Below are positions 1 to 64,000 of a stretch of DNA of 64,000 bases, piece after piece. The DNA is from Pedobacter psychrophilus (GTDB lineage Bacteria > Bacteroidota > Bacteroidia > Sphingobacteriales > Sphingobacteriaceae): positions 310,001 through 374,000 of the forward strand of contig NZ_LWHJ01000022.1 in the NCBI RefSeq assembly GCF_001652725.1. Direction: 5' to 3'. The translations under genes were made by a program, and so were the position numbers. Numbering within the stretch: position 1 is the stretch's first letter; the number at the start of each line of letters is the position of its first letter. Under the pieces are notes generated by a model that worked only from the letters and a program-made list of their open reading frames with translations, had not been told where the DNA came from and made no database searches.

Positions 1-517
1 GTTTTTTACGAAAGTTTAAATCAATACTTGTAGTAATTCCTCTATCTTTTGCAGCTTTTAAGGCAGCTAAAGTTAAAGCAGCAGACCTATCGCTTAAAGC
101 TGGAGTAATTCCAGTAGTATGAAACCAATCTGCACCTTCAAAAATTGCATCCCAATCAAATTCAGAAGCATCGCATTCAGAAATAGAAGCATCTGCTCTA
201 TCATAAACTACTTGAGAAGCCCTCATAGAAGCACCGGTTTCCAGGAAATAAATCCCTAGTCTTTTACCGCCTCTGGCAACAAATTTAGTGTCAACACCAT
301 ATCGGCGTAAATGGTTAATTGCTGCTTGTCCAATAGCTGTATCTGGCACTTTAGAAACAAAAACTCCGTTTAAGCCATAATTACAAAGAGCAGCGGCAAC
401 GTTTGCTTCGCCACCTCCGTAGGTTACATCAAAACTATCGCTTTGTACAAATCTTTTAAAATCTGGGGTAGATAATCTCATCATGATTTCCCCTAGGGTT
501 ACTACTTTTTTAGACAT
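1..517 (-). CDS. kdgK: 2-dehydro-3-deoxygluconokinase (PfkB family), 3' part cut off
   Basis: The reading frame starts at the ATG at 517 (minus strand) and runs open to the window edge, giving the first 172 residues. It begins MSKKVVTLGEIMMRLSTP and carries the PfkB N-terminal substrate-binding signature (YGGGEANVAAAL near residue 32), followed by a Rossmann-like ribokinase fold with IGQAAINHLRRYGVDT. This matches KDG kinase, which phosphorylates 2-keto-3-deoxygluconate to KDPG in the cytoplasm. The divergent neighbour encodes KDPG aldolase, which would cleave that product, so the two genes form a catabolic pair. The C-terminal ATP site lies outside the window and cannot be checked. A general fructokinase is the main alternative; context favours KDG kinase. 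Confidence 0.88.
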   Translation of the reverse strand, partial: MSKKVVTLGEIMMRLSTPDFKRFVQSDSFDVTYGGGEANVAAALCNYGLNGVFVSKVPDTAIGQAAINHLRRYGVDTKFVARGGKRLGIYFLETGASMRASQVVYDRADASISECDASEFDWDAIFEGADWFHTTGITPALSDRSAALTLAALKAAKDRGITTSIDLNFRKK

Positions 518-726
518 CTTATTCGTTTAATTTTTTATGAAAAATTGGTTTTATCGTAGATAACAAGCTACATAAATTACTCAAAATTAAACTTTAATGT
601 AAACAAAATGGAGGTTTATGGAAAAAAATCATCGGTAACGATTGCGTAGATTATTGGTGTATTATTGTAGTTTTACCTTTTATAAATGCCTATTTTAGTT
701 ACCTCTTAATAAAAACCAATTATAAA
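518..726. promoter_or_regulatory. Divergent promoter region between kdgK and eda
   Basis: This 209-bp gap separates two divergent genes of one pathway. On the minus strand, TAATTTTG (complement of 582-589) fits the Bacteroidota -7 consensus TAnnTTTG, about 65 bp before the kdgK ATG, but a well-spaced TTTG -33 element is not obvious. On the plus strand, TAGTTTTA at 668-675 is a 7/8-type match with ATTG at 641-644 as a weak -33. A 12-bp imperfect palindrome (631-642) lies just upstream of and touching that -33 element. Promoter positions are inferred from consensus only. Confidence 0.4.
631..642. promoter_or_regulatory. Candidate operator palindrome in the kdgK-eda divergent promoter
   Basis: ATCGGTAACGAT is an imperfect dyad (arms ATCG/CGAT, with an inner TA match). 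It overlaps the candidate -33 element of eda and lies between two divergent sugar-acid genes. LacI- or GntR-type regulators of uronate genes use short dyads of this kind, but which protein binds here, if any, is unknown from the sequence. Confidence 0.35.
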
Positions 727-1386
727 ATGGATAACAAATCACAGCTTTTAAAAGCGATTACAGATCAAGGTATGCTGCCTTTATTTTTTCATGCCGATGA
801 ACAAAAAAGTATTGACATAACACAAGCAGTTTATGATGCTGGAGTAAGAGTAATAGAATATACAAACCGTGGAAAGGAAGCATTAGCTAACTTTAAGAAG
901 TTAAAGGAAGTGGCAAAAAAATCTATGCCCGAGTTAAAACTAGGTATTGGTACTATTAAAACAGCACAAGAAGCACAAGATTTTATAGATGCCGGAACAG
1001 ATTTTATTGTTTGCCCAATTGTAACGCCAGAAGTTGCAGAGGTTTGTAAAAAAGCAGATATGCTTTGGATACCTGGCTGTATGACACCTACAGAAATTTC
1101 TATAGCCCAAAAACATGGAGCTGGTTTAATCAAGATTTTCCCAGCCAATATTTTAGGACAAGAATTTATTTCTTCAATTAAAGATTTATTTAGGGGTCAG
1201 TTATTTATGCCAACAGGTGGTGTAGATTTAAGTAAAGAAAATATCAGTAGCTGGTTTAAAGCCGGTGTTTGCGCTGTGGGTATGGGGAGCAAGCTCATTA
1301 GCAAAGACATTATGGATAATGGAGATTACGAACAACTGGCTAAAAATACCAAAGAGGTATTAGCGGTAATACAATCAATTAAATAA
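727..1386 (+). CDS. eda: KDPG / 4-hydroxy-2-oxoglutarate aldolase
   Basis: A 219-residue class I aldolase that would cleave 2-keto-3-deoxy-6-phosphogluconate to pyruvate and glyceraldehyde-3-phosphate in the cytoplasm. The (beta/alpha)8 landmarks are present: the general-base Glu at E44 in VRVIEYTNRG, GIGTI near 73-77, the PGCMTPTE loop at 116-123, the Schiff-base lysine K136 in IKIFPAN, and the phosphate-binding GGVDLSKEN near 162-170. Length matches the family (about 205-220). The start follows an A/T-rich leader without a clear Shine-Dalgarno, as is usual for this phylum. It lies six bases before an MFS transporter gene and diverges from KDG kinase, consistent with an Entner-Doudoroff-type uronate catabolic operon. 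Confidence 0.93.
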   Translation: MDNKSQLLKAITDQGMLPLFFHADEQKSIDITQAVYDAGVRVIEYTNRGKEALANFKKLKEVAKKSMPELKLGIGTIKTAQEAQDFIDAGTDFIVCPIVTPEVAEVCKKADMLWIPGCMTPTEISIAQKHGAGLIKIFPANILGQEFISSIKDLFRGQLFMPTGGVDLSKENISSWFKAGVCAVGMGSKLISKDIMDNGDYEQLAKNTKEVLAVIQSIK

Positions 1387-1392
1387 CCAATA

Positions 1393-2835
1393 ATGACATT
1401 AAACGAAAAGGTAGGTAAATATAGATGGACCATTTGCGGATTACTATTTTTTGCCACAACTATCAATTATTTAGATAGACAGGTTCTTTCTTTAACCTGG
1501 AAAGATTTTATAGCGCCTGAATTTGGTTGGACAAATAACGACTATGGTAATATTACGGCGCTATTCTCAATATTTTATGCAGTTTCATTATTGTTTGCAG
1601 GCAGATTTGTAGATTGGCTAGATACTAAAAAGGGCTTTTTGTGGGCAATTGGTATTTGGTCTGTTGGCGCTTGTTTACATGCTTTTTGTGGAATTGCAAC
1701 TTCAGGAATTATTGCGGGAGATTGGTTTGTAGGGTTTGAAGGTGCTAAAGAAACAATCAAAGGCATTAATAATACAGCTTTAGTGGCTTCTACTAGTGTT
1801 ACTTTATTCATATTCGCCAGGTTTGTTTTGGCCTTAGGTGAAGCAGGGAACTTTCCTGCTGCAATAAAAGCCACCGCCGAGTATTTTCCAAAAAAAGACA
1901 GGGCTTTTTCTACCAGTATTTTTAATGCAGGCGCAACAGTCGGCGCTTTAGCCGCACCTATTACCGTTCCGTTTATTGCAGAAGCTTATGGTTGGGAAAT
2001 GGCTTTTTTAGTGATTGGAGCATTGGGTTTTGTATGGATGGGATTTTGGGTTTTTATGTATGAAAAACCAGAGAAACATAAAAGAGTTACTAAAGAAGAA
2101 TTGGAGTATATTCAACAAGATATTACTGCCGATAGTAAAATTGTAGGCTACATCCCTGAAACAACAGACAAGGTTTCTTTTGCAGAATGTTTTAAATACA
2201 AACAAACTTGGGCTTTTGCTTTTGGTAAATTTATGACTGATGGTGTTTGGTGGTTCTTCTTATTTTGGACTCCAGCTTATTTAAGTTCTGTATATAATTT
2301 AAGCTCAGCAGATGCTGCATTTCCCTTATTTATTCTTTATGCCATCACTTTGCTATCAATAATTGGAGGTTGGTTGCCTACCTACTTTGTAGAAAAGAAA
2401 GGGATGAATCCGTATGTGGGTCGTATGAGATCCATGCTTATCTTTGCATTTTTCCCTCTATTAGCTATGGTTGCACAACCTTTAGGTCATTTAACTTATT
2501 GGTTACCCATAATTATTATTGGTATAGCAGGGGCAGCTCATCAGGCTTGGTCAGCTAATATTTTTACCACAGTAGGAGACATGTTTCCTAAAAAAGCTAT
2601 AGCAACAATCGTTGGAATTGGTGGTTTAGCAGGAGGTATCGGTTCTACATTTATTCAAAAAGGGGCTGGTTTATTATTCGATTACAGTAAAAACTCAGAA
2701 ATGTCCTTTATGGGTTTTCACGGTATAGAAGCAGGATATTTCATTGTTTTCTCTATTTGTTCTGTTTGTTATTTAATAGGCTGGGTAGTGATGAAAGCAT
2801 TGGTTCCCGTATATAAACCTATTACAACCTTATAA
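1393..2835 (+). CDS. MFS transporter of the anion:cation symporter family (hexuronate-type)
   Basis: A 480-residue inner-membrane protein with about 12 hydrophobic segments. The N-terminus (KYRWTICGLLFFATTINYLDRQVLS) is typical of the ACS family that includes ExuT hexuronate and GudP glucarate permeases, and the family motif ARFVLALGEAGNFPAAIKA is present around residues 141-157. It follows eda by six bases and is probably co-transcribed. The KDG kinase / KDPG aldolase context suggests uptake of galacturonate, glucuronate or a related acid sugar; the exact substrate cannot be read from sequence. An insertion around residues 100-130, between early transmembrane segments, is longer than in E. 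coli ExuT. A strong terminator follows. Confidence 0.87.
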   Translation: MTLNEKVGKYRWTICGLLFFATTINYLDRQVLSLTWKDFIAPEFGWTNNDYGNITALFSIFYAVSLLFAGRFVDWLDTKKGFLWAIGIWSVGACLHAFCGIATSGIIAGDWFVGFEGAKETIKGINNTALVASTSVTLFIFARFVLALGEAGNFPAAIKATAEYFPKKDRAFSTSIFNAGATVGALAAPITVPFIAEAYGWEMAFLVIGALGFVWMGFWVFMYEKPEKHKRVTKEELEYIQQDITADSKIVGYIPETTDKVSFAECFKYKQTWAFAFGKFMTDGVWWFFLFWTPAYLSSVYNLSSADAAFPLFILYAITLLSIIGGWLPTYFVEKKGMNPYVGRMRSMLIFAFFPLLAMVAQPLGHLTYWLPIIIIGIAGAAHQAWSANIFTTVGDMFPKKAIATIVGIGGLAGGIGSTFIQKGAGLLFDYSKNSEMSFMGFHGIEAGYFIVFSICSVCYLIGWVVMKALVPVYKPITTL

Positions 2836-2859
2836 TTTTTTATCATTAATATTTTTCTT

Positions 2860-2893
2860 AAAGGGGATTTCTGTTAAGGAATCTCCTTTTTTG
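2860..2893 (+). terminator. Rho-independent terminator after the eda-MFS operon
   Basis: The stem AAAGGGGATTTC / GGAATCTCCTTT (12 bp with two G-U wobbles) closes a TGTTAA loop and runs into a T tract. It begins 25 bases after the transporter stop codon. Confidence 0.85.
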
Positions 2894-2906
2894 TTTAAAA
2901 CAATTT

Positions 2907-3007
2907 GGGCGTTTAATACGCCAGCTGGCGGAACACTATATCTTTTTTTGCAATTTGCATGGTGGAGAGTAAAGCAAAAAAAGGATGCCGCTTCTATCCC
3001 TAACGCA
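2907..3007 (+). repeat. Interspersed intergenic hairpin repeat, copy 1
   Basis: This 101-bp element starts GGGCGTTTAATACG and ends CCCTAACGCA. It has three nested features: outer inverted ends (GCGTTnA ... TAACGC), a perfect internal palindrome CGCCAGCTGGCG (2919-2930), and an inner inverted pair ATCTTTTTTTGC / GCAAAAAAAGGAT. Related copies are at 12677-12776 and 26452-26556 (same strand) and at 18150-18238 and 61025-61099 (opposite strand). All five sit between genes. There is no coding capacity, so it could be a MITE- or REP-like element. Confidence 0.8.
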
Positions 3008-3040
3008 ACACATTAAAATAATTTATCGCTGAAAATTGCT

Positions 3041-3054
3041 TTAGTTTAAACTAA
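3041..3054. repeat. Perfect 14-bp palindrome, copy 1
   Basis: TTAGTTTAAACTAA is its own reverse complement. The identical 14-mer recurs at 26616-26629, and both copies lie within about 60 bp of a hairpin-repeat copy. Function unknown. Confidence 0.5.
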
Positions 3055-3138
3055 GATAAAGACTATTCTAAAAGGTAAATTCAATTGAAACATTTATCGT
3101 CTTTTATTCTTTTAAATAGAAAGTAATTAATTTAAAAT

Positions 3139-4101
3139 ATGGTTGCAGATAAAGATTTAGAATTTTTAAGAACTAAAGGAGATTTACCTGCTGATGATTT
3201 TGTAAATCTTTATTTTTCAGATATTAATAAACGTGAGAAATTAAATATTGAGCTCAAAAAACTCACTAAAAACAGCAATTGGGATTTATTCTTATCTCAA
3301 ATTCCAGAAGCTTCCTTTTTCGATGTAGAATTCAATAAAATTATTCCCCCATCTAAAAAAGAAATTGAAAATGCTAAAAAGTTTTTCAACGATAAAAATC
3401 AATATATACTCCAACTTTTAGGCTTACTTTCTTTACCTTATTGCTATGCTGCTGCAGATGGTGCAAAGGTGTTATATCAAACTGAAAGAATGTACAAAGA
3501 TGTACATAAACGTTTGGAAGAAACCGCAGAGTTTATAAGCGCAATGATGCACAAAGATGCTTTGGAAGAATCTGGTTCTGGTAAAGTACAAGCTTTTAAA
3601 GTAAGGGTAATGCATGCTGCCGCCAGGTTTTATCTTAAAAAACAAGATTGGGATTATTCTTTAGGCTATCCTGTAAATCAAGAAGATATGGCAGGCACCA
3701 ACCTTTCATTTTCTTTAATCGTAATCCGTGGCTTAAGAAAAATGGGTTTCTCTGTTAGCTATCAAGAGCAAATGGATTACATTAAATATTGGAGTTATGT
3801 AGGTGCGATGCTAGGTGTCGACACAAAACTCTTACCCCAAAACGGTGACGAAGCAAGAGTAATCGACAAAAAAATAAGTGAACGACAATTCAAATCCTCG
3901 CCGGAAGGCAAACATTTAACACAATCTTTATTGGATTGCTTTTATAGCTTAAATGATCAAAAAATAATGAAAAACGATGAAATTGCTGGTTATATGCGAT
4001 TTTTATTGGGCGATGAAATTGCTAATATTCTTGACCTACCTCCTTCAGTTTTCTCAGAATCAAAAAGAAAACTCTTAAAACTAAAGACCAGTTTCTCCTG
4101 A
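3139..4101 (+). CDS. MpaB/Lcp-like oxygenase (DUF2236 family)
   Basis: A 320-residue soluble-looking protein whose middle matches the DUF2236 / MpaB-type family, which also contains heme-dependent latex-clearing proteins. The diagnostic block is the helix RVMHAAARFYL (about residues 156-166) followed by WDYSLGYPVNQEDMAGTNLSFS and RGLRKMGFSVS. In Lcp proteins a histidine in the central helix region is a heme ligand; H159 in RVMHAA is a candidate here by family analogy. There is no signal peptide, unlike secreted rubber oxygenases. It stands between a repeat-containing gap and a GH13 gene with no obvious pathway link. The substrate is unknown; assignment to the family is firm, assignment of activity is not. 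Confidence 0.78.
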   Translation: MVADKDLEFLRTKGDLPADDFVNLYFSDINKREKLNIELKKLTKNSNWDLFLSQIPEASFFDVEFNKIIPPSKKEIENAKKFFNDKNQYILQLLGLLSLPYCYAAADGAKVLYQTERMYKDVHKRLEETAEFISAMMHKDALEESGSGKVQAFKVRVMHAAARFYLKKQDWDYSLGYPVNQEDMAGTNLSFSLIVIRGLRKMGFSVSYQEQMDYIKYWSYVGAMLGVDTKLLPQNGDEARVIDKKISERQFKSSPEGKHLTQSLLDCFYSLNDQKIMKNDEIAGYMRFLLGDEIANILDLPPSVFSESKRKLLKLKTSFS

Positions 4102-4161
4102 TTATCAAATTAAGTTGCGGCATGGATTTTAAGGGTTAACATATTTTAAAATCATAAAATC

Positions 4162-5835
4162 ATGATGAGCAATAATTCGGAAAGTACTTGGTGGAAAGAA
4201 GCCGTAATTTATCAGATATATCCAAGAAGCTTTAAAGACAGCAATGGCGATGGAATTGGCGATTTGCAGGGTATTATCTCTAAATTAGATTATATTAAAA
4301 GTTTAGGTGTAGATGCGGTTTGGCTCAATCCAATTTTCACTTCCCCTAATGATGATAATGGCTATGATATTTCTGATTATAGAAGCATTATGACCGACTT
4401 TGGCACCATGTCAGATTTTGATGAATTGCTAAAACAAATGCATCAAAAAGAATTGAAGCTTATTTTAGATTTAGTTCCAAACCATAGCAGCGATGAGCAT
4501 TTTTGGTTTCAGGAATCTAGAAAATCCAGAGATAATCCTTACCGGGATTATTACCATTGGTGGCCTGCAGAAAATGGTAAACCAAATGAAAGGTTCAGTT
4601 TTTTTGATGTAAACCGAGACGCTTGGAGGTACGATGAAAAAACCGACGCATATTATCTCCATTACTTTTCTATTAAACAACCAGATTTAAACTGGGAAAA
4701 TCCAAAACTTCGTCAAGAAATGTATGATGTACTTAGCTTTTGGTTTGATAAAGGAGTGGATGGTTTTAGGATGGATGTAGTTCCATTTATTTCTAAAGAT
4801 GTTTCTTTCCCTCCAATTCCTGCAAGATTTAACGGAAGTTTTGGAGATTATTACGCTAATGGACCATTTCTACATGATTATTTAAAAGAAATGAACCGCG
4901 AGGTTTTAAGCAAATACAATGGGGTAAGTATTGCTGAGGGAGTTGGTGTAAATACTGAAGATGTTCATCTTTTTGTTAATCCGGATAGAAAAGAATTAGA
5001 TATGCTTTACCATTTTGATGGGATGGGAATTGGGTTTACACCCGATGGTTTTAAAGAGCCACATCCAGATGGTTACAGCTTGTTGGAGTTTAAACAAGTT
5101 TATACTAAATGGGATAAAGCTTTTGAAAAAGGCTGGGGAACAATTTATTTGGGAAATCATGACCAGCCAAGAATGTTAACAAGATGGGGAAATGATGCAC
5201 CAGAGTTTAGGGATTTATCAGCTAAAATGTTGCACACTTTTTTATTGACCATGCGGGCTACTCCTTTCATTTTTCATGGTGATGAAATTGGGATGGCCAA
5301 TATCAAATTTGATGATATAACCGATTACAGAGATATTGAAAGTATTAACATGCACCATTATTTATCATCTAATGGCGGCGATTTGCAAAGATTTATGTCA
5401 GCACAGAAAATCACAGCCAGAGATAACGGACGTACGCCTTTTCAATGGGATGATAGCCAAAATGCAGGTTTTACGGATGGCGAACCTTGGTTGAAGGTTA
5501 ATCCAAATCACAAAGAAGTAAATGTAAAATATCAAGAAAATGATAAGGACAGCATTTTAAGCTATTTTAAATCTTTAATTGCTTTACGGAAAAATAATAA
5601 AACTTTAATTTATGGGGAGTATCAACTTTTGGATGCTACCAATAAATCGGTTTACGCTTACAGCAGAAATGATGAAAATGGAACGTTTCTGGTTCTGTTA
5701 AATTTCACTTCCGTGGACGCTAAATTTGATACAGATTATGACTTAAATAATTCCGAACTGATTTTATCCAACTATTTATATATGGATATGGGAGCTATTT
5801 TAAAGCCTTACCAAGCTTGTATTTATAAATTTTAG
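4162..5835 (+). CDS. GH13 alpha-glucosidase / oligo-1,6-glucosidase
   Basis: A 557-residue cytoplasmic glycoside hydrolase of family 13. It opens with WWKEAVIYQIYPRSFKDSNGDGIGDL, the standard start of the alpha-glucosidase subfamily. The (beta/alpha)8 motifs are in order: DLVPNHSS (103-110), GFRMDVV with the nucleophile D205, IAEGVG with the acid/base E259, and LGNHDQPR with the transition-state Asp D334. A short beta-domain closes the C-terminus. Two ATGs lie in tandem at 4162 and 4165; either may be used. The second catalytic motif reads AEG rather than the commoner GE, but the acidic residue is kept. Alternatives are trehalose-6-phosphate hydrolase or trehalose synthase; no phosphate-specific context supports them. 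A small orphan gene begins three bases after the stop. Confidence 0.88.
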   Translation: MMSNNSESTWWKEAVIYQIYPRSFKDSNGDGIGDLQGIISKLDYIKSLGVDAVWLNPIFTSPNDDNGYDISDYRSIMTDFGTMSDFDELLKQMHQKELKLILDLVPNHSSDEHFWFQESRKSRDNPYRDYYHWWPAENGKPNERFSFFDVNRDAWRYDEKTDAYYLHYFSIKQPDLNWENPKLRQEMYDVLSFWFDKGVDGFRMDVVPFISKDVSFPPIPARFNGSFGDYYANGPFLHDYLKEMNREVLSKYNGVSIAEGVGVNTEDVHLFVNPDRKELDMLYHFDGMGIGFTPDGFKEPHPDGYSLLEFKQVYTKWDKAFEKGWGTIYLGNHDQPRMLTRWGNDAPEFRDLSAKMLHTFLLTMRATPFIFHGDEIGMANIKFDDITDYRDIESINMHHYLSSNGGDLQRFMSAQKITARDNGRTPFQWDDSQNAGFTDGEPWLKVNPNHKEVNVKYQENDKDSILSYFKSLIALRKNNKTLIYGEYQLLDATNKSVYAYSRNDENGTFLVLLNFTSVDAKFDTDYDLNNSELILSNYLYMDMGAILKPYQACIYKF

Positions 5836-5838
5836 AGC

Positions 5839-6216
5839 ATGAAAACCTCAATTATTCAGAATGGGATATCAATTTTTAACAAGGATTATCAAACTTTCAA
5901 GAATGGTAATTCTAAAGATTTGAATAATTTAATGACTAAAAATTTTATTGATAATCCAGAAAACAACAAAATCATTTCACAAATATTAGTGGATTTAAAC
6001 GATAAAGATGGAGGTGGACCAATTGCAAATCTAAAAACTTTAGAAGCGCATTTTATTGATGATTTTAAAAAAGGTAAAGTAAACTTCGCTTATGAATTAA
6101 AATTAGAATGGGGCTGTTCTGCAATTAAAAAGGATTTAATAAAACACGAAATTTTCGACTTTGAACTTGATAATGAAAAGCAGTTATTGTTTCTGTTTTT
6201 ATTTATTCCAAGCTAA
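5839..6216 (+). CDS. Uncharacterised 125-residue protein coupled to the GH13 gene
   Basis: I do not recognise this protein. It starts three bases after the alpha-glucosidase stop codon, so translation is probably coupled. No signal peptide or membrane segment is visible at the N-terminus. The protein is Asn/Lys/Asp-rich with a short hydrophobic beta-like C-terminus (LLFLFLFIP). The N-terminal half (residues 8-60) looks helical and the second half alternates like a small alpha/beta fold. Its 3' end overlaps the convergent methyltransferase gene by four bases. Codon use resembles its neighbours. Confidence 0.65.
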   Translation: MKTSIIQNGISIFNKDYQTFKNGNSKDLNNLMTKNFIDNPENNKIISQILVDLNDKDGGGPIANLKTLEAHFIDDFKKGKVNFAYELKLEWGCSAIKKDLIKHEIFDFELDNEKQLLFLFLFIPS

Positions 6217-6941
6217 TTTTCAATTAAACTTGTTCGCATAATTGCCGGTATAATTCTTTCTCTAAAATCTAATTCGTCGCTTGCATAGATTAAAACTGTT
6301 TTTGCAGTCAAACTAAAAGGATTTGATTCTAAATAAACACCTGAAGTTTTTTTATTTTGAAGTCTAATATAGCCTCCCATATTTTTATTGCCGTTTTTAA
6401 CCATCGGATTTAAAGGTAAATGTTCAGTAATTAAAACGTATTTAAACTTTTTGGCTTTTTGTAAAATAATTGAAATTTGATGATTATTTAAATGCTGTAA
6501 AACCTGTCTAATTATACATAAATCAGCAATAGGATAATTATCATTTACTGCATTGATATGAATAAAATGAATATTTTCTTTTTGATTTTGGTCATTTAAA
6601 TCGGTTATCAACTTTTTAACAACATCTGCACCAATATAATTTACATCCGTTTCTTTAAGCACTTTCTCCATTATTGTAAAATCACCACAACCAATCTCAA
6701 AAACGGTTTTTAATTTTTTTTCAATTATAAAATCGATTAAAAAGTTAGTATATAATTTAATATTTTCATCTGAAGATCCTGATCCAGAATAATATTTTCT
6801 TCCATTCTCAGCTTTGCCCCAATAATTGTTATCATAAATTTTTGTAAAGATATTTTCTGCCGACTTTCCTTTGTTTTTCAGATCATAAATGAAATGCAGC
6901 AATCCTTTTGGTATTAAATTTTTTAAATAATTTTTTATCAT
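6213..6941 (-). CDS. Class I SAM-dependent methyltransferase
   Basis: About 242 residues from the ATG at 6941; a TTG one codon upstream (6944) is a less likely start. Motif I is FEIGCGDFTIMEKV, followed by the acidic ribose-binding strand NYIGADVV and the post-I motif, and RQVLQHLNNHQ resembles motif II/III of small-molecule methyltransferases. The glycine-rich loop and the Asp strand indicate an intact SAM site. The substrate is unknown. It stands alone on the minus strand between two plus-strand units. The gene looks slightly more AT-rich than its flanks, which would fit later acquisition, but this was not measured. Confidence 0.75.
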   Translation of the reverse strand: MIKNYLKNLIPKGLLHFIYDLKNKGKSAENIFTKIYDNNYWGKAENGRKYYSGSGSSDENIKLYTNFLIDFIIEKKLKTVFEIGCGDFTIMEKVLKETDVNYIGADVVKKLITDLNDQNQKENIHFIHINAVNDNYPIADLCIIRQVLQHLNNHQISIILQKAKKFKYVLITEHLPLNPMVKNGNKNMGGYIRLQNKKTSGVYLESNPFSLTAKTVLIYASDELDFRERIIPAIMRTSLIEN

Positions 6942-7018
6942 CAATAAATTTTAAGAATATTCATTCAATAAAATTAACAATCAAAGCAGATTTGTTAAGT
7001 TTTGGTAAGTTTAATGAT

Positions 7019-7052
7019 AAAAAGATTTATTCATTTGATTAAATCTTTTTTA
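7019..7052. terminator. Terminator-like hairpin in a divergent gap (first of two)
   Basis: A perfect 10-bp stem AAAAAGATTT / AAATCTTTTT with a 12-base loop is followed by T on both strands. It lies between divergent genes, where no terminator would normally be needed. Confidence 0.45.
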
Positions 7053-7071
7053 TAGTTAAACTTGTTACATG

Positions 7072-7099
7072 AAAAGGCAGTAATTAACTGTCTTTTTTT
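7072..7099 (+). terminator. Terminator-like hairpin in a divergent gap (second of two)
   Basis: A 10-bp stem AAAAGGCAGT / ACTGTCTTTT (one G-U pair) with an AATTA loop and seven Ts. It reads as a plus-strand terminator 75 bp upstream of the protease start. It could end a short untranslated transcript or act as an attenuator in the protease leader. Confidence 0.55.
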
Positions 7100-7173
7100 A
7101 TTTATTGGAGTATTATTTGCATACAATTAACGTTACCTAAACCGTGAGTATAGAGTTTGAAAAATTTAAGATT

Positions 7174-9249
7174 ATGTTAAAAAAAGTTTTTTTAGGAATA
7201 TTTATAGCAGCCACTATTGCGTGTTCTGCAGCACCAAGAGTTGTAGGAATAGATGTTCCAGGTTCTAACAACTTAAAACCAGATCCGCGTCAGTCTCAGG
7301 TAACCAAAGAAATTGCAGATTTGGTGGCCAATTTAGGATATAAAAAAATAACGCTTAATGATTCAATTGGGTCAGTTATTTTTAACAATTACTTAAAGGG
7401 ATTGGATGGAAATAAAAGTTACTTCCTAGCTTCTGATGTTCAAGACTTTGAAAAATATCGTAAAACTTTTGATGATGATATGAAAAGTGGAGATTTAACT
7501 GCTGCATTTTATATGTTTAATGTTTATCAAAAACGATATAATGAAAGAATGGCATTTTCTTTAAAGGAATTGGAAAAGAATTTTGACTACACCAAAAATG
7601 ATTCTTACGTATATGATCGGGAAAAGCTTGATTATTTCAAGAATTTGGAAGAAAGCAACCAATCCTGGGAAAATAAAGTGAAGTATGATGTTTTGAACCT
7701 GAAACTTTCTAAGCAAAAAGATTCACTTATTAATGCAACACTTAAAAAAAGGTACGATAACCTTATATCTCAATCAAAAAAAATCAATAATCAGGATGCT
7801 TTTCAAGTCATTATGACTGCCTTTACAAGCGCAATTGATCCGCATACCAGTTATTTTAATCCAGCAAATGCCGCTAATTTCACAATTGATATGGCAAGGT
7901 CATTAGAAGGAATTGGAGCAACTTTAGCATCTGAAAATGAATTTGTTACTATAAAAAGTGTAGTGCCAGGTGGGCCAGCAGATAAAATAAAACAATTAAA
8001 AATTGATGATAAAATTATTGGTGTTGCTCAAGGAACAGAAGATTTTGTGGATATAGTAGGATGGAGGATTGACAATGCCATTGAATTGATTAGAGGAAAA
8101 AAAGGAACTACAGTTAGATTAAAAATTCTATCTAAAGACCAAGATTTATCTGCAACTCCAAAATTAGTTTCTATTGTTCGCGATAAAATAATTCTTGAGG
8201 ATCAATCTGTACAGAAAAAAATAAAATCAGTAACAAAGGATGGGAAAACTTATAACTATGGCATTATTGAAATCCCCGCTTTTTACGCTGATTGGGCGGC
8301 AATGCAAGCCGGAGATCCTAATTATAAATCTACCACTAGAGATGTGAGATTAATTTTAGATTCATTGAAAAAAGAAAATGTTGATGGAGTTATTATTGAT
8401 TTAAGAACTAATGGTGGTGGTTCATTAACAGAAGCAATAGATTTAACAGGTTTATTTATAACTAAAGGTCCTGTTGTGCAAGTTAAAGATTATAGGGGTA
8501 AAGTTGAGGTAGATTCTGATGAAGACGCATCCGTAAGTTGGAGCGGACCATTAGCCATCATGACTGATAGATTTAGCGCTTCTGCTTCCGAGATTTTTGC
8601 AGGTGCAATTCAGGATTACGGAAGAGGTGTAATTATTGGAAATACAACTTATGGAAAAGGAACAGTTCAATCTGCCATTGCCATGAAAAGGATAGATTCT
8701 AAATTTGCCGATAAGAACGATCAGATTAATTTAACTATGGGCAAGTTTTATCGCATTAATGGTAATTCAACACAACATAAAGGAGTAATACCTGATATTT
8801 TATTTCCAACTGTTTTCCCTGCAGATAAATATGGAGAGAGTTCAGAGCCGTCTGCTTTACCATTTGATACCATTAAAAGCAGTAACTATACTAAGATTGC
8901 AGATTTAAAAACTACAATTTCAGAATTAAATCAATTGCATAACCTTAGGATGAAAACCAGTAAAGATTATGAATATCTATTGCAAGATATTCAAGAGTTT
9001 AAAAAGAGAGAGACAGAAACAGCTTTGCCATTAAATGAGGTTGCTTTGAAAAAACAACGTGATGAGCAAGAAGATAAAAATTTTAAACGTGACAACGATT
9101 TAAGAAAATTAAGAGGCTTACCAGCTTTAGTTAAAGGGGCATCAAAACCAACTAAAGAAGATAATTTTGATTTTATGCAAGATGAATCAATGAAAATTTT
9201 GACTGATTATATTGCTGACCCAAAAATTGTGAAAAATGTGAAATTTTAA
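7174..9249 (+). CDS. prc: Carboxy-terminal processing protease (S41, Prc type), lipoprotein
   Basis: I chose the ATG at 7174 over an upstream GTG (7144) because it puts a clean SPII signal at the N-terminus (MLKKVFLGIFIAATIAC, lipidated Cys17). The 691-residue protein has the long N-terminal helical domain of Prc, a PDZ domain around residues 240-320, and the S41 catalytic domain. The triad reads S470 (FSASASE), D481 (QDYGRG) and K495 (TYGKGT). These spacings equal E. coli Prc S430/D441/K455. A C-terminal DUF3340-like helical region follows. Family members trim envelope proteins from their C-termini and affect murein hydrolases. The protein probably sits in the outer membrane facing the periplasm. 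A terminator follows directly. Confidence 0.92.
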   Translation: MLKKVFLGIFIAATIACSAAPRVVGIDVPGSNNLKPDPRQSQVTKEIADLVANLGYKKITLNDSIGSVIFNNYLKGLDGNKSYFLASDVQDFEKYRKTFDDDMKSGDLTAAFYMFNVYQKRYNERMAFSLKELEKNFDYTKNDSYVYDREKLDYFKNLEESNQSWENKVKYDVLNLKLSKQKDSLINATLKKRYDNLISQSKKINNQDAFQVIMTAFTSAIDPHTSYFNPANAANFTIDMARSLEGIGATLASENEFVTIKSVVPGGPADKIKQLKIDDKIIGVAQGTEDFVDIVGWRIDNAIELIRGKKGTTVRLKILSKDQDLSATPKLVSIVRDKIILEDQSVQKKIKSVTKDGKTYNYGIIEIPAFYADWAAMQAGDPNYKSTTRDVRLILDSLKKENVDGVIIDLRTNGGGSLTEAIDLTGLFITKGPVVQVKDYRGKVEVDSDEDASVSWSGPLAIMTDRFSASASEIFAGAIQDYGRGVIIGNTTYGKGTVQSAIAMKRIDSKFADKNDQINLTMGKFYRINGNSTQHKGVIPDILFPTVFPADKYGESSEPSALPFDTIKSSNYTKIADLKTTISELNQLHNLRMKTSKDYEYLLQDIQEFKKRETETALPLNEVALKKQRDEQEDKNFKRDNDLRKLRGLPALVKGASKPTKEDNFDFMQDESMKILTDYIADPKIVKNVKF

Positions 9250-9273
9250 ATCTTAAAATTCCCATAAAATAGA

Positions 9274-9302
9274 AAAGCTCGAATTTATTCGGGCTTTTTT
9301 TT
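9274..9302 (+). terminator. Rho-independent terminator after the S41 protease
   Basis: The stem AAAGCTCGAA / TTCGGGCTTT (one G-U pair) with a TTTA loop is followed by eight Ts. Confidence 0.88.
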
Positions 9303-9375
9303 GTTTTATCATCTGTAAAATGTTTGAAAATACTTAAATTGAAATTTATTTTGGCAAAATTTAACTAAGTTATTA

Positions 9376-11013
9376 ATGAATAGAAGAAAATTTATATTTA
9401 GTACTTCAGTTGCAGCAGCAGCCAGTACCGCTTTAGCCTCAACATCATTCTTATTACAGGCAAAGGAGAAAGTTAATCAAGCTTCTGATGATGTATTTGC
9501 AGATGATTTCGAACTCAATGAAATCACGATAGATCAACTACAAGAAAAAATGGAGAAAGGTAAACTGACATCCAAAACCATTACCGAGATGTATTTAAAA
9601 AGGATTGCCAAAATGGATAAAAAAGGACCTTTATTAAATGCGGTAATAGAACTTAATCCAGATGCCATAAAAATTGCCAAACAAATGGATGATGAGCGTA
9701 AAAACGGTAAAATAAGAAGTAGAATGCATGGAATTCCTGTCTTGATAAAAGATAATATTGATACAGGAGATAAGATGATGACAACTGCTGGCGCAACAGC
9801 ATTGATAGGGAACATAGCTAGTAAAGATGCATTTATAGTTCAACAATTAAGAAATGCTGGTGCGGTTTTATTAGGTAAAACAAACTTAAGCGAATGGGCA
9901 AATTTTAAATCCTCAAAATCTACTAGCGGATGGAGCAGCCGTGGCGGGCAAACCAGAATGCCTTATATTTTAGATAGAAATCCATCAGGATCTAGTGCAG
10001 GAACGGGTGCCGCAGTTGCTGCAAATTTTTGTGTGATAGGTATTGGTACCGAAACAGATGGCTCTATAACTTCTCCATCTTCTATGAACGGATTAGTTGG
10101 GATTAAACCTACGGTAGGTTTATTAAGCAGAACAGGAATTATCCCTATTTCTGCAACACAAGATACTGCCGGACCAATGGGGCGAACCGTTAAAGATGCT
10201 GCTATTTTTTTAGGTGTTTTAGCAGGGTTAGATGCCAACGACCCAGTAACTTTAGAAAGTAAAGGAAAAGCAAAAACAGATTATACTTTGGGATTATCTC
10301 TTGAAGGTTTAAAAGGGAAAAGAATTGGTGTAGAAAAATCTTTTTTTAGACGTGGGAATCAAGAAGTGATTAACATTTTTAAAGATTCAATTCAAATTTT
10401 AAAAGATAAAGGAGCAATAATTATTGAAGTTGAATTATTGAAAAAAATTAATGAAGGTGGCGATAATGGAGAATTTGAAGTTTTACAATATGAGTTTAAA
10501 GATGGCTTGAACAAATACCTGGCAACTGCTAATACAAAAGTAAAAACCCTGGCAGAAGTAATTTCCTTTAACAAAGCCAACGAAAAAACTGTAATGCCTT
10601 ACTTTAAACAAGAAACCTTAGAAAGTAGCAATGCAAAAGAAGACTTAAGTTCTAAACCTTATAAAGATGCTTTAATAAAATCCACAAGCTCAAGAAAGAT
10701 CATTAGCAGTATATTAAAGGATAGCCAATTGGATGCAATCTGCGGTATTTCTAATGGGCCAGCTGCATGTATTGACAATATTAATGGTGATTACGGCACT
10801 GGCTTTTCTTTTTCTGGCCCTGCAGCCACAGCCGGTTACCCTCATATCACTTTACCAATGGGCATGCTGCATCAATTGCCAATAGGAATTTCATTTATTG
10901 CAAATGCTTATCAAGAAGCAGAATTAATTAAGATTACCTATGCTTTTGAACAAGCAACAAAAATGAGAAAAGCACCAAAATTTATTCCTACAGCTATTCA
11001 AAGCGTAGTATAA
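9376..11013 (+). CDS. Amidase-signature hydrolase exported by Tat
   Basis: A 545-residue amidase-signature enzyme. The N-terminus MNRRKFIFSTSVAAAASTA is a twin-arginine signal (NRRKFI, then a hydrophobic stretch), so the folded protein is probably exported to the periplasm. The Ser-cisSer-Lys triad can be placed: K125 in PVLIKDN, cis-Ser S206 in NPSGSSAGTG, and nucleophile S230 in ETDGSITSPSS. The signature GGSS is here PSGSS. The C-terminal half (GISNGPAACIDN, PHITLPMG, PIGISF) is typical of the peptide-amidase / Glu-amidotransferase-A-like group. Substrates could be peptide amides or other carboxamides; no subunits B or C of GatCAB are nearby, so it is not a tRNA amidotransferase. Standalone gene. 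Confidence 0.88.
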   Translation: MNRRKFIFSTSVAAAASTALASTSFLLQAKEKVNQASDDVFADDFELNEITIDQLQEKMEKGKLTSKTITEMYLKRIAKMDKKGPLLNAVIELNPDAIKIAKQMDDERKNGKIRSRMHGIPVLIKDNIDTGDKMMTTAGATALIGNIASKDAFIVQQLRNAGAVLLGKTNLSEWANFKSSKSTSGWSSRGGQTRMPYILDRNPSGSSAGTGAAVAANFCVIGIGTETDGSITSPSSMNGLVGIKPTVGLLSRTGIIPISATQDTAGPMGRTVKDAAIFLGVLAGLDANDPVTLESKGKAKTDYTLGLSLEGLKGKRIGVEKSFFRRGNQEVINIFKDSIQILKDKGAIIIEVELLKKINEGGDNGEFEVLQYEFKDGLNKYLATANTKVKTLAEVISFNKANEKTVMPYFKQETLESSNAKEDLSSKPYKDALIKSTSSRKIISSILKDSQLDAICGISNGPAACIDNINGDYGTGFSFSGPAATAGYPHITLPMGMLHQLPIGISFIANAYQEAELIKITYAFEQATKMRKAPKFIPTAIQSVV

Positions 11014-11111
11014 AAAATTTTATCACTTGTTTTTACAAACGATAAATTGAGAAAACGAAAAATAAATTTAGATTTACTTATCAGTTATTTTGTTCACAAT
11101 TGTAAATCTAT

Positions 11112-12653
11112 ATGCCGGTAAAAATATTTGGAAGTGCAGTTTATGGTGTAGAAGCCATACCTATTACCATTGAGGTTGATATTTCTAAAGGCATCTCTAA
11201 ATATTTTATTGTTGGGCTACCAGACAATGCGGTTAAAGAAAGTATGCTCCGTATAGAAAGTGCTTTAACTAATAGCGGTTTGCGTATGCCACGGATGAAA
11301 ATTGTGGTAAATATGGCTCCAGCCGATATTAGAAAAGAAGGATCGGCTTACGATTTAAGTATTGCTACAGGTATTCTGGCAGATTCTGGTCAAATTCCTA
11401 GTGAAGAAATTGGCGATTATTTGATAATGGGAGAGCTATCTTTAGACGGACAAGTTCAGGCTTTAAGAGGTGCACTTCCAATTTCAATCCAGGCAAAAAA
11501 AGACAAATTTAAGGGTTTCATTTTACCACAACAAAATGCCAGAGAAGCTGCAATAGTAAGCGGAATTGACGTATATGGAATTAGCCACATTTCAGAAATT
11601 GTGGATTTTTTCCAGAACGGAATAAAGCCAAAACCAACAATTGTTGACACTCGTGATGAATTTTATCATGCCATCAATAATTACGATGCAGATTTTGCTG
11701 ATGTAAAAGGACAAGAAAATATCAAACGTTCTTTAGAAATTGCAGCAGCGGGCGGTCATAATGCTATTTTAATTGGTCCTCCTGGGGCAGGTAAAACCAT
11801 GCTAGCCAAAAGATTACCCACAATTTTACCTCCATTAAACTTACATGAGGCATTAGAAACCACAAAAATCCATTCTGTTGCAGGTAAATTATCAACAACA
11901 GATGCCTTAATAACACGCAGACCATTCCGCTCACCACATCACACAGTTTCAGATGTTGCTCTAGTTGGTGGTGGTGGCAATCCGCAACCTGGAGAAATAT
12001 CTTTAGCACATAACGGAGTTTTATTTTTAGACGAGTTACCAGAGTTTAAAAGAACGGTTTTAGAAGTAATGCGCCAACCTTTAGAAGAACGAAAGGTAAC
12101 CATTGCAAGAGCAAGAATGTCGGTAGAATATCCTGCAAGTTTTATGCTAATTGCAGCTATGAATCCTTGCCCATGCGGTTATTATAACCATCCTGAAAAG
12201 GAATGTGTTTGCGGACCAGGTGTTGTTCAAAAATATTTAAGTAAGGTTAGTGGCCCATTATTGGATAGAATTGATTTACATGTGGAAGTTACCCCAGTTA
12301 ATTTTGATGAGCTATCATCAGAAAGAAAAGCTGAAAAAAGTGAGATTGTAAGAGAGCGAGTTATAAAAGCTAGAGAAATGCAAACCAAGCGTTTTGAAGA
12401 AACTGAAAACGTTTATTGCAATGCCCAAATGAGTCCACAAATGGTTAGAGCTATTTGCAAAATCACCGATGCAGGACAAATTCTTCTTAAAAAAGCAATG
12501 GAAAAATTGGGTTTATCCGCAAGAGCTTATGATCGTATTTTAAAAGTTGCCCGTACCATTGCAGATTTATCAGAAAGCGAACAAATTGGAATTGAACATT
12601 TAGCCGAAGCTATTCATTTTAGAAGTTTAGATAGGGAAAATTGGGCCGGTTAG
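11112..12653 (+). CDS. comM: YifB / ComM family Mg-chelatase-like AAA+ ATPase
   Basis: A 513-residue protein with three parts: an N-terminal Lon-protease-like ChlI domain (residues 1-170, including PDNAVKES and KIVVNMAPAD), a AAA+ Mg-chelatase domain with Walker A GPPGAGKT at 223-230 and Walker B LFLDELPEF near 303-311, and a C-terminal ComM-type domain (RAYDRILKVARTIADL). ComM is a hexameric helicase that promotes branch migration during natural transformation. Many Bacteroidota carry it, whether or not they are known to be competent. Length and domain order are normal. It is transcribed alone, with a repeat element after it. Confidence 0.9.
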   Translation: MPVKIFGSAVYGVEAIPITIEVDISKGISKYFIVGLPDNAVKESMLRIESALTNSGLRMPRMKIVVNMAPADIRKEGSAYDLSIATGILADSGQIPSEEIGDYLIMGELSLDGQVQALRGALPISIQAKKDKFKGFILPQQNAREAAIVSGIDVYGISHISEIVDFFQNGIKPKPTIVDTRDEFYHAINNYDADFADVKGQENIKRSLEIAAAGGHNAILIGPPGAGKTMLAKRLPTILPPLNLHEALETTKIHSVAGKLSTTDALITRRPFRSPHHTVSDVALVGGGGNPQPGEISLAHNGVLFLDELPEFKRTVLEVMRQPLEERKVTIARARMSVEYPASFMLIAAMNPCPCGYYNHPEKECVCGPGVVQKYLSKVSGPLLDRIDLHVEVTPVNFDELSSERKAEKSEIVRERVIKAREMQTKRFEETENVYCNAQMSPQMVRAICKITDAGQILLKKAMEKLGLSARAYDRILKVARTIADLSESEQIGIEHLAEAIHFRSLDRENWAG

Positions 12654-12676
12654 TTATTTTGTTCATAAATTGATTT

Positions 12677-12776
12677 GGGCGTTTTATCCGCCAGCTGGCG
12701 GATTTCACTGTATCTTTTTTTGCTGTTTGCAATATGGTAAGAGCAAAAAAAGGATGCCGTTTCAATCGTTAACGCA
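12677..12776 (+). repeat. Interspersed intergenic hairpin repeat, copy 2
   Basis: A 100-bp copy that starts GGGCGTTTTATCCG and ends ATCGTTAACGCA. The internal palindrome is extended to 16 bp (TCCGCCAGCTGGCGGA, 12687-12702). The inner inverted pair ATCTTTTTTTGC / GCAAAAAAAGGAT is intact. It lies between comM and msrA. Confidence 0.85.
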
Positions 12777-12843
12777 GAAAAAAATAGTTAATTAAGTTTC
12801 TGATTAAAAATTAATTATAGGCTAATTATCAAATTATTCATGA

Positions 12844-12860
12844 CTTTTAACTGTTAAAAG
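12844..12860. promoter_or_regulatory. Perfect inverted repeat upstream of msrA
   Basis: CTTTTAAC-T-GTTAAAAG is a 17-bp dyad with a one-base centre, ending 61 bases before the msrA start codon. It could be an operator or a small hairpin; there is no U tract, so it is not a terminator. Confidence 0.35.
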
Positions 12861-12921
12861 CGCTAAAACTTTTAATCCTAATTTCCCGTTTATTCATACA
12901 AAATCACAAAGAAAAATCATC

Positions 12922-13599
12922 ATGAAATATTTAAAATTATTGAGTTTGAGTTTGTTCGCAATTGCTATAAGTGCTTGTAACAGTAATGGGCAAACAGGTT
13001 CTTCAAAACAAGCAAATCAAAAAGATTTAAAAATGGATTTAACTCCACCAAAAGGAGAAAAAGTCGCAGCATTTGCAGAAGGTTGTTTTTGGTGTAGCGA
13101 ACATGTTTTTGAAGCAGTGGTTGGGGTAAAAGACGTAATTTCTGGATATGCAGGCGGTACTACCTTAAACCCAACTTATGATTTAGTGAATACAGAAACT
13201 ACAGGTCATGCAGAAAGTGTTTTGGTTTATTACGATCCAAACGTAATTAGTTATGCCGAATTGGTAAAAGTGTTTTTTGCATCTCATGACCCAACTACGC
13301 CAAATCAACAAGGACCGGATAGAGGTACTTCTTATCGTTCCATTTTATTTTATCAAACAGATGCAGAAAAGCAAATTGCAATGGATGAAATAAAAAAGAT
13401 AAGTGCATCTAATATGTTTTCTAATCCGCTGGTTACACAATTAAAAAAATTAGATGCTTTTTATAAAGCAGAAGAATATCACCAAGATTATGTTAACGGA
13501 GGTAAAGGAAGCATGAATCCTTATGTAAAAAGTGTTTCAATTCCTCGATATGAAAAATTTAAGAAAACTTATAAAGGCAAATTAAAGCCTGGAGCTTAA
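12922..13599 (+). CDS. msrA: Peptide-methionine (S)-S-oxide reductase, lipoprotein
   Basis: A 225-residue MsrA that reduces methionine-S-sulfoxide. The N-terminus MKYLKLLSLSLFAIAISAC is an SPII signal with lipidated Cys19, so the enzyme is anchored in the envelope instead of being cytoplasmic. The catalytic motif is GCFWC at 54-58 (nucleophile C55); E. coli has GCFWG. The C58 variant is common in other MsrAs and might act in thiol recycling. Further family landmarks are HDPTTPNQQGPDRGTSYRS and EYHQDYVNG. An envelope MsrA would repair oxidised outer-membrane or periplasmic proteins. No MsrB lies next to it. A strong terminator follows. Confidence 0.94.
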   Translation: MKYLKLLSLSLFAIAISACNSNGQTGSSKQANQKDLKMDLTPPKGEKVAAFAEGCFWCSEHVFEAVVGVKDVISGYAGGTTLNPTYDLVNTETTGHAESVLVYYDPNVISYAELVKVFFASHDPTTPNQQGPDRGTSYRSILFYQTDAEKQIAMDEIKKISASNMFSNPLVTQLKKLDAFYKAEEYHQDYVNGGKGSMNPYVKSVSIPRYEKFKKTYKGKLKPGA

Positions 13600-13605
13600 T
13601 ATTTG

Positions 13606-13638
13606 AAAAGGGTTTTGATAGTATCAAAGCCCTTTTTT
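13606..13638 (+). terminator. Rho-independent terminator after msrA
   Basis: A long near-perfect stem (AAAAGGGTTTTGATA / TATCAAAGCCCTTTT, one G-U pair), then a T tract. It starts seven bases after the msrA stop codon. Confidence 0.88.
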
Positions 13639-13699
13639 CGTTTTTGGAATGGATTTTTTATTATTAAGATAATATGTAAATTGCTTAAAATTTATTTTT

Positions 13700-13951
13700 A
13701 TGAGTGATAAAGATTTGTTAGTTGTTATATCTGAAATGTTGAGAAAACAAGATCAACATTCCGAAATATTAAGTAACCAGACAAAAATTTTGAATCATCA
13801 TTCTGAGATATTGAATATGCACACTAAAAACTTTGAGGAGATGGGCTCAACTCTGAAAAGTCTTCTTGATATTTCTATTACTCAATTCGAAAAACAACAA
13901 ATTTTTAATGAACAAATGCTTGATAAATTAGATAATTTAGGAAAACCCTAA
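13700..13951 (+). CDS. Small coiled-coil protein of unknown function
   Basis: An 83-residue acidic/polar protein, not recognised. It has no signal peptide and no membrane segment. Residues 15-75 show a repeating pattern of hydrophobic positions with the sub-repeat HSEIL / TKIL / HSEIL (QHSEILSNQTKILNHHSEIL), as expected for a long amphipathic helix or coiled coil. It is separated from msrA by a terminator and precedes the prephenate dehydrogenase gene by 60 bases, so it has its own or a shared promoter. Coding is supported by ordinary codon use and by helix-like periodicity. Confidence 0.6.
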   Translation: MSDKDLLVVISEMLRKQDQHSEILSNQTKILNHHSEILNMHTKNFEEMGSTLKSLLDISITQFEKQQIFNEQMLDKLDNLGKP

Positions 13952-14011
13952 TTTCAAAATCCCATCATAAATATTCCTCTCAATTTTCTTAATTAAACTA
14001 TCTTAGCCAAT

Positions 14012-15265
14012 ATGAAAATTGGTATTATCGGTTTAGGCGATATGGGTAAATTATATGCCCGTACTTTTGCAAAAGCAGGCTTAGAAGTTTCTGGATGTGA
14101 TTTAATCGATAGAAAGTTAGCTTTAGAAGAAGAGCTTTCTCCACTTGGTATTACCATTTTAAACGATGCCAAAGAAGTCTCAAATACTTGCGATTTTATT
14201 TTTTATGCTGTTGAAGCTGAGAAAATTAACGAAGTGGTTGCCTACTCAGGAGATGCTACAAAAGCTGGGGCAATAGTTACCGGGATGACATCTGTGAAAA
14301 CTCCAGAAGTCTCTGCCTTTGAAAAATACCTTCCAGAAGATTGCGAAATCATTTTAACACACGCATTACATGGTCCTGGATTTGAAACTAAAGGTCAAAA
14401 ATTAATTGTTGCGCCACATCGAATTAGTAAAGAAAGTTATCAAAAGGCCTTCGCAATCCTAAAAAAGTTAGAATCTGAAATCATAGAATTGAAAGATTAT
14501 CATCAGCATGATCAAATAATGGCCGATACTCAAGCTGTTACGCACATGGGTTTTGAAAGCATGGGAACTGCCTGGAAGAATGCCGGAACTTATCCTTGGG
14601 AAAGTGGCGCATATGTTTCTGGAATTGATAATGTAAAAATTTTAACAACCCTCAGGATTTTTAGTTACAAAGCACACATTTACGCCGGTTTGGCTATCCT
14701 AAACCCTTACGCTTCTAAGCAAATTGAAGTATACGCACAATCAGAATCCGCATTGTTTAAAATGATGATTCAGGAAGATGAAGCGAATTTTAGAAAAAGA
14801 ATTTATGAAGCAAGGGAATTTTGTTTCCATGGTCAGCATAATCTTATTTTATTTGATGATGCCATTATGAAAGAATTCAGCATTGGCAGCAATAGTGCTT
14901 TAGCAAAATCCAATTCACATTTAAGCCTTTTGGCAATGGTTGATGCCTGGCATCAATTAAAAATAAATCCTTATGATAATTTAGTTGGGCAAACGCCACC
15001 TTTTAAACTTCGATTAGGCATTGTAGAATATCTTTTTAAAAATGATGATCTATTAGAAGAAACTATCCAAACCGCATTATTTGATAAAAGCATCCGTGGT
15101 GACGATTTAGAATTTCATACCGCAGTAAGGGAATGGGCATCTATTATCAAATATAAAGATATGAATGGCTACAAAGAACATTTTGCTCAAGCCAAAACAT
15201 TTTTTGAACCTTTGTTAGAAAAGGGAAGGGAGCAAAGTGCAGAATTAATTAGAAGACTATCTTAA
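14012..15265 (+). CDS. Prephenate dehydrogenase resembling fungal Tyr1
   Basis: A 417-residue NAD(P)-dependent enzyme with the dinucleotide motif GIIGLGDMGKLYA at the N-terminus. The whole length resembles the fungal NADP-linked prephenate dehydrogenase Tyr1 more than bacterial TyrA. From memory of yeast Tyr1, shared blocks are AFEKYLPEDCEI, HALHGPGFETKGQ, ADTQAVTHMGFESMG, LRIFSYKAHIYAGLAILNP, NSHLSLLAMVD, NPYDNLVGQTPPF and GDDLEFHTAVREW. It would convert prephenate to 4-hydroxyphenylpyruvate in tyrosine synthesis. It has no chorismate mutase or ACT domain. It is not inside an aro/tyr operon here, so it may be an additional or replaced enzyme. An SPII lipoprotein gene follows by 24 bases. Confidence 0.82.
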   Translation: MKIGIIGLGDMGKLYARTFAKAGLEVSGCDLIDRKLALEEELSPLGITILNDAKEVSNTCDFIFYAVEAEKINEVVAYSGDATKAGAIVTGMTSVKTPEVSAFEKYLPEDCEIILTHALHGPGFETKGQKLIVAPHRISKESYQKAFAILKKLESEIIELKDYHQHDQIMADTQAVTHMGFESMGTAWKNAGTYPWESGAYVSGIDNVKILTTLRIFSYKAHIYAGLAILNPYASKQIEVYAQSESALFKMMIQEDEANFRKRIYEAREFCFHGQHNLILFDDAIMKEFSIGSNSALAKSNSHLSLLAMVDAWHQLKINPYDNLVGQTPPFKLRLGIVEYLFKNDDLLEETIQTALFDKSIRGDDLEFHTAVREWASIIKYKDMNGYKEHFAQAKTFFEPLLEKGREQSAELIRRLS

Positions 15266-15289
15266 ATTTTACATATTCAAATTCACATC

Positions 15290-15760
15290 ATGAAAAACAT
15301 TATTTCTTTATTAACAATAACCATTTTTTTATTTTCTTGTAACAGTGATTCAAAAACAGGTAATAAACATGACAGTATAGTTATAAAAGATACATCACAA
15401 CAGCATATCGATAAAGAAGAAATAGTAGATAATTCTGAAAACGACAAAAAATCAGTAATTGATGAACTTCAAGGTAAATGGGTGAGAGTAGATTATCCTT
15501 TTTCTATTTACGAATTTAAAAATAGTCAGGTTAAATTAACAGAGGAAGGATTAGTAGGGCCCTTGAAGTTTAAGGATTTTAATATTCAAAATAGCTGTGT
15601 AAGCTCTGAATCTGGTAGTTCAAGGTTTTCTAAGAGTGATATGTATCTTTATATTTCTCCAGAAAAAAGCTGCTATCATTTAAGCATTTCTAATGATACA
15701 CTTACGCTTGGTGGAACAGATGCAGAATATTCTTTAAAGTTTAAAAAAAAAGATAAATAA
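15290..15760 (+). CDS. Hypothetical lipoprotein
   Basis: A 156-residue protein with a clear SPII signal (MKNIISLLTITIFLFSC, lipidated Cys17) and a polar Ser/Asp/Lys-rich linker up to about residue 60. The remainder is beta-rich (LQGKWVRVDYPFSIYEF, then ISNDTLTLGG), reminiscent of small lipocalin-like domains in which LxGxW opens the barrel. Two cysteines (in NSCVSSE and EKSCYH) could form a disulfide in the periplasm. It is 24 bases after the prephenate dehydrogenase but unlikely to be functionally tied to it. Family not identified. Confidence 0.65.
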   Translation: MKNIISLLTITIFLFSCNSDSKTGNKHDSIVIKDTSQQHIDKEEIVDNSENDKKSVIDELQGKWVRVDYPFSIYEFKNSQVKLTEEGLVGPLKFKDFNIQNSCVSSESGSSRFSKSDMYLYISPEKSCYHLSISNDTLTLGGTDAEYSLKFKKKDK

Positions 15761-16172
15761 CAACCTCATAATAAATTTGATTTAATCAATTTTAGGGTTA
15801 ATTGCCCGATGCTTGAGTCGAATAAAAAAGAATTCATATTAATGCCTGTTAAACTAAAGATTGATAGACCATGGTCTTATCTTTATGTAAAGAAAAATAT
15901 CACCCATTTAACAACGTGTAGCTATTATGCAGAAGTCGACTCTTAAAAGTTTAAAACAACACTAATCATTCGCATTGGCCTTGCTATAAATACTATGTGG
16001 TAATAATATACTTGATAAGGAAAAAATAAGTTTACGTACACAACTACTTTTGATGAATTTCCTAATATGTTGAAATCTTCCTCTTGCCTATTTTGCGCAA
16101 AATTTTAGCTTTGTAAAGGTTGATTGATTTGTTGAGTCTCATACCTCAAATCTTCATACTCAAATCTAAACA
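15761..16172. other. 412-bp intergenic region before parE
   Basis: This is the longest gap in the window. It contains one short plus-strand frame of 45 codons (15809-15946) with no recognisable motif and no obvious ribosome site. I do not call it a gene. No terminator hairpin, tRNA or repeat copy was found. The last ~100 bp should hold the parE promoter, but no convincing consensus pair was identified. The gap could be an eroded gene. Confidence 0.5.
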
Positions 16173-18077
16173 ATGGCTGAAGAAGTAAATTATAATGATG
16201 ATAGCATCCGGTCGCTCGATTGGAAAGAACATATTAGGCTTCGTCCTGGGATGTATATTGGGAAGTTGGGTGATGGTTCTGCATATGATGATGGCGTTTA
16301 TGTGCTCCTGAAAGAAATCATGGATAACTCTATTGATGAGTTTGTAATGGGAGCAGGACGAACAATCGATATTACCGTAAGCGACCATAAAGTCTCTATC
16401 CGTGATTATGGACGTGGAATTCCTTTAGGAAAAGTTATCGATTGCGTTTCTAAAATTAACACTGGTGGTAAATATGACTCTAAAGCTTTCCAAAAATCGG
16501 TAGGATTAAACGGAGTTGGTACAAAAGCAGTAAATGCCCTTTCGGGGAGTTTTACAGTTCAATCTTATCGCGATGGAAAAACCAAAAAAGCCGAATTTGA
16601 ACAAGGAGAACTGGTAAAAGATAACCCTGATATAGAAACCACACAGCGTAACGGAACGGCAGTAATTTTTATTCCTGATGAAAGTATTTTCAGGAATTAT
16701 AGATACATTCCTGAGTTTATTGAGAACATGATTTGGAATTATGTTTTCTTAAATGCTGGTTTAACTATCAATTTTAATGGACAAAAGTTTTTTTCTGAGA
16801 GAGGTTTATATGATTTATTAGCAAGAAACACTGATGCCGAAGCTAATCGTTATCCAATTATCCATTTAAAAGGAGAAGATATTGAAATTGCCATGACGCA
16901 TGGACAACAATATGGCGAGGAATATTATTCTTTTGTAAACGGACAGCATACTACACAAGGCGGAACGCACCAACAAGCTTTTAGGGAAGCTTTAGTAAAA
17001 ACGGTAAGAGAATTTTACAAGAAAGAATTTGATTCTTCAGACATCAGGGCATCTGTTGTTGCGGCAATTTCTATTAGGGTACAAGAACCAGTTTTTGAAT
17101 CTCAAACCAAAACCAAATTAGGATCATTAAACATTGGGCCAGACGGACCAACCGTAAAAACGTTTATCAATGATTTTATTAAAAAAGAATTAGATAATTA
17201 CCTGCACCAAAATCCACAAACTGCAGATGCTTTATTAAAACGAATTCTGCAATCTGAAAGGGAGCGTAAAGATATTGCCGGCATTAAGAAACTGGCAAAT
17301 GATAGAGCTAAAAAAGCGAGTTTACACAATCGTAAACTACGTGATTGCAAGTGGCATTTAGATGATGATAAATTAAGCGAAGAAGAACGTAAAAGAACAA
17401 CGCTGTTTATTACCGAGGGAGATTCGGCTTCTGGTTCTATTACAAAAGCCCGTGAGGTTAAAACGCAAGCAGTTTTCTCTCTTAAAGGAAAACCTTTAAA
17501 TGCTTATGGTTTAACCAAAAAAGTGGTTTATGAAAACGAAGAATTTAATCTTTTGCAACACGCTTTAAATATTGAGGATGGATTAGAAGGACTCAGATAC
17601 AATAATATTGTGGTTGCGACAGATGCTGATGTAGATGGAATGCACATCCGTTTATTGCTGATGACTTTCTTTTTGCAATTTTTCCCAGATTTGGTAAAAA
17701 CCGGGCATGTTTTTATTTTGCAGACTCCATTGTTTAGGGTTCGAAATAAAAAGGAGACTATTTATTGCTACAGCGATGAAGAACGTGTTTTAGCGATTGA
17801 TAAACTTGGCGGAAAGCCAGAAATCACAAGATTTAAAGGTTTAGGAGAGATTTCGCCAGATGAATTTGAGAATTTCATTGGTGAGGATATTCGTCTAGAT
17901 CCGGTGATTTTGCAAGGAGAAACAAAAATTAAAAACCTATTAGAATATTATATGGGTAAAAACACCATGGATAGGCAACAACATATTGTACAAAATTTAA
18001 GGGTAGAAAAAGACGATGCAGATATTATAGCTGATGCTAAATTAGCTGCTGAAGCATTGGAAGAATCGGCAGCTTAA
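16173..18077 (+). CDS. parE: DNA topoisomerase IV subunit B
   Basis: A 634-residue GHKL ATPase subunit of topoisomerase IV, which decatenates daughter chromosomes together with ParC. The N-terminus has RLRPGMYIG and EIMDNSIDE (E48 catalytic base, N52 Mg ligand), then GRGIPLG and [13 protein letters not shown] for ATP binding. The transducer domain follows, and the TOPRIM domain contains [13 protein letters not shown] near residues 411-423 and [12 protein letters not shown]. The length and the [21 protein letters not shown] start are characteristic of Bacteroidota ParE as opposed to GyrB. The partner gene parC begins 1.5 kb downstream on the same strand, split off by cdd, a repeat and a GxxExxY element. 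Confidence 0.94.
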
Positions 18078-18149
18078 AGAGAGCTAAAGACAAAAAGCTT
18101 AATGCAGATAAACTGAGATTAAAAGTACAAACTGATTTTACTGACTTTT

Positions 18150-18238
18150 TGCGTTAACAATAGAAACGGCAGCTTTTTTTGCAATAGTCATTTTGCAAAT
18201 AGCAAAAAAACTATAGTGGATAGCGTGTTAAAACGCCC
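18150..18238 (-). repeat. Interspersed intergenic hairpin repeat, copy 4 (variant lacking the internal palindrome)
   Basis: On the minus strand it starts GGGCGTTTTAACACG and ends TTGTTAACGCA. The outer ends and inner inverted pair (TTTTTTTGC / GCAAAAAAA) match copies 1-3, but the CGCCAGCTGGCG palindrome is replaced by CACGCTATCC. It lies between parE and cdd. Confidence 0.75.
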
Positions 18239-18303
18239 AAAATAAAATCGTTAAAAATTATCGATTTATAATTACTACATAACCTAAAAATTAATTAATA
18301 TCA

Positions 18304-18795
18304 TTGATAAAAAAAGAAATTAATATTGCTTTTGAGGATTTTGAAAGCATAGAAGAATTGAATAAAGCCGACAGAGAATTATGTTTAGAAGCTGTAAAAG
18401 CGATGGAAAATTCTCATTCTCCCTATTCTAAATTTAAGGTTGGAGCCGCTGTGAAATTAGCTTCCGGAAAGATTGTTTATGGTAGTAACCAAGAAAATGT
18501 GGCTTATCCATCTGGTTTATGTGCAGAAAGGGTTGCGCTTTTTACAATTGGTGCAAATTATCCTAATGATGAAATTATATCGATAGCAATTACAGCCAAA
18601 ACCAATGAATTTGAAATCTTAAAACCAGTAACTCCTTGTGGAGCATGTTTACAAGTGATGGCAGAATCAGAAAAAAAGCAATTGAAAGAAATTGAAGTTT
18701 TATTGTATTGCATTAATGGGTCAATTTGGAAAGCGAAAGGTGTTAATAGTTTCTTGCCTTTTATGTTTTTTGAGGAGAGATTGGGAAGAGCATAA
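18304..18795 (+). CDS. cdd: Cytidine deaminase
   Basis: A 163-residue zinc-dependent deaminase of pyrimidine salvage, converting cytidine/deoxycytidine to uridine/deoxyuridine. The zinc site is complete: C73-A-E75 in GLCAERVALF and PCGACLQ (C112, C115), with E75 as proton shuttle. The only usable in-frame start is TTG at 18304, because a stop codon lies four codons upstream and the first 20 residues fit the family. Homotetrameric-type length is about 130; the extra N-terminal ~25 residues are usual in Bacteroidota members. It sits between parE and parC with no metabolic connection to them. Confidence 0.92.
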   Translation: MIKKEINIAFEDFESIEELNKADRELCLEAVKAMENSHSPYSKFKVGAAVKLASGKIVYGSNQENVAYPSGLCAERVALFTIGANYPNDEIISIAITAKTNEFEILKPVTPCGACLQVMAESEKKQLKEIEVLLYCINGSIWKAKGVNSFLPFMFFEERLGRA

Positions 18796-18813
18796 CAACA
18801 GAGAATTTTTTAA

Positions 18814-18845
18814 TTTTAACCACAGAGTGCGCAAAGTTCACAGAG
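18814..18845 (+). repeat. Left inverted repeat of the GxxExxY element
   Basis: It begins TTTTAACCACAGAG and ends TTCACAGAG. The outer eight and inner eight bases match the reverse complement of the right repeat exactly; the middle 16 share only CAAAG/CAGAG-type words. Confidence 0.65.
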
Positions 18846-18870
18846 TTGGATGAGAAAGAGTCAATAAAAA

Positions 18871-19251
18871 ATGGAAATAGAAAATTCTTTAGCGACTAAA
18901 ATAATAGGTTTCGCTATTAAAGTACATAAAGAATTAGGACCTGGTTTATTAGAATCTGTTTACAAAGAATGTTTGGCCTATGAATTAAAGAAAAATGGTT
19001 TATTTGTTGAAAAAGAGAAACCTTTACCAATAATTTATGATAATGTTAGACTAGATTGTGGTTATAGATTAGATATTTATGTGGCAAATAAAGTTATTAT
19101 TGAAGTTAAATCTGTTAAGGAAATGAATGATATTTATCTTGCTCAATTATTAACCTATTTGAAATTAGCAGATTGCAAATTAGGTTTGTTAATAAATTTT
19201 AATGTTTTATTGTTGAAAGATGGATTAAAAAGAGTCATCAACGAGTATTAA
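18871..19251 (+). CDS. GxxExxY protein (PD-(D/E)XK-like nuclease fold)
   Basis: A 126-residue member of the GxxExxY family. The name-giving motif is GLLESVY at residues 25-31, in the conserved context KVHKELGPGLLESVYKECL. The second half has D68 (YRLDIYVANK) and E78-V-K80 (VIIEVKSV), which line up as the D...ExK core of PD-(D/E)XK nucleases, followed by the helix AQLLTYLKLAD and GLLINFN. The biological role of the family is not established. Flanking inverted repeats and its position between cdd and parC suggest an inserted unit. It starts with ATG at 18871 after the repeat. Family call is secure; nuclease activity is inference. Confidence 0.88.
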   Translation: MEIENSLATKIIGFAIKVHKELGPGLLESVYKECLAYELKKNGLFVEKEKPLPIIYDNVRLDCGYRLDIYVANKVIIEVKSVKEMNDIYLAQLLTYLKLADCKLGLLINFNVLLLKDGLKRVINEY

Positions 19252-19322
19252 AATAAATATTTAAGTATTTGATGCGTATTGCTAAGACTTAACGAAATAA
19301 AGTTCAATAATGATTTTAATAT

Positions 19323-19478
19323 ATGAATATTATAAAAACATCTAATCTCAAAGGTATTAAAGTTTGTGATTTTACTAAAGAAGATATTAAGGAAATGATT
19401 GAGAAAGCAGAGAAAGGAAAGTTTCATTCCATGAAATATTTAAAACAGAAAATTTCAGAATGGAAAGAAAAAAAATAA
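19323..19478 (+). CDS. 51-residue ORF inside the GxxExxY element
   Basis: ATG at 19323, TAA at 19476-19478. The peptide is Lys/Glu-rich and ends MKYLKQKISEWKEKK. The segment EDIKEMIEKAEKGKFHS...ISEWKEKK loosely resembles the C-terminal half of short antitoxin-like proteins, in which a GxxxS linker precedes a helix ending in W-K. That resemblance is weak and made from memory. No DNA-binding N-terminus is visible, so it may be a truncated antitoxin remnant or an unrelated small protein. It lies between the GxxExxY gene and the right inverted repeat. Confidence 0.45.
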   Translation: MNIIKTSNLKGIKVCDFTKEDIKEMIEKAEKGKFHSMKYLKQKISEWKEKK

Positions 19479-19487
19479 TAACCTCAG

Positions 19488-19520
19488 CTCTGTGACCTCT
19501 GCGTCCTTTGCGGTTAAAAA
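19488..19520 (-). repeat. Right inverted repeat of the GxxExxY element
   Basis: Read on the minus strand it starts TTTTTAACCGCAAAG and ends GGTCACAGAG, mirroring the left repeat at 18814-18845. It ends 41 bases before the parC start codon, so it lies in the parC leader. Confidence 0.65.
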
Positions 19521-19561
19521 TCTAGCCATCCAGAAAAAAACTGAGCGGTTAAAAACAAACA

Positions 19562-22339
19562 ATGAACGAAAACAATTACAAAAACGAAGAAACCCTACAC
19601 AATATAACACCTCTTAGCGGTTTATACGAAAACTGGTTTTTAGACTATGCATCCTATGTAATTTTAGATAGAGCGGTTCCTCATATCCATGATGGATTGA
19701 AGCCTGTACAACGTCGTATTTTGCATTCATTAAAAGAAATGGATGATGGACGCTTTAATAAAGCGGCCAACGTAATTGGAAATACCATGAAATACCATCC
19801 TCATGGCGATGCTTCAATTGGCGATGCCATGGTACAAATTGGTCAAAAGAATTTGTTGATTGATACCCAAGGAAACTGGGGTGACCCAGTAACCGGAGAT
19901 TCTGCTGCGGCACCCAGATATATTGAAGCTAGATTATCCAAATTTGCATTAGAAGTTGTTTTTAATCCTGATACTACCGAATGGCAATCGTCTTACGATG
20001 GAAGAAATAGAGAACCAATTACATTACCTGTAAAATTCCCGCTTTTATTAGCTCAAGGTGCGGAAGGTATTGCTGTTGGTTTGGCAACTAAAGTAATGCC
20101 GCATAATTTTATTGAGCTGATTGATGCTTCCATAGAAATTTTAAAAGGTAACCGTCCAGATATTGTCCCTGATTTTTTAATGGGCGGGATGGCCGATTTT
20201 TCTAACTATAATGAAGGTCAGCGAGGTGGAAAAATCAGAGTTAGGGCAAAAATTTCAGAATTAGATAAAAAGACTTTGGTGATTACCGAAATCCCTTTTT
20301 CTACTACAACACTTAACTTGATTGATAGCATTATTTCTGCTAATGATAAGGGTAAAATAAAAATCAAGAAAATTGAGGACAACACCGCAAAAGATGTAGA
20401 AATAGTTATTCATTTGGCTCCAGGAATTTCTCCGGATGTGACTATTGATGCACTTTACGCCTTTACCAATTGCGAGGTTTCTATATCGCCTAATACTTGT
20501 ATCATCAAAGGAGATAAACCTCATTTTATGAGTGTTAACGATATTTTAGTTGAGAGTACTCATTACACCAAAAATCTTTTAAAGAGAGAATTAGAGATTA
20601 AACTCCATGATTTAATGGAGCGAATTTTCTTTAGCTCTTTATTAAAAATATTTATTCAGGAAGGGATGTATAAACATCCTGATTATGAAAATTCTACCAA
20701 TTTTGAGGAAGTTTTAATCGTTTTACACCGATTATTTGACCAATTTAAACCAAGTTTATATCGAGAAATATTACCAGAGGATTTTAAGAAACTGATTGAT
20801 AAACCAATGAGTAGCATCACCCGCTTTGATGTTAAAAAAGCAGATGAACAAATGGCGGCATTGGAAAAAGAAATCAAAAATGTTAAACACGATTTAAGGC
20901 ATTTAACCGATTATGCGATTGCTTATTTTAATCGTTTAAAAGAAAAATTTGGAAAGGGAAGAGAGCGTAAAACGGAGATTAGAACCTTTGATAAGGTAGA
21001 AGCGGCACAAGTTGCTTTAGCAAATACTAAGTTTTATGTAAACCGAGAGGACGGTTTTATAGGTACAGGATTGAAGAAGGATGAGTATATTTTCGATTGT
21101 TCGGATTTAGATGATATTGTTGTTTTTAGGGAAGACGGCGTTTGCTTGGTAACTAAAGTTCAGGATAAGACATTTGTAGGGAAAAACTTATTGCATGTTG
21201 GTGTTTTCAAGAAAAACGATGAACGCACCATTTATAATATGGTTTATAAAGATGGTAAAACTGGTGTTGCCTATATCAAGCGTTTTGCAATTGGTGGCGT
21301 TACCCGTGATAAAGAATATGATTTGACAAAAGGTAGTAAGGGCAGTAAAATTCTTTATTTTACAGCAAATCCTAATGGAGAAGCTGAAGTTATTAATGTG
21401 GCTTTAAAGCCTTTATCAAAGCTAAAGAAACTTTCTTTTGATATTGATTTTGCCGAAACTTCTATTAAAGGAAGAGCATCACAAGGAAATATTTTAAGCA
21501 AATACGCCATCAAAAAAGTCACCTTGAAATCTAAAGGTGTTTCTACTTTGGCGGGCAGAAAAATCTGGTATGATCCTATCGTAAAACGATTAAATGAAAA
21601 TGGACATGGAAGATATTTAGGTGAATTCCAGGCAGAAGATAAAATACTTTGTGTTTTTATTGATGGTAGTTATGAGCTTTCAAGTTTTGATTTAACAAAT
21701 CATTTTGATGATAAAATGTTGAGGATAGAAAAATTAGATACCCAAAAAGTTTTCTCTTGTATCCATTTTGATGGAAAATCTAAAAACTATTTTATCAAAA
21801 GGTTTATTTTTGAGGATTTGGCTATTGGAAAGCGTAGCGGATTTATCAGCGAAGAACCTAATTCTAAAATGATATTACTTAGTAGCGCAGACCATCCGAT
21901 AATAAAGATAGAATCCTTAAAAGGAAAATCACAACTTTTTGACGAACAAGAACTCGATTTATCAGAAGCTATTGATGTAAAAGGAATCAAGGCTCAGGGA
22001 AATAAACTGAGTCAAAATGATGTGCAGAAAATAGAATTGATTTCTGAGATTAACGATAGAGAAGAAGTACAAGAAGAGGAGATTGAAGAAATTTGTATCG
22101 ATGAAGAAGAAGAAATAACTGATGAGGATGCTATCAAAAGCGAACTTTTAAAAGTTGAATCAAAAACTTTTGAAGAAGAGATAACAAAAAAAGAAGAAGA
22201 GAAAAAGGAAACCATTAAGCCCGAGGAGATTAAACCTAAATTCACATCAACTCCAAAGCAAGAAAAAAAGATAGATTTTGAAATCACCAATCCAGATGAT
22301 ATTAAATTAGATGATAAGGGACAAACGAAGTTGTTTTAA
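19562..22339 (+). CDS. parC: DNA topoisomerase IV subunit A
   Basis: A 925-residue breakage-reunion subunit. Landmarks are YASYVILDRAVPHIHDGLKPVQRRIL (residues 29-54), MKYHPHGDASIGDAM (76-90) and the catalytic tyrosine Y120 in AAAPRY120IEARLS. The C-terminal beta-pinwheel region follows from about residue 500. The last ~130 residues form a highly acidic, Glu/Lys-rich low-complexity tail, as is common in this phylum's ParC. Its partner ParE is encoded 1.5 kb upstream. The right inverted repeat of the GxxExxY element lies immediately upstream, so the element may have altered parC transcription. Confidence 0.94.
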   Translation: MNENNYKNEETLHNITPLSGLYENWFLDYASYVILDRAVPHIHDGLKPVQRRILHSLKEMDDGRFNKAANVIGNTMKYHPHGDASIGDAMVQIGQKNLLIDTQGNWGDPVTGDSAAAPRYIEARLSKFALEVVFNPDTTEWQSSYDGRNREPITLPVKFPLLLAQGAEGIAVGLATKVMPHNFIELIDASIEILKGNRPDIVPDFLMGGMADFSNYNEGQRGGKIRVRAKISELDKKTLVITEIPFSTTTLNLIDSIISANDKGKIKIKKIEDNTAKDVEIVIHLAPGISPDVTIDALYAFTNCEVSISPNTCIIKGDKPHFMSVNDILVESTHYTKNLLKRELEIKLHDLMERIFFSSLLKIFIQEGMYKHPDYENSTNFEEVLIVLHRLFDQFKPSLYREILPEDFKKLIDKPMSSITRFDVKKADEQMAALEKEIKNVKHDLRHLTDYAIAYFNRLKEKFGKGRERKTEIRTFDKVEAAQVALANTKFYVNREDGFIGTGLKKDEYIFDCSDLDDIVVFREDGVCLVTKVQDKTFVGKNLLHVGVFKKNDERTIYNMVYKDGKTGVAYIKRFAIGGVTRDKEYDLTKGSKGSKILYFTANPNGEAEVINVALKPLSKLKKLSFDIDFAETSIKGRASQGNILSKYAIKKVTLKSKGVSTLAGRKIWYDPIVKRLNENGHGRYLGEFQAEDKILCVFIDGSYELSSFDLTNHFDDKMLRIEKLDTQKVFSCIHFDGKSKNYFIKRFIFEDLAIGKRSGFISEEPNSKMILLSSADHPIIKIESLKGKSQLFDEQELDLSEAIDVKGIKAQGNKLSQNDVQKIELISEINDREEVQEEEIEEICIDEEEEITDEDAIKSELLKVESKTFEEEITKKEEEKKETIKPEEIKPKFTSTPKQEKKIDFEITNPDDIKLDDKGQTKLF

Positions 22340-22371
22340 ATAATATAGGAAATAAGGTTTTGGTGATGTAG

Positions 22372-23157
22372 CTAAAACCTTACTCTAAAATCTTCTTTAG
22401 CTTGGCCTTTTCTAAAAAAAACTAAACCAATCCAAAATAAATCTATAGTAACGGTTACGTTAGGATGCGCTTTAATCATTTCCCAGGCTTCTTTCATTCC
22501 TTCGCTCCAATAAATATCATCAAATATCATTACAGAGTTTTCATTAAGATGAGGCAAACACCAATTGAAGTAATTTATGGTGGCATCTTTACGATGATTT
22601 CCATCAATGAAAATTAAATCTAAGCTTGATTCTTTTTCAATAATCGGGGGAAGTGTTTCATCAAAATTCCCGATGTTAATATTTAGATTTTTTAACCCTA
22701 AATAATCAAAATTCTCTTTTGCAACAGCAGCAGTTTGAGGACAACCTTCTAAAGTAATCACCTTGGCATTTGGAACAGCCTCAGCAAAATAAGCAGACGT
22801 TATTCCTAAGCAAGTTCCCAGTTCAATGATATTTTTAGGCTTAAACTCTTTAGCTAATCTAAATAGCAACTGTGCTAATTTCTTAGGCTTTAAAGCATTT
22901 TTAGCCAATTGTTTAACTTGTTTTTTTTGTTGATTATTTACAAGTGAACCTGCTCCCAAATCTGTAATCGTAATAAACCGATCGTCAGCTAATAATTTCT
23001 TTCTTAAATTCTCGATATTTTTATACTCAGGTTTTTCTTTAAAATCGTAAATTACCTCATCAATTAATTTATAAACAAAAGGAGAATGTACGCCATGACG
23101 CGTTTTGGCTTTGGCTAAATGTTTGATGTAATTGATAACAAGAGTAGTGTTAAACAT
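22372..23157 (-). CDS. Class I SAM-dependent O-methyltransferase-like protein
   Basis: A 261-residue protein with motif I IIELGTCLGITSAYFAEAVP, the acidic loop VITLEGCPQ, and SLDLIFIDGNHRKDATINYF, where the DGxH block is typical of Methyltransf_24 / catechol-OMT-type enzymes. FDDIYWSEGM supplies a probable metal-ligand Asp pair. The N-terminus (YIKHLAKAKTRHGVHSPFVY) is a conserved Bacteroidota extension. The substrate is unknown. The gene converges on parC, and a 9-bp hairpin (TAAGGTTTT / AAAACCTTA, 22353-22382) overlaps both 3' ends and may serve as a shared terminator. Confidence 0.82.
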   Translation of the reverse strand: MFNTTLVINYIKHLAKAKTRHGVHSPFVYKLIDEVIYDFKEKPEYKNIENLRKKLLADDRFITITDLGAGSLVNNQQKKQVKQLAKNALKPKKLAQLLFRLAKEFKPKNIIELGTCLGITSAYFAEAVPNAKVITLEGCPQTAAVAKENFDYLGLKNLNINIGNFDETLPPIIEKESSLDLIFIDGNHRKDATINYFNWCLPHLNENSVMIFDDIYWSEGMKEAWEMIKAHPNVTVTIDLFWIGLVFFRKGQAKEDFRVRF

Positions 23158-23176
23158 AGCTGCGAAAATATGGAAA

Positions 23177-23268
23177 AAGTATTAAGACACAAGTAGGGAG
23201 ATGCAAGTATCAAGACACAAGTATTATGTATCAAAACACAAGTATCGAGATGTAAGTATCCAGACAAA
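23177..23268. repeat. Degenerate tandem repeat (10/20-bp unit)
   Basis: Alternating units read AAGTATyAAGACAC and AAGTAnnGAGATG, with at least four cycles before decaying into plain sequence. The unit length and imperfection fit a microsatellite-like array, not CRISPR. It lies between divergent genes and may affect their promoters. Confidence 0.65.
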
Positions 23269-23363
23269 TAATCACAACATATTAAATATATTTAAATTAA
23301 AAAATTCAACCACCCAAATTATTGATAATCTTATTACTTACTACTAGCCACTAACTACTAATA

Positions 23364-24224
23364 ATGATTAACGAAACTAAGATAGCCTCTTTAATAACTT
23401 TGTTAGATGACCCTGACCCTCAGATATTCTCGCAAATAGAAGGCGAATTACTTTCTTATGGCAACGAAGTAATAGGTTATTTGGAAGGTGCCTGGGAAAA
23501 ATCTTTTGATGCACTTTTGCAAGAGCGTATTGAAAATCTAATACATAAAATTCAATTTATTAATGTAAAAGAAGATTTATCACTATGGTACCAAAGCGGT
23601 GGTTTCGACTTATTAAGAGGTTTTATCATCATCAATAAATATCAGTATCCGGATTTGAACGAACAAAAAATCATTAATCAAATTGAGGCAATTAAGAGAG
23701 ACATTTGGTTGCAGATGATGCAGGAAGGGAGTCCGATTGAAAAAGTAAAATTAATAAACCACGTTTTCTACAATATTTACGGCTTTAGCGGAAATACAGC
23801 AAACCATCAAGATCCAAAAAATTCTTATTTAAGTGAGGTTTTAGAAAGCAAAAAAGGGAATCAAATTTCTTTAGCCATTATTTATTCTATCATTGCCCAA
23901 AAACTGGATATCCCCATTTATGGTGTAAATCTTCCACAACATTTTATTTTGGCTTACGCCGATAATTTAACAAAATATGATGAAGAAAACGGTATTTTGT
24001 TTTATATCAATGTATTTAATAAAGGCTATGTTTTCGGCAAAAAAGATATTGATTTGTTTTTAAAACAGCTAAACATAAATGCTGAGAAATTATTTTATGA
24101 ACCTTGCTCAAATACAGAAATTTTAAAACGAGTCATAAGAAATTTAATCAGTTCTTACGAAAAGGCTGGTGCAATAGAAAAGTCTGAAGAATTAGTTCAG
24201 CTTTTAGAGGTTTTAAAAGATTGA
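23364..24224 (+). CDS. SirB1-like transglutaminase-family protein
   Basis: A 286-residue protein matching the SirB1 / Transglut_core2 group. The core shows LINHVFYNIYGFSGN, DPKNSYLSEVLESKKGNQISLAIIYSIIAQKLDIPIYGVNLPQHFIL, with the NISLA-type and PxHFI motifs of the family. The usual catalytic Cys of transglutaminases is not apparent at the expected place (GNQISLA), as in other SirB1 proteins, so an enzymatic role is doubtful. The N-terminal ~90 residues are helical repeats. No signal peptide; probably cytoplasmic. Role unknown in this phylum. Confidence 0.8.
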   Translation: MINETKIASLITLLDDPDPQIFSQIEGELLSYGNEVIGYLEGAWEKSFDALLQERIENLIHKIQFINVKEDLSLWYQSGGFDLLRGFIIINKYQYPDLNEQKIINQIEAIKRDIWLQMMQEGSPIEKVKLINHVFYNIYGFSGNTANHQDPKNSYLSEVLESKKGNQISLAIIYSIIAQKLDIPIYGVNLPQHFILAYADNLTKYDEENGILFYINVFNKGYVFGKKDIDLFLKQLNINAEKLFYEPCSNTEILKRVIRNLISSYEKAGAIEKSEELVQLLEVLKD

Positions 24225-24238
24225 TAAAATTGTCTCAA

Positions 24239-24298
24239 TCTTGATTAACAGGATTAAAATCAAAAAAATTCTAATTTCTTCTCATCTTTTAATCAAGA
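24239..24298. repeat. Inverted repeat between convergent genes
   Basis: TCTTGATTAA (24239-24248) and TTAATCAAGA (24289-24298) are perfect 10-bp arms separated by 40 bases, within an 82-bp convergent gap. It could fold as a bidirectional terminator-like structure or be the edge of a dispersed repeat. Confidence 0.45.
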
Positions 24299-24306
24299 AT
24301 ATCAGA

Positions 24307-25221
24307 CTATAAAAATTTATTCTCTTTCATCCAGTTAATCATCGTAACAAACCACGACTCTTTTGTAGTAGGATTTATCAAACCATAACCATGTCCGCCA
24401 TTTTGGTACAAATGTAATTCTACTTTTACTCCCGCTTGTTTTAATGCCTTGGTTAAATCTAAACTATTTTCAGACGGAACCGACTTATCATCATTTGCCT
24501 GAAAAATAAAAGTTGGGGGTGTATTTTGATTAACCTGAAGCTCGTTAGAATAATAATCTATTTGATCTTGAGCAGCAGTTTTACCTAAAAGATTTTCCCT
24601 GGAACCCTTGTGTCCAAATTTTCCCATCGTAACAACTGGATAACCTAAAATAGCAAAATCAGGGCGTAAATTGGTTTTTTTAGGATTATCGACTAAAGAT
24701 TTTTTATAATGCGTTTCTAAAGTAGATGCCAAATGTCCACCAGCAGAAAAGCCCATAATACCAATTTTGGCGGTGTCTAAATTCCATGTTAAAGCATTCT
24801 CCTTAACCATTTTCGTGGCTTGCTGTGCATCTTGTAACGGACCAATTGCTTTATCAATCATGATATCATCAGATGGCAAACGGTATTTTAACACAAATGC
24901 CGTAACTCCGTATTTATTAAATTCTTTAGCAATATCATAACCTTCATGTGCGATAGCTAAAATAGCATAACCACCACCTGGGCAAATAATAACGGAGGTT
25001 CCATTTGCCTTTCCTTTCTCAGGATAAAATGCAATTAACTGCGGTTTAGATACCTTACTCACTCTAATTTTTCCATCAGCTTTAGAGGTATCGCTCCTTT
25101 CAATATAATCGCTATTAGTTTTAGAATTTGGCACCTCTCCAGAATACAAATCCATTATTTGCTGTGCTTCAGTTTTACCAAACATGAATATCAAAAAAAA
25201 TATGATTAATAACTTTTTCAT
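24307..25221 (-). CDS. Secreted alpha/beta-hydrolase (esterase/lipase, BD-FAE-like)
   Basis: A 304-residue hydrolase with an N-terminal Sec signal (MKKLLIIFFLIFMFGKTEAQ, probable cleavage after Ala19 or Gln20). The oxyanion region is CPGGGYAILA (80-89) and the nucleophile elbow is GFSAG with S159. The acid is probably an Asp in the block ANDDKSVPSEN, and the catalytic His is in NGGHGYGL near 276. The order and the PGGGY variant of HGGG are typical of acetyl-xylan / feruloyl esterase-like enzymes in Bacteroidota. It should act in the periplasm or at the cell surface on ester side groups of polysaccharides; the substrate is not determined. It follows prfB on the same strand by 36 bases. Confidence 0.86.
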   Translation of the reverse strand: MKKLLIIFFLIFMFGKTEAQQIMDLYSGEVPNSKTNSDYIERSDTSKADGKIRVSKVSKPQLIAFYPEKGKANGTSVIICPGGGYAILAIAHEGYDIAKEFNKYGVTAFVLKYRLPSDDIMIDKAIGPLQDAQQATKMVKENALTWNLDTAKIGIMGFSAGGHLASTLETHYKKSLVDNPKKTNLRPDFAILGYPVVTMGKFGHKGSRENLLGKTAAQDQIDYYSNELQVNQNTPPTFIFQANDDKSVPSENSLDLTKALKQAGVKVELHLYQNGGHGYGLINPTTKESWFVTMINWMKENKFL

Positions 25222-25257
25222 TTTTATTATTTCTACAATACCTAACCACTTAACAAA

Positions 25258-26344
25258 CTACTCCCCTCCAAACTCCATTAAATAAGCCTTTAAAAACTCA
25301 TCAATTTCACCATCTAAAACAGCTTGTGCGTTAGAAGTTTCATGGTTTGTCCTCACATCTTTAACCATTTTATAAGGATGCAAAACGTAATTTCTAATTT
25401 GGCTTCCCCACTCAATTTTCATTTTACTACCTTCAATGGCATTGGTAATTTCCATTTTTTTGCGCAATTCAATTTCATAAAGTTGAGATTTCAGTAAGCG
25501 TAACGCATTTTCTTTATTTTGTAATTGAGAACGGGATTCTTGGTTTTTTATGATAATTCCGGATGGTTTATGGTATAACCGTACCGCCGTTTCTACCTTA
25601 TTTACATTTTGTCCACCTGCACCGCCAGATCTAAAAGTTTCAAATTCCACATCTGCAGGGTTAATGTCAATCTCTATTGTGTCATCCACCAAAGGGTAAA
25701 CATAAACCGAAGCAAAAGAAGTATGGCGTTTAGCATTGGCATCAAAAGGCGAGATTCGTACCAAACGATGCACCCCATTTTCTCCCTTTAAATATCCGTA
25801 CGAGAAATCACCGTCAAATTGTAGGGTAACTGTTTTTATACCCGCTACATCACCTACTTGGTAATCTTGTTCGGTGACTTTGTAGCCGTTTTTTTGGCCC
25901 CACATGGTATACATCCGCATCAACATGGCTGCCCAATCGCAACTTTCTGTACCGCCCGCACCAGAAGTTATTTGTAAAACCGCACTCAATTGATCTTCTT
26001 CTGCAGAAAGCATATTTTTGAATTCCAAATCATCCAAAGCTGCTAATGTTTGCTCATATTGAGCCTTCATTTCCTCTTCAGTTGCTTCTCCGCCCTGTAA
26101 AAATTCTAGCATTACAGCACTATCCTCAACTGCGGCATCAGCTTTTTCATAAGCATCTGTCCAGCTTTTTTTTAATTTGATAGCATGTAAAAGTTTTTCT
26201 GCCGCTTTAGGATCATCCCAAAAACTGGGTTGTAGCGTTTTTTCTTGTTCTTCTTTTAATGATAATAATTTCGCATCTACGTCAAAGATGCCTCCTCAGA
26301 GACGTTACCCTGTCTCTCAAATCCTGAAGTTGTTCTTTTGTCAT
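25258..26344 (-). CDS. prfB: Peptide chain release factor 2, expressed by programmed +1 frameshift
   Basis: The gene is split by an in-frame TGA. Frame one runs from the ATG at 26344 to the CTT codon at 26287-26285 (20 codons). Skipping T26284 continues the second frame from 26283 to the stop at 25258, giving about 361 residues. RF2 identity is clear: SPF anticodon-like tripeptide at about 198-200 and peptidyl-hydrolase motif GGQ at about 243-245. The shift site is CTT TGA C preceded by a perfect AGGAGG three bases upstream, the same architecture as E. coli prfB. RF2 recognises UGA, so low RF2 raises frameshifting and autoregulates. A naive annotation would start at an internal Met and lose 77 residues. 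Confidence 0.95.
26281..26296 (-). promoter_or_regulatory. Programmed +1 frameshift site of prfB
   Basis: On the minus strand the order is AGGAGG - CAT - CTT TGA C. The internal Shine-Dalgarno is a perfect anti-SD match, spaced three bases from the slippery CTT codon, with UGA in the A site followed by C, the weakest termination context. Confidence 0.95.
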
Positions 26345-26451
26345 GCGGCAAAGATATTAAATGTAGGTAATTTAAAAGTAGAAGATTATAAATTTAATGA
26401 CTGCGTTTATTTTAGGATAGATTTATCATAATATATGATTAATAATTATTT

Positions 26452-26556
26452 GGGCGTTTTATCCGCCAGCTGGCGGATTACGCTATATCTTTTTTCTTGA
26501 AAAAGAAAAAAACCTGCCCAACTACTGGCGGGGATGCCGCTTCAATCGTTAACGCA
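26452..26556 (+). repeat. Interspersed intergenic hairpin repeat, copy 3
   Basis: A 105-bp copy that starts GGGCGTTTTATCCG and ends ATCGTTAACGCA, with the 16-bp palindrome TCCGCCAGCTGGCGGA intact (26462-26477). The inner section differs: TTTTTTCTTGAAAAAGAAAAAA is itself a hairpin, followed by CTGGCGGGGATGCCGC. It lies upstream of prfB and downstream of the polysaccharide cluster. Confidence 0.85.
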
Positions 26557-26615
26557 ATACTAATCTTAAAGCTTTGATTTACTTTTAAAGTTTTTGGAAA
26601 TAGTTATAATGGCAG

Positions 26616-26629
26616 TTAGTTTAAACTAA
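26616..26629. repeat. Perfect 14-bp palindrome, copy 2
   Basis: TTAGTTTAAACTAA, identical to 3041-3054. Here it overlaps the stop codon of the methyltransferase gene and lies 60 bp from repeat copy 3. Confidence 0.5.
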
Positions 26630-27211
26630 AATACCCAATCCATTATTATATTGGTAATTGTGGAAAGTCTTTCCAGTTTTTGTCGCAATATCCTGTACAG
26701 CGTGTTTAACTCCTTTAAAACTTTTTGTATCATGGAAAATCGCCATTTTGCTGTGTTCCGCGGCCCACAATCCACATTCAAATGTTTCTTTATAATTATG
26801 AATTATATCAACATGAATTAAATCAAATTTTTCATTATTATTCTTTATATAATCTTTATAATCTGCTTTAATCAATTTTATATTTGGCCATGGCTTAACT
26901 TTATCAATCATATCTTTATAATCATCATCATGTAAACCAGCATGAGAGTCTCCAGTAAAAATATCTACTCCCACAACATCTTTAAAATAATTGGCAAAAA
27001 CTGTAGTAGAAAAGCCAAACTCAACTCCAAATTCTAAACATTTATTTGTTGGGATGTTAAATTTTTGAATCAATTCTGGAATTAAGGCGTCAAGTCCTCT
27101 CCAAGCCGAATCATATAGTAAATATTTATCATTTGGAAGATATGCAAAATCCTTAGGTATAAAAGGAATAGCACTCTCTCTCTTTCTTAATAAAGTTGGT
27201 AACCACATCAT
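26621..27211 (-). CDS. Class I SAM-dependent methyltransferase of a surface-polysaccharide cluster
   Basis: A 196-residue methyltransferase: CLEFGVEFGFSTTVFANYF is motif I, VVGVDIFTGD the acidic strand, and FDLIHVDIIHNYKETFECG the DxxH-type motif of Methyltransf_24. FHDTKSFKGVKHAV supplies another conserved Asp. The start is one of two adjacent ATGs (27211 or 27208). It is the last gene of a minus-strand series with glycosyltransferases, an ABC exporter and a ligase, five bases after the GT2 gene, so it may methylate a sugar of the surface glycan. The acceptor cannot be deduced. Confidence 0.78.
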   Translation of the reverse strand: MMWLPTLLRKRESAIPFIPKDFAYLPNDKYLLYDSAWRGLDALIPELIQKFNIPTNKCLEFGVEFGFSTTVFANYFKDVVGVDIFTGDSHAGLHDDDYKDMIDKVKPWPNIKLIKADYKDYIKNNNEKFDLIHVDIIHNYKETFECGLWAAEHSKMAIFHDTKSFKGVKHAVQDIATKTGKTFHNYQYNNGLGILV

Positions 27212-27216
27212 AAATA

Positions 27217-28152
27217 TTAATCTTTTATTTTTAAGCCGAATAAATAAGGTATAGCATATAAAAGTCTTAAGCTTCCTTTTTTTCGTTTAAAGCTAAAAAT
27301 TTTTTGATTGTATTTAATGATAAAATAAAATAACTTAAATGAAAAATATTGTTTCTTTCTTTTTTCTAGTAAGGATTTAAATTTTTCAAACTCAAATAGA
27401 TGATTATTGTATTCAATTTCACTAAGCTTCTTTGTTCTATTTATTAAATTCTGATTCTTTAAAATTGAATTTGATTTTGTTTTTTCTTTTACTTTCAGTT
27501 TTAACAAATCTGTTTCAGATTTATGATGTTGTCTATAATTAACCAATATAGATGGTTCATAAACAATTTTTCCTTTACAAGCAGCTACATAACTAATCCA
27601 ACAATCATGATGAACAATTTCAGGAAGGGGTAAAATGAAACTTTTTAAAGACTTTTTAAATGCTAAAGCGTGACCTGAAATTCCATTAAATAACAAGAAA
27701 GACAATGGAGTAACTTGCTCTGATAAAGTAAATCTATCACTTGCTTTTCTATTTAAAGATTCACCGTTTTGATTAATAAATAGTGAATCGTGAAAAACAA
27801 GTTCTACATCATTTTTATATGTTTGAGAAACTTTAGAAAGCTTATTTTCATCCCAAACATCATCTTGATCACTTAAAAAGATAATTTCGCCTTTACAGTG
27901 TGATATTGCTTTTTCAAAGTTTCTGATGTAACCTTGATTAGTATTGTTTTTTAACAATATTATTCTTTTGTCTTTCTGAGCAAAATTTTCAAGAATTGCT
28001 AAAGTCTTATCAGTCGAACAATCGTCAGAAATTATGAGTTCAAAGTTTTTATAGGTCTGTTTTAATATAGAATGGACTTGTTCAGAAATAAACTCGTCCC
28101 CATTATAGCTACATAATGCTATCGATAATAGAGGTTCATATATTTCTATCAT
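27217..28152 (-). CDS. Family 2 glycosyltransferase (rhamnosyltransferase-like)
   Basis: A 311-residue GT-A enzyme with LSIALCSYNGDEFISEQVHSI at the N-terminus, the nucleotide-binding SDDCSTDKT, and the DxD region FLSDQDDVWDENKL near residue 95. HHDCWISY resembles the acceptor-side motif of rhamnosyl- or similar transferases. No transmembrane segment; it should act on the cytoplasmic face, adding a sugar to a lipid-linked or lipid A-core glycan. It is two bases upstream of the MsbA-like gene in the same operon. The C-terminal ~60 residues are strongly basic (KRKKGS), fitting membrane association. Sugar specificity unknown. Confidence 0.86.
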   Translation of the reverse strand: MIEIYEPLLSIALCSYNGDEFISEQVHSILKQTYKNFELIISDDCSTDKTLAILENFAQKDKRIILLKNNTNQGYIRNFEKAISHCKGEIIFLSDQDDVWDENKLSKVSQTYKNDVELVFHDSLFINQNGESLNRKASDRFTLSEQVTPLSFLLFNGISGHALAFKKSLKSFILPLPEIVHHDCWISYVAACKGKIVYEPSILVNYRQHHKSETDLLKLKVKEKTKSNSILKNQNLINRTKKLSEIEYNNHLFEFEKFKSLLEKRKKQYFSFKLFYFIIKYNQKIFSFKRKKGSLRLLYAIPYLFGLKIKD

Positions 28153-28154
28153 TT

Positions 28155-29996
28155 TTAATCCTTTTCAAAACTTTGCATGGCAATCAGTTTTTGGTACAAA
28201 CCGCCTTTATTCATTAAACTTTCATGGTTGCCTTGTTCTACAATTTCTCCATTTTCTAATACAATAATCACATCAGCGTTTTGAATAGTTGTTAATCTAT
28301 GTGCAATGACCAAAGTTGTTCTATTTTCCATTAAATGGTCTAAAGCTTCTTGAACTAACTTCTCTGATTCTGTGTCTAAGGCAGAAGTGGCCTCATCTAA
28401 CAACATAATTGGAGGATTACCTAAAACAGCTCTAGCAATACAAATACGTTGTTTTTGTCCGCCCGAAAGTTTAATTCCTCTGTCGCCGATATTAGTTACA
28501 TATCCTTCATCGGTTTTTAAAATGAATTCATGTGCATTTGCAATTTTTGCCGCATTTTCAACATCGGCTTTGCCAAAACCTTCCCGACCAAAAACGATAT
28601 TATTATAAATGGTATCATTAAAAAGAATAGATTCCTGATTAACTATCCCCATTAAATCCCTTAAATTATGCTGAGAAAGGTTTTTAATATTTATGCCATC
28701 AATAAGAATTTCGCCTGCAGATGGATCGGAAAAACGAGGAATCAAATCTAATAAAGTAGATTTTCCTCCACCTGATGGACCTACCAAAGCAATGGTTTTA
28801 CCTTTTTTAATATCTAAGTTTATATTATTCAAGATTTTTTTATCGCCATAAAAAAAGTCAACATCTTTAAATTTCACTTCCGATTTAAAATCATTTATAA
28901 ACTCTGGTTTTGCAATATCATTAACTAAAGGTTTGGTGTCAATTAAATTTAATACTCTTTCGCCAGCGGCTAAACCTTGATTAATGTTGCTGAAAGAATC
29001 TGAAATGGCTTTCGCCGGTCGCATTAATTGTGAAAACGCACCTATGTAAGTGATAAAGCCAGCTGCTGTTATACTGGCGTCTTTATCCAATACCAAAGAA
29101 CCTCCATAAATTAAAATCCCCGCAAGGGTTAAAACACCTAAAAATTCAGAAGTGGGAGAAGCTAATTGTTGTCGCCTAGCTATAGAGCGATTGATATTAG
29201 AATATTTTGTATTTTCTTGATTAAATTTATTTTGGATATATGGTAAAGCATTAAAAGCCTTAACTATCCTCATTCCACTTATCGCTTCATCAACCTGACT
29301 TACCATTACACCGAAAGAGTTTTGGGCTTCTGAAGCTTGAGCTTTTAATTTTTTAACAATTCTGGCAATTACAAATCCAGAAACAGGTAGAAGCAGTAAA
29401 GTAAATAATGTCAATTTTGCCGAGATCGAGAACAACAAAATCATGTAGCCAATAATTAAAAAAGGCTCTCTAAAAATAACTTGAAGCGTATTTGTAATGC
29501 AAAATTGAACTACTTGTACATCTGAGGTGATTTTTGCAATAATATCTCCTTTTCTTTCGCTATTAAAAAAATGAAGATGTAAAATGGTTACAGAATCAAA
29601 AACTCTTTTCCTCAAATTTTGTAGCGTGAAAATTCTTAAATCTTCCATAATCCTTTGAGATAGATATCTAAAAACATTACTAAAGAAAACGCAAACCACT
29701 AAAGTTATAGCTACAAAAATTAAGGCTCCTTTTTCTCCATTTTGTTGTGTAAATGCATTTAAATAATAATGAAAAACATCAGAAAAATATTGAAAAGTGC
29801 CATCAAAACGTGGTAGTTGAGTGATTTGAGTTGTAAGATTTTTATCAGCAGGTTGGAAAAGCACATTTAAAACCGGCATTAATAGAGAGAAAACTAAGGT
29901 ATTAAAAATGGCATACAAAAGCGTAAATATGAAATAAGGAAAAGCAAATCTTCCAATTGGTTTTGCAAATGATAAAAGTCTGAAGTAGGTTTTCAT
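28155..29996 (-). CDS. MsbA-like ABC exporter (fused membrane and ATPase domains)
   Basis: A 613-residue half-transporter. Residues 1-340 form six transmembrane helices; the ATPase follows, with Walker A GPSGGGKSTLL, signature LSGGQKQRICIARAV, Walker B IMLLDEATSALD and H-loop IAHRLTT. The pattern is that of lipid A/glycolipid flippases (MsbA) or exopolysaccharide exporters. In this cluster it lies between a GT2 gene and an O-antigen ligase-like gene, which favours export of a lipid-linked glycan or lipid A-core. It functions as a homodimer in the inner membrane. Other cargo (drugs, peptides) is possible on sequence alone. Confidence 0.85.
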   Translation of the reverse strand: MKTYFRLLSFAKPIGRFAFPYFIFTLLYAIFNTLVFSLLMPVLNVLFQPADKNLTTQITQLPRFDGTFQYFSDVFHYYLNAFTQQNGEKGALIFVAITLVVCVFFSNVFRYLSQRIMEDLRIFTLQNLRKRVFDSVTILHLHFFNSERKGDIIAKITSDVQVVQFCITNTLQVIFREPFLIIGYMILLFSISAKLTLFTLLLLPVSGFVIARIVKKLKAQASEAQNSFGVMVSQVDEAISGMRIVKAFNALPYIQNKFNQENTKYSNINRSIARRQQLASPTSEFLGVLTLAGILIYGGSLVLDKDASITAAGFITYIGAFSQLMRPAKAISDSFSNINQGLAAGERVLNLIDTKPLVNDIAKPEFINDFKSEVKFKDVDFFYGDKKILNNINLDIKKGKTIALVGPSGGGKSTLLDLIPRFSDPSAGEILIDGINIKNLSQHNLRDLMGIVNQESILFNDTIYNNIVFGREGFGKADVENAAKIANAHEFILKTDEGYVTNIGDRGIKLSGGQKQRICIARAVLGNPPIMLLDEATSALDTESEKLVQEALDHLMENRTTLVIAHRLTTIQNADVIIVLENGEIVEQGNHESLMNKGGLYQKLIAMQSFEKD

Positions 29997-30024
29997 TTAT
30001 TTTAAAATGCCAAATGTACCGATT

Positions 30025-31236
30025 TTATAAAACATCAACACTTTCCCTTTGATGAAGCAAGTAATAAAAGAGTAAAAAACTGGTAAAGCCAATTTGTAAT
30101 TGAAAAAAATCGTCAATTAAAAAAACTGTGCTAGTTGTAATTAATAAATAAGTTAAAAATTGATCGTCTTTTATGGATTGAAATAAATTTTTAAACCATA
30201 AAAACGCCCATATTGAAAATGAAAAAATCCCAAAGGAAGTAAGATAAAATAGATATTGATTGTGTACAAAAACCCGATTTTCTGGCATTAGCAAATAAGC
30301 TTCAATCTCGTATTGTTTTTTCATTTCATCGCCTAAATCTGCTGGGGCAACTCCTAACCAGAAATTTTTTTTGATGATCTTCAAATTGTTTAAGGTTGCC
30401 GCATAACGTTGTGCAATAGAGTGATCGTTATAATTTTCATGATTAATGATACGCGAGATGTCTGATTTAGTAGATTCTATTTTTAGGTTTAAAGGTTTTA
30501 TAAATAAACAGCACAAACTGAAAACTAGAATAAATAATACTCCAAACCCTAAAACCTGCGACTTATTTTTTACTGTAATTAATAGTTTAATAATATGATA
30601 GCAAACAAGTATGTAAAAACAGAAAACACCAGTTCTGTAAGCTAAGATATGTATTGTGGCAATTAGAAAAACGAATAAGGCTATCCAAAGTGGTTTGAGT
30701 TCTTCTTTGGTTTGTGTTAAAACGTATGAACATATTATTGCAACAACGATCAAATAAGCAAATTGATAATGAACAACTCCAGTAATTGCAGGTATTGCTT
30801 TTGCATTAATTATCAATTGTTTGTTAAACTCATAATTATTAAAAAAAGTGATTAACGTCCCTAAGCAAACTAAACTTGTTACGATTACAAATGCTTTTAA
30901 TATAAAATCTATATGCTTTTTTGAGGTTTGGTGTTGAGAAAAGAAAAAAGGGATGATAATAAAGGATAGCTGTAAAAAAAGTAATTGTTTTAAAACAGAG
31001 AAGTTTTGGGTGAAAAAAAAACTTATTAGGAAAAGTAAATAAGTAAATAAATAAATTAAATACTGTGGTTTTATTAAATTTTTGAGTTTGTCTTTTTGAA
31101 AATCGACTAAAGCTATAAAAGCCAAAAGGCCGGTACCAATACTAATCATTGCTCTCGAAAAATATAACCCAATGACAATAATCAGCAAGATTACCGAGAT
31201 TATTATAGACTTATTTTTCTTGAATGAATCTTTCAA
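30025..31236 (-). CDS. O-antigen ligase / Wzy-like polysaccharide ligase
   Basis: A 403-residue integral membrane protein with about 11 predicted transmembrane segments and one large periplasmic loop (residues about 250-320) containing the family motif region (IINHENYNDHSIAQRYAATLNN...IKKNFWLGVAPAD). The LGVGPxD-like block LGVAPADLGDE and HNQYLFYLTSFGI match the Wzy_C / WaaL superfamily, in which a conserved His and Arg act in the loop. It would join a lipid-linked polymer to lipid A-core or polymerise repeat units in the periplasm. Its start overlaps the preceding GT2 stop by four bases. Ligase versus polymerase cannot be decided from sequence. Confidence 0.8.
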   Translation of the reverse strand: MKDSFKKNKSIIISVILLIIVIGLYFSRAMISIGTGLLAFIALVDFQKDKLKNLIKPQYLIYLFTYLLFLISFFFTQNFSVLKQLLFLQLSFIIIPFFFSQHQTSKKHIDFILKAFVIVTSLVCLGTLITFFNNYEFNKQLIINAKAIPAITGVVHYQFAYLIVVAIICSYVLTQTKEELKPLWIALFVFLIATIHILAYRTGVFCFYILVCYHIIKLLITVKNKSQVLGFGVLFILVFSLCCLFIKPLNLKIESTKSDISRIINHENYNDHSIAQRYAATLNNLKIIKKNFWLGVAPADLGDEMKKQYEIEAYLLMPENRVFVHNQYLFYLTSFGIFSFSIWAFLWFKNLFQSIKDDQFLTYLLITTSTVFLIDDFFQLQIGFTSFLLFYYLLHQRESVDVL

Positions 31237-32219
31237 TTGATGGTCTCAATTTTTTGCCCTTTAATCATTTCTCTAATTTCTAAAAATACATCTGAAACAG
31301 TTTTATTTGAGTGGTGAATTGCCATTAGCTCTCTAAAATCAGATTTGTATTTATCCAACTCTATCTTTTTTTTAATTAAACTTTTATAGGCTTTTATTTT
31401 ATAACGATTAAAACAAAATACAGAAGGGATTAGATCTGTTATAATGATTTGAATAAGCCAAAGAAATAAATCAAATCCATCATAATGTAAATAATGAGCA
31501 AAATACTTATTCCTAAAATAGATGTTTTTTATCCAATATTTTTTTTCATAGTTTTTTGTACTCCCAGAAATTTCATGTTTACAAACTGATTCGTGGTGAT
31601 AATAGCATTTCCAGCCTAATCGCCACGCCCTTAATGATAATTCAAAATCTTCTCCATAAAAAGGACTAAACAGTTCGTTAAATCCTTTTAATTCTTTTAA
31701 TTTTTTTGAATCAATTAAAGCAATTGCACCGCTTAAATATAGAGTAGGAGTTAAAAAGTCTTTATCATCTATATAAAAGAAATGACTAGGTTTTATTTTT
31801 TTTCCAGATATTATTGGTAACCTCGCTGAATCTTGAATTATATCGTCATTCATTCCAATAATCCTACCCATTACGCCAAAAGTATCCTCTTTTTCAAAGC
31901 ATTTAAATATGGTCTGGAAATAGTTTGGAGTTAATAAAACATCGGTATTTAGCAAAAAAATGATTTCAAATTTTGATGCATGTATACCAATATTACAAGT
32001 TTTAGAAAAACCACCGTTTTCCTTTTTTTCTATAATTGTTATTTTGTCATTATAATTTTTTTTTAAAAAAGACACGGAATTATCTGTAGAAGCATCATCA
32101 ACAATGATAATTTCATACTTACATTTTAAACTTTTAAAAATTTCTAAATTTTTCTCAAAGTATTTCTCAAATAGATGCTTTCCATTATAATTAGGTAAGA
32201 TGATTGAAAGTCCATCCAT
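31233..32219 (-). CDS. Family 2 glycosyltransferase
   Basis: A 328-residue GT-A enzyme with LSIILPNYNGKHLFEKYF, IIIVDDASTDNSVSFLK and NTDVLL as nucleotide-sugar and metal motifs, and FYGEDFELSLRAWRLGWKCYYH, the ED-type catalytic/acceptor motif common in rhamnosyltransferase-like GT2 proteins. A hydrophobic stretch near residue 250 (LFLWLIQIIITDLIPSVF) suggests membrane attachment. It overlaps the ligase gene by four bases downstream and the next GT gene by one base upstream (TAATG), indicating translational coupling. Donor sugar unknown. Confidence 0.86.
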   Translation of the reverse strand: MDGLSIILPNYNGKHLFEKYFEKNLEIFKSLKCKYEIIIVDDASTDNSVSFLKKNYNDKITIIEKKENGGFSKTCNIGIHASKFEIIFLLNTDVLLTPNYFQTIFKCFEKEDTFGVMGRIIGMNDDIIQDSARLPIISGKKIKPSHFFYIDDKDFLTPTLYLSGAIALIDSKKLKELKGFNELFSPFYGEDFELSLRAWRLGWKCYYHHESVCKHEISGSTKNYEKKYWIKNIYFRNKYFAHYLHYDGFDLFLWLIQIIITDLIPSVFCFNRYKIKAYKSLIKKKIELDKYKSDFRELMAIHHSNKTVSDVFLEIREMIKGQKIETIN

Positions 32220-33097
32220 TAATTGATTTTTTTATAATTTTTATATTCAAACAATCTGTAACCTGTTAGTTCCTCAATCCATTTCAAAAATTTTCTTCTT
32301 AAAGGCATTTGCTTTTTTAATAAAGATGGGTCTTTATCAAACTTCCAATTTGTTTTTTCTATTCTAGATAACATAACTGCAGGATGTGTGCCTTCAAAGC
32401 GTTTCAATTCATCTGCATTGCCAAAATCAAAATCTGTTGAGACAGGATGATTTTCATTAATCCATTCATCATCATGATAATATTTATTGAAGTTACGAAC
32501 CTTATTTTTTAAACCAATTGGAGGTTTTACCCAACCATAATGATAAATATAAGCGTCAATTTCTTTCACTTTTATTTTCCTATCATTTAATCTAAAACCT
32601 TGTGCATCACGATAGGAATGAATGTCTTTTAAATTTTTTATGACTCTAATTTCTTTTCTATACCAACGCCTGGAAGAGGCAAAGAAATCATAAGAAGCAT
32701 AAAAATGGATGTATTTTAAAAGCAAACCCTCTACTTTTTCATCGTTTAGGTTTTGTTCCATCTCCTTTCTTAAAGTAGCATGATATTTCTCATGGATAAC
32801 CTCATCGCCTTGAATGTAAATGGCCCAATCGCTATTATCGGCTATAGCCATAAAAGCTTTATCAGTTTCTAACGCAAAAACTTTTCCTCCTTCACGTAAA
32901 TCATCTTCCCAAACCGTATCAATAATTTTAATTTTATAAGATTTTATGCCTCTAATTAAATCTAAAGTATCATCGTTAGAATTTCCATGAGCAACTATGA
33001 ATTCATCGCATAGTGGCAATACAGAAGAAATAGCCTCTACAATAGGATAATCATTTTGAGATGCGTTTCTAATAAAAGTAAAACCGCTAACTTTCAT
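32219..33097 (-). CDS. Glycosyltransferase, GT2-like (first gene of the polysaccharide cluster)
   Basis: A 292-residue protein with VSGFTFIRNASQNDYPIVEAISS, FIVAHGNSNDDTLDLI and AIYIQGDEVIHEKY, in which DE replaces the usual DxD. This pattern belongs to the GT2 subgroup with a shortened acceptor domain (similar to WaaE/KdtX-like transferases). FKGTHP-like and tail sequences are polar, with no membrane segment. It is first in a tight minus-strand operon of at least six genes (33097 down to 26621). A short AT-rich gap separates it from the divergent meaB gene; the promoter must lie in 33098-33165. Confidence 0.78.
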   Translation of the reverse strand: MKVSGFTFIRNASQNDYPIVEAISSVLPLCDEFIVAHGNSNDDTLDLIRGIKSYKIKIIDTVWEDDLREGGKVFALETDKAFMAIADNSDWAIYIQGDEVIHEKYHATLRKEMEQNLNDEKVEGLLLKYIHFYASYDFFASSRRWYRKEIRVIKNLKDIHSYRDAQGFRLNDRKIKVKEIDAYIYHYGWVKPPIGLKNKVRNFNKYYHDDEWINENHPVSTDFDFGNADELKRFEGTHPAVMLSRIEKTNWKFDKDPSLLKKQMPLRRKFLKWIEELTGYRLFEYKNYKKIN

Positions 33098-33165
33098 TTA
33101 AGGGGATAAAAGAATTAAATTTGAAAAGATAATAAATACGTTTATTTGTAACAAAGATACTGTTA

Positions 33166-34059
33166 ATGTTGAAAATGAATAATCAATTGCTTACAAAGCT
33201 TAAAAATGGAGATGTAAAATCTTTAGCTAGGCTTTTAACAATTGTAGAAAATAATTTGGCTTTCGCCGATGAGTATCTAAAATCTTTAAAAATCAAAAAC
33301 ACTCCAGTAATTGGAATTACAGGGCCGCCAGGAGCAGGTAAAAGCACATTAGTGAATGCTTTATTAATTGAGTTAGCTCAAAAATATAAAATTGCCATTC
33401 TAGCTATTGATCCTACTTCTCCTTTTAATTTAGGATCATTACTGGGAGACAGGATTAGGATGGTTTCTCAATTTAATAATCCTAATGTCTATATCCGTTC
33501 AATTGCTACTCGAGGTTCTTTAGGCGGCTTATCTGTAAAAACAATTGAGATGGTAGATGTCTTAAAAGCTGCTGATTTTGACTATATTTTTATAGAAACT
33601 GTTGGTGTGGGGCAATCGGAAGTGGAAGTGGCTGGATTAGCAGATATTAGTATAGTAGTTTTAGTGCCAGAAGCTGGAGATGATATTCAAAGTATCAAAT
33701 CTGGTTTGATGGAGATTGCAGATATTTTTGTTGTTAATAAATCTGATAGAGAAGGGGCGCAAACTTTTGCCAATCATTTAAAAAAAATGGTGCATCAACA
33801 AACGTATAACATTCCTGTAATTTGTACTGTTGCACATCAAAATAAAGGTTTAGAAGATTTAGTTAAAGAAATTAAACAATTTAAAATCAAAAAAAATAAT
33901 AGAAAACCTTATTTATTAATGGAGAAAGCCTGGCGGTTAATTCAAAATGAAAAGATGAAAAGTATTAAAAAAGAAAAGCTTCAGCAAGAAATTGCTGAAG
34001 CTTCGTTGGAGTTAAATTTTAATTTCTATCAGTTTATAGAAAAATTTAAGAATTCATAA
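33166..34059 (+). CDS. meaB: Methylmalonyl-CoA mutase-associated GTPase MeaB
   Basis: A 297-residue SIMIBI-class GTPase. Walker A is GPPGAGKS at 53-60, and the family blocks AILAIDPTSPFNLGSLLGDRIRM, TRGSLGGLS and ETVGVGQSEVEVAGLAD (G3/G4 region) are all present; NKSD is the G4 motif. MeaB protects and reloads the adenosylcobalamin cofactor of methylmalonyl-CoA mutase. A second ATG lies at 33175 and could be the true start; the coding frame is certain. The mutase genes are not in this window. Its 3' end overlaps the convergent aminopeptidase gene by 14 bases. Confidence 0.93.
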   Translation: MLKMNNQLLTKLKNGDVKSLARLLTIVENNLAFADEYLKSLKIKNTPVIGITGPPGAGKSTLVNALLIELAQKYKIAILAIDPTSPFNLGSLLGDRIRMVSQFNNPNVYIRSIATRGSLGGLSVKTIEMVDVLKAADFDYIFIETVGVGQSEVEVAGLADISIVVLVPEAGDDIQSIKSGLMEIADIFVVNKSDREGAQTFANHLKKMVHQQTYNIPVICTVAHQNKGLEDLVKEIKQFKIKKNNRKPYLLMEKAWRLIQNEKMKSIKKEKLQQEIAEASLELNFNFYQFIEKFKNS

Positions 34060-35335
34060 TTTCCTCAATTTCATCAGCTTCTATAGGGATTTTAGCCATT
34101 AAATCTATCGGGCCATTATCTGTAATTAAAATATCGTTTTCTAATCTTATTCCTAAACCTTCGCTCCTTATATATATACCAGGTTCACAAGTCAAAATAT
34201 TTCCAACTGCAAATGATTCATATCTGCTAGCAAAATCATGTACATCTAAACCCAAATGATGAGAAGTACCATGCATAAAGAATTTTTTATAGGCAGGCAA
34301 TTTTGAATCTTGTTTTTCTACATCATGTTTATCTAAAAGTCCTAATTTTAACAATTCAGCAGTCATTATTTTCCCAACTTCTTCATGGTAGTTGTTCCAA
34401 ATGGTTCCAGAAACTAGCATTTTGGTAGATTCCTTCATTACATATAAAACAGAATTATACACATCTTTCTGTCTTTTAGTAAATTTTCCATTTACAGGAA
34501 TACTACGGCTTAAATCAGCATTATAGTTAGCATACTCAGCTCCAAAATCAAATAATATTACGTCACCATCATTACATTTTTCTTGATTATCATTATAATG
34601 GAGTATACAAGCATTTTTGCCCGAGGCTATGATAGGAGAATAAGCATGCCCGGTTGCCTGTTGTTTTAAGAATTCATGAATTATTTCTGCTTCAATTTCA
34701 TATTCATTTACGCCAGGTTTTACAAATTTTAATACCCTTTTGAAAGCATCATTTGTAATATCACAAGCTTTTTGGGTATAAAAAATTTCAATTTCTGATT
34801 TTATTGGTCTTAATTCTCTAAAAATTAGAGCAGCTCTTTCATATTTATGCAAAGGATATTTAGATTTTATTTCATCAATAAATCTTAAATCTTTATAGGG
34901 TACAATTGGGGCATATCTATCATTTTCATTGGTATTAATATATATGAAAGTAGCATAATGGATTATTGAAGAAAATATGTTCCAAAATTCATCTATCCAA
35001 AAAATATTTTCTATACCTGATATTGCCCTTGCTTCTTCTTTTGTAAACTTATGACCCTCCCAAACCGCTATGTGCTCATTTGTCTGTCTTAAAAACAGGA
35101 CTTCTTTGTATAACGGATTAGGACAATCAGGAAAAATAAGAAGTAAACATTGTTCTTGATCTAAGCCAGTAAGGTAAAAAAAATCTGGATTTTGCTTAAA
35201 ATTATATATCTGATCACCACTTCTAGGATATTCATCATTTGTATTGATTATAGCTAGTCCATTATTTTTTATTTTACTCGAAAAGTTCTTCCTGTTATGT
35301 TTAAACAATTGATCATTTGTTATTTTTACTTTCAT
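34046..35335 (-). CDS. pepP: Aminopeptidase P family (Xaa-Pro aminopeptidase)
   Basis: A 429-residue pita-bread metallopeptidase that removes N-terminal residues next to proline. The metal ligands are recognisable: FDFGAEYANYNADLSR (two Asp), MHGTSHHLGLDVHD (His), CEPGIYI (Glu) and RLENDILIT (Glu). The N-terminal AMP_N domain (residues 1-165) has FFYLTGLDQEQ and WEGHKFTKEEA. No signal peptide; cytoplasmic. It converges with meaB, overlapping it by 14 coding bases, and is divergent from the OmpA gene. Possible dipeptidase activity (PepQ) is less likely given the long AMP_N domain. Confidence 0.92.
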   Translation of the reverse strand: MKVKITNDQLFKHNRKNFSSKIKNNGLAIINTNDEYPRSGDQIYNFKQNPDFFYLTGLDQEQCLLLIFPDCPNPLYKEVLFLRQTNEHIAVWEGHKFTKEEARAISGIENIFWIDEFWNIFSSIIHYATFIYINTNENDRYAPIVPYKDLRFIDEIKSKYPLHKYERAALIFRELRPIKSEIEIFYTQKACDITNDAFKRVLKFVKPGVNEYEIEAEIIHEFLKQQATGHAYSPIIASGKNACILHYNDNQEKCNDGDVILFDFGAEYANYNADLSRSIPVNGKFTKRQKDVYNSVLYVMKESTKMLVSGTIWNNYHEEVGKIMTAELLKLGLLDKHDVEKQDSKLPAYKKFFMHGTSHHLGLDVHDFASRYESFAVGNILTCEPGIYIRSEGLGIRLENDILITDNGPIDLMAKIPIEADEIEEIMNS

Positions 35336-35414
35336 TATAATAGATTTTTATTTTTACTTTAATTATTTTAAAGTATTTTTGCGATGATTGTAAGTTTGGA
35401 ACGAAGTTTGAATA

Positions 35415-35445
35415 TTTGCTGAAGTCAAACTTATAGTTAATTTTA
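35415..35445 (+). promoter_or_regulatory. Bacteroidota-type promoter of ompA
   Basis: TTTG at 35415-35418, 19 bases, then TAATTTTA at 35438-35445, against the consensus TTTG-N19-TAnnTTTG (one mismatch). It predicts a leader of about 35 bases before the ATG at 35489. A second perfect -7-like TAAGTTTG lies at 35391-35398 without a well-spaced -33. Confidence 0.6.
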
Positions 35446-35488
35446 CAAATAATTACGCAATTAAGAATTGTTAACCTTAAAAAAAAAA

Positions 35489-36934
35489 ATGATGAATTAT
35501 TCTACATTAAAAAAAACAGTTGCTTTGTCTCTTGCTACTGCTTTTGCTGTAGCAGCAAATGCACAAGACACAATGCCAACTACAACAAGTTCTGCCAAAA
35601 TGTTTGGTGGGAGATCTCAATACCGAACTTGGACATTAGGTATTAACGGCGGTGGTACAGTTCCAGTTGTTGTTACTGGCGGTACAAACGATTTCGGAAG
35701 AAACGTTGAGTTTGGTGAATATACAGTTGGTGCTTATTACGGACTTAGCTTAAGAAAGCAATTAGGTCATGTTTTTGGTTTACAAGGTAATATCTACAGA
35801 GGTCATGTAGTTTCTTATAATAAAAATTCTGGTACTGGTTTATTTGGTGGATCCGGTCCTTATAGCTCTACAAAAACAAAGGTACAGTATGACGCTAATT
35901 TAGCTGGTGTATTTACATTAGGTTCTATAGATTTTTTACAAAGAAAAAACGTTATTAATTTTTACGGAACTTTGGGTTATGGAATTATTGCTTATAACCC
36001 AGTAACTTATAGAAGTTATGATGTTGCTGCTGGTTCTATAGACAATAAAGGTAAATATGGTTCAGCTGGTGATAATAATGATTACATCAGAGAAGCTTAT
36101 ATTCCTGTTGGAGCTGGCGTTAAGTTTAAATTAAGCGATAGAGTTGCTTTAGACCTAGGATACCAAGCTAACTTTATTGATGGTGATAATTTTGATGGAG
36201 TTTATGCTGGTGGAACTTCTAAAGATAAATTTTCTCTTGCTCATGCAGGTTTAGAATTTTCTTTAGGATCTGCTTCAAAACCAGATTTAACTTGGTCTAA
36301 CCCAATCGCAATGATGTATGATGAATTAAAAGATCCTACATTACGTCAAGAAGTTGAAGCTTTAAAAGGTCGTGTTACTAATGTTGAACAAGCTGTTCAA
36401 GATATGAAGAAAGATACTGATGGCGATGGTGTTGCTGATTATTTAGACAAATGTCCTAATACTCCAGCAGGTGCTAAAGTTGATGGTGCTGGATGTGAAT
36501 TAGATACTGATGGTGATGGTGTTCCAGATTGGAAAGACAAATGTCCAGTAGAAAAAGGAACTGTAGAATTAAATGGTTGTCCTGCAATGGGAACTGCAAC
36601 AATGAATGGTGTTAATAACATCCAATTCGAATTTAATTCTTCAGTGTTAAGAACTTCTTCTTATTCAACATTAGATCAAGTTTCCTCTTCAATGAGAGCT
36701 GATAATGCAATGATGTTACAATTAGATGGTCATGCTTCTGCAGAAGGAACTGATGCTTACAACATGCAATTATCATTAGATAGAGCAAATGCAGTAAAAA
36801 CTTACCTAGTTAATTCAGGAGTTGATGCTAAGAAAATTGCTACTAAAGGTTATGGCGAAACTCGTCCGGTTGCTTCAAATGCTACTGAAGAAGGTCGTCA
36901 AGCTAACCGTCGTGTAGAGTTTAGACAAAATTAA
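35489..36934 (+). CDS. OmpA-family outer-membrane protein with thrombospondin type 3 repeats
   Basis: About 481 residues from the first of two ATGs (35489/35492); an upstream TTG (35468) is less likely because it would precede the signal with a lysine run. Signal peptide MMNYSTLKKTVALSLATAFAVAANA, then an N-terminal beta-barrel of roughly 250 residues, a coiled-coil-like linker (EVEALKGRVTNVEQAVQDM), two TSP3 calcium-binding repeats (DTDGDGVADYLDKCP and DTDGDGVPDWKDKCP) and a C-terminal OmpA peptidoglycan-binding domain (LDGHASAEG, LSLDRANAVKTYL, GYGETRPV, ANRRVEF). It tethers the outer membrane to the wall and is probably very abundant: it has a near-consensus promoter and its own strong terminator. 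Confidence 0.94.
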   Translation: MMNYSTLKKTVALSLATAFAVAANAQDTMPTTTSSAKMFGGRSQYRTWTLGINGGGTVPVVVTGGTNDFGRNVEFGEYTVGAYYGLSLRKQLGHVFGLQGNIYRGHVVSYNKNSGTGLFGGSGPYSSTKTKVQYDANLAGVFTLGSIDFLQRKNVINFYGTLGYGIIAYNPVTYRSYDVAAGSIDNKGKYGSAGDNNDYIREAYIPVGAGVKFKLSDRVALDLGYQANFIDGDNFDGVYAGGTSKDKFSLAHAGLEFSLGSASKPDLTWSNPIAMMYDELKDPTLRQEVEALKGRVTNVEQAVQDMKKDTDGDGVADYLDKCPNTPAGAKVDGAGCELDTDGDGVPDWKDKCPVEKGTVELNGCPAMGTATMNGVNNIQFEFNSSVLRTSSYSTLDQVSSSMRADNAMMLQLDGHASAEGTDAYNMQLSLDRANAVKTYLVNSGVDAKKIATKGYGETRPVASNATEEGRQANRRVEFRQN

Positions 36935-36956
36935 TTAGATTTTTTAATCTATATTT

Positions 36957-36988
36957 AAGGGAGTCCGTTTTCGGACTCCCTTTTTTTA
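36957..36988 (+). terminator. Rho-independent terminator after ompA
   Basis: An 11-bp perfect stem (AAGGGAGTCCG / CGGACTCCCTT) with a TTTT loop, then seven Ts: the strongest terminator in the window. Confidence 0.95.
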
Positions 36989-37004
36989 TTTATAAATTTA
37001 TAGT

Positions 37005-37148
37005 ATGTATTTTTTTAGAAAGAAAGATCCAGCTAGACCGGATAATTTTAATTTAAGGGCAATGCACTTTATCAACAAACTAGCAATTGTAGTTTTTTTA
37101 ATAGGTGTAATATGGAAATTGATAGATATTTTAATTCTAAAAAATTAA
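37005..37148 (+). CDS. Small single-pass membrane protein of 47 residues
   Basis: ATG at 37005, TAA at 37146-37148. The protein begins MYFFRKKDPARPDNFNLRAMHFINK and then has one hydrophobic helix (LAIVVFLIGVIWKLIDILIL, residues about 26-45). It ends three bases before ridA, so the two are probably co-translated. The basic N-terminus plus single helix fits an inner-membrane microprotein. I believe close relatives exist across Sphingobacteriaceae (possibly the DUF6728 group), but that is memory, not a search result. Function unknown. Confidence 0.7.
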   Translation: MYFFRKKDPARPDNFNLRAMHFINKLAIVVFLIGVIWKLIDILILKN

Positions 37149-37151
37149 ATC

Positions 37152-37532
37152 ATGAAAAAAATTATAACAACAGAAAATTCTCCCGCCCCAATTGGTCCCT
37201 ACAGCCAAGCAGTTTTAGCTCATGATACATTATATATATCTGGTCAAATTGCTATCGATCCAGTATCAGGAAAAATAATCGATAAATCGATAGAAGAAGA
37301 AACACATCAAGTGATGAAAAATCTCAAAGCTGTGTTAGAATCAACGGGTTATTCATTTAATAACATAGTAAAAACTTCTATTTTTTTGAGTGATATGGAT
37401 TTCTTTACAGGCGTTAATCAAGTTTATGGACAATATTTTGACGGTGAATTTCCGGCTAGAGAAACTTTAGCAGTAAAAACTTTACCAAAAAATGTTAACG
37501 TAGAAATTTCTGCAATTGCTGTAAAATTCTAA
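37152..37532 (+). CDS. ridA: RidA family 2-iminobutanoate/2-iminopropanoate deaminase
   Basis: A 126-residue YjgF/YER057c/UK114 protein that hydrolyses reactive enamine/imine products of PLP enzymes. The conserved parts are APIGPYSQAV (12-21), YISGQI (28-33), the active-site Arg R103 in FPARETLAV and Glu E118 near the C-terminus. It forms a trimer with sites at subunit interfaces. It is coupled to a 47-residue membrane protein upstream and overlaps the EamA gene by one base (TAATG). The operon may include recG. Length is standard. Confidence 0.95.
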   Translation: MKKIITTENSPAPIGPYSQAVLAHDTLYISGQIAIDPVSGKIIDKSIEEETHQVMKNLKAVLESTGYSFNNIVKTSIFLSDMDFFTGVNQVYGQYFDGEFPARETLAVKTLPKNVNVEISAIAVKF

Positions 37533-38467
37533 TGAGTAAAAAAGCTTTAGGTTTAATATCAGCATTATCTGCAAATGTTATTTGGGCTTTTATGTCCATA
37601 CCTTTAAGGTTAATTAAAACTCATCATGCAGATCAAATTCTATACTATAGAATTATAACCTGTTTTGTAATATGCTTGATTTATACGTTCGCTTTTAATA
37701 GTAACGATTTTAGAAAGGATATTAATAATATTAAGCAGCTAGATTCCAAAAATCTTAGATTTACTTTAATACTAATTTTGCTTTCTGGTGTATTTATCAC
37801 TTTAAATTGGTTTACATTTATTTATGTAGTAAATAATATTAATGTTAAATCAGCTGCATTTGCTTATATGGTTTGTCCGTTAATAACAGCATTAGGGGCT
37901 TATTTTATTTTAAAAGAGCATTTAAGTACAATAAAATTTACCGGAATTGGTATTGCAATTATATCAATTATACTATTATCGAATGCATCAGTAACAGATA
38001 CTTTGTGGGCTGTGTTAACTGCGTTTTTTTACGCATTTTTCCTTATTATTCAAAGGAAGATACAAGGTATTAACAAAATAAATATGCTGTTTTTTCAGCT
38101 TATCATTGCACTAATTATTATCATACCTTTATTGATAATATTTCCTCAACCTTTTCCAATTGATCCAATATTTTGGTTCAGCATCGTTATAATTGCAATT
38201 GTATTTACAATTCTACCTCTATTATTAAGCCTGTTCGCATTAGAAAGTTTACCATCAGCTACGGTAGGTATTTTAATTTATATTAACCCAGTTGTCTCAT
38301 TTAGTATTGCTTTTTTTTATTTTGATGAAAGTGTAAAATTATATCAGGTATTTGCATATTTACTTTTAATTTTTGCCGTTCTGTTATTCAATTCTAAAAT
38401 CCTTTTACAAGGCTTTAATAAAATCAGAAATTATAATTTAAATAAAAAAACTGCCACCCTTGAATGA
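37532..38467 (+). CDS. EamA-family (DMT/RarD-like) transporter
   Basis: A 311-residue inner-membrane protein with ten hydrophobic segments arranged as two EamA repeats. The N-terminal ALGLISALSANVIWAFMSIPLRLI and the second-half SLPSATVGILIYINPVVSFSIAFFYF are typical of RarD-like drug/metabolite exporters. The physiological substrate is unknown. Its start overlaps the ridA stop by one base, and its 3' end overlaps the recG start by eight bases. Confidence 0.86.
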   Translation: MSKKALGLISALSANVIWAFMSIPLRLIKTHHADQILYYRIITCFVICLIYTFAFNSNDFRKDINNIKQLDSKNLRFTLILILLSGVFITLNWFTFIYVVNNINVKSAAFAYMVCPLITALGAYFILKEHLSTIKFTGIGIAIISIILLSNASVTDTLWAVLTAFFYAFFLIIQRKIQGINKINMLFFQLIIALIIIIPLLIIFPQPFPIDPIFWFSIVIIAIVFTILPLLLSLFALESLPSATVGILIYINPVVSFSIAFFYFDESVKLYQVFAYLLLIFAVLLFNSKILLQGFNKIRNYNLNKKTATLE

Positions 38468-40565
38468 CCAAATACTTACAAGTCCAATTGAGTATTTAAA
38501 AGGAGTTGGACCTCAAAGGGCAGAAATTCTTAAGAAGGAATTAGGGATTTATAATTATTCTGATTTATTAAATCATTATCCATTTAGGTATATTGATAGA
38601 ACAAAATTTTATAAAATTAATGAAGTCAATCTAGACTTACCTTCTATACAAATATTAGTTCGGTTAAAATCATTTGAAGTAATTGGAGAAAAGAGAACAA
38701 AAAGGTTAATAGCTCAAGCTAATGATGATACTGGCGAAATTGAATTAGTTTGGTTTCAAGGTATATCATGGGTTCAAAAAAATCTTAAACTAAATCATGT
38801 ATATACAATCTTTGGAAAAGCTACCTTTTTTAATGGAAAGACTCAGATGGCCCATCCAGAACTTGAGATTTACAATAAAAATGCTTTAAACAAAGGAAAC
38901 TTAACATTACAACCAATATATTCTTCTACAGAAAAACTCAAACAATATAGTTTAGATAGTAAAGGAATTCAGAAAATAATTACAGGATTATTTGACATTT
39001 GTATTCCTCAAGTACAAGATCAATTGCCTTCTTATTTACTTGAAAAGTATAAACTTTTTAATAGGCATCAAGCTATTCAACATATTCATTTCCCAAAAGA
39101 TAATAACTATCTAAAAAAAGCACAAGCCACTTTAAAGTTTGAGGAATTATTTAATATTCAATTTAGAATGTTAAAAGCAAAAATGTTAAGAACTCAAAAA
39201 TTTAAAGGAAACATTTTTAATAATGTAGGAGATAAGTTCAATTATTTCTACACTAATTTGTTACCTTTTGATTTAACAAATGCACAAAAAAAAGTAATTA
39301 AAGAGATTAGATTGGATACTCAAAGAGGTATTCAAATGAATAGGTTGGTACAAGGTGACGTAGGTTCTGGAAAAACTATTGTTGCGTTAATGACAATGTT
39401 ATTAGCAATTGATAACGGATATCAAACCTGTTTAATGGCTCCAACAGAAATTTTAGCAACTCAGCATTATCATTCTTTAAAATCTTTATTAAGAGATGAT
39501 TTTGTTTCTATTGCTTTGTTAACGGGCTCAACAAAGAAAAAAGAAAGGAGAGTAATTTCAGAAAATTTAGAATCGGGTCATCTTTTAATTTTAATCGGCA
39601 CTCACGCTTTAATTGAAGACCCAGTAAAGTTTAAGAATTTAGGTTTTGCAGTTATTGATGAGCAACATAGATTTGGTGTGGAGCAAAGAGCAAAACTTTG
39701 GAAGAAGAATATTATTCCTCCTCATATTTTGGTAATGACTGCTACTCCTATTCCACGCACATTAGCAATGACTCTTTATGGTGATTTAGATGTTTCTGTA
39801 ATTGATGAATTGCCTGCTGGAAGAAAACCAATTGAAACTAGACATCTTTTTGAAAACCAAAGATTGAGAATGTTTGGTTTTATGAAACAAGAAATAGCTA
39901 AAGGAAGGCAAGTTTATATCGTTTATCCTTTAATACAAGAAAGTGCTAAGCTTGATTTAAAAAACTTAATGGATGGTGTGGATACAATGAGTAGAGAATT
40001 TCCTTTGCCCGATTATAGAATTAGTATCGTACATGGGCAGTTAAAACCATCTGAGAAAGAATTTGAAATGCAGCGTTTTGTTAGGGGTGAAACTCAAATA
40101 ATGGTTGCAACTACAGTGATTGAAGTTGGTGTAAATGTGCCAAATGCTTCTGTGATGATTATTGAAAATGCTGAACGATTTGGTTTATCCCAATTACATC
40201 AATTACGAGGCCGAGTAGGTAGAGGTGCAGAGCAATCTTATTGTATTTTAATGTCTGGAGAAAAATTGAGCAAAGATGGCAGAATAAGATTAGAGACTAT
40301 GGTAAGAAGTAATGATGGTTTTGAAATAGCGGAGATAGATTTACAACTACGTGGTCCAGGAAATATTGAAGGCAAGCAGCAGAGTGGAATTATGGATTTA
40401 AAATTAGCAGATTTAACTACTGATCAGGCCATTTTGCATGAAGCAAGGTTAAGTGTTTTAGAAATATTTGAAAAAGACCCAAATCTAGAAATGGAAGAGC
40501 ATCAAGTTTTGAAAACCCAAAATTTCAACTCTGTAACAGGAATCATGCTAAATAAAATATCCTGA
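38460..40565 (+). CDS. recG: ATP-dependent DNA helicase RecG
   Basis: A 701-residue replication-fork-reversal helicase. The start is TTG at 38460, overlapping the EamA gene by eight bases. No in-frame ATG fits, because conserved sequence (SPIEYLKGVGPQRAEIL) begins within ten residues. It has an N-terminal wedge/OB domain (residues 1-150), then helicase motifs: Walker A GDVGSGKT (299-306), motif II DEQH at 400-403, TATPIPRTLA, and motif VI QLRGRVGRG. It ends with the RecG signature GPGNIEGKQQSG. It acts at stalled forks and Holliday-like junctions in the cytoplasm. Confidence 0.95.
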   Translation: MNDQILTSPIEYLKGVGPQRAEILKKELGIYNYSDLLNHYPFRYIDRTKFYKINEVNLDLPSIQILVRLKSFEVIGEKRTKRLIAQANDDTGEIELVWFQGISWVQKNLKLNHVYTIFGKATFFNGKTQMAHPELEIYNKNALNKGNLTLQPIYSSTEKLKQYSLDSKGIQKIITGLFDICIPQVQDQLPSYLLEKYKLFNRHQAIQHIHFPKDNNYLKKAQATLKFEELFNIQFRMLKAKMLRTQKFKGNIFNNVGDKFNYFYTNLLPFDLTNAQKKVIKEIRLDTQRGIQMNRLVQGDVGSGKTIVALMTMLLAIDNGYQTCLMAPTEILATQHYHSLKSLLRDDFVSIALLTGSTKKKERRVISENLESGHLLILIGTHALIEDPVKFKNLGFAVIDEQHRFGVEQRAKLWKKNIIPPHILVMTATPIPRTLAMTLYGDLDVSVIDELPAGRKPIETRHLFENQRLRMFGFMKQEIAKGRQVYIVYPLIQESAKLDLKNLMDGVDTMSREFPLPDYRISIVHGQLKPSEKEFEMQRFVRGETQIMVATTVIEVGVNVPNASVMIIENAERFGLSQLHQLRGRVGRGAEQSYCILMSGEKLSKDGRIRLETMVRSNDGFEIAEIDLQLRGPGNIEGKQQSGIMDLKLADLTTDQAILHEARLSVLEIFEKDPNLEMEEHQVLKTQNFNSVTGIMLNKIS

Positions 40566-40607
40566 TATTTTAATAATTCAATACATTTACAATCTTAAAT
40601 TATTTAA

Positions 40608-42002
40608 ATGATGAAATTTTACAAAACCATATTATTTACAATAACATTTATTCTATTTTATCAAATATCAAAAGCACAGGATTCTTTAATGCTGAGGAAA
40701 ATTTATGATGAATCTTTAGTTAACGGACAATGTTATGAGAATCTTAGGTATTTATGTAAACAAATAGGTCCAAGGTTAAGTGGTTCTGCAAATGCGCAAA
40801 AATCTGTTGATTGGGGTAAAAAATTGATGGATTCATATGGTTTTGATAAAGTTTTTTTACAAGAGTGTATGGTTCCTCATTGGGTAAGGGGACAAAAGGA
40901 GATTGGTAAAATCATCAATGGAAAAACCGAGATTAATGTAAATATATGTGCACTCGGGATGTCTCCTGGAACGCCTGTAAATGGAATTAAAGCAAAAATA
41001 ATTGAAGTTAGGAGTTTGGCAGAATTAGCAAATGTCGGCGAAAGCCAAATAAAAGGTAAGATTGTTTTTTTTAATCGCCCTTTTGATCAAAAATTTATTG
41101 AAACAGGAAGAGCTTATGGAGCTGCTGGTGACCAAAGATTTGCTGGCCCAGCTGAGGCGGCAAAATATGGTGCAGTTGGAGTTATCGTAAGGTCACTTTC
41201 AAGTACGTTAGATGATTACCCACATACTGGAACTACAGTTTTTCCTGATGGTGCTAAAAAAATTCCTGCTGCGGCAATCTCTACCAAAGCGGCAAATCAG
41301 CTAAGTAATTTATTAAAATTAAAAAAACTGCCACAAATTGAGTTTTATTTTAAACAAAATTGTCAATTATTACCGGATGTAAAATCCTATAATGTAGTTG
41401 GAGAGATAACAGGAAGCGAAAAACCAGACGAATTTATAACAGTAGGAGGACATTTAGATTCTTGGGATTTAGCAGAAGGAGCACATGATGATGGAACTGG
41501 AGTTGTACAAGGATTGGAGGTTTTAAGAATCTATAAATCATTAGGTTTAAAACCAAAACACTCTATAAGAGCTGTAATGTTTATGAATGAAGAAAATGGT
41601 GGAAGAGGTGGAGATAAATACGCTGAATTAGCAGCAGTCAAAAAAGAAAACCATATTGCCGCTATAGAATCTGATGGCGGTGGCTTTACACCAAGAGGTT
41701 TTACATTTCAAGATGTTTCTAAAGAGGGTATGATAAAAATAAATTCTGACTGGAAAGAGTTATTTGTACCATATTTTAGTGAACGTTTAACAAATGGAGG
41801 TAGTGGAAGTGATATTGAGCCACTTTCAGTATTTAAAAATGCAGTTTTAATAGGTTTTAAAGCAGATTCTCAAAGATATTTTGATATCCATCATACTCCA
41901 AATGATGTTTTTGAAAATGTAAACAAGAGAGAGTTAGAGCTAGGTGCTGCATCAATGGCTTCTTTGGTGTATTTAATAGATAATTACGGTATTTCTCATT
42001 AG
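40608..42002 (+). CDS. Secreted M28 family metallopeptidase (carboxypeptidase Q-like)
   Basis: A 464-residue zinc peptidase with a Sec signal (MMKFYKTILFTITFILFYQISKAQ). A PA-like insertion spans roughly residues 130-255. The catalytic core reads VGGHLDSWDLAEGAHDDGTG (H282 and bridging D294) and FMNEENGGRGG (E328/E329). The C-terminal block FDIHHTPNDVFENVNKREL supplies the last His ligand. Family relatives are plasma glutamate carboxypeptidase and bacterial aminopeptidases; the product probably digests peptides in the periplasm. It begins 42 bases after recG. Confidence 0.92.
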   Translation: MMKFYKTILFTITFILFYQISKAQDSLMLRKIYDESLVNGQCYENLRYLCKQIGPRLSGSANAQKSVDWGKKLMDSYGFDKVFLQECMVPHWVRGQKEIGKIINGKTEINVNICALGMSPGTPVNGIKAKIIEVRSLAELANVGESQIKGKIVFFNRPFDQKFIETGRAYGAAGDQRFAGPAEAAKYGAVGVIVRSLSSTLDDYPHTGTTVFPDGAKKIPAAAISTKAANQLSNLLKLKKLPQIEFYFKQNCQLLPDVKSYNVVGEITGSEKPDEFITVGGHLDSWDLAEGAHDDGTGVVQGLEVLRIYKSLGLKPKHSIRAVMFMNEENGGRGGDKYAELAAVKKENHIAAIESDGGGFTPRGFTFQDVSKEGMIKINSDWKELFVPYFSERLTNGGSGSDIEPLSVFKNAVLIGFKADSQRYFDIHHTPNDVFENVNKRELELGAASMASLVYLIDNYGISH

Positions 42003-42009
42003 TGATAAA

Positions 42010-43278
42010 TTGGAATTAAATTCTGAAGTTCAAAAAAAAGACCCATATATCGCATTAAGATTTAAAGAATTTAGATCTTATTTATTAATGCGATTTTTCT
42101 TAACAATAGGCTACCAAGTTCAAGGAGTTGTTATAGGCTGGTATATTTATAGTATTACAAAAGACCCTCTTTCTTTAGGATTGATTGGTTTAGCCGAAGC
42201 TGTACCAGCTATTGGAATTGCTTTGTATGGTGGTTATATTGCAGATAAATCAAACAAAAAATCTTTATTACAAAAGGTTGTTGGTTTAATTTTATTATCG
42301 TCAACAGTTTTATTTATCATCACTTTGCCATCTGTAACAGTGAGGTTGGGTGAATCATTGTTAATCTCCCTTATTTATGTAATGATTTTTGTTAATGGAA
42401 TAGCAAGGGGTTTTTATGCGCCAACTGCTTTCTCTTTAATGGCGATGATTATCCCAAGAGAGCATTATCCAAATTCATCAACATGGAATAGTTCTGCTTG
42501 GCAAATTGCCTCTATTGGAGGTCCGGCAATTGGAGGTTTATTATATGGATTTGCTGGTATAAATCATACTTTCTTTTTCATTTTAGTTTGCTTATCAATT
42601 GCTTTTATATCAACCTTCTTTTTCAAAAGTAGGCCGTCAACTTACGTACAAACTACTAATATTTTACAAAGTTTATCTGAAGGATTAAGATTTGTATTTA
42701 AATCAAAAATGCTATTAGGCGCTTTAAGCCTTGATTTATTTTCTGTATTTTTTGGAGGAGCAGTAGCCTTAATACCAGTAATTGCAACGGAGATTCTACA
42801 TGTGGGAGCAACGGAATTTGGATTTTTAAGAGCGGCACCAGCAGTAGGAGCGGTTGTTACCATGTTATTAATGACAAGGTTTTCGCCAATGGGAAAACCG
42901 TGGAGAAATCTACTTTTTGCGGTAACTGGTTTCGGTATATCTATAATTTGTTATGGTTTATCAACAAATTTTTATCTCACCCTTTTCTTTTTATTTTTAG
43001 AAGGAGCTTTTGATAGTGTAAGCGTAATTATAAGATCTACTATTTTACAGCTTTTAACCCCTGACGATATGCGTGGCCGCGTTTCTGCCGTAAATTCTAT
43101 GTTTATAGGTTCATCAAATGAAATTGGTCAGTTTGAATCTGGCTTAACTGCTAAGTTAATGCGAACTGTACCAGCAGTTGTTTTTGGAGGTTCAATGACT
43201 TTATTGGTGGCTGGGGTTACGTGGCTTAAGACCAAAAAACTAGTATCTTTAACACTCGATGATATTAATAAATTATAA
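42010..43278 (+). CDS. MFS transporter (EntS/MFS_3-like)
   Basis: A 422-residue inner-membrane protein with about 12 helices and the MFS_3 pattern (RFFLTIGYQVQGVVIGWYIYSI, GLAEAVPAIGIALYGGYIADK, LTPDDMRGRVSAVNSMF). The family includes the enterobactin exporter EntS and various drug efflux pumps. The start is TTG at 42010; there is no better candidate between the M28 stop and the conserved N-terminus. It is seven bases after the M28 gene and five before scpA, so it is probably part of one transcript. The substrate is unknown. Confidence 0.85.
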   Translation: MELNSEVQKKDPYIALRFKEFRSYLLMRFFLTIGYQVQGVVIGWYIYSITKDPLSLGLIGLAEAVPAIGIALYGGYIADKSNKKSLLQKVVGLILLSSTVLFIITLPSVTVRLGESLLISLIYVMIFVNGIARGFYAPTAFSLMAMIIPREHYPNSSTWNSSAWQIASIGGPAIGGLLYGFAGINHTFFFILVCLSIAFISTFFFKSRPSTYVQTTNILQSLSEGLRFVFKSKMLLGALSLDLFSVFFGGAVALIPVIATEILHVGATEFGFLRAAPAVGAVVTMLLMTRFSPMGKPWRNLLFAVTGFGISIICYGLSTNFYLTLFFLFLEGAFDSVSVIIRSTILQLLTPDDMRGRVSAVNSMFIGSSNEIGQFESGLTAKLMRTVPAVVFGGSMTLLVAGVTWLKTKKLVSLTLDDINKL

Positions 43279-43283
43279 AGTAA

Positions 43284-44045
43284 ATGGAGCAATCGGAAGA
43301 GTTTTCTATTAAACTTCCAATTTTTGAAGGTCCATTTGATTTACTTTTATTTTTTATAGAAAAGGATGAATTAGATATTTATAATATTCCAATTGCAAAA
43401 ATCACAAATGATTTTCTGGCATATTTACATAAGCTTACCGCACTAAACATAGAGTTAGCAAGTGAGTTTATTTATGTTGCATCTACTTTAATGCGCATAA
43501 AAGCTAAGATGCTTTTACCACGACCAGAATTAAATGAAGATGGAGAAGAGATAGATTTAAAAGGAGATTTAATTCAAAGATTAATAGAATATAAAAGATA
43601 TAAGGATGTTGTTACACAATTTAAAACTTTAGAGGATACTCGCTTTGCCAAAAGCAAGCGTGGTAATATCAGTGAAGATTTAAAAAGTTTACTTGATAAT
43701 TCAAAATCAAATCTAGAAGATTTTTCATCTTTAGATTTATATAAGCTTTTGAAAGCCTATTTAAAAGTGATGAAAAATCATGAAATAAAATCTATCGATG
43801 TTAAACATACTGTAATTCAGTATCCTTACAATATAGAGGAACAGAAAAATCAAATTTCTAGTTTAATAACTATTAATAAAAAGCTAGATTTTCAAGATTT
43901 GCTAAAAATTTCTAAAGATAAAGTTCAGTTTGTTTATAATTTTTTAGCGATGTTAGAGATGCTACAACAACAATTATTAAAAATTGAGGTTGGAATAGGA
44001 TTTAATAACTTTTGGCTTCAGCAAAAAGAACAGCCTGTTCAATAA
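43284..44045 (+). CDS. scpA: Segregation and condensation protein A
   Basis: A 253-residue kleisin. The N-terminal motif LPIFEGPFDLLLFFIEKDELDIYNIPIAKITNDFLAYL is the SMC-binding domain, and EFIYVASTLMRIKAKMLLP follows. It bridges SMC heads in the condensin complex and works with ScpB, which is not in this window. The C-terminal winged-helix region is recognisable. The 3' end overlaps the convergent Gfo/Idh gene by 44 coding bases, the longest such overlap in this window. Confidence 0.93.
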   Translation: MEQSEEFSIKLPIFEGPFDLLLFFIEKDELDIYNIPIAKITNDFLAYLHKLTALNIELASEFIYVASTLMRIKAKMLLPRPELNEDGEEIDLKGDLIQRLIEYKRYKDVVTQFKTLEDTRFAKSKRGNISEDLKSLLDNSKSNLEDFSSLDLYKLLKAYLKVMKNHEIKSIDVKHTVIQYPYNIEEQKNQISSLITINKKLDFQDLLKISKDKVQFVYNFLAMLEMLQQQLLKIEVGIGFNNFWLQQKEQPVQ

Positions 44046-45024
44046 AATGGATAACATTTAACTCGTCTGCTAAGCCAATTTCTGGCTCTTGATTATTTTT
44101 AATACAATCAATTACTTTTTTAAGAAAAACATCATGTTTATCTGCAGATCCTTTATAATAAGTATAATTATTTGCTTTGGTAACATTTTCAAAAACGGGA
44201 ATTTCAAAAACCTGTTCTAAGTTTACAAAATCAAGTTTTTCCATATATTGCCCACCAACCTTAACATTTCCTTTGGAACCAATTATAGTTAAACTACTTT
44301 CAATATTAGTTTCAAAAGCAGCATTGGTAAAATTAAAAACTCCCTTTCCATTTTTTCCTAACTTAAAATTAATGATACCACTATCCTGAAATTGAGTGTT
44401 TATTTCTTTATTTAAGGTAAAAAATTCGCTTCTAATTTCTTTAGGATTACCACAAATCCAAATCATCAAATCAATAAAATGACTAAACTGCGAATATAGA
44501 GGACCGCCTCCCAATTCTCTAGTTGCTCTCCAAGGCGAATCATTATAATATTTATTATTTCTATTCCAGAAGCAATTAATCTGTAATAATCTAATTTCAC
44601 CAACTAGTTTTAGCGACATTAATTTCTTAAGCCAAATTGCTACAGGGCTATATCTATTTTGCATTACAGCAAATACTTTTTTACCTGATATTTTTTCAGC
44701 CTCCATCATCTTCAAAACGTCATCTGCCTTTAGCGCAACTGGTTTTTCGCAAATTACATGATAGCCAGCATTTAAGCAATCAATTGTTTGTGATGGATGT
44801 AAACCATTTGGCGTACATATACATATTACATCAGCTTGTATTTTTGATGTAAAAAAATCTTCTAATGAAGTGAAAAATGGAACTAATTTATCTATGAATT
44901 TTCGTCTACCAAAATTAGAGTCGACTACAGCAATTAATTCAGAATCAGGTAACTCATTTAATAATGAAACATATTTAGAGCCAATATTACCTGCACCAAT
45001 AATTACAAATTTTATTTTATTCAT
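44002..45024 (-). CDS. Gfo/Idh/MocA-family oxidoreductase
   Basis: About 340 residues from the ATG at 45024 (a TTG at 45039 would add five residues). The Rossmann motif is IGAGNIGSKY (9-18), then VDSNFGRRK and the family signature CEKPVAL with its catalytic Lys. The C-terminal alpha/beta domain has SPWRATRELGGGPLYSQFSHFIDLMIW, similar to UDP-N-acetyl-glucosamine/glucuronate 3-dehydrogenases (WlbA type). That would suit surface-sugar synthesis, but no such genes adjoin it. Cytoplasmic, NAD(P)-dependent. Confidence 0.86.
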   Translation of the reverse strand: MNKIKFVIIGAGNIGSKYVSLLNELPDSELIAVVDSNFGRRKFIDKLVPFFTSLEDFFTSKIQADVICICTPNGLHPSQTIDCLNAGYHVICEKPVALKADDVLKMMEAEKISGKKVFAVMQNRYSPVAIWLKKLMSLKLVGEIRLLQINCFWNRNNKYYNDSPWRATRELGGGPLYSQFSHFIDLMIWICGNPKEIRSEFFTLNKEINTQFQDSGIINFKLGKNGKGVFNFTNAAFETNIESSLTIIGSKGNVKVGGQYMEKLDFVNLEQVFEIPVFENVTKANNYTYYKGSADKHDVFLKKVIDCIKNNQEPEIGLADELNVIHFIEQAVLFAEAKSY

Positions 45025-45149
45025 GGATGATTTATTCAAATACTAGCTTTAAATTTTTAATTTAGAGCAGTGATTTAATTCTGTAAGATTTAAGACATTT
45101 AGGTTTAAGACTCTAATAAACGTAATAAAATTAACATTAAAAAAATTAA

Positions 45150-46421
45150 ATGAAAAAAGATCAAGTTATTTTCGACCTTATAAATAAAGAAGAACAAAGA
45201 CAAGAAAACGGAATTGAGTTAATTGCTTCAGAAAACTTTGTTAGTAAGCAAGTTATGGAAGCCGCCGGTTCTGTATTAACAAATAAATACGCAGAAGGGT
45301 TGCCGTATAAAAGATATTATGGGGGTTGCGAAGTTGTTGATGAAATTGAAACTATTGCTATTGAAAGGGCTAAAGAATTATTTAATGCAGCTTGGGCAAA
45401 TGTACAGCCACATTCTGGTGCACAAGCTAATGCAGCAGTTTTGTTGGCGGTTTTAAATACTGGAGATAAAATATTAGGTTTTGATCTTTCTCACGGTGGT
45501 CATTTAACGCATGGATCTCCAGTTAATTTTTCTGGTAAATTATACAAACCGTTTTTTTATGGCGTAGAAGAACAAACAGGATTAATCAATTATCAGCAAT
45601 TAGAAGAAGTTGCATTAAGAGAAAAACCAAAATTAATTATTTGCGGTGCGTCTGCTTACTCAAGAGACTGGGATTACGCATTTATCAGAGCAGTTGCAGA
45701 TAAAATTGGTGCTTTAGTTTTAGCTGATATTTCTCATCCTTCGGGATTAATTGCAAGAGGTTTATTAAAAGATCCCCTTCCACATTGTCATATTGTTACT
45801 ACAACTACTCATAAAACATTAAGAGGTCCTAGAGGAGGTTTAATTATGATGGGTACGGATTTTGAAAATCCTTGGGGATTAAAAACTCCAAAAGGAGAAA
45901 TAAGGATGATGTCCTCTATTTTGGATAGTGCTGTTTTTCCGGGAACGCAAGGTGGTCCTTTAGAACATATTATCGCCGCTAAGGCAATTGCTTTTGGTGA
46001 AGCTTTAAGCGATGAATATATGGATTATATAGTTCAGGTAAAGAAAAATGCAAATGCAATGGCTGATGCTTTAGTGGCTAAAGGCTATAAGTTAATTTCT
46101 GGAGGAACAGATAATCATTTGATGTTAATTGATTTAACAAATAAAAATATTACAGGAAAGCTAGCAGAAGAAACTCTTGGAAAAGCTGATATTACAGTTA
46201 ACAAGAATATGGTTCCATTTGATAAAAGATCTCCATTTGTAACTTCTGGTATAAGAGTCGGTACTGCTGCGATTACTTCAAGAGGATTGAAAGAAAGTGA
46301 TATGCTTTTAATTGTTGATTTAATAGATGATGCGTTGATTAACAATGCTAATGAATCTTTATTAGAAGAATTGCGTACTAAAGTGAATAATCTAATGGCT
46401 AAGCATCCATTATATAAATAA
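45150..46421 (+). CDS. glyA: Serine hydroxymethyltransferase
   Basis: A 423-residue fold-type-I PLP enzyme interconverting serine and glycine with tetrahydrofolate, the main source of one-carbon units. The Schiff-base lysine is K222 in TTTTHK222TLRGPRGG. Other markers are [36 protein letters not shown], and the C-terminal [11 protein letters not shown]-type block ([11 protein letters not shown]). It is divergent from the Gfo/Idh gene. The histidine-kinase gene starts 24 bases after the stop. Confidence 0.96.
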
Positions 46422-46445
46422 ATTCAAACCAAACGGTTAAATAAA

Positions 46446-49208
46446 TTGATTTTAGAAGAGCCAAATCAACAAACAGATGATACTATAGCCAATATGGCTT
46501 TGTATGATTTGTTTAATGAAAATTCTGAAAAGGATTTCATGTCGATATTAAAGTTGGCATGTTATATTGGTGAGTGTAATAATGCGGCAATTACATTTGT
46601 TAAGGATAATTTACAGATTATCACCTATACAAAAGGTAATATTGAACCTAAAGTTTTAAACCTCTCTAAATCACTTTGTAAATACACTATCCAAAATGGA
46701 GGATTTATTCAGATCCCACAATTGCAAAAAGATACAAGACTTAAGGATTTAGAACAAGAGCATCATTTAACTTTTAACTTTTTTGCGGGATTAAGTTTTA
46801 TTACTAATGATATTGATCTGAAAGGCACATTATGTCTTTTTGATGAGACTTCTAAAATTCTAACTTCAGTTCAAATTGAAGCTTTAAAAGATGTTTCAAA
46901 TCAAATTATTAATATTTTAGATTTAAAGAAAAAGAATTTAGAGGGTACTCATAATAAAGAAGAGAAAGAAGATTTTAAGATTTTATTTAATTCATCGCCA
47001 GATCTTATTTGCATATTGGATGAAAATCAGCGGATTTTAAATATCAATAATGCTTCTGAAACTATATTGGGCATTTCACCTGCAGAAAGCTTAGGTTTAA
47101 ATATTTCTAAATTCGTTTTTCCAGAAGATAGAATACATGTTCTAAAGACTGCTAATGAAGCACTGTTAAATAAGCAGAAAAATTTCGAGGTAGAAACTCG
47201 TTTAGTATCTAAATGCGGAGAAACTAAATGGATAAGTTGGAATGCTGTAACTAAAAACCGAATTTGGTTTATAATAGGCAGAGAAATAACCAAGCAAAAA
47301 CAAATAATAAAAAGTTTAAATCAGCTATCTACAGTTGCTAGTAAAATTAATAATGGTGTTGCAATCAGTAACAGAGATAGTGAAGTTATATGGGTAAATG
47401 ATGCATTTACAAAAATAACGGGATTTAATTTAGATGATGTATCAAATCAAAAACTTGGAGACATAATTTTGAGTTCTGAAAGTTCTCAAGCGAGTGTTGA
47501 AGAAGCTAGAAGAGCCACAAGAAATAAGCAATCTTTTTCTGTTGAATTACTTGCCAAAAGAAAAGATGGAAAACCGATATGGCTTTCTATTTTTAATACT
47601 ATCATTTTAGATGATAAAGATGAGATAGAAAGCTTAATAGAAATTGTAGTTGATATTACAGAAAGAAAACAATCGGAAGAAAAATTAGAGTTGCTTTCTT
47701 TAGTGGCAAGTAAAACTGAGATAGGTGTTTGTATTAGTGATGAAAATGGAAATGTAAATTGGATAAATGATTCATTAATAAACTTATTAGGTTTTGAATT
47801 GAATGAACTTCAAGGTAAAAGAATTGGAGATGTTGTAAAAGGTGATGATACTGATTTACCATTATTAGTAACAGCAAGAAAACACGCAATAAATTTGATT
47901 CCTTTTAGCATAGAAATTAAAGTTTATAAAAAAGACGGGTCAGAAATTTGGCTTTCTATTTCTAATACTCCTATCAAAGACGAGAAACAGAAAACCATTA
48001 AACAGATAGAAATTATATCAGATATTACACAAAAGAAACAAGCAGAATTTCAATTGATAGAAGCGAAAGAACAAGCTATACAATTGAGTAAAGCAAAAGA
48101 AATGTTTCTTTCTGTAATGAGTCATGAAATAAGAACGCCATTAAATGCAATAATTGGTTTAACCAATATTTTAAGTGATGAAGAGCAATTGGAAGATCAA
48201 AAGCAAAGTATTAAACTGCTTAAATTTTCTTCTGATAACCTATTAAATTTAATCAATGATATATTAGATTTTTCTAAAATTGAGATTGGTAAGATGGAAT
48301 TGGAAAACAAAAGATTATCAATTTATGAATTGATAAAAGACATTGCAGATTCTTTAACTTTTAAGATTAAAGAAAAAGGAATTGAACTGAAATACAAAGT
48401 TGATTCTAATATTCCTGATCAAGTAAGAGGTGATAAAACAAGACTTTATCAGATTTTAATCAATCTAATTAATAATGGTATAAAGTTTACTGAATCAGGA
48501 TTTGTAGAAATTGTTGTAAGTTTAATTAGTGTTGATAGCAACTATACCTATTTAAAATTTCAGGTTATTGATACAGGCATTGGCATTCCAGAAGATAAAT
48601 TTGATTACATTTTTGAGTCTTTTACACAAGCCGCTGCAAATACAACAAGGAAATATGGAGGCTCGGGATTAGGGCTTACAATAACGAAAAAGTTGATTGA
48701 ACTTTACCATGGGTCTATAAAAGTGAGTAGCGAATTGGGTAAAGGATCAACGTTTGAATTTGAGCTGAGGTTTAATAACTTTGTTGAAAATGAAAACGTA
48801 ATTACCGAAGAAAAAACTCAATTGAAAGAATATTTAAATGCTAAGATATTAGTTGTTGATGATAATGAAATTAATAGAATTTTAGCTACAAGAGTTTTGG
48901 CAAAATTTGGGTTAGAAGTTGTTTGTGCTGATAATGGTTTTGAGGCCATAGCATTATTACAATCTAAAGATTTTGATTTGGTGTTAATGGATATCCACAT
49001 GCCTGAGTTATCTGGATATGAAACTGTTAAAAAATTAAGAGAGAATAACGACGATTATTTTAATAACCTGCCAATTATAGCCTTAACAGCATCTATTTTA
49101 AAGGATGATATTGGAGAAATTAATGAAAGTGGAATGATTGATTATCAATTAAAGCCATTTAAACCAGACGAGCTTTATGCTAAAATTATTAAGCATATAA
49201 AAAAATAA
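46446..49208 (+). CDS. Hybrid sensor histidine kinase: GAF-PAS-PAS-PAS-HisKA-HATPase-REC
   Basis: A 920-residue soluble kinase with no transmembrane segment. Order: GAF-like (residues about 25-160), three PAS domains (178-285, 295-408, 413-530, the latter two with similar AxKxGVxIS / IWVND / SQxTLxAR-type blocks), HisKA with phospho-acceptor H560 in MSHEIRTPLNAII, HATPase (N677 in NLINNGIKF, where the usual NA is NG; GIGIP; GGSGLGLTI) and a REC domain with D849 in LMDIHMPELSGYE. No separate response regulator is adjacent. The input signal is unknown; PAS domains could bind a ligand or a redox/flavin cofactor. The start is TTG at 46446, uncertain; the first conserved segment begins by residue 20. 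Confidence 0.88.
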   Translation: MILEEPNQQTDDTIANMALYDLFNENSEKDFMSILKLACYIGECNNAAITFVKDNLQIITYTKGNIEPKVLNLSKSLCKYTIQNGGFIQIPQLQKDTRLKDLEQEHHLTFNFFAGLSFITNDIDLKGTLCLFDETSKILTSVQIEALKDVSNQIINILDLKKKNLEGTHNKEEKEDFKILFNSSPDLICILDENQRILNINNASETILGISPAESLGLNISKFVFPEDRIHVLKTANEALLNKQKNFEVETRLVSKCGETKWISWNAVTKNRIWFIIGREITKQKQIIKSLNQLSTVASKINNGVAISNRDSEVIWVNDAFTKITGFNLDDVSNQKLGDIILSSESSQASVEEARRATRNKQSFSVELLAKRKDGKPIWLSIFNTIILDDKDEIESLIEIVVDITERKQSEEKLELLSLVASKTEIGVCISDENGNVNWINDSLINLLGFELNELQGKRIGDVVKGDDTDLPLLVTARKHAINLIPFSIEIKVYKKDGSEIWLSISNTPIKDEKQKTIKQIEIISDITQKKQAEFQLIEAKEQAIQLSKAKEMFLSVMSHEIRTPLNAIIGLTNILSDEEQLEDQKQSIKLLKFSSDNLLNLINDILDFSKIEIGKMELENKRLSIYELIKDIADSLTFKIKEKGIELKYKVDSNIPDQVRGDKTRLYQILINLINNGIKFTESGFVEIVVSLISVDSNYTYLKFQVIDTGIGIPEDKFDYIFESFTQAAANTTRKYGGSGLGLTITKKLIELYHGSIKVSSELGKGSTFEFELRFNNFVENENVITEEKTQLKEYLNAKILVVDDNEINRILATRVLAKFGLEVVCADNGFEAIALLQSKDFDLVLMDIHMPELSGYETVKKLRENNDDYFNNLPIIALTASILKDDIGEINESGMIDYQLKPFKPDELYAKIIKHIKK

Positions 49209-49209
49209 A

Positions 49210-50238
49210 CTATTGCTTTTTTCTTATATCTTTCTTCCCCGAAATGTTGTAACGTAAAAAGAAAGCTTGTTGATTATCCAAAGCACCATCAACAATATGA
49301 TAGCTAAAAACAAACTTCCCTTCTAAATTTTTATATTTTATAGGAGTATAACCTAAATCAATTCGGTCATAACTTTTTGAGGTGTAAAAAGAATCACCAT
49401 AGATAATGTGATGGCCTTCACCTGCATAAAATGTGTTTTGAACACTAAATTTTCTGTATGATGCATAAAGGTTGGAGACAAAACCTGCAGGTGTATCAAA
49501 AGACGATGAAATTGCTCTTGTTCTCTCGATTGAAAACATTACGCCTCCGCTTAAGGTTAGTGAATCTAAAAATGTTTTTCTTGATAAATCCATTCCTATT
49601 TCTGCTTGTAAACCTCCGTTATCTTGCAAAAAATCTCCAGGAATAGGAATTCCAGCGCCAGCATTATGAAACATAAAGGCATAATGTGATAAGAAGAAAA
49701 TGCCAGGTTGGTATTTACCAGAAAATCCAAAAAGAAAAGTTTCCTTATCATTTGCAGTTTGTCTGCTTGTCCAATCTAACCAAACCGTTTCTTTAAATTT
49801 TTTAGTTTGATATTTTACCAACATCCCTTCAATATTAGGACGATAATAATTTAAAGTGTCTCGTATTAGTCCTCTTGGATAATTATCGACTAAATTCAAA
49901 CGAGGAAATGAGCCTATAAAAAATTGCCAGTTATTTTTTTCATGTTCGTAATAAATTACTGGATCAATTTTGTCAATGAAAGTGTTTTTTTGAGATCCAA
50001 ATTCATAAAGTGCATTAAAACCTATTCTAAACCTATTAAAACTATCAAGTTTTAATCCTACTTCCGGAGAGATGCGATTACCAAAAATAGTTTGTGAATA
50101 CCTGAAGGATCTGGCGTATTCTCTGTTATCCATAAAGCCAAAATAATTAAGGTTAGCCTCAATAGTTTGTGATTTTACTTTAAGATTTATTATCGTTAAA
50201 AACGATAAAATTATAAAACTTAATTTTTTAGTATTCAT
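49210..50238 (-). CDS. Predicted outer-membrane beta-barrel protein
   Basis: A 342-residue protein with a signal peptide (MNTKKLSFIILSFLTIINLKVKSQ) followed by alternating amphipathic strands rich in Tyr, Phe and Gly (YFGFMDNREYARSFRYSQT, RIGFNALYEFGSQ, QFFIGSFPRLN), ending in an FFLRYNISGK strand. It looks like a 14- to 16-stranded porin or a polysaccharide-associated outer-membrane protein, but I do not recognise the family. It is on the minus strand two bases after the GT39 gene, so it may belong to the same glycan-related transcript. Confidence 0.68.
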   Translation of the reverse strand: MNTKKLSFIILSFLTIINLKVKSQTIEANLNYFGFMDNREYARSFRYSQTIFGNRISPEVGLKLDSFNRFRIGFNALYEFGSQKNTFIDKIDPVIYYEHEKNNWQFFIGSFPRLNLVDNYPRGLIRDTLNYYRPNIEGMLVKYQTKKFKETVWLDWTSRQTANDKETFLFGFSGKYQPGIFFLSHYAFMFHNAGAGIPIPGDFLQDNGGLQAEIGMDLSRKTFLDSLTLSGGVMFSIERTRAISSSFDTPAGFVSNLYASYRKFSVQNTFYAGEGHHIIYGDSFYTSKSYDRIDLGYTPIKYKNLEGKFVFSYHIVDGALDNQQAFFLRYNISGKKDIRKKQ

Positions 50239-50240
50239 GT

Positions 50241-51968
50241 TTATTTTACGCTCAATGAAATCATTTTACTGTTTCTTGTGCCAGCAAAAGGTTCTGTTTT
50301 TATGGATAAAAATAATTTGAAATCTCCTGATTGATTAGGAGAAGTAATATTTAAACTTAATACTTTTGTTTCATTAGATTTTAATCTTATGCTTTTTAGC
50401 GATTTTGAAAGTGGTGTAAGACTTTTAATTTCTCCATTTTCCATAAAACCATATTGAAAATTGCATTCCCATTTTTCGTTATCATTAGAAAAAGAGATGG
50501 TTTTTGAATAGGGATTTTTTAATGTAAAAGTAATGGATTTTGTTTCGTTTTTATTCCAATCTTTTGGAAAATTGATAGGATTAAAATAAATCTTAGGATA
50601 AAATCTAACATCATCAATTAAAGTAAGATGATAGAAACTCTTACTGGTTTCAATCAATTTTTGTCCGTTATAATCGGCTTTGCCTTCCTCAATTAAATAA
50701 ATATTTTTCCCCTGTATTTTATTTTCTATAGGCCAAAGATCATATTGTGTTTGTCTATAATTAATCGAATTATAAGCCACAGCATTTAAAGAATTTGTAT
50801 AAAAATTATAATATGAAGCTTCCTGAAAACCATCTTTAAAAATGACGCTTTTCCCTTCGGTTGCGTTTTTTAATTGATTCGCCCAAACATTATAATCTTG
50901 AAAACTTGCTACAAATTTAATTTTTTTTGCTGCAGGTATAAAACCCATAATTATAAAACGAGCTAAAATGATCAAGAATATATTTATCCCAAATAACCAT
51001 TTAAATTTATAAAAGTGATAAATATTTTTAGCTGCGTAAATGTAAGCTAATATAAAAAGAGCTATAAATTCTATCAATGGCCATTGCGCTTGCACTCTTC
51101 CTTTAAATGTGCTCAAGAAGAAGAAAACAAACACTCCGTATAAAACAAACTTCAAAGATTTTAAGAATTCATCTTGATTTGTTTTCTGCTTAAATCCATA
51201 ATAAAATAACAGCCAACCAACTAATGGTCCCATCATTAAAAGTTGGTCTAAGAAATATTGAGAAGTATAATCAAATCGATAAGGGGTAGCAGAACGATCT
51301 ATGATATGATAATAAAAAGATGGAAAGCCATTCTGATATTGCCAATATAAATGTGGTAAACACATCAATATCCCCAAAATGATAACCAAATAAAAAGATT
51401 TCCTTTTAAATAGTTGAAGGTTTGATATCAATATCAAAATAATTAAAAGAATGCCGTGGTATTTGCTCATCATCAATGCTCCACAACATAGTCCAAGCAT
51501 AAAGGCCCAATAAATCTTGTCTTCTTTTAAATAGATTTGATAGAGGTATAAAAACAATACGCTAAAGAAAAATAACGGAACATCCGGAGTGGTTATAAAA
51601 GCGTAAACGTGAAATAACAATACCGAGCTTATCATAATGATAAACAATGGAACGTTTGGCGTGTATTTCTTTACAATTTGATAAAGAATGATAATAGCCA
51701 CTAAGTTGCTTATAACTGTTAAAAGCCTAAGTCCTAAAGTATTTTGAAATAGAGAATAACCTGCTTTAATAAATAATGCTACCATTGGTGGATGATCAAA
51801 ATATCCCCAATCTAAAAATTTTGAATACACCCAATAATAGGCCTCATCAGGATGTAAACCGGTAAAATATGATTGTAATAGATTTAAAACGAATGTTAAG
51901 CAAAGAAAAAAAGCAAATAGATTCTTACTGTTTAAATCTAAAAAATTTCGGTTTGCTAATTTTTCCAT
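50241..51968 (-). CDS. GT39 (ArnT/PMT-like) glycosyltransferase
   Basis: A 575-residue integral membrane glycosyltransferase with about 11 transmembrane helices in the N-terminal 400 residues. The catalytic loop motif is HPDEAYYW (residues 40-46, D41/E42) and WGYFDHPP follows. The C-terminal ~170 residues form a periplasmic domain. ArnT-type enzymes use an undecaprenyl-phosphate sugar donor to modify lipid A, while PMT types O-mannosylate proteins; this could be either. It overlaps gtrA by one base, and GtrA proteins often supply lipid-linked sugars to such transferases. Confidence 0.85.
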   Translation of the reverse strand: MEKLANRNFLDLNSKNLFAFFLCLTFVLNLLQSYFTGLHPDEAYYWVYSKFLDWGYFDHPPMVALFIKAGYSLFQNTLGLRLLTVISNLVAIIILYQIVKKYTPNVPLFIIMISSVLLFHVYAFITTPDVPLFFFSVLFLYLYQIYLKEDKIYWAFMLGLCCGALMMSKYHGILLIILILISNLQLFKRKSFYLVIILGILMCLPHLYWQYQNGFPSFYYHIIDRSATPYRFDYTSQYFLDQLLMMGPLVGWLLFYYGFKQKTNQDEFLKSLKFVLYGVFVFFFLSTFKGRVQAQWPLIEFIALFILAYIYAAKNIYHFYKFKWLFGINIFLIILARFIIMGFIPAAKKIKFVASFQDYNVWANQLKNATEGKSVIFKDGFQEASYYNFYTNSLNAVAYNSINYRQTQYDLWPIENKIQGKNIYLIEEGKADYNGQKLIETSKSFYHLTLIDDVRFYPKIYFNPINFPKDWNKNETKSITFTLKNPYSKTISFSNDNEKWECNFQYGFMENGEIKSLTPLSKSLKSIRLKSNETKVLSLNITSPNQSGDFKLFLSIKTEPFAGTRNSKMISLSVK

Positions 51969-52372
51969 TACGTTGCAAAAGTATAAATATAGTTTGCAAA
52001 AAAGTTCCAGATAGAAACGGCTGCAATGGCAAAAGCTTTAGATAAGTAAAAATTGATTTTTAATCTATCATTTAAGATATAGATGATGATGTTATTAAAT
52101 ATTAAACCTACTAAAGCAATGGCAAAGAATTTACCGAATTGTTGAAATGCCTTTGGATCATTGCTTTGAAAAGTCCAATATCTGTTTAACAGATAGTTGG
52201 TTATTGTTGCCAATAAAAAGCCACAAGAGTTTGCTATATATTTATGGATTTTAAATTTTTCTTTAAGTATCCAGGTAGTACCAAAGTCAACAAAAATACC
52301 AGAAACACCTACCAGGGCAAACCTAATAAATTTGTAAAGAAATGTTCTTGAAAAAGGTAAAACAAAATCCAT
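51968..52372 (-). CDS. GtrA family membrane protein
   Basis: A 134-residue protein with four transmembrane helices. LVGVSGIFVDFGTTWILKE and NRYWTFQSNDPKAFQQFGKF are the GtrA (PF04138) motifs. Members are thought to help translocate or transfer undecaprenyl-linked sugars across the inner membrane. The stop of this gene overlaps the start of the GT39 gene (TAATG), implying coupling. It is separated from the upstream 2-oxoglutarate dehydrogenase operon by a terminator. Confidence 0.92.
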   Translation of the reverse strand: MDFVLPFSRTFLYKFIRFALVGVSGIFVDFGTTWILKEKFKIHKYIANSCGFLLATITNYLLNRYWTFQSNDPKAFQQFGKFFAIALVGLIFNNIIIYILNDRLKINFYLSKAFAIAAVSIWNFFANYIYTFAT

Positions 52373-52380
52373 TAAGCAAT

Positions 52381-52416
52381 TATAAAAAGAAAAACCTCTA
52401 AGTAATTAGAGGTTTT
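52381..52416 (-). terminator. Terminator of the odhA-odhB operon
   Basis: A perfect 11-bp stem AAAACCTCTAA / TTAGAGGTTTT with a GTAA loop, followed on the minus strand by a TTTTTCTTTTT tract. It lies 21 bases after the odhB stop and insulates the downstream gtrA gene. Confidence 0.85.
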
Positions 52417-52436
52417 AATATATTTTTAAATTGAAT

Positions 52437-53981
52437 TTAAACACCCAGCAACAATCTCGCTGGATCTTCCAGTAATTGTTTAACACGAACTAAGAATCCT
52501 ACCGATTCTCTTCCATCAATAACTCTATGATCATAAGAAAGAGCCAAATACATCATCGGAAGAATAACAACCTGTCCGTTAACAGCCATTGGACGCTCAA
52601 CAATGTTATGCATTCCTAAAATTGCAGACTGTGGTGCATTTATAATTGGAGTTGACATCATAGAACCAAAAACACCACCGTTTGTGATTGTAAAAGTTCC
52701 GCCTGTCATTTCTTCTAAACTTAATTTACCGTCTCTCGCTTTGGTGGCTAAAGTAATTACCTCTTTTTCAATTTGAGCTAAAGTCATGCTATCAGCATTT
52801 CTAATAACCGGAACAACCAATCCTTTAGGTGCTGATACGGCAATAGAAATATCAGCAAAATTGCTGTAAACAAATTCTTCACCATCAATCCTAGCTCCAA
52901 CTGCAGGGAAATCTTTTAAAGCTTCTGTAACTGCTTTGGTAAAAAATGACATAAAGCCTAAGCCAACGCCATGTTTTTCTTTAAATTGATCTTTATATTT
53001 TTTCCTTAAATCCATAACCGGACCCATGTTTAATTCGTTAAAAGTAGTTAACATGGCGGTTTCATTCTTTACAGTAACTAAACGCTTAGCAATCGTTTTC
53101 CTTAAAGAAGTCATCTTTTCTCTACGTTCTTCTCTGTTTCCAGAAGATTGAGCAGGAGTTGATTCAGTATTAGTAGTTTTAGGTGAATTTTCTGCTTTCG
53201 GCTTTTGAGTTTCAGCTTTTTGAGCATTCATTGCATCTTCTTTCGTAATGCGACCATCTACACCAGAGCTTTTCACATCTTTTGCTTCAATCCCTTTTTC
53301 TGCTAAAATTTTTGCTGCTGCAGGTGATGGAGATTTATCTGCATAAGAACTTGAAGATTTCTCTTTTTGTTCAATAGAATCGCTTTCAGCTTTAGGCTTT
53401 GGGCTTTGAGCCTGACCCGAAGCAATTGTTGCTACAACAGCCCCAATTTCTAAAGTGTCACCTTCTTTTGCAACTAAGCTCAAAATACCAGCAGCTTCTG
53501 CGGGTAATTCAAAAGTTGCTTTATCAGATTCTAACTCAGCAATTACTTCATCCATTTCTACAAAATCACCTTCTTGTTTTAACCACTTAGTTAATGTTAC
53601 TTCAGTGATAGACTCTCCAACAGATGGAACTTTAATTTCTTTGGTTTCAGTATTTGCAGATGATTTATCATCAGTTTTACTTACCTCTTCTTTAATTTCT
53701 TCTTTCTCTTCTTTTGCAGGTGTATCTTGTTTTGAGGATGTTGCACCACTTTCTTCAATACTGCAAACTATTGCTCCAACTGCTAAGGTATCACCTTCTT
53801 TTGCAATTAATTTTAATGTCCCAGATGCTTCTGCAGGCAATTCAAAGGTTGCTTTATCAGATTCTAATTCAGCAATCACTTCATCCATTTCTACATGGTC
53901 ACCATCTTTTTTTAACCATTTAGCTAAAACAACTTCTGTAATTGATTCTCCTACTGAAGGGACTTTTATTTCTAAGCTCAT
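52437..53981 (-). CDS. sucB: 2-oxoglutarate dehydrogenase E2 with two lipoyl domains
   Basis: A 514-residue dihydrolipoyl succinyltransferase. Two lipoyl domains are arranged in tandem, with lipoyl-lysines K43 and K154 in the identical block [15 protein letters not shown]; the two domains are about 80% identical in protein. Then come an E3/E1-binding PSBD ([15 protein letters not shown], about 215-245) and the catalytic domain ending [17 protein letters not shown] with the catalytic His/Asp. E. coli SucB has one lipoyl domain; two is longer than usual for this family. It follows sucA by 22 bases and shares its promoter. The complex is cytoplasmic. Confidence 0.95.
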
Positions 53982-54003
53982 AAATTTTAAATATGATAAT
54001 TTG

Positions 54004-56808
54004 TTAATCTACTCTAGGTGTGTTAGCTATAGTTGATTTTTTGATTACTTCTTTAACTTTTTCAACGTTTTTTATTTCAAAAGCTTTTGCAACAATCGCC
54101 GCCTGCTCTTCTAAATGTTGTTTAGCAAAACCAGTTGCCGGACTGCTTGATGGCTTTCTTGAAATCACATCAAAATTAAAATCTGATTTTCTAAAAACCC
54201 TAGATATAAATGGCCAAGCCCCCATGTTTTCTGGTTCTTCTTGTACCCATATAAACTCAGCATTTTTATATTTTTTTCTTATTTTATCTAATTGCTCATA
54301 AGGTATTGGATATACTTGTTCTAACCTTACGATAGCAACGTCCTGTTTTTTACTTATTTCTTGTTCATCCAATAAATCATAATAGATTTTACCAAACGAC
54401 ATTAAAACACGTTTAACATTTGCAGCTTTCACGTTGGGGTCGTCAATTACCTCTTGAAATTTATTTTCGGTAAAATCTTTTAATGGAGAAACGCATTTTG
54501 GAAATCTCAATAAACTTTTTGGAGAGAAAACCACTAATGGTTTACGAATATCTCTTTTTAATTGACGACGTAAAGCATGGAAAAACTGTGCTGGAGTAGT
54601 ACAATTAACAATTTGCATATTAAATTCAGCACAAAGTTCTAAGAAACGTTCAATCCTTGCAGATGAATGTTCTGGTCCTTGACCTTCATAACCGTGAGGA
54701 AGCAAAACTACTAAACCATTGGCTCTTTGCCATTTAGTTTCTGCTGCTGAAATATATTGATCTAAGATAATTTGTGCGCCATTAAAAAAGTCTCCAAATT
54801 GAGCTTCCCAAATGGTTAAAGCATTAGGATTGGCCATTGCATATCCATATTCAAAACCTAAAACGCCATATTCTGACAGGTGTGAATTATAAATTTCAAA
54901 AGGAGGCTGCTTTTTAGCAATATTAGATATAGGAGTATATTCTTCTTCAGAATCTTCTACTTTAACTACAGCATGGCGATGAGAAAATGTTCCTCTTTCT
55001 ACATCCTGTCCGCTCATTCTTACTCTTTTTCCATCATTAATAACACTAGCATAGGCAACCAATTCACCCATTGCCCAATCAAAAATATGGGTTTCTTGAG
55101 CCATTTTTAACCGCTCTTTAAACAAACGATCTATTTTTGATAAGAACTTTTTACCTTCAGGAAGTGTAGAAATACTTGTTGCAAGCCTTAAAAAAGTTTC
55201 TTTATCGATAGATGTATCAGGAGAATATTCAAAATCTGAAGGTTTAGAAAAGCGCATGGCTGTCCAGGCTCCTGAAAAAGCAGGATTAGATGGTGCACCT
55301 TTATCTTCTTTAGATTCATTTAATCTTTCTTGTAAAAGAGCCTTAAACTCTTTTTCCATTTGCTTTGCCAAATTATTATCAACCGTACCAGAAGAAAGCA
55401 GTTTTTCTACATAAATTTCTCTTGGATTTGGATGGCTTTCTATGGTTTTATAAAGCATAGGTTGAGTAAAACGAGGCTCATCAGATTCATTATGACCATA
55501 TCTACGGTAGCATAAAATATCTATAAAAACATCGTTATGGAAACGCTGACGGTATTCCATCGCCATATTAATGGCATAAACCAATTCTTCAACATCATCG
55601 CCATTCACATGAAAAACAGGCGATAATGTTACTTTGGCAATATCAGTACAATAAGTTGATGACCTTGCATCTTTATAATTGGTAGTAAAACCAATTTGAT
55701 TATTAATCACTAAATGGATTGTTCCTCCAGTAGAATAGGCATCTAATTTAGACATCTGTAAAACTTCATAAACAATTCCTTGCCCAGCTACAGAAGCGTC
55801 ACCATGTAATAAAATAGGAGCAATTCGTTTATAATCGCTATCATATTTTAAATCCATTTTAGATCTGGTAATACCTTCTACAACAGCAGAAACTGTTTCT
55901 AAATGGGAGGGATTTGGACAAAGACTTAGATGAACTTTTTTATTATGTGAGGTTTCCACATCGCTAGAAAAGCCTAAATGGTATTTAACATCACCACCAA
56001 AAGGAAGATCTTTATTATATTTTCCATCAAATTCAGAGAAAATATCTTTATATGTTTTGCCCATTATATTGGTCAAAACATTTAAGCGCCCTCTGTGAGC
56101 CATTCCGATAACAAATTCTTCGATACCTAACTCAGCACCTTTTTCAATTACAGAATCTAAGGCAGGGATTAATGCTTCTGCACCCTCCAAAGAAAATCTT
56201 TTTTGTCCTAAGAATTTAGTCCCCAAAAAGTTCTCAAAAGCTACCGCTTGATTTAATTTTAAAAGAATCCTTTTCTTTGTCTCAACATCAAAATCTGGTT
56301 TATTTCTAGATTTTTCCATGCGATCTTCAAACCATTTTAGTTTGATAGGATTACGCATGTACCTATACTCTATACCTAAAGATTGGCAATAAGTATCTTC
56401 TAAAAGTTGCTTAATTTCTCTTAAGGTTGCGTTTGAACCCAAACCAACTTCTAAACCTGCTTTAAAAACAGTATCTAAATCAGCATCGGTAAAACCAAAA
56501 GTCTCTAATTCTTTACCTGGGAAATATTGCCTACGCTCCCTAACAGGATTTGTTTTAGTAAATAAATGCCCACGATCCCTATAACCATTTATCATGTTTA
56601 AGGCATTAATTTCTTTTAAAACATGTTCTGGGGTACTAGAGGTAGTGTTTTGTGAAGAGAAATCAGTGTCAGATTGTTGTCCAAAATCAAAACCCTCAAA
56701 AAATTTTTGCCAGCCAAAATCAACAGAAGAAGGATCTTGTTGGTAAGACTGATATAAAGAATCTATATAAGCCGAATCGGCATTACTGAGATAAGATAAA
56801 CTATCCAT
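54004..56808 (-). CDS. sucA: 2-oxoglutarate dehydrogenase E1 component
   Basis: A 934-residue thiamine diphosphate-dependent E1 that decarboxylates 2-oxoglutarate and loads the succinyl group onto the E2 lipoyl arm. It begins [40 protein letters not shown], a standard OdhA start; the ATG at 56808 is preferred over a TTG one codon upstream. Markers are [34 protein letters not shown] and [11 protein letters not shown] in the ThDP half, then [16 protein letters not shown] and VFSPKSLLR. It is the promoter-proximal gene of the odh operon. The gene upstream (MerR-type) is on the same strand but 103 bases away. Confidence 0.96.
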
Positions 56809-56911
56809 CAAAAAAAATATTTTTTATTAGCTGCAAAAGTAAAAAAATAGGTTCGTAAACCATTAATTTAATGGTATTAATTAAATTTAATTTAGAAGCT
56901 TAGTGTAATTT

Positions 56912-57808
56912 TTAGGCTATAGAAAGGTTAAGCATGTTAACTTGATCTATAAATTCTTGAATATTTTTTATGTACATCGTATTTGGCTTGTCTAAAAGTT
57001 GATTGATAGCAATTTGAGCTCCTGCTAAGATCAAACTTATATTTCCAATATTTTCCCTGATTTTGGATATTGCATCTTCTATTTTCATTTCAGAATTTGC
57101 AATTGTAAGAACAGTAAAAACAAAATCAGGTTCGTAATAATTAACAACTTCGCTTAAACTTTCAAAAGGTAAATCTTGCCCAAGATATAGTGTAAAATGC
57201 CCTTTGCTTTTAAGTATAAATTGTGCGAAAAGTAGTCCAATTTCATGATGTTCATGAGGAGGTAAAAACAATATAAATCGTTTAGAATTTTTGTTTTTTA
57301 GCCCATTTAATTTAAAGGTATCGTGGATTAGCTTTTGCTCTATTTTTTGTGTTGCAAAATGTTCATGAGCAGCATTTATGCTACCCACTTGCCACATAAA
57401 GCCTACTTTTCTCATAAAAGGGAACACTATTTCGCATATTGCTTTTTCCATTCCTAAATCAGAGACACAGCCATTTAAAACTTCGTCAAATTCCTCATCA
57501 TCCATTTTTAACATGGCGTTTGATAGCATTTGTACCTGTACATTTATATTATAATGATCTTCCTGGAGTTTTTTAACCAATTGATTAATTTCTAAAACTT
57601 CCATTTGGGAAATTTTACTAATCTTATATCCGTTTTCATTTAAAACAGCAATGTTTAGGAATGTACATAAGTCTTGATCATCATAATAGCGAATGTTGGT
57701 TTCAGTTCGCTTTGGAGTGCAAAAGTTATATCGCTGCTCCCAAATTCTTATGGTATGTGCTTTGATGCCTGTTAAATTTTCAATATCACTTATAGAGAAT
57801 TTCCGCAC
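56912..57808 (-). CDS. MerR-type regulator with cobalamin-binding domain (CarH/LitR-like photoreceptor)
   Basis: A 298-residue repressor candidate. Residues 1-70 are a MerR winged helix (FSISDIENLTGIKAHTIRIWEQRY). Residues ~85-165 form the helical cap with the Wx9EH signature (W139, E149, H150), and residues 180-295 the Rossmann cobalamin domain with ExHxxG (E186-H188-G191). In T. thermophilus CarH the lower axial ligand is the matching His, and light breaks the Co-C bond of adenosylcobalamin to release DNA. Here the residue after W139 is Gln, whereas the T. thermophilus protein has His132 there, which in light becomes the second cobalt ligand; the photocycle may therefore differ. It is next to two photolyase-family genes. 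A 19-bp inverted repeat overlaps its -7 element. Confidence 0.9.
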   Translation of the reverse strand: MRKFSISDIENLTGIKAHTIRIWEQRYNFCTPKRTETNIRYYDDQDLCTFLNIAVLNENGYKISKISQMEVLEINQLVKKLQEDHYNINVQVQMLSNAMLKMDDEEFDEVLNGCVSDLGMEKAICEIVFPFMRKVGFMWQVGSINAAHEHFATQKIEQKLIHDTFKLNGLKNKNSKRFILFLPPHEHHEIGLLFAQFILKSKGHFTLYLGQDLPFESLSEVVNYYEPDFVFTVLTIANSEMKIEDAISKIRENIGNISLILAGAQIAINQLLDKPNTMYIKNIQEFIDQVNMLNLSIA

Positions 57809-57849
57809 TTTTATGTTCTTTTAAATGTATTGAATTTAGATTGTATGTA

Positions 57850-57868
57850 TTGTTAACAAAATTAACAA
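57850..57868 (-). promoter_or_regulatory. Inverted repeat over the -7 element of the CarH-like gene
   Basis: TTGTTAA-CAAAA-TTAACAA is a perfect 7-bp dyad with a 5-base spacer. Its minus-strand centre contains TAATTTTG, a full TAnnTTTG -7 match, giving a predicted leader of about 40-45 bases to the ATG at 57808. Overlap of dyad and -7 box suggests autorepression. Confidence 0.5.
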
Positions 57869-57882
57869 TGCATTGTTTATTA

Positions 57883-59421
57883 TTATAACGAGGGTAAATT
57901 TGATAAATAAATATCGGATTGTTTTAAGATTGCATCTATTTCCGATTTTTCCATTTTATCTATTAAACGATACATCATCCCAATCCTTGGGTTTTTCTTT
58001 AATTGATCTTCATGTTTAATGTAAAAATTCCAGTAAAGGCTGTTAAAAGGGCAGGCATTTTCTCCATGGCGTTTATCCTTATCGTAACTGCAACCTTTGC
58101 AATAATTACTCATTTTATTGATATAATTTGCGGAGGCAACGTATGGTTTAGAACCTATTAATCCCCCATCTGCAAACTGACTCATTCCTCTGGTGTTTGT
58201 AATCTGAACCCACTCAACTGCATCAGCATATACACCTAAATACCAATTATCTACTTCATCAGGTTTTGCTCCAATTAATAAGGCAAAATTCCCGATTACC
58301 ATTAAACGTTGAATATGATGTGCATAAGAATGATCTAGAGAGTTATTTATACAATATTTTAAGCAATTCATTTTTACTTTACCATCCCAAAACCATGGTG
58401 GTAAATCCCTATCATTATTTAAATAATTTTTTGTTGCAAAATCAGGCATTTGATCCCAATAAATCCCTCGCATATATTCTCGCCAACCAATTACCTGTCT
58501 AACAAAACCCTCCACTTGTGCTATATCAATCTCTTCTTTATTTGCTTGCCAAGTATTTATAACCTGTTCTACAACCTCTTTTGGTGAGATCATTTTTAGA
58601 TTTAAAGAAAACGAAAGACAAGAATGAAATAAGGTATGATGTTCCTTTAGCATGGCATCTTCATACCTGCCAAAGTTTGGAAGTAGCTCTTCACAAAAGT
58701 AATATAGTATTTCTAAGGCTTCTTTTCTTGATGTTGGATACGGAAATTCTTTTGGTTTTATATTTCCAAAATATTGGACTTTTTTATCATTCAATAATTT
58801 TACAATTTCTGATACTTCTTTTTTAAATAATAGGGGAGCTTTAAGCGGATATTTACCATCGTATTTTTTTCTGTTCTCATGATCAAAATTCCATTTATCG
58901 CCGAAAGGTTCTAAATTTTTGTTTACTAAAATATGATGTTTCTTTCTCATATCCCGGTAAAAAGTTTCCATTAAATATTGCTTTTTACCACTAAAAAAAT
59001 CCTTTACATCTTCTCGGTTAGTATAGAAATGTTCAGTATCGATAACAGAATATCTGATTTCTAACTCTTTACAAATCTCTTTTAGCTGTTCATCTAATCG
59101 ATATTCATCAGGTAATTGATATTCAAATTTTTGTGCCGAAAGTTTTTTGATTTCTTGTTGGATATTTTCTTTAAAGCTTTGAAGGTTGCTTTTATCATCT
59201 AATTTGTAATAAATTATTTGATGATCTTCTTTTTTAAGTTCTTCAGCAAAGTTTCTCATCGCCATAAAAAAGCCGACAATCTTTTGGATGTGATGCTTCA
59301 CGTAAGATTGCTCTTGTATCACTTCCATGATAATATAAATAATATCATCATCTTTTTTACTGAACCAAGAATGTTGGTGACTAAGTTGATCGCCGAGAAT
59401 AAGTCGGAGTGTTTTTGCCAT
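57883..59421 (-). CDS. phrB: Iron-sulfur (6-4) photolyase of the PhrB / FeS-BCP family
   Basis: A 512-residue deoxyribodipyrimidine photolyase-related protein. The N-terminus LRLILGDQLSHQHSWF is the family start and GWREYMRGIYW is in the FAD/DNA domain. The four [4Fe-4S] cysteines are at C353, C441, C444 and C457, each exactly three residues on from the Agrobacterium PhrB ligands (350, 438, 441, 454), so the Fe-S cluster is very likely retained. The family repairs (6-4) photoproducts with FAD and a ribolumazine antenna. It lies between a CarH-like regulator and a DASH cryptochrome on the same strand. Length is close to PhrB (507). Confidence 0.95.
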   Translation of the reverse strand: MAKTLRLILGDQLSHQHSWFSKKDDDIIYIIMEVIQEQSYVKHHIQKIVGFFMAMRNFAEELKKEDHQIIYYKLDDKSNLQSFKENIQQEIKKLSAQKFEYQLPDEYRLDEQLKEICKELEIRYSVIDTEHFYTNREDVKDFFSGKKQYLMETFYRDMRKKHHILVNKNLEPFGDKWNFDHENRKKYDGKYPLKAPLLFKKEVSEIVKLLNDKKVQYFGNIKPKEFPYPTSRKEALEILYYFCEELLPNFGRYEDAMLKEHHTLFHSCLSFSLNLKMISPKEVVEQVINTWQANKEEIDIAQVEGFVRQVIGWREYMRGIYWDQMPDFATKNYLNNDRDLPPWFWDGKVKMNCLKYCINNSLDHSYAHHIQRLMVIGNFALLIGAKPDEVDNWYLGVYADAVEWVQITNTRGMSQFADGGLIGSKPYVASANYINKMSNYCKGCSYDKDKRHGENACPFNSLYWNFYIKHEDQLKKNPRIGMMYRLIDKMEKSEIDAILKQSDIYLSNLPSL

Positions 59422-59498
59422 TTCTTATAAACAGTAAAAGATAGAATTCTGTTTTTATAATTTAGGCGATGAATAAATCGTATTAATGAGTAAAGGAA

Positions 59499-60800
59499 TT
59501 ACCCCTCTAACCAAAGCTTTCTATATTCTCCTTTCGGATCATAATCATTAGCTTGTTTTTCTATATTAAAATGGCGGTTTTCACGAGGATCGTTACCAAC
59601 GCCTGCAACATAAGACCAATTTCCCCAATTACTTGCAGGGTTATAATCAATCAGTTTTTCTTCAAAATAAGCAGCGCCCCAGGTCCAATTTACTTTTAAA
59701 TCTTTTACTAAGTATGAAGCTACATTCTGACGACCACGGTTGCTCATAAAGCCAGTTAAATTAAGCTCTTTCATGTTAGCATCAATAAACGGAACGCCAG
59801 TTTTTGCATTTTTCCATTTCTCAAAAAGTTCTTCTTGATTTTCGGCATGTTCGTTATCTTTACCTTTAAAACCACCTTCCATAAAAAATTGGGTGCCGTG
59901 TTTCTTAAACATAAAGCGAAAATAATCTCGCCAAAGCAATTCAAAAATTAGCCAATAAGTGCTGTCGTTTGCGCCACGTTCTTGCTCATATTTTTTTATT
60001 TCCCAATAAATTTCTCTCGGAGAAAGGCAACCTGCAGAAAGCCATGGAGAAAGTTTAGAACTATAATCGGCACCTATTAAGCCATTACGGGTTTTTTTAT
60101 ATGTTTTCAACAAATCTGTATCCCATAAATAGTATTTTAATCTTGCTAACCCTTCAGTTTCTCCACCTTTAAAATCAATTGCCTTACGAATATCAATTTT
60201 CTCATATTCTACACCTAAATCTTTTAAAGAAGGTAATATTGATTGTTCTAAATTAAGTGGGATATCAATTTTTGTAGGAGTTTCAAAAGATGAGCGGATT
60301 ACACCTTCACGTTCGGCTTTTTTACGGAAAGTGGTAAATACATCTGGAATATCTTTGATAGGAAATGGCAAATCTTCTTTATGGTACATGGTATGACCAA
60401 TAAAGTGTTTTAAGTTGATTTGTTTTTTCCAAAGGACATCTTCAACTTTAGAGGAAATATCTGTTTCTTCGGAAGCAACTTCTCGATGGTGATAAACCTC
60501 GTTAACGTTATATTTTTCGCAAATTTGAGGAAGAATTTCTTCAGGATGGCCTTGGGTAACCAATAAATCTCCACCTAATTTCTGTAATGATTTTTTTAAA
60601 TCAGCAACGCTCTCTAAAATAAACTGTGCTCTAAAACTTCCTGTTTTTTGAGTTTTAAAAATAGTCTCACTAAAATAGCGAGGATCGAAAATAAATACTG
60701 GTAAAATGGTTGTTGCTTTTTGAGTAGCTTCTAATAATATTTCATTATCATGAACCCGTAAATCGTTTCTAAACCAAACCAATATTATTTTTTCACTCAT
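59499..60800 (-). CDS. cry: Cryptochrome DASH
   Basis: A 433-residue photolyase/cryptochrome-family flavoprotein. It starts IILVWFRNDLRVHDNEIL and continues IFDPRYF, FRAQFILESVADLKKSL, VYHHREVASEETD, all typical of the DASH group. The FAD domain has GCLSPREIYWEI, LLWRDYFRFMF, GFMSNRGRQNVASYL, VNWTWGAAYFEEKLIDYNPASNWGNW and PRENRHFNIEKQANDYDP. DASH proteins repair cyclobutane dimers in single-stranded DNA and may signal. It is 36 bases after the DUF2256 microgene and 77 before phrB in one minus-strand series. Confidence 0.95.
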   Translation of the reverse strand: MSEKIILVWFRNDLRVHDNEILLEATQKATTILPVFIFDPRYFSETIFKTQKTGSFRAQFILESVADLKKSLQKLGGDLLVTQGHPEEILPQICEKYNVNEVYHHREVASEETDISSKVEDVLWKKQINLKHFIGHTMYHKEDLPFPIKDIPDVFTTFRKKAEREGVIRSSFETPTKIDIPLNLEQSILPSLKDLGVEYEKIDIRKAIDFKGGETEGLARLKYYLWDTDLLKTYKKTRNGLIGADYSSKLSPWLSAGCLSPREIYWEIKKYEQERGANDSTYWLIFELLWRDYFRFMFKKHGTQFFMEGGFKGKDNEHAENQEELFEKWKNAKTGVPFIDANMKELNLTGFMSNRGRQNVASYLVKDLKVNWTWGAAYFEEKLIDYNPASNWGNWSYVAGVGNDPRENRHFNIEKQANDYDPKGEYRKLWLEG

Positions 60801-60836
60801 TTTAAAATCCTCAATTTCTTTTTACAATATTGCTCA

Positions 60837-60989
60837 TTATTTAATGTTTCGGCAATTATTTGAACAATATTTTACGTCGTCCCAACATTTTTCCCATTTT
60901 TTACGCCAAGCGAAAGGTTTTTTACAAGTGATACAAATTTTTTGTGGGAGATTATTCTTTTCAATTATTTTCCCGTTTTTATTGATCAT
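60837..60989 (-). CDS. DUF2256 zinc-ribbon-like protein, 50 residues
   Basis: ATG at 60989, TAA at 60837-60839. The protein has C19-x2-C22 and C42-x3-C46 (plus C35) around the family core [13 protein letters not shown] and [10 protein letters not shown], the diagnostic pattern of DUF2256. Four cysteines suggest one zinc ion. It is very basic, which could fit nucleic-acid or acidic-protein binding. It heads the cryptochrome/photolyase operon. Relatives are, to my knowledge, frequently neighbours of or fused to cryptochrome genes. Function unknown. The gene is short enough to be missed by usual length cut-offs. Confidence 0.9.
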
Positions 60990-60997
60990 GAGTTGAA

Positions 60998-61018
60998 ATT
61001 TATCAATTTGCGATAAAT
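60998..61018. promoter_or_regulatory. Inverted repeat upstream of the DUF2256-cry operon
   Basis: ATTTATC-AATTTGC-GATAAAT, perfect 7-bp arms with a 7-base spacer, starts nine bases upstream of the DUF2256 ATG. It differs from the dyad near the regulator gene and may be an independent operator or chance in AT-rich DNA. Confidence 0.3.
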
Positions 61019-61024
61019 AGGTTT

Positions 61025-61099
61025 TGCGTTAGGGATAGCAGCGATATCCTTTTTTAATTTTCATAAAAAAGATTTAGCGGATAGCCCGTTAAAACGCAC
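61025..61099 (-). repeat. Interspersed intergenic hairpin repeat, copy 5 (short variant)
   Basis: Minus strand: starts GTGCGTTTTAACGGGC and ends CCCTAACGCA, 75 bp. The GGGCTATCCGC block replaces the palindrome of copies 1-3, and the inner A/T hairpin is shorter (ATCTTTTTTATG / AAAAAAGGAT). It lies in the shared gap between the DUF2256-cry operon and the divergent TIGR03643 gene, near both promoters. Confidence 0.75.
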
Positions 61100-61221
61100 A
61101 AATAAATATTTTTATAACAACAATTTTTAATAAACTACATTAATTAATAAAAATTTAAATTAATAGTATTTATCAAACCAACAATTATTAAACAATAAGC
61201 ATTGAAAGATGTTTTGAAAGG

Positions 61222-61509
61222 ATGAAAAAGCAGTTTCAGAATTTAACAGAAAGGGAAACCGACAGGATTATTGAGATGGCTTGGGAGGACCGTACACCTT
61301 TTGAAGTGATAGAATTGCAATTTGGTTTAGCTGAGCAGGATGTGATAAAGCTAATGCGAAGGGAATTAAAACCTAGTAGTTGGCGACTTTGGAGGGAAAG
61401 AGCACATCAAATTTCTCACAAACATTTAAAAAAGAGAAGTGAAGATATAGATCGTTTTAAATGTAATTTACAAAGGCAAATTACGATGAATAAAATCTCT
61501 AAAAGATAA
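61222..61509 (+). CDS. TIGR03643 / DUF2805 family protein
   Basis: A 95-residue basic protein: TERETDRIIEMAWEDRTPFEVIELQFGL is a helix-turn-helix-like start, followed by AEQDVIKLMRRELKPSSWRLWRERAHQISHKH, the family signature. It resembles a small sigma-region-4- or HTH-like DNA-binding fold, but no activity is established. It is divergent from the DUF2256-cry-phrB cluster across a repeat-bearing gap, and to my knowledge this family often occurs near photolyase genes. It converges with rluF, five bases apart at the 3' ends. Confidence 0.88.
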   Translation: MKKQFQNLTERETDRIIEMAWEDRTPFEVIELQFGLAEQDVIKLMRRELKPSSWRLWRERAHQISHKHLKKRSEDIDRFKCNLQRQITMNKISKR

Positions 61510-61513
61510 ATTT

Positions 61514-62248
61514 TTAAGCTGTTTTACTAGAATCTGCCACCATTCTCATAATTTCATTGAGTTCATCTTTGGTTAAATCTCGCCATTTACCAAGCGGTAA
61601 GTTATTTAAAGAAACATTCATAATGCGGGTGCGTTTAAGTTTTTTGACTTCATAATCTAAATATTCGCACATTCTCCTAATTTGGCGGTTTAAACCTTGA
61701 GTAAGGATAATTTTAAAAACAGTTTCACTTTCTTGTTTGATAAAACATTTTTGGGTAACAGTATCTAAAACAGGAACTCCATTAGCCATCTTTTTTAAAA
61801 AATGTTGGGTGATGGGTTTATTTACAGTAACAATATATTCTTTTTCATGATTGTTACCCGCTCTTAAAATCTTGTTTACGATATCTCCATCGCTGGTCAA
61901 AAATATCAATCCTTCTGATGGTTTATCTAATCTGCCAATCGGGAATATTCGTTTTGGATGGCGGATGTAATCAATTATGTTACCATCAATTTGCCTGTCG
62001 GTTGTGCAGGTAACTCCTCGAGGTTTATTAAATGCGATGTAAATTGAATCTTCCTGATTTTTAAATTTTATACGCCTTCCATCAACCCTTACATCATCAG
62101 TTGATAAAACTCTATCGCCTAAAACGGCTTCTTTTCCATTAATGGTTACTCTTCCTTCCTCAATAACTCGGTCTGCTTCTCGCCGGGAGCAAAACCCTGT
62201 ATCGCTGATAGTTTTGTTTAATCGAAGTCCTTCTTTAGGATTTTGCAT
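61514..62248 (-). CDS. rluF: 23S rRNA pseudouridine synthase RluF
   Basis: A 244-residue S4-domain pseudouridine synthase. The S4 domain ([31 protein letters not shown], residues 8-38) precedes the catalytic domain with GRLDKPSEG (D108 catalytic) and [14 protein letters not shown]. RluF in E. coli modifies U2604 of 23S rRNA. It starts four bases after the rfbC stop on the same strand and is translated from an ATG at 62248. Assignment to the RluB/E/F-type subfamily is firm; the exact uridine is inferred by similarity. Confidence 0.92.
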
Positions 62249-62251
62249 TGT

Positions 62252-62800
62252 TTAAAATGGACTTTCTATTGCTGAAAAATTAGGAAGAATAACATCTTTA
62301 GGTGACACTAAAGCTTCTGATTCTTTAATTCCCCAATTAATTCCTAAGTCTTTATCGTTCCAAATTACACCAACTTCTGCATCTTTATGATAAAGATTAG
62401 TGCATTTATAGCTGAAAATTGTATTGTTTTCTAAGGTTACAAATCCATGTAAAAAACCTGGCGGAACCCAAAACATTTTGTTGTTTTCTCCACTTAATTC
62501 TATGCTATAATGCTGACCAAAAGTTGGTGATTTTTTTCTAATATCTACAGCAACATCTATCACTTTACCTTGTACAACTCTCACCAATTTTCCTTGAGCA
62601 TTAGGATTTGCTTGCGCATGAAGTCCTCTTAAAGCTCCCTTATGAGAAAAAGATTGATTATCCTGAACAAATTCTGCATTTATACCAGCATCGGCGAAAG
62701 CCTTTTTATTATAACTTTCAAAGAAATATCCTCTATCATCTTTCCAGATTTTAGGTTCGATAATGATCAAATCTTTAATTGGGGTTTCAATAATATTCAT
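62252..62800 (-). CDS. rfbC: dTDP-4-dehydrorhamnose 3,5-epimerase
   Basis: A 182-residue cupin epimerase of dTDP-L-rhamnose synthesis. Markers are KIWKDDRGYFFESYNKKAF, the base H61 in LRGLHAQ, KLVRVVQGKVIDVAVDIR, and WVPPGFLHGF, followed by YKCTNLYHKDAE holding the catalytic Tyr region. Rhamnose would feed the cell-surface glycans made at 26.6-33 kb, but the other rml genes are not here. It is four bases upstream of rluF on the same strand and nine bases after the DUF4286 gene, so all three may be one transcript. Confidence 0.94.
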   Translation of the reverse strand: MNIIETPIKDLIIIEPKIWKDDRGYFFESYNKKAFADAGINAEFVQDNQSFSHKGALRGLHAQANPNAQGKLVRVVQGKVIDVAVDIRKKSPTFGQHYSIELSGENNKMFWVPPGFLHGFVTLENNTIFSYKCTNLYHKDAEVGVIWNDKDLGINWGIKESEALVSPKDVILPNFSAIESPF

Positions 62801-62809
62801 GTAATGGAT

Positions 62810-63109
62810 TTAAATTTTTTCTAATACGCTCCTAAAAGAAACTACTTTATCACCAAATTTTTGCTGCACATCTTTCTGTAAGATTGGCGCATAAATTTCT
62901 CTATAATCAATTAAGTTTTGAGCTTTTTCTGTAATATATTGTGCGCAATACGTAAAACCCTCGTTTTCTGGTTCTGTTAATTGATATAAATTTGAGGAGC
63001 TAAATTTACCAGTTGCCATTACTTCTGGAATGTGAATTTCTTGCATAAAAGCTAAAAAATCATCTTTTATTTCTTGTTCTACGATGCTGGTAACGTTGTA
63101 AATTATCAT
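62810..63109 (-). CDS. DUF4286 family protein
   Basis: A 99-residue soluble protein: MIIYNVTSIVEQEIKDDFLAFMQEIHIPEVMATGKF followed by QLTEPENEGFTYCAQYITEKAQNLIDY. The pattern (ferredoxin-like small fold with conserved HIPEVMxTG) is the DUF4286 family, widespread in Bacteroidota. No function is known. It lies 27 bases after the TPR gene on the same strand. Confidence 0.88.
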   Translation of the reverse strand: MIIYNVTSIVEQEIKDDFLAFMQEIHIPEVMATGKFSSSNLYQLTEPENEGFTYCAQYITEKAQNLIDYREIYAPILQKDVQQKFGDKVVSFRSVLEKI

Positions 63110-63136
63110 TTGGCAAATGTAGTAATTGAAAAATTT

Positions 63137-64000
63137 CTAAAGTGCATCGCCCCTTAAATTTCTAAATCTTTTTCTTGCTTCTATCACGTATAAACTGCCG
63201 GGAAATTTTTCTATCAGTTGTTGATAATGTTTTTGCGCATTTATTTTATCTTCTAATTTATCTTCTTCCAAAACCCCTAATTGAAATAAAGCGTCATCAG
63301 ACCAAATGCTATCATCGTAATTTGTAATGATATTTTTGTAAGTATCGGCAGCTTTTACAAAGTCGTTTTGTTTGGTGTATATCTTTGATTTTAACATTAA
63401 AATATCATCCAATAAATCTGTTTGAGGATAAAGTAAAGCAATGCTGTCTAATGTTGTTAATGATTGATTATCCAAATTTTTGAATTGCAATAAATCTGCT
63501 TTTGCATAAATTTTTAAAGCATTTCCGGTCGTATCAAAAGCTAAATTATCTTGAATAAGTAAGCTTAAATCCAATGCGTCGTTTGCAATTAGTTGTGATG
63601 TTGATGCTTTTAAGACATCTAATTGCGCTTTTGCCCAAGTAAAATCTCCATTATAAAAAGATAATTTTGCGTTTTTAAATTTTGCTTCTTGCCCTAATGG
63701 CTCATTTGAGAAAGATTTTTCTACCTGACCATAAAGTAGTGCAGCTTCCCATCGTTCGTTATTTAAAATGTAAATATCTGCTAAGTCTAATTTTACCTCT
63801 GCTAAAGTTTGAGGCCTGCTGTTTGGGAAGTTTAAAGTACTCTCTAAAAGTTTTTCTGCTTCATCTAATTGATTCAAATAAAAAGCTTTTAGGTTTGCTA
63901 ATTGCCTGATGGCAAATATGGTTTGGGCACTGCTTCCAAACTCTTTTAATAAAATTTCGTAATCATTTACCAGATTTGTAATGTCTTCTTTACTATATTT
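63137..64000 (-). CDS. Tetratricopeptide-repeat protein, 5' end outside the window
   Basis: The frame is open to the last base of the window, so at least 287 residues are coded here and the start lies beyond. A methionine-like TTG at 63877 is only an internal codon. The protein contains several ~34-residue TPR-like helical pairs (for example YFLNQLDEAEKLLEST, EAKFKNAKLSFYNGDFTWAKAQLDVL, AADTYKNIITNYDDSIWSDDALFQLGVLEE, ARKRFRNLRG at the end), characteristic of tetratricopeptide proteins that act as scaffolds in the periplasm or in secretion. Whether it carries a signal peptide cannot be seen. Confidence 0.82.
   Translation of the reverse strand, partial: KYSKEDITNLVNDYEILLKEFGSSAQTIFAIRQLANLKAFYLNQLDEAEKLLESTLNFPNSRPQTLAEVKLDLADIYILNNERWEAALLYGQVEKSFSNEPLGQEAKFKNAKLSFYNGDFTWAKAQLDVLKASTSQLIANDALDLSLLIQDNLAFDTTGNALKIYAKADLLQFKNLDNQSLTTLDSIALLYPQTDLLDDILMLKSKIYTKQNDFVKAADTYKNIITNYDDSIWSDDALFQLGVLEEDKLEDKINAQKHYQQLIEKFPGSLYVIEARKRFRNLRGDAL

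Follow-up and report, generated by a model that had tools for sequence, protein, structure and literature searches.

Results and Discussion

The locus analyzed here raises the question of what controls a set of photorepair genes that lies beside a regulator gene of CarH type, and of what two small protein families contribute to that set. In the window (the whole stretch of 64,000 nucleotides from Pedobacter psychrophilus that was analyzed), five genes at positions 56912–61509 encode a CarH-like MerR/B12 regulator, an FeS-BCP (6-4)-type photolyase, a DASH protein, DUF2256, and a divergently transcribed DUF2805/TIGR03643 protein. These identities and positions, given in a preliminary description of this DNA, are all confirmed by coordinates and by profile scores; the Pfam, TIGR02765, and TIGR03643 scores lie so far above their cut-offs that the gene assignments are not due to chance.

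We favor, at a probability of about 0.58, the reading that this cluster is a light-inducible photorepair operon controlled by the CarH-like regulator at an inverted repeat, with DUF2256 and DUF2805 as accessory proteins. DUF2256, DASH, the Fe-S (6-4)-type photolyase, and the regulator would form a single transcription unit, and DUF2805 would diverge from a control region that it has in common with this DUF2256-led operon. In the dark, the regulator, probably bound to adenosylcobalamin, would occupy the inverted repeat AACAW-N13-WTGTT and keep two promoters repressed, the divergent one of DUF2256/DUF2805 and the internal one of the regulator gene itself. Light would break the Co–C bond and relieve repression, such that the repair enzymes increase with exposure to UV or blue light. 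The small zinc finger DUF2256 and the HTH-like DUF2805 would assist the Fe-S photolyase module as accessory proteins. The observations behind this reading are the genes, their linkage, co-occurrence, and history, and a dyad common to both promoters; from them we infer the identity of the dyad-binding protein, B12 binding, the response to light, repression, and the accessory roles.

Genes of the Cluster

Four genes lie on the reverse strand, separated by gaps of 36 bp (DUF2256 to DASH), 77 bp (DASH to photolyase), and 74 bp (photolyase to regulator). The first (60837–60989) encodes a basic, four-Cys DUF2256 protein of 50 amino acids that is predicted to be a zinc finger (PF10013, 75 bits, cut-off 25). 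It is followed by the gene for a DASH-family cryptochrome/photolyase of 433 amino acids (59499–60800; TIGR02765, 582 bits, cut-off 317), whose product matches structures 6kii, 1np7, and 2j4d. On the forward strand, the gene at 61222–61509 encodes a basic, helical, HTH-like protein of 95 amino acids that matches PF10985 (116.6 bits, cut-off 22.5) and TIGR03643 (109.8 bits, cut-off 66.55). Scans for sigma-70 promoters (27 versus 23.1) and for terminators (3 versus 2.3) yielded no clear excess.

The FeS-BCP/CryPro photolyase (57883–59421, reverse strand, 512 amino acids) belongs to its family by a PF04244 match (5.9e-75) and by full-length similarity to solved members, including 7ykn/8a1h (E 1.8e-167) and PhrB 4dja (E 3e-124); (6-4) activity is predicted. 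Its Cys353, Cys441, Cys444, and Cys457 align with Agrobacterium PhrB cysteines, which we take to be the Fe-S ligands of PhrB, at the constant offset of 3 that had been noted earlier. The active-site His stretch YAHHIQR is retained as well, and the window enzyme itself shows nothing unusual relative to the FeS-BCP/CryPro family.

A CarH-Like Regulator with Gln in Place of His

The regulator gene (56912–57808, reverse strand) is the last in the operon and encodes 298 amino acids from a GTG start. Its product combines the MerR HTH and B12 cap domains of CarH (PF13411, 8.6e-16; PF02607, 4.5e-9; both over cut-off) and aligns with the Thermus thermophilus CarH structures 3whp and 5c8d at E about 1e-18. 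The Wx9EH and ExHxxG motifs reported at the outset are present as W139, followed by Q140, with E149-H150, and as E186xH188xxG. Among the 61 mapped relatives, 59 retain Wx9EH. The alignment to T. thermophilus CarH (TtCarH) runs to residue 220, the window regulator extends beyond the cap domain, and PF02310 was not called in it by the Pfam search.

These features, together with a context of light-protective genes, justify calling the protein CarH-like. However, the strict CarH label must be withdrawn. The CarH signatures are described as Wx9EH and ExHx2Gx41SxV/Tx22-27GG (PMC8156234), and in the second of these the window regulator has Thr for Ser and AG for GG. The strict form of this signature occurs in none of the 61 mapped regulators, although ExHxxG alone is found in 49. 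In addition, the protein scores 106 bits against the NCBI TransRegCarH equivalog, whose cut-off is 400, and an inverted repeat is present here instead of the tandem 11-bp repeats of CarH operators.

The residue after the key Trp had been singled out as Gln rather than His. The substitution is real, but it is usual in the Bacteroidota subfamily and not a peculiarity of this cluster: Gln occupies the position in 43 of 61 mapped regulators (17 of 17 in the genus and 26 of 44 elsewhere). The window regulator thus lacks His132, the upper light-state ligand, an equivalent of which is present in only 1 of the 61. A histidine of LitR is reportedly semi-conserved.

One alternative is that the signal read by the regulator is not light but cobalamin or redox state, or that its own gene is the only one it represses, and that another factor, such as DUF2805 or the module's TetR protein, controls the module through the dyad. 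The His132 equivalent missing from 60 of 61 Bacteroidota regulators speaks for the first part of this proposal, as does a report that most TtCarH H132A remains tetrameric in light (PMC10442372), because of which the Gln regulator may not be released as TtCarH is. Set against this are the near-universal retention of Wx9EH, the motif of the adenosyl cap, and an earlier report, as cited in PMC10442372, in which dissociation of H132A was seen. We consider this alternative unlikely, and its second part is taken up with the dyad below. Gln-type regulators are the natural counterpart of the H132A mutant that stays mostly tetrameric in light, and they can therefore show whether release by light requires bis-His ligation at all.

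A Carotenoid-Type Regulator Placed Beside Photolyases

Of the 17 genomes of the genus that were mapped, 13 have the regulator gene directly after a photolyase gene (11 FeS-BCP, 2 DASH). The photolyase-linked regulators of the genus, together with two sisters from the family, form one supported set (96/99). Outside the genus, 28 of 44 mapped relatives sit with carotenoid genes, the commonest context overall (28 of 61). These distributions indicate that a carotenoid-type regulator was placed on a photorepair module.

Some Bacteroidota carotenoid operons (e.g., L119, L120, and L127–L133) are headed by a related Gln regulator of the same subfamily. They differ from the window cluster in their neighbors, which are crtI-crtB-crtZ or elsewhere an ECF sigma gene and sometimes a class I photolyase, and most are without the dyad. 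The window regulator likewise departs from CarH in being placed with photolyases rather than with carotenoid genes.

Photolyase clusters controlled by LitR/CarH proteins are already known, and the window cluster is a variant of them. In Pseudomonas, the class II LitR regulators PplR and PmlR are reported to control photolyase operons, for which light induction is also described (PMC9758184, PMC11417400). As in the window, photolyase, cryptochrome-type, and pterin genes lie beside a MerR/LitR regulator, but phylum, gene set, and regulator subfamily all differ. According to PMC9758184, class II LitR proteins retain only the helical B12 subdomain and act with LOV partners, whereas the window regulator is not reduced in this way.

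The regulator is not a fixed component of the photolyase module, as only 2 of 133 loci of DUF2256/photolyase type contain it, one of them with the gene split over two frames. The Fe-S photolyase module spans phyla and in most cases has no such regulator close by. An independent linkage is seen in a genome from the class of Marinobacter (L267), where regulator, DUF2256, and FeS-BCP genes are consecutive; association of the regulator with DUF2256 or FeS-BCP within the class is not significant.

Could the neighborhood exist without regulation? The regulator gene, which lies next to sucA, may have hitchhiked downstream of the photolyases while its product controls carotenoid genes in trans. The genome carries crtI and crtB elsewhere without a regulator, carotenoid linkage is the commonest context, and four members of the genus keep the regulator without an adjoining photolyase. 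We nevertheless judge this explanation quite improbable, given the 13 of 17 photolyase linkages and a dyad that is present at both cluster promoters and absent at the genome's own crtI-crtB. The search of the genome gave no second MerR-B12 regulator, and its one further B12 cap domain match lies in a 1293-aa frame that is probably MetH.

A Fixed-Spacing Dyad at Both Promoters

The 23-bp dyad AACAW-N13-WTGTT is present at both cluster promoters. The 74-bp gap between the photolyase and regulator genes (57809–57882, reverse strand) contains AACAA-N13-TTGTT at 57855–57877 and the sequence TAnnTTTG, which we take to be the Bacteroidota -7 element; this gap is a candidate for an internal, autoregulated promoter of the regulator gene. 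The divergent region (60990–61221) contains AACAT-N13-TTGTT at 61191–61213. The window as a whole has three matches, at two sites, versus 1.3 expected. The crtI/crtB, second DASH, and class I photolyase genes of this genome have no match.

A fixed gap of 13, superseding a looser definition of 11–13, was used throughout, and divergent regions were scanned including 30 bp of each flanking gene. In the genus, from whose inspection the pentamers were picked, the dyad is found upstream of 12 of 17 regulator genes, in 7 of 7 divergent regions, and upstream of 1 of 103 other genes. All 12 of these regulators are photolyase-linked, and none of the four unlinked regulators has the dyad. Outside the genus, where the motif was not chosen, 15 sites with spacing 13 lie upstream of 259 module genes; each of 14 other spacings gives 0–3. 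The divergent-region arrangement recurs there in L210, L236, and L248. Upstream of other genes in these Bacteroidota loci, spacing 13 is likewise raised (15 of 974 genes, versus 1–6 at other spacings), which would fit binding by a protein other than the regulator.

Because the dyad is present at the cluster promoters and shows this spacing excess outside the genus, an operator particular to the photolyase module seems likely, with the dyad as the candidate. The genus linkage and the fixed-spacing dyad common to both promoters likewise make it plausible that the regulator is a light-released repressor of the cluster.

The dyad may be bound by the CarH-like regulator or by the TetR protein. In favor of another factor, the module often includes a TetR gene, lying beside the regulator gene in five loci of the genus and occurring without it in L250–L252, and in L105 the dyad sits between the regulator and TetR genes. 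Dyads are also present where no regulator is nearby. In module loci from genomes of known status, they occur in 4 of 20 with the regulator and in 1 of 6 without it. Outside the genus, a dyad lies within 200 bp of only 3 of 44 regulators. Yet the dyad lies at the regulator's own promoter in 12 of 17 genus members. In genome G041, it is found both at the regulator start (L115) and, on another contig, between DUF2256 and DUF2805 (L248). Whichever protein binds it, the dyad is a ready target for binding tests.

The CarH operator consensus is given as tandem 11-bp repeats of nnnnTnnACAn (PMC9304148). The genus's 7 divergent regions and 17 regulator upstream regions contain no same-strand pair of TnnACA at a distance of 11 or 22 bp, in a scan that covers such pairs and leaves room for degenerate repeats. 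The sequence TAAACAA is commoner upstream of regulators (31 of 61) than of other genes (66 of 383), but was dropped as an operator by itself since the window shows no enrichment (34 versus 36 expected).

Two Small Families that Accompany Fe-S Photolyases

The suggestion that DUF2256 and TIGR03643 proteins are photolyase companions is upheld by co-occurrence and adjacency in two phyla. DUF2256 carriers also have FeS-BCP in 46 of 50 Bacteroidota and in 19 of 25 gammaproteobacteria, with 33 pairs within 3 kb. DUF2805 tracks this photolyase similarly.

It is conceivable that DUF2256 and DUF2805 are merely light- or UV-stress genes co-regulated with the photolyase and physically unconnected to it, an explanation that we place somewhat short of even odds. 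Consistent with this, 19 of 50 Bacteroidota DUF2256 genes lie more than 3 kb from any FeS-BCP or over-cut-off DASH gene, and further light-type genes (FolE, PTPS, SDR, flavin reductase, and ABC1) have the same neighborhood and dyad. Moreover, DUF2256 is missing from 15 of 34 gammaproteobacterial FeS-BCP genomes and from Haloferax, a member of the control set with FeS-BCP family matches; it therefore cannot be an indispensable maturation factor. In contrast, the presence of DUF2256 follows that of FeS-BCP (46 of 50) also where the genes are unlinked, and follows that of DASH less closely (33 of 50). In five Pelagibacteraceae genomes of about 1 Mb, DUF2256 comes immediately after FeS-BCP.

The accessory roles in our preferred reading amount to a testable prediction. 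What the Fe-S cluster of prokaryotic (6-4) photolyases does was called unknown in 2025 (PMC12082625), and a 50-aa zinc-finger family that follows these enzymes through two phyla offers a direct handle on it. A more specific combination is possible, if doubtful: DUF2256 would be a dedicated partner of prokaryotic Fe-S (6-4) photolyases (such as a zinc finger with which the enzyme is directed to DNA damage, or which assists in building or protecting the [4Fe-4S] cluster), DUF2805 would regulate this module as a sigma-4/HTH-like protein, and the Bacteroidota branch of Gln-type CarH proteins would sense light through a form of release independent of bis-His ligation, acting at a 23-bp inverted repeat of MerR style in place of tandem repeats.

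Searches of the literature returned no function for either family; the papers retrieved for COG4338, PF10013, and PF10985 all matched through the string PF10013 and, going by their titles and abstracts, are unrelated, the string being mostly a malaria locus tag. The DUF2256 model (AF2, pLDDT 79.8) gave YacG and an FCS finger as best fold matches, none with E ≤0.001, and the best solved-structure profile match had E 0.066. For DUF2805 (pLDDT 76), the fold search gave weak matches to HTH proteins, sigma region 4 among them, none with E ≤0.001, and the profile search of solved structures gave no match up to E 1. DUF2256 membership in PF10013 is clear, with the pattern CxxC...CxxxC formed by C19, C22, C42, and C46, and with invariant Cys and Trp residues. 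No fusion to a photolyase was seen among the longer DUF2256 frames inspected, which are mostly out-of-register extensions; one, in L264, runs into what, judged by eye, is presumably a DUF3253-like stretch.

A Photorepair Cluster with Two Small Protein Families

All five genes that the preliminary description placed in a cluster at 56912-61509 are found there. The operon runs on the minus strand from DUF2256 (60837-60989) through the genes for a DASH cryptochrome (59499-60800) and an Fe-S (6-4)-type photolyase (FeS-BCP; Pfam DPRP; 57883-59421) to a regulator (56912-57808), with the DUF2805/TIGR03643 gene (61222-61509, plus strand) diverging from it. The photolyase matches 7ykn/8a1h with an E value of 1.8e-167 and is by sequence an ordinary FeS-BCP member, and the DASH score is far above the family cut-off. 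The cluster is real and well formed, and in kind it is partly known already; according to PMC9758184, LitR-controlled photolyase genes have been reported in Pseudomonas. As far as searched, the novelty lies in how these genes are arranged in Bacteroidota, in the Gln-type branch of regulators, in a 23-bp inverted repeat (the dyad) and, most of all, in the tie between two families of no known function and an Fe-S (6-4) photolyase.

Among 148 Bacteroidota genomes, DUF2256 is carried by 50, FeS-BCP by 49, DUF2805 by 43, DASH over the cut-off by 35 and the regulator by 34. DUF2256 and FeS-BCP occur together in 46, with DUF2256 alone in 4 (two of these matches are weak) and FeS-BCP alone in 3; the p-value of 7.8e-30 is only a guide because genomes are not independent. 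Counted by genus, the pair is common to 32 of 83, with 3 and 3 alone, and within the organism's class to 22 of 37, with 2 and 0 alone. DUF2805 shares 37 of the 148 genomes with FeS-BCP and 38 with DUF2256. All 21 DUF2256-FeS-BCP and all 21 DUF2256-DASH pairs that lie within 3 kb in Bacteroidota are on the same strand, as are 8 of the 12 DUF2256-DUF2805 pairs at this distance. DUF2256 is within 3 kb of FeS-BCP or DASH in 31 of its 50 carriers and near neither in 19.

In the class of Marinobacter (185 genomes), DUF2256 occurs in 25, FeS-BCP in 34 and both in 19; 12 of these 19 pairs lie within 3 kb, 11 of them same-strand. DUF2805 is present in 11 (10 of these with FeS-BCP, 10 with DUF2256), and by coordinates it is close to FeS-BCP only in genomes G299 and G300. 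A multi-phylum scan covered the best 80 of 579 DUF2256 loci with fetched flanks of up to 6 kb, which hold some photolyase in 46 cases, FeS-BCP in 37, DUF2805 in 16 and no photolyase in 34. Among 50 of these 80 genomes, FeS-BCP is found somewhere in 38, and the other 12 comprise nine metagenome drafts, judged by title, and three isolates (Psychrobacter, Falsirhodobacter and Runella). On plasmids, a photolyase adjoins DUF2256 in three of eight loci examined (Acinetobacter, Tritonibacter and Rhizobium) and does not in five (Spirosoma, Pantoea, Agrobacterium, Sphingobium and Burkholderia). The four DUF2805 plasmid loci examined have no annotated DUF2256, and one has a photolyase ~4 kb away. A Psychrobacter genome without an FeS-BCP match carries tandem DUF2256 genes, one of them diverged (L163:5589-5747 and 5992-6135). 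A weaker DUF2805 paralogue (about 75-84 bits) is present in genomes G021, G025, G057, G068, G084 and G142; FeS-BCP is wholly absent from the first two.

Both small proteins are basic. DUF2256 has four invariant Cys residues and near-invariant Trp and Lys; its model has a pLDDT of 79.8, and the nearest fold-search hits, YacG (E 0.58) and an FCS finger (E 1.6), are not significant. The family is assigned to the Pfam TRASH clan in PMC4047054. DUF2805 is helical, and its fold search returned sigma region 4 and other HTH proteins as the nearest hits, none of them significant. In the literature searched, where few subscription papers are covered, no function was found for DUF2256 (COG4338/PF10013), which is mentioned only incidentally, or for DUF2805 (TIGR03643/PF10985), for which the matches were PMC3597751 and PMC6856373.

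A CarH-Like Regulator

The regulator consists of a MerR HTH and a B12 cap domain, and its alignment with Thermus thermophilus CarH (TtCarH) spans residues 4-220. The Wx9EH and ExHxxG motifs reported previously are both kept. Gln replaces His132, and within the second CarH signature Thr replaces Ser and AG replaces GG; the protein falls short of the NCBI CarH equivalog cut-off. The strict form of this signature, as given in PMC8156234, is present in 0 of 61 Bacteroidota regulators. The preliminary description was right in its Gln and in calling the protein CarH-like; from its sequence we also describe the regulator as CarH-like and do not class it as CarH. The only other B12 cap-domain match seen in this genome is probably MetH.

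In a tally of the residue after the key Trp (62 rows: the 61 Bacteroidota regulators and TtCarH), Gln holds the His132 position in 43, and it does so in all 17 regulators of the genus. His occurs just twice, in TtCarH and in one of the Bacteroidota regulators (L141); the other 60 Bacteroidota regulators thus lack the light-state ligand. According to PMC10442372, TtCarH H132A is mostly still tetrameric in light; an earlier study reported dissociation.

The regulator search covered 148 Bacteroidota (34 carriers) and 60 relatives (33 carriers) and gave 70 distinct matches, of which 61 were mapped (60 fetched neighborhoods and the window). The nine left out are six weaker matches (two in genome G062 and one each in G033, G051, G093 and G124) and three contig fragments (one in G157, two in G174). 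Within the genus, 11 of 17 regulators lie directly behind FeS-BCP, 2 behind DASH and 4 beside other neighbors; one further genus genome has no regulator. Outside the genus, 28 of 44 accompany what we take, by recognition, to be carotenoid genes (the organism's own CrtB alone is backed by PF00494), and 16 have other settings. The organism's own crtI/crtB pair is unlinked to the cluster and has no dyad.

A tree groups the regulators of the genus with two family sisters in one supported set (96/99, with the bootstrap not fully settled). In the sisters (L105 and L106) the regulator stands head-to-head with a TetR-ABC1 pair, which is a module member in loci L250-L252. The simplest reading is that the regulator was placed onto the photorepair module once within this family. 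Linkage is seen a second time, independently, in L267 (class of Marinobacter), where a MerR regulator with a two-domain B12 region is followed by DUF2256 and then FeS-BCP. Elsewhere the link is rare: L267 and L184 (Tenacibaculum, split over two frames) are the only 2 with a regulator among the 133 loci L150-L282, which are mostly DUF2256 or photolyase loci, the remainder being plasmid loci of DUF2805, three stretches of the organism's own genome and a short CrtB match. Of the 21 Bacteroidota genomes with both DUF2256 and the regulator, 5 (the window's, G126, G049, G068 and G142) have them within ~11 kb of each other. In L116 (G126:C3), DUF2256 is head-to-head with a carotenoid-operon regulator across a ~0.3-kb gap, in a mapped stretch without photolyase. 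An ECF sigma-type gene, a call checked with Pfam for the L110 copy only, lies between regulator and crtI-crtB in L110, L111, L113, L114, L116, L117, L125, L126, L144 and L146; a light-to-ECF cascade is possible.

A Conserved Operator-Like Dyad

Within the genus, 12 of 17 regulators are preceded by the dyad AACAW-N13-TTGTT, which is also present in 7 of 7 DUF2256-DUF2805 regions (scored with 30 bp of each flanking gene), versus 1 of 103 other upstreams; at spacings of 8-12 and 14-16 the former give 0 or 1 and the latter 0-2. All 12 dyad-bearing regulators are photolyase-linked; upstream of the thirteenth linked regulator (L104) there is a near match whose gap is longer, and the dyad is found at 0 of the 4 unlinked genus regulators. 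The PTPS gene of genus loci L096 and L097 also has it. In the window, AACAW-N13-TTGTT gives three matches at two sites (57855-57877 and 61191-61213), both within the cluster, versus 1.3 expected. The second DASH-like gene and the class I photolyase gene that the organism carries elsewhere (L244:7355-8743 and L245:8007-9314) have no dyad upstream. CarH-type TnnACA pairs 11 or 22 bp apart are absent from 24 genus regions.

Because the pentamers were picked by eye within genus sequences, the decisive test lies outside the genus. There, AACAW-N13-WTGTT has 15 sites within 150 bp upstream of 259 module genes (105 Bacteroidota loci), versus 0-3 at each of 14 other spacings (6 to 20), and the strict AACAA-N13-TTGTT has 9 versus 0-2. 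Examples are sites in the DUF2256/DUF2805 gap (L210, L236 and L248), at flavin reductase/FeS-BCP (L213, 4416), SDR/FeS-BCP (L231, 4479), DUF2805 (L258, 5234) and FeS-BCP (L259, 9215), and at the start of a flavin reductase-DUF2256-DASH-FeS-BCP operon (L249, 5908). The dyad also lies at the TetR promoter of L105 (10718-10740). In other phyla, the dyad is found at 0 of 119 module genes (68 loci).

The dyad is not exclusive to the module, since spacing 13 also stands out at the non-module genes of these Bacteroidota loci (15 sites at 974 genes, some common to a module gene, versus 1-6 at other spacings); this elevation suggests that the dyad-binding protein may have a wider regulon. Outside the genus, only 3 of 44 regulators have the dyad within 200 bp; L115 is a fourth case, with the dyad overlapping the called start. 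Among module loci from genomes of known regulator status, the dyad is present in 4 of 20 where the genome has the regulator and in 1 of 6 where it does not. By its sequence pattern, the module has a conserved dyad that is operator-like, with the regulator, a TetR protein or another factor as the candidate binder.

We propose that in the dark the regulator, bound to cobalamin, would act through the dyad to repress both its own promoter and that of DUF2256/DUF2805, and that light would release it. Kinship, position and the dyad make this somewhat better than an even bet (roughly 0.58), and support is strengthened because the spacing is fixed at 13, at the two promoters as well as in other families.

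Other Module Neighbors

In five of 17 genus loci (L092, L094, L096, L097 and L099), a pterin array that is absent from the window comes after DUF2805; it is made up of PTPS, FolE, SDR, flavin reductase and TetR genes. The Pseudomonas LitR regulon, according to PMC9758184, likewise combines photolyase, cryptochrome-like and folE genes.

Other Bacteroidota clusters also hold a photolyase-like gene, an NAD-binding/DUF2867 gene and a 141-aa family with no Pfam match. One gene for the 141-aa protein (L252:8376-8798) lies between the photolyase-like gene and DUF2805, and similar-sized genes occur in L169, L173 and L203; the likeness of the copies is judged by size and place only, and a third companion family is possible. 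In a genome of the same family, a 398-aa protein encoded between DUF2805 and FeS-BCP (L246:7911-9104) resembles a photolyase, by Pfam, in its FAD-binding half only.
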